A DNA stretch of 5,161 bases from Candidatus Desantisiibacteriota bacterium (GTDB lineage Bacteria; JACRDZ01). Both the position numbers and the translations under genes were made by a program. Shown piece after piece: positions 1-5,161 of this stretch. Location of the stretch: NCBI GenBank assembly GCA_016209155.1, contig JACQWU010000158.1:1-5161 (forward strand). Reading direction: 5' to 3'. Each line of letters opens with the position of its first letter. Position 1 is the first letter of the stretch. The notes under the pieces are model-generated. The model had not been told where the DNA came from. It did no database searches and worked only from the letters and a program-made list of their open reading frames with translations.

Positions 1-512
1 ACGCAAAAATTTTTATTGAAAAAATCCTGACGGACTGTGTGCGAAGATTTAAAGAAGCAGCTTCAGTAAAAAAAATAAAAATAGAATTAAATATCCCTCC
101 GGAATTAAATGAACATGCCGGAAATCTTGGAGCTTTTTTTGGAAATCAGGAAGAATTATCCCATGTGCTATTACATTTTATTTCTAAAAGTTTAACCTAT
201 TCTAAACCGGAGAGTACCATTTATCTAAGAGCAGATGATCTTGGAGATTCATTAAAGATAGGGATAATTTATTCAAGTATTCTAACAGGCCCATTACTTG
301 ATGATGAAAAAGAATCATCTGAAAATTCAAAAGAAAAGCGTGAAATTGTAAGTGAACAGATTATCGCAAATTATGCGGGCAAATGTTGGGAAGAAATTAA
401 TCCTGTCGGGAGATCAGGGCTTTTTTTTACATTAGCTAAAGATAGACGTGCGGCTAAAAATAAAATTAAAAACTTATCTTTTGAAAAGTCTTTTAATGAT
501 AGAAGACTATAA
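1..512 (+). CDS. Degenerate histidine-kinase-like protein, C-terminal part (5' end outside window)
   Basis: The frame is open from the first base, so this is the last 169 residues of a longer protein; the in-frame GTG at 39 is not the real start. The visible part aligns by eye with the end of a sensor histidine kinase: a helix (KILTDCVRRFKEAASVKKIKI), an 'ELNIPPEL' segment, then the HATPase_c domain. The N-box, usually like LLxNLLSNAxKYS, reads LLHFISKSLTYS, so both asparagines are lost. The DxGxG box is replaced by IIYSSILTGPLL. The lid is a charged loop (DDEKESSENSKEKRE), and the GxGL box is missing. The terminal piece (SEQIIANYAGKCWEE, then SGLFFTLAKD) still matches the usual 'KxIVExHGGxIWVES..FxFTLP' end. 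I infer a pseudokinase that does not bind ATP normally, possibly a signalling scaffold. The frame is intact, which argues against simple decay. Upstream sensor or HisKA domains cannot be seen. An unrelated GHKL-fold protein is the alternative. Confidence 0.65.
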   Translation, partial: AKIFIEKILTDCVRRFKEAASVKKIKIELNIPPELNEHAGNLGAFFGNQEELSHVLLHFISKSLTYSKPESTIYLRADDLGDSLKIGIIYSSILTGPLLDDEKESSENSKEKREIVSEQIIANYAGKCWEEINPVGRSGLFFTLAKDRRAAKNKIKNLSFEKSFNDRRL

Positions 513-588
513 AAAACACCTCAGCCTAAACCTTAATCCCCCCAAAAATAAGAATATGTAATCATAAGTAATATCGGAAAAGATAGTT

Positions 589-813
589 ATGATAAAAAAA
601 ACCGGTAAAACAGTTTTCGGAATTTATATAATTATTTTATTTTTATTAATCACAGCGGTTGCTGTCAATACTTTTCATCCTTTTCAGACCGCTAGAATTA
701 ATTTATCATATAATAATGATTTAATAAAAACAATAGACGGTATTATGGAAAAAGCTCTTTCCTTTAAAGAAGCACAATATTTCGAAGTAATAGAGGAAAA
801 TAATTTAAAATGA
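589..813 (+). CDS. Small single-span membrane protein; possible detached N-terminal anchor of AmrS
   Basis: This 74-residue ORF has a lysine-rich start (MIKKTGK), one hydrophobic helix at about residues 9-27 (FGIYIIILFLLITAVAV) and a short soluble tail, so it is probably an N-in membrane anchor with its tail outside the cytoplasm. A purine-rich site (GGAAAAG, 576-582) lies 6 nt before the ATG. Its TGA overlaps the AmrS ATG as ATGA (810-813), which implies translational coupling. The tail ends in FKEAQYFEVIEENNLK. From memory, many AmrS-family proteins carry a comparable stretch (EAMYYEKL..NKVQ) just before their first CxxC, some after a membrane or Tat leader. This ORF may therefore be the N-terminal anchor of AmrS, separated by a frameshift or evolved into its own ORF. 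I recognise no family for it as a free-standing protein. It is very likely coding, given the anchor, spacing and overlap; its function is unknown. Confidence 0.6.
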   Translation: MIKKTGKTVFGIYIIILFLLITAVAVNTFHPFQTARINLSYNNDLIKTIDGIMEKALSFKEAQYFEVIEENNLK

Positions 814-1967
814 TATCTTCGTCTAAGATAGTACAATGTAAATTATGCCCTAAGGAATGCAAACTGCATCAGGGAGAAAAAGGTGACTGCAGAGTAAGAG
901 TAAATATCGGGAATAAACTTTACAGTCTTGTGTATGGAAAACCATGCGCAGTTCATATTGATCCGATAGAAAAAAAACCTATGTTTCACTTTCTCCCCGG
1001 AGCCAGAGCTTTTTCTATAGCAACTGCGGGCTGTAATTTGCACTGCAAATTTTGTCAAAACTGGGAAATTTCCCAGACTCCGCCTGAGGAAACTAATAAT
1101 CAAGACCTTCTCCCGTCTCACGTGATACAGGAAACATTATTAGCAGGATGTGAGACTATAGCGTTTACATACTCGGATCCGATGATCTATTATGAATATA
1201 CATATGATACAGCAGTCATTGCAAAAGAGAAAGGGATCAGAAATATTCTGGTTACTGCAAGTTATATTAATCCCGAACCCCTGAAAAAACTATGCAAGGT
1301 CATTCATGGAGCAAATGTTGATATAAAATCCTTTGAAGAAAAATTTTATCAAAATATTTGCGGGGCAAGACTTAAACCGGTACTTGATGCTCTTTTAATT
1401 TATAAAGAAGAAGGCGTTTTTGTGGAAATTACTAATCTTCTGGTAACTTCCTTAAATGATGATCCTAAAATTATAAAAAAAATGTGTAATTGGATATTTA
1501 AGGAAATGGGGGATGATATTCCTCTTCATTTTTCCCGTTTCTGGCCTTTATATCAGCTTAAAAATTTGCCTCCGACACCTGTTCCGTCATTAATAACGGC
1601 GCGTCAAATTGCCATTGATTCCGGATTAAAATATGTTTATATTGGTAATGTTCCGGGACTTGACGGCGAAAATACCTATTGCCCTAATTGCCATAACTCT
1701 ATTATTAGGCGTATTGGATTTGACGTTTATAATAATTTAGTGTTGAATAGACTGAAGGCTGAAGGTTTTTATGTACGGATCATAAGGGGGAAAAAAATGA
1801 GTGAAATATACAGACGTGATTTTATTAAAATGATAGTCAGTGCTTTTTTGGGATTATTAATCAGTAAAATTTGGACTAAAAAACAGGATGAAAGCTCATC
1901 ATTCGAAAAAGCAGCGGACATTGGAAACGAATATAAAGAAGCTATGTTTTATAAAGTATTCAGGTGA
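810..1967 (+). CDS. amrS: AmmeMemoRadiSam system radical SAM enzyme, with abnormal C-terminal extension
   Basis: This 385-residue frame holds a nearly complete radical SAM enzyme of the AmrS type (PflA-like, partner of AMMECR1 and Memo proteins, substrate unknown). An N-terminal cysteine cluster (CKLCPKEC at 10-17, then C27) precedes YSLVYGKPCAVHIDPIEKKP and FLPGARAFSIATAGCN. The 4Fe-4S/SAM motif is C75-x3-C79-x2-C82 followed by QNWEISQ. Further family blocks are ANVDIKSF, VEITNLLV, PLHFSRFWPLY, GLKYVYIGNVPG and YCPNC (C291, C294). Two usual blocks differ: TYSDP (commonly TYxEP) and VTASYINPEP (commonly VTNGYINPEP). The family normally ends soon after with CPxCGxxIPGxW. Here that stretch reads GFYVRIIRG, without cysteines or a stop, and the frame continues through ATG 1797 into a Tat-like leader. 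The ATG at 810 is the only start in this frame, because TAA at 801-803 closes it; a possible SD, GAGGAAAA (793-800), sits inside the upstream ORF. AmrA and AmrB are not in the window. The family call is firm; whether the enzyme is active is not known. Confidence 0.9.
   Translation: MISSSKIVQCKLCPKECKLHQGEKGDCRVRVNIGNKLYSLVYGKPCAVHIDPIEKKPMFHFLPGARAFSIATAGCNLHCKFCQNWEISQTPPEETNNQDLLPSHVIQETLLAGCETIAFTYSDPMIYYEYTYDTAVIAKEKGIRNILVTASYINPEPLKKLCKVIHGANVDIKSFEEKFYQNICGARLKPVLDALLIYKEEGVFVEITNLLVTSLNDDPKIIKKMCNWIFKEMGDDIPLHFSRFWPLYQLKNLPPTPVPSLITARQIAIDSGLKYVYIGNVPGLDGENTYCPNCHNSIIRRIGFDVYNNLVLNRLKAEGFYVRIIRGKKMSEIYRRDFIKMIVSAFLGLLISKIWTKKQDESSSFEKAADIGNEYKEAMFYKVFR
1784..1790 (+). promoter_or_regulatory. 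Strong internal Shine-Dalgarno before ATG 1797
   Basis: AAGGGGG lies 6 nt before an ATG that is in frame with amrS. It is a better ribosome binding site than those of the two upstream ORFs. A site like this inside a coding frame suggests that ATG 1797 was, or still is, a true gene start and that the amrS frame has lost its own stop codon just upstream. Confidence 0.6.
1797..1967 (+). pseudogene. Tat-leader gene start, truncated after 56 codons (in frame with amrS)
   Basis: From ATG 1797 the protein begins MSEIYRRDFIK, close to the twin-arginine consensus (S/T)RRxFLK. A hydrophobic stretch (MIVSAFLGLLISKIW) and a charged linker (TKKQDESSSFEKAAD) follow. It then ends NEYKEAMFYKVFR with TGA at 1965-1967. 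This is the layout of an exported enzyme's N-terminus with no catalytic body. The last ten residues closely resemble the end of the ORF at 589-813 (YKEAMFYKVF against FKEAQYFEVI), so it may be the start of a second, Tat-exported AmrS-like protein. A DUF362-type Tat protein, whose mature part often starts with a 'Gx(D/E)Y..' segment, is an alternative. Neither CxLCPxxC nor a GGIxxFV-like continuation appears in any forward frame after the stop. It could also be translated as a C-terminal tail of AmrS, or independently as a small membrane peptide. Confidence 0.45.
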
Positions 1968-2003
1968 GCAAGCTAATATCCTTCAGCCTAAATACCTAAG
2001 TAG

Positions 2004-2342
2004 TTACGGTAATTCTAAACTGCGCATACATGCATATTTAGTGGATTCCAAAAATTTTTTTTGTTTATGCATTATCCAATAGTTAAAAATTTTTGAAAGA
2101 CAAAAACCTGACACAAGAAAACTGATGACAAAAGCCCACTTAACAGAAGCTGATGCCCGGAGATCCTGTATAAATAAGATAAATAATACAGTTAAAATAA
2201 TATATGTAATTATTATCTTTATTAAAAATTTTATGGTTAATTTTTTTAAATCTTTACGTTCTTTTTCCGTCATATTTACAACTATTTCTAAAACATGAGG
2301 AGCAGTAATTAAAGACTCATAATTTAGTATATTTATATTCAT
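2004..2342 (-). CDS. Small two-span membrane protein, unknown function
   Basis: This 112-residue ORF follows the peptidase gene by 29 bp on the same strand, so the two are probably cotranscribed. It has a polar N-terminus containing TEKERKDLKKLTIK, a hydrophobic segment at about residues 38-58 (FLIKIIITYIILTVLFILFI) and a second at about 67-90 (VKWAFVISFLVSGFCLSKIFNYWI). A basic tail (HKQKKFLESTK) comes last. The predicted shape is a helical hairpin with both ends in the cytoplasm. No clear Shine-Dalgarno precedes the ATG at 2342, where GGGA abuts the start. An internal ATG at residue 24 (position 2273) would keep both membrane helices, so the start is uncertain. I do not recognise the family. 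The two well-formed helices and the operon position favour a real gene. Confidence 0.55.
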   Translation of the reverse strand: MNINILNYESLITAPHVLEIVVNMTEKERKDLKKLTIKFLIKIIITYIILTVLFILFIQDLRASASVKWAFVISFLVSGFCLSKIFNYWIMHKQKKFLESTKYACMRSLELP

Positions 2343-2371
2343 TCCCAGACCTTATACATTTTACCTGATAT

Positions 2372-3448
2372 TTATAATTTTACCAATTCCAATAGAATTG
2401 CAGGTATTCTGTTTAAGTCCTCAATTGAAATTTCTTCTTTAGTAGTATGTACATTTTTTGCACCTGTTCCTATATTAACTACTTTTATATTATGCGCGTG
2501 AAATGCATTGGCATCAGAACCTCCTCCGGAAAGAATGTATTGAGATTGCAATTTAAACTTCTTAAGGATAAAGTTGATTTTTTTTATCAACAAATTACCT
2601 TTATAAAATTTATATCCATGACAAACCAGATCAGTATTAAAAATAAGTTGAGCTTTATTTTTTTTCGCAGCATTTTCAAAAGCTTTTCTCATTCTTGCAA
2701 TTTGACGATTCATTTTCATGGAATTATGGCTTCTAACCTCCGCTGTAATTTCCACTTTATCCGGAATACTGTTGCGTATTTTACCGCCCTTTATAATTCC
2801 AATATTAGAAGAAGTTTCTTTATCAATTCTTCCCAATTTAACATGCGCTATACCATCCCCTGCTGCTTTTATTGCATTTATCCCTTTTTCAGGTTCTATC
2901 CCTGAATGAGCAGATTTTCCGATTATTTCAATATTAATATTTGTAATATAAGGAGCTCCCATTACTATTTCATTTATCTTTCCGCCGTCAATAGTCACCC
3001 CATATTTAGCATCTATTAAGGAATAATTCAGTTTCTGCGCACCTATGGTACCTATTTCTTCCTGTACCGAAAAAACAATTTCAAGCGGGTAATGTTTTAT
3101 CTGGGTTTCTTTTAATACAGAAATAAGTTCTAAAATCGCCGCTACTCCGGCTTTATCATCCGCTCCGAGAATTGTATTTCCTTCAACATTAACTATCCCG
3201 TCTTTCACACATGGCTTTATATCATTGCATGGCTGTACTGTATCAATATGAGCATTAAGGAGAAAACAATGCCCCCCCATACCTTCTTTTTTTGCAATAA
3301 TATTTCCAAAAGAATCAACAATAGTAGTAACCCCTGATTTTTTTAAATATTTAATTATCCAATCACGTATTTTATCTTCCTGTCCCGAAGGGCTCTCTAT
3401 TTTTACAAGCTCCAAAAAAGTTTTAAGTAAACGATCATGCTTAATCAT
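2372..3448 (-). CDS. M20-family metallopeptidase, peptidase T-like
   Basis: This complete 358-residue protein is a dinuclear zinc exopeptidase of the M20/M28 superfamily, closest by eye to the 'peptidase T-like' M20 group. Expected metal ligands are present: H67 (NAHIDTV), the bridging D97 (GADDKAG), E131 with catalytic E130 (QEEIG), D154 (TIDGG) and H334 (NVHTTKEE). The inserted lid or dimerisation domain spans about residues 165-275 and contains GKSAHSGIEPEKGINAI. A glycine-rich GGGSDAN (308-314) precedes the last ligand. With no signal peptide it is probably cytosolic, trimming short peptides. A good SD (GGGGAG, plus-strand 3455-3460) sits 6 nt before the ATG. It lies 126 bp downstream of lptA on the same strand, across an inverted repeat, so it may have its own transcript or be read through. 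Exact substrate, such as tripeptides, cannot be told from sequence. Confidence 0.9.
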   Translation of the reverse strand: MIKHDRLLKTFLELVKIESPSGQEDKIRDWIIKYLKKSGVTTIVDSFGNIIAKKEGMGGHCFLLNAHIDTVQPCNDIKPCVKDGIVNVEGNTILGADDKAGVAAILELISVLKETQIKHYPLEIVFSVQEEIGTIGAQKLNYSLIDAKYGVTIDGGKINEIVMGAPYITNINIEIIGKSAHSGIEPEKGINAIKAAGDGIAHVKLGRIDKETSSNIGIIKGGKIRNSIPDKVEITAEVRSHNSMKMNRQIARMRKAFENAAKKNKAQLIFNTDLVCHGYKFYKGNLLIKKINFILKKFKLQSQYILSGGGSDANAFHAHNIKVVNIGTGAKNVHTTKEEISIEDLNRIPAILLELVKL

Positions 3449-3483
3449 TTTTTTCTCCCCAAAAAATAAGGTAATGTCAAAAA

Positions 3484-3548
3484 TTAACCACAGTGCACAG
3501 AGAATTCAACAAATTTAAAAAAAGTTTTTCTCAGTGTTCTGTGGTTAA
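3484..3548. repeat. Imperfect inverted repeat (CCACAG hairpin) between lptA and peptidase
   Basis: The arms at 3484-3504 and 3528-3548 pair at 18 of 21 positions around a 23-nt AT-rich loop. The outer ten bases (TTAACCACAG and CTGTGGTTAA) match perfectly and the inner GAGAA/TTCTC pairs again. On the minus strand it follows the lptA stop by 26 nt and is followed by TTTTTG; on the plus strand it is followed by eight T, so it could end transcription in either direction. The arm resembles the 'CCACAGAG.ACACAGAG' intergenic repeat that I recall from many environmental bacterial genomes, which would make it a dispersed REP or MITE-like element rather than a dedicated terminator. Copy number cannot be judged from one window. 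Confidence 0.7.
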
Positions 3549-3574
3549 ATCTTTTTTTTGTTGTTCATTTTTTT

Positions 3575-4252
3575 CTATTTTTTTATGTTTTTATCAGGTA
3601 TGACTGTTCCTTTGACACTATTGTTCATAATAATACGGTTATCATCCATAAAAAAAATAATTTCTTCAGCAGCAAAAACATTTTTCATTTGCACTATTTT
3701 AGCATTTTTAGTCATTATAAGTTTTTTTTCTTTTTGATAAAAAATAGCAGACTTACTCCATGCTTCTATTTGATCATATATAATATGAACATCATCTGTA
3801 ATGACAACCTGCCCTTTATCTGAATACAGGTCCATCTGAATTCCTGTTACTTCAATTTTTTTGTTGTCTTTTTTTTGAATTATAACAAGATGAGGGGTGC
3901 TGGTCATCATTGCGTGGCGCTTATCTTTATTGAATTCTCCTTTGCCTCCCGTCAAAATAAATTTCCATTCCGGATCTTCGGTCTCTATTTTAATATTCCC
4001 TTCACCCAAAACCCGGCCTTCACTGCTATATAAAGTTAATTTATCACCATTCAGTTTAAAATCTTTTTGTTCCAGGTATACATTTCCTGTGAACAGCCCT
4101 ATTTCCTGCCCTCTCTTAAATACATATTCCACATTATCCGCTTTAATATTTAAAGGCGCTTCTTCGGCAGGCAAAGTAGAATCATTATCCGCTCCGCTTA
4201 TTGATATCAAATTTATAAAAAAGAACAATGCAATTACCTGCCACTTCTTCAT
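3575..4252 (-). CDS. lptA: LptA/OstA-family periplasmic LPS-transport protein
   Basis: This 225-residue protein has a signal peptide (MKKW, then a hydrophobic stretch to about residue 19, with likely cleavage near SISGA-D). A beta-rich OstA/LptA domain follows. Family features include APLNIKADNVEYVF (32-45), FTGNVYLEQKDFKLNGDKLTLY (in two halves, 54-75), GEGNIKIE (83-90), VVITDDVHIIYDQIEAW (149-165) and SAIFYQKEKKLIM followed by NAKIVQ. These repeating strands build the open beta-jellyroll that carries LPS across the periplasm between LptC and LptD. An AAAGGA SD (plus-strand 4262-4267) lies 9 nt before the ATG, and lptC ends 20 bp upstream. It is somewhat longer than the E. coli LptA of about 185 residues, so a longer OstA-type variant is possible. 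lptB does not follow it in this window. Confidence 0.85.
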   Translation of the reverse strand: MKKWQVIALFFFINLISISGADNDSTLPAEEAPLNIKADNVEYVFKRGQEIGLFTGNVYLEQKDFKLNGDKLTLYSSEGRVLGEGNIKIETEDPEWKFILTGGKGEFNKDKRHAMMTSTPHLVIIQKKDNKKIEVTGIQMDLYSDKGQVVITDDVHIIYDQIEAWSKSAIFYQKEKKLIMTKNAKIVQMKNVFAAEEIIFFMDDNRIIMNNSVKGTVIPDKNIKK

Positions 4253-4272
4253 TTATTATAATCCTTTGTTTT

Positions 4273-4833
4273 TTACTTTTTTTTCAGGAAATGGAATGCT
4301 TCTTCTTTAACCGTTTTAACTTCTACATCTTTTAAAATTTTTATATTTTCTAAATTCGGATCTGTAATAAGTCCATTGCCTGTTAATACACTATGATCTT
4401 TAACAACTTTCACATATGAATCTGTCTTAAAAGTATGTTCTTTTGCGTCCCAATTCAATTTATCTGTTTCCAAAACAATATTTTTTGAAGATGTAATCCT
4501 TACATTACCTCTGGTTAATATATCTTTTTTATCAACACCAATCTCTGCCTCAGCTGCTTTAAGCTGTGAAAAAATTTTATCTTTATCATAAAAAATCATT
4601 TCTATTTCTGCTACTAAAATTATTTTTTTGTTCTCGTAAATATCGGCAGAACGGGCTTTCAATTCCCATTCACGAGCTCCTTTTAGCGTCTCTGTGAGAG
4701 TAAACCCTTCAATATGCAGAGACGGTTCAGTCTTTCCCTCTTTAGTTTTAGATATAGGCAAATTATTTGAATTGGAATTACATGAAAATAAAAAAAATAA
4801 TAAAAAAACAATAAATGCTTTATATGTTTTCAT
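4273..4833 (-). CDS. lptC: LptC, LPS export periplasmic protein, probable lipoprotein
   Basis: This 186-residue protein starts with a lipoprotein-like signal (MKTYKAFIVFLLFFLFSC) whose lipobox LFSC puts a lipidated cysteine at position 18. A polar linker (NSNSNNLPISKTKEGKTEP) leads to the LptC domain. Recognisable parts are LHIEGFTLTETLKGAREWELKA (in two parts, 39-60), ARSADIYENKKIILVAEI, GNVRITSSKNIVLETDKLNWDAKEHTFKT and LTGNGLITDPNLENIKILKDV. LptC accepts LPS from the LptBFG transporter and hands it to LptA. The E. coli protein uses a transmembrane helix instead, so a lipid anchor would be a variant attachment. It sits 11 bp after kdsC and 20 bp before lptA, the usual gene order, which supports the assignment. 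The SD is weak (A/G-rich AAAGAAAAAG), so coupling to kdsC translation is likely. Confidence 0.85.
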   Translation of the reverse strand: MKTYKAFIVFLLFFLFSCNSNSNNLPISKTKEGKTEPSLHIEGFTLTETLKGAREWELKARSADIYENKKIILVAEIEMIFYDKDKIFSQLKAAEAEIGVDKKDILTRGNVRITSSKNIVLETDKLNWDAKEHTFKTDSYVKVVKDHSVLTGNGLITDPNLENIKILKDVEVKTVKEEAFHFLKKK

Positions 4834-4844
4834 TAACTTTTTCT

Positions 4845-5161
4845 TTATATATAATATTTACGGGTCACATCATTCCATTTTTTTTGAGTTTTCAGGATCA
4901 AATCTACTATTTCCCGTACTGCTCCTTCTCCGCCTTTTCTATTTGTAATATAATCGGCTTCCTTTTTTACTTCAAGAACAGCATTATTTACAGCAACAGC
5001 AAACCCAACTCTTTTCAGAACTCCGATATCTATAAGGTCATCACCCATATAAGCAACTTCATCATGAGCTAAATTATAATGAGATATTATTTTTTCCAAT
5101 GCTTCAACCTTAATAAAAACTTTCTGGTATATATCTTTTATTCCGATACTTAATGCCCATT
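4845..5161 (-). CDS. kdsC: 3-deoxy-D-manno-octulosonate 8-phosphate phosphatase, C-terminal part (5' end outside window)
   Basis: The last 104 residues of a HAD-superfamily (IIIC) phosphatase are visible; the frame is open through the window edge, so the TTG near 5099 is internal. Visible features are ALSIGIKDIYQKVFIK with a lysine in the motif III area, then EVAYMGDDLID, which is motif IV with two metal-binding aspartates, then VGFAVAVNNAVLEVKKEADYIT and GGEGAVREIVDLIL. These match KdsC, which hydrolyses KDO-8-phosphate to KDO and phosphate for the LPS core. The usual 'YQGxxDK' reads YQKVFIK, a small change whose effect is unknown. Being followed directly by lptC and lptA strongly supports KdsC over other small HAD phosphatases. 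The nucleophile motif DxDG lies outside the window. Confidence 0.88.
   Translation of the reverse strand, partial: WALSIGIKDIYQKVFIKVEALEKIISHYNLAHDEVAYMGDDLIDIGVLKRVGFAVAVNNAVLEVKKEADYITNRKGGEGAVREIVDLILKTQKKWNDVTRKYYI

Follow-up and report, generated by a model that had tools for sequence, protein, structure and literature searches.

The AmmeMemoRadiSam system comprises a radical SAM enzyme, here called AmrS (TIGR04337), together with Memo (PF01875) and AMMECR1 (PF01871), and its human relatives, MEMO1 and AMMECR1, are conserved. We know of no reaction that has been assigned to this system and, to our knowledge, no periplasmic radical SAM enzyme has been described. Nothing in the open-access literature that we searched dealt directly with exported radical SAM enzymes or with AmmeMemoRadiSam function. 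Two other bodies of work bear on the locus described below. The [NiFe] hydrogenases, formate dehydrogenases and PaoABC of E. coli are hitchhiker complexes of the Tat pathway (PMC10924467, PMC4273604), and signal-less subunits of the hydrogenases and formate dehydrogenases travel through Tat with their partner (PMC10924467). The borosins are the subject of PMC8429565.

Organization of the locus

The window, by which we mean the whole 5,161-nucleotide stretch of DNA that was analyzed, is one contig (C98) of an assembly of 3.08 Mb in 352 contigs, with a completeness of about 79%. It encodes an AmrS preceded by a small ORF, U, and followed by another, D (Table 1). The initial annotation had noticed that the peptides FKEAQYFEVI and YKEAMFYKVF share a motif, and both lie where it placed them.

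Table 1. Positions of the parts of the split amrS locus in the window
Feature	Position	Strand	Description
U	589..813	+	74-aa single-TM small protein, proposed upstream docking peptide; TM about 613-675
FKEAQYFEVI in U	763-792	+	Residues 59-68 of the 74-aa ORF; then six residues, EENNLK
ATGA, U stop/amrS start overlap	810..813	+	Translational coupling
amrS core	810..1796	+	TIGR04337 radical SAM enzyme without N-terminal EAxYY strand; frame open to 1967
AAGGGGG, Shine-Dalgarno-like	1784..1790	+	5' of in-frame ATG 1797; judged by eye
D	1797..1967	+	56-aa peptide: twin-arginine, hydrophobic segment, C-terminal YKEAMFYKVFR; stop 1965-1967
Twin-arginine YRRDFIK in D	1809-1829	+	
YKEAMFYKVF in D	1932-1961	+	Followed by R and the stop

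The AmrS of the window matches TIGR04337 at 358.7 bits (cut-off 220), and both its first cluster (C10/C13/C17/C27; CxxCxxxC...C) and its radical SAM CxxxCxxC (C75/C79/C82; 1032-1055) are invariant. Its N-terminus reads MISSSKIVQC, and the EAxYYxxL strand is absent from this chain and present on U and D; the family membership stands nonetheless, because the strand lies outside the curated model's cut-off. At the other end, the two-knuckle cysteine ribbon is incomplete: CPNC is kept, and the second cysteine pair, which nearly all relatives retain, is replaced by the frame into D. Positions 810-1967 form a single open frame of 385 amino acids, with zero stop codons between amrS (ATG at 810) and D. 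Given that this copy lacks both the second cysteine pair and a stop before D, it may be degenerate or mis-assembled; the missing stop and cysteine pair, seen on one contig, could reflect real divergence, degeneration or an assembly error. The in-frame run into D with loss of the last cysteine pair and the stop (1720-1800) was unseen among the relatives inspected. The overlap of U and amrS at ATGA is common to L005, L008, L042 and L047. Elsewhere in the window, the minus strand carries a run of genes (2372-5159) that encode a PepT-like M20 peptidase and then LptA, LptC and KdsC-like proteins, an ordinary LPS-export cluster.

Where the N-terminus of AmrS is intact, in cytosolic, TM-anchored and Tat-fused proteins alike, (E/P)A-x-arom-arom-x-x-L lies about 10 residues ahead of the first CxxCxxxC, which bears out the earlier remark that a KEA-aromatic stretch immediately precedes the first cysteine cluster of such proteins. 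One copy of the motif in the window is on a TM-anchored peptide and the other on a twin-arginine peptide, as had been noted, and both relate to AmrS N-termini. U has no RR and its motif follows the helix, and D shows a Tat motif of the S/T-RR-x-F-L-K type and a hydrophobic segment (YRRDFIKMIVSAFLGLLISKIW).

We used AlphaFold (AF2) models to consider the structure of the motif. In the model of a Tat-fused AmrS (L065; mean pLDDT 94.9, 74-row alignment), a strand at 50-53 (YEKL) is followed by a strand at 57-60 (RIKC) that enters the first cysteine, C60. We read these two strands as a predicted hairpin, and on this model the cut site of the split AmrS forms would be the loop between them. In the model of the AmrS-D frame of the window, whose alignment had no paired D rows, the core is confident, the first strand is just two residues long and the D segment is undocked (pLDDT about 40). 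A search for a solved AmrS structure gave the PFL-activating enzyme as its sole sequence match (E 2e-4), and the same enzyme is the best fold match of AmrS.

Distribution and conservation of U and D

We surveyed the flanks of 100 AmrS loci, all from assemblies and many of these metagenomic, looking for short ORFs that combine a hydrophobic stretch with the motif close to their end. Duplicates were removed (L004/L037, L005/L040, L006/L043 and L008/L051 are duplicate pairs), and expected counts were taken from dinucleotide shuffles. AmrS classes were set by simple rules, which mis-scored some loci. Beside AmrS scored as lacking its own EAxYY motif, U was found in 11/34 loci (0.10 expected), D in 17/34 (0.08 expected) and both in 8/34, whereas motif-bearing AmrS had U in 0/66 loci and D in 1/66. 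The corresponding Fisher P values (U, 2e-6; D, 5e-9) overstate independence because the rows share ancestry. The one D beside a motif-bearing AmrS belongs to a mis-scored locus, L039, whose AmrS is really without the motif. In other words, the occurrence of U and D is complementary to the loss of the motif from AmrS, and the similarity of U and D to each other is not due to chance. The 34 motif-less loci span several phyla. Inspection added a U in L069 and, further out, a U and a D in L049, and some core-only loci, such as L061, were without both. A variant of D, with RR and a TM segment, lies 3' of amrS in L085, L064, L081 and L107 (Lentisphaerae, Hydrogenedentota, Phycisphaerae and Auribacterota) and ends in ..PG....(K)WxG in place of EAxYY; several other D peptides terminate in LAG.

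In relatives from many phyla, a single motif-less AmrS is flanked by U and/or D, each of them encoded by a small gene that ends in its own stop codon. This split state occurs in 32 of 105 rows, spans at least 10 phyla and changes four times on a quick tree whose root was not inferred. Tat-fused AmrS proteins are common, and on the same unrooted tree those of Bacteroidota are nested in a mainly split clade, a position that would fit re-fusion of a D-like leader. The aromatic pair is kept in both the U and the D families. For the closest pair of genomes (G003 versus G001; L006/L007), the dN/dS values are 0.04 (U), 0.26 (D) and 0.03 (AmrS), all of them rough because synonymous sites are near saturation; in this pair, U and D thus appear to be under purifying selection.

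Next, we searched 60 genomes with a profile (A3) built from 20 D peptides. Free-standing D peptides next to amrS were matched at E 1e-11 to 1e-15 (5e-14 for that of the window), followed by the N-termini of Tat-fused AmrS proteins in G057, G037 and G004 (about 1e-5) and G045 (1.5e-4); weaker matches are ordinary Tat-type N-termini and are uninformative. Most D peptides have the twin arginine, whereas those of the same-phylum relatives G001-G003 have KR or RK, and use of Tat is therefore doubtful there. TatC is encoded in 8/8 genomes tested, including that of the window (G000), which is a weak test because TatC is common. Neither D nor U had a convincing match to known families in Pfam or NCBIfam, so that the leader at 1797 does not belong to DUF362, a family that the initial annotation had named as a possible home for it. 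In an Omnitrophota locus (L110, 3147-6113), tatC lies directly 5' of two tandem, overlapping Tat-fused amrS genes.

A second profile (A4), built from 12 U peptides, was searched in 290 genomes and gave matches at E<=1e-4 in 10 of them, and in 10/10 the genome encodes an AmrS at least 49% identical to that of the window. Three of the matched U peptides are independent of the training set, not counting G188, which repeats L047. In G043, U and AmrS are unlinked, on contigs C56 and C122. In the one-contig genome G246, the order is NosR-like protein, U, AmrS, D and Memo lipoprotein, with D and the Memo signal sharing one frame. In G210, an FMN-binding membrane protein is encoded directly 5' of U, and some 5.5 kb separate U from AmrS. 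Conservation of the 74-residue ORF as an independent protein away from amrS had been named as a finding that would refute the initial reading; unlinked U does exist, but the genomes concerned still hold an AmrS of the split group.

Where at least 2.5 kb of upstream sequence was available, a NosR-like protein (FMN_bind and Fer4_5) was encoded directly upstream of U in 7/9 loci, compared with 1/12 D-only loci (P 0.002). Overall, such a protein adjoins U or is fused to it in 10 of 18 U loci, and in the two fusions (L033 and L052) the U segment forms its C-terminus. These proteins match the NosR, RnfG and NapH models below cut-off. In the window and in G001-G003, U has no NosR-like gene as its neighbor; G001-G003 have copies elsewhere in the genome, and the genome of the window has just partial FMN_bind matches, on C339 and C210. 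As judged from gene neighborhoods, the association probably links U to an electron-transfer membrane protein.

Partners in the genome

The genome of the window encodes, on C182, a Memo-AMMECR1 fusion whose start is lipoprotein-like (MRKKFILNWIVSFMCIFFAC), and separately a cytosolic Memo on C342 and a second AmrS on C340. It therefore appears to have two sets, one exported and the other cytosolic. The second AmrS, the sole other one in this genome, has its own motif and no Tat leader; the initial annotation had suggested looking here for an amrS whose N-terminus matches the leader at 1797, and there is none. Memo-AMMECR1 proteins encoded beside Tat-fused and split AmrS have lipoprotein, Sec or TM N-termini nearly throughout. 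The system thus looks exported, as had been suggested earlier.

In 37 loci, exported-type AmrS has, at a distance of up to about 5 kb, a gene for a multi-TM protein that bears a Spermine_synth domain (in L110, PF01564 at 6130-8376 (-)); after correction of mis-scored loci, this gene is near no AmrS judged truly cytosolic. The genome of the window has a full-length copy elsewhere (C159:6262-8517 (-)). A link of this protein to SAM handling is possible.

Proposed mechanism and alternatives

We suggest, with a probability of about 0.58, that the window holds a split, exported variant of the AmmeMemoRadiSam system, in which D would give the Tat signal in trans and U would serve as a membrane anchor tied to an electron donor. 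The N-terminal hairpin strand that AmrS lacks would be supplied in trans by these two small membrane proteins. D, with a Tat-type signal and the strand, would dock in the cytoplasm on folded, cluster-loaded AmrS by beta-strand complementation, and would take it along as a hitchhiker through the Tat translocon. U, with a Sec-type anchor and the same strand, would keep AmrS on the outside of the membrane, where the enzyme would sit beside the NosR-like FMN/polyferredoxin electron donor and the lipid-anchored Memo-AMMECR1. The data show the genes, their conservation, their complementarity to motif loss in AmrS, the fusions of U to NosR-like proteins, the lipoprotein-like signal of Memo and, in the model of a fused AmrS, the predicted hairpin; we infer the physical docking, the Tat export, the order of exchange and the electron transfer. 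The full scheme, that is, radical SAM chemistry outside the cytoplasm with a Tat mini-carrier, hand-over to a strand-bearing anchor linked to a NosR-like protein, electrons passing across the membrane and a lipid-anchored Memo-AMMECR1 partner, is tentative, and we hold it to be rather doubtful as a whole. Several points stand against our explanation. U and D share the strand and would compete for one site, and an exported AmrS would need a supply of SAM outside the cytoplasm, which is unexplained. The undocked D segment in the model of the AmrS-D frame, the KR or RK of the same-phylum D peptides, the C-terminal defects of the AmrS in the window, the lack of a NosR-like neighbor of U in the window and in G001-G003, and the core-only loci without U and D count against it as well. 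If the proposal is true, then it provides an example of a radical SAM enzyme that acts outside the cytoplasm and of a complementing strand that serves as the tag for Tat export. Because a conserved form that is split and exported would come with small partners that are defined and with a candidate donor of electrons, the location, wiring and partners of the enzyme become testable.

We also considered the possibility that U and D are substrates, with AmrS, together with a LigB-like Memo and AMMECR1, modifying the C-terminal aromatic pair in the manner of RiPP enzymes; a fused AmrS would then carry its substrate in cis. The short C-terminal location of the motif and the aromatic pair kept in both families are in keeping with this, as is the closeness in fold of AmrS to the PFL-activating enzyme, which acts on a peptide. 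Among the borosins, moreover, enzymes are known whose peptide substrate is either fused to them or discrete. However, cytosolic AmrS retains the motif as the N-terminus of its own chain, the aromatic positions can be Y, F, W or H, and the L065 model predicts the motif to be a well-ordered structural strand. We therefore consider the substrate reading unlikely.

It is likewise quite improbable that U and D just anchor AmrS to the cytoplasmic side of the membrane, with nothing exported and the twin arginine incidental. Radical SAM chemistry needs SAM and a strong reductant, normally cytosolic, and the RK or KR of the same-phylum D peptides would suit such an arrangement. On the other hand, the motif follows the TM segment and would therefore lie outside for an N-in helix, and both the export signals of the Memo-AMMECR1 partners, lipoprotein or other, and the frequency of Tat-fused AmrS argue against it.

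The initial annotation had explained the shared motif by two AmrS-like genes, one TM-anchored and one Tat-targeted, of which the first had been separated from its anchor and nothing but the leader was left of the second, so that U and D would be remnants of decay. The equivalence of the motifs is real, and the AmrS of the window looks damaged at its C-terminus. A search of relatives for tandem copies had been suggested; the pair of Tat-fused genes in L110 makes an ancestral tandem conceivable, but it is the only pair found. However, U and D recur with their own stops around one AmrS in many phyla and appear to be under purifying selection, and U is found unlinked, as in G043, and fused to NosR-like proteins. 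We regard two decayed AmrS genes as very improbable.

A programmed -1 ribosomal frameshift at TTTAAAATGA, which would join U to AmrS in one TM-anchored protein with D as its C-terminal tail through the open AmrS-D frame, is scarcely credible and was rejected, since the heptamer TTTAAAA, although in phase just before the U stop, is not kept in relatives (their junctions are GTAAAATGA, GCTGAATGA or GAGCCATGA, or else the U stop precedes the start of amrS), and D is a separate ORF in relatives, with its own SD-like site in the window.

Comparison with known systems

The split, exported locus that we propose resembles the usual AmmeMemoRadiSam system in that its AmrS scores above the cut-off of TIGR04337 and Memo and AMMECR1-like partners are present in the genome. 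It differs in that the strand is missing in cis and is found on two separate small proteins, the partners appear to be exported, and the copy in the window is without the C-terminal cysteine pair. Tat-fused AmrS proteins (e.g. L065 and L099) have the same succession of a twin-arginine segment, EAxYYxxL and the cysteine cluster; in them, however, signal, strand and enzyme are one chain, whereas in the window D is encoded after AmrS. As in Tat hitchhiker complexes, a signal-less cofactor enzyme could be exported by a twin-arginine partner, but the known carriers are full enzyme subunits, and D would be a signal and a docking strand alone. Finally, the proteins encoded before U have FMN_bind and Fer4_5, like the FMN/polyferredoxin membrane proteins of the NosR and RnfG-NapH type; those linked to U do not reach the length of the NosR model, either contain the putative U docking segment or precede it, and sit beside amrS.
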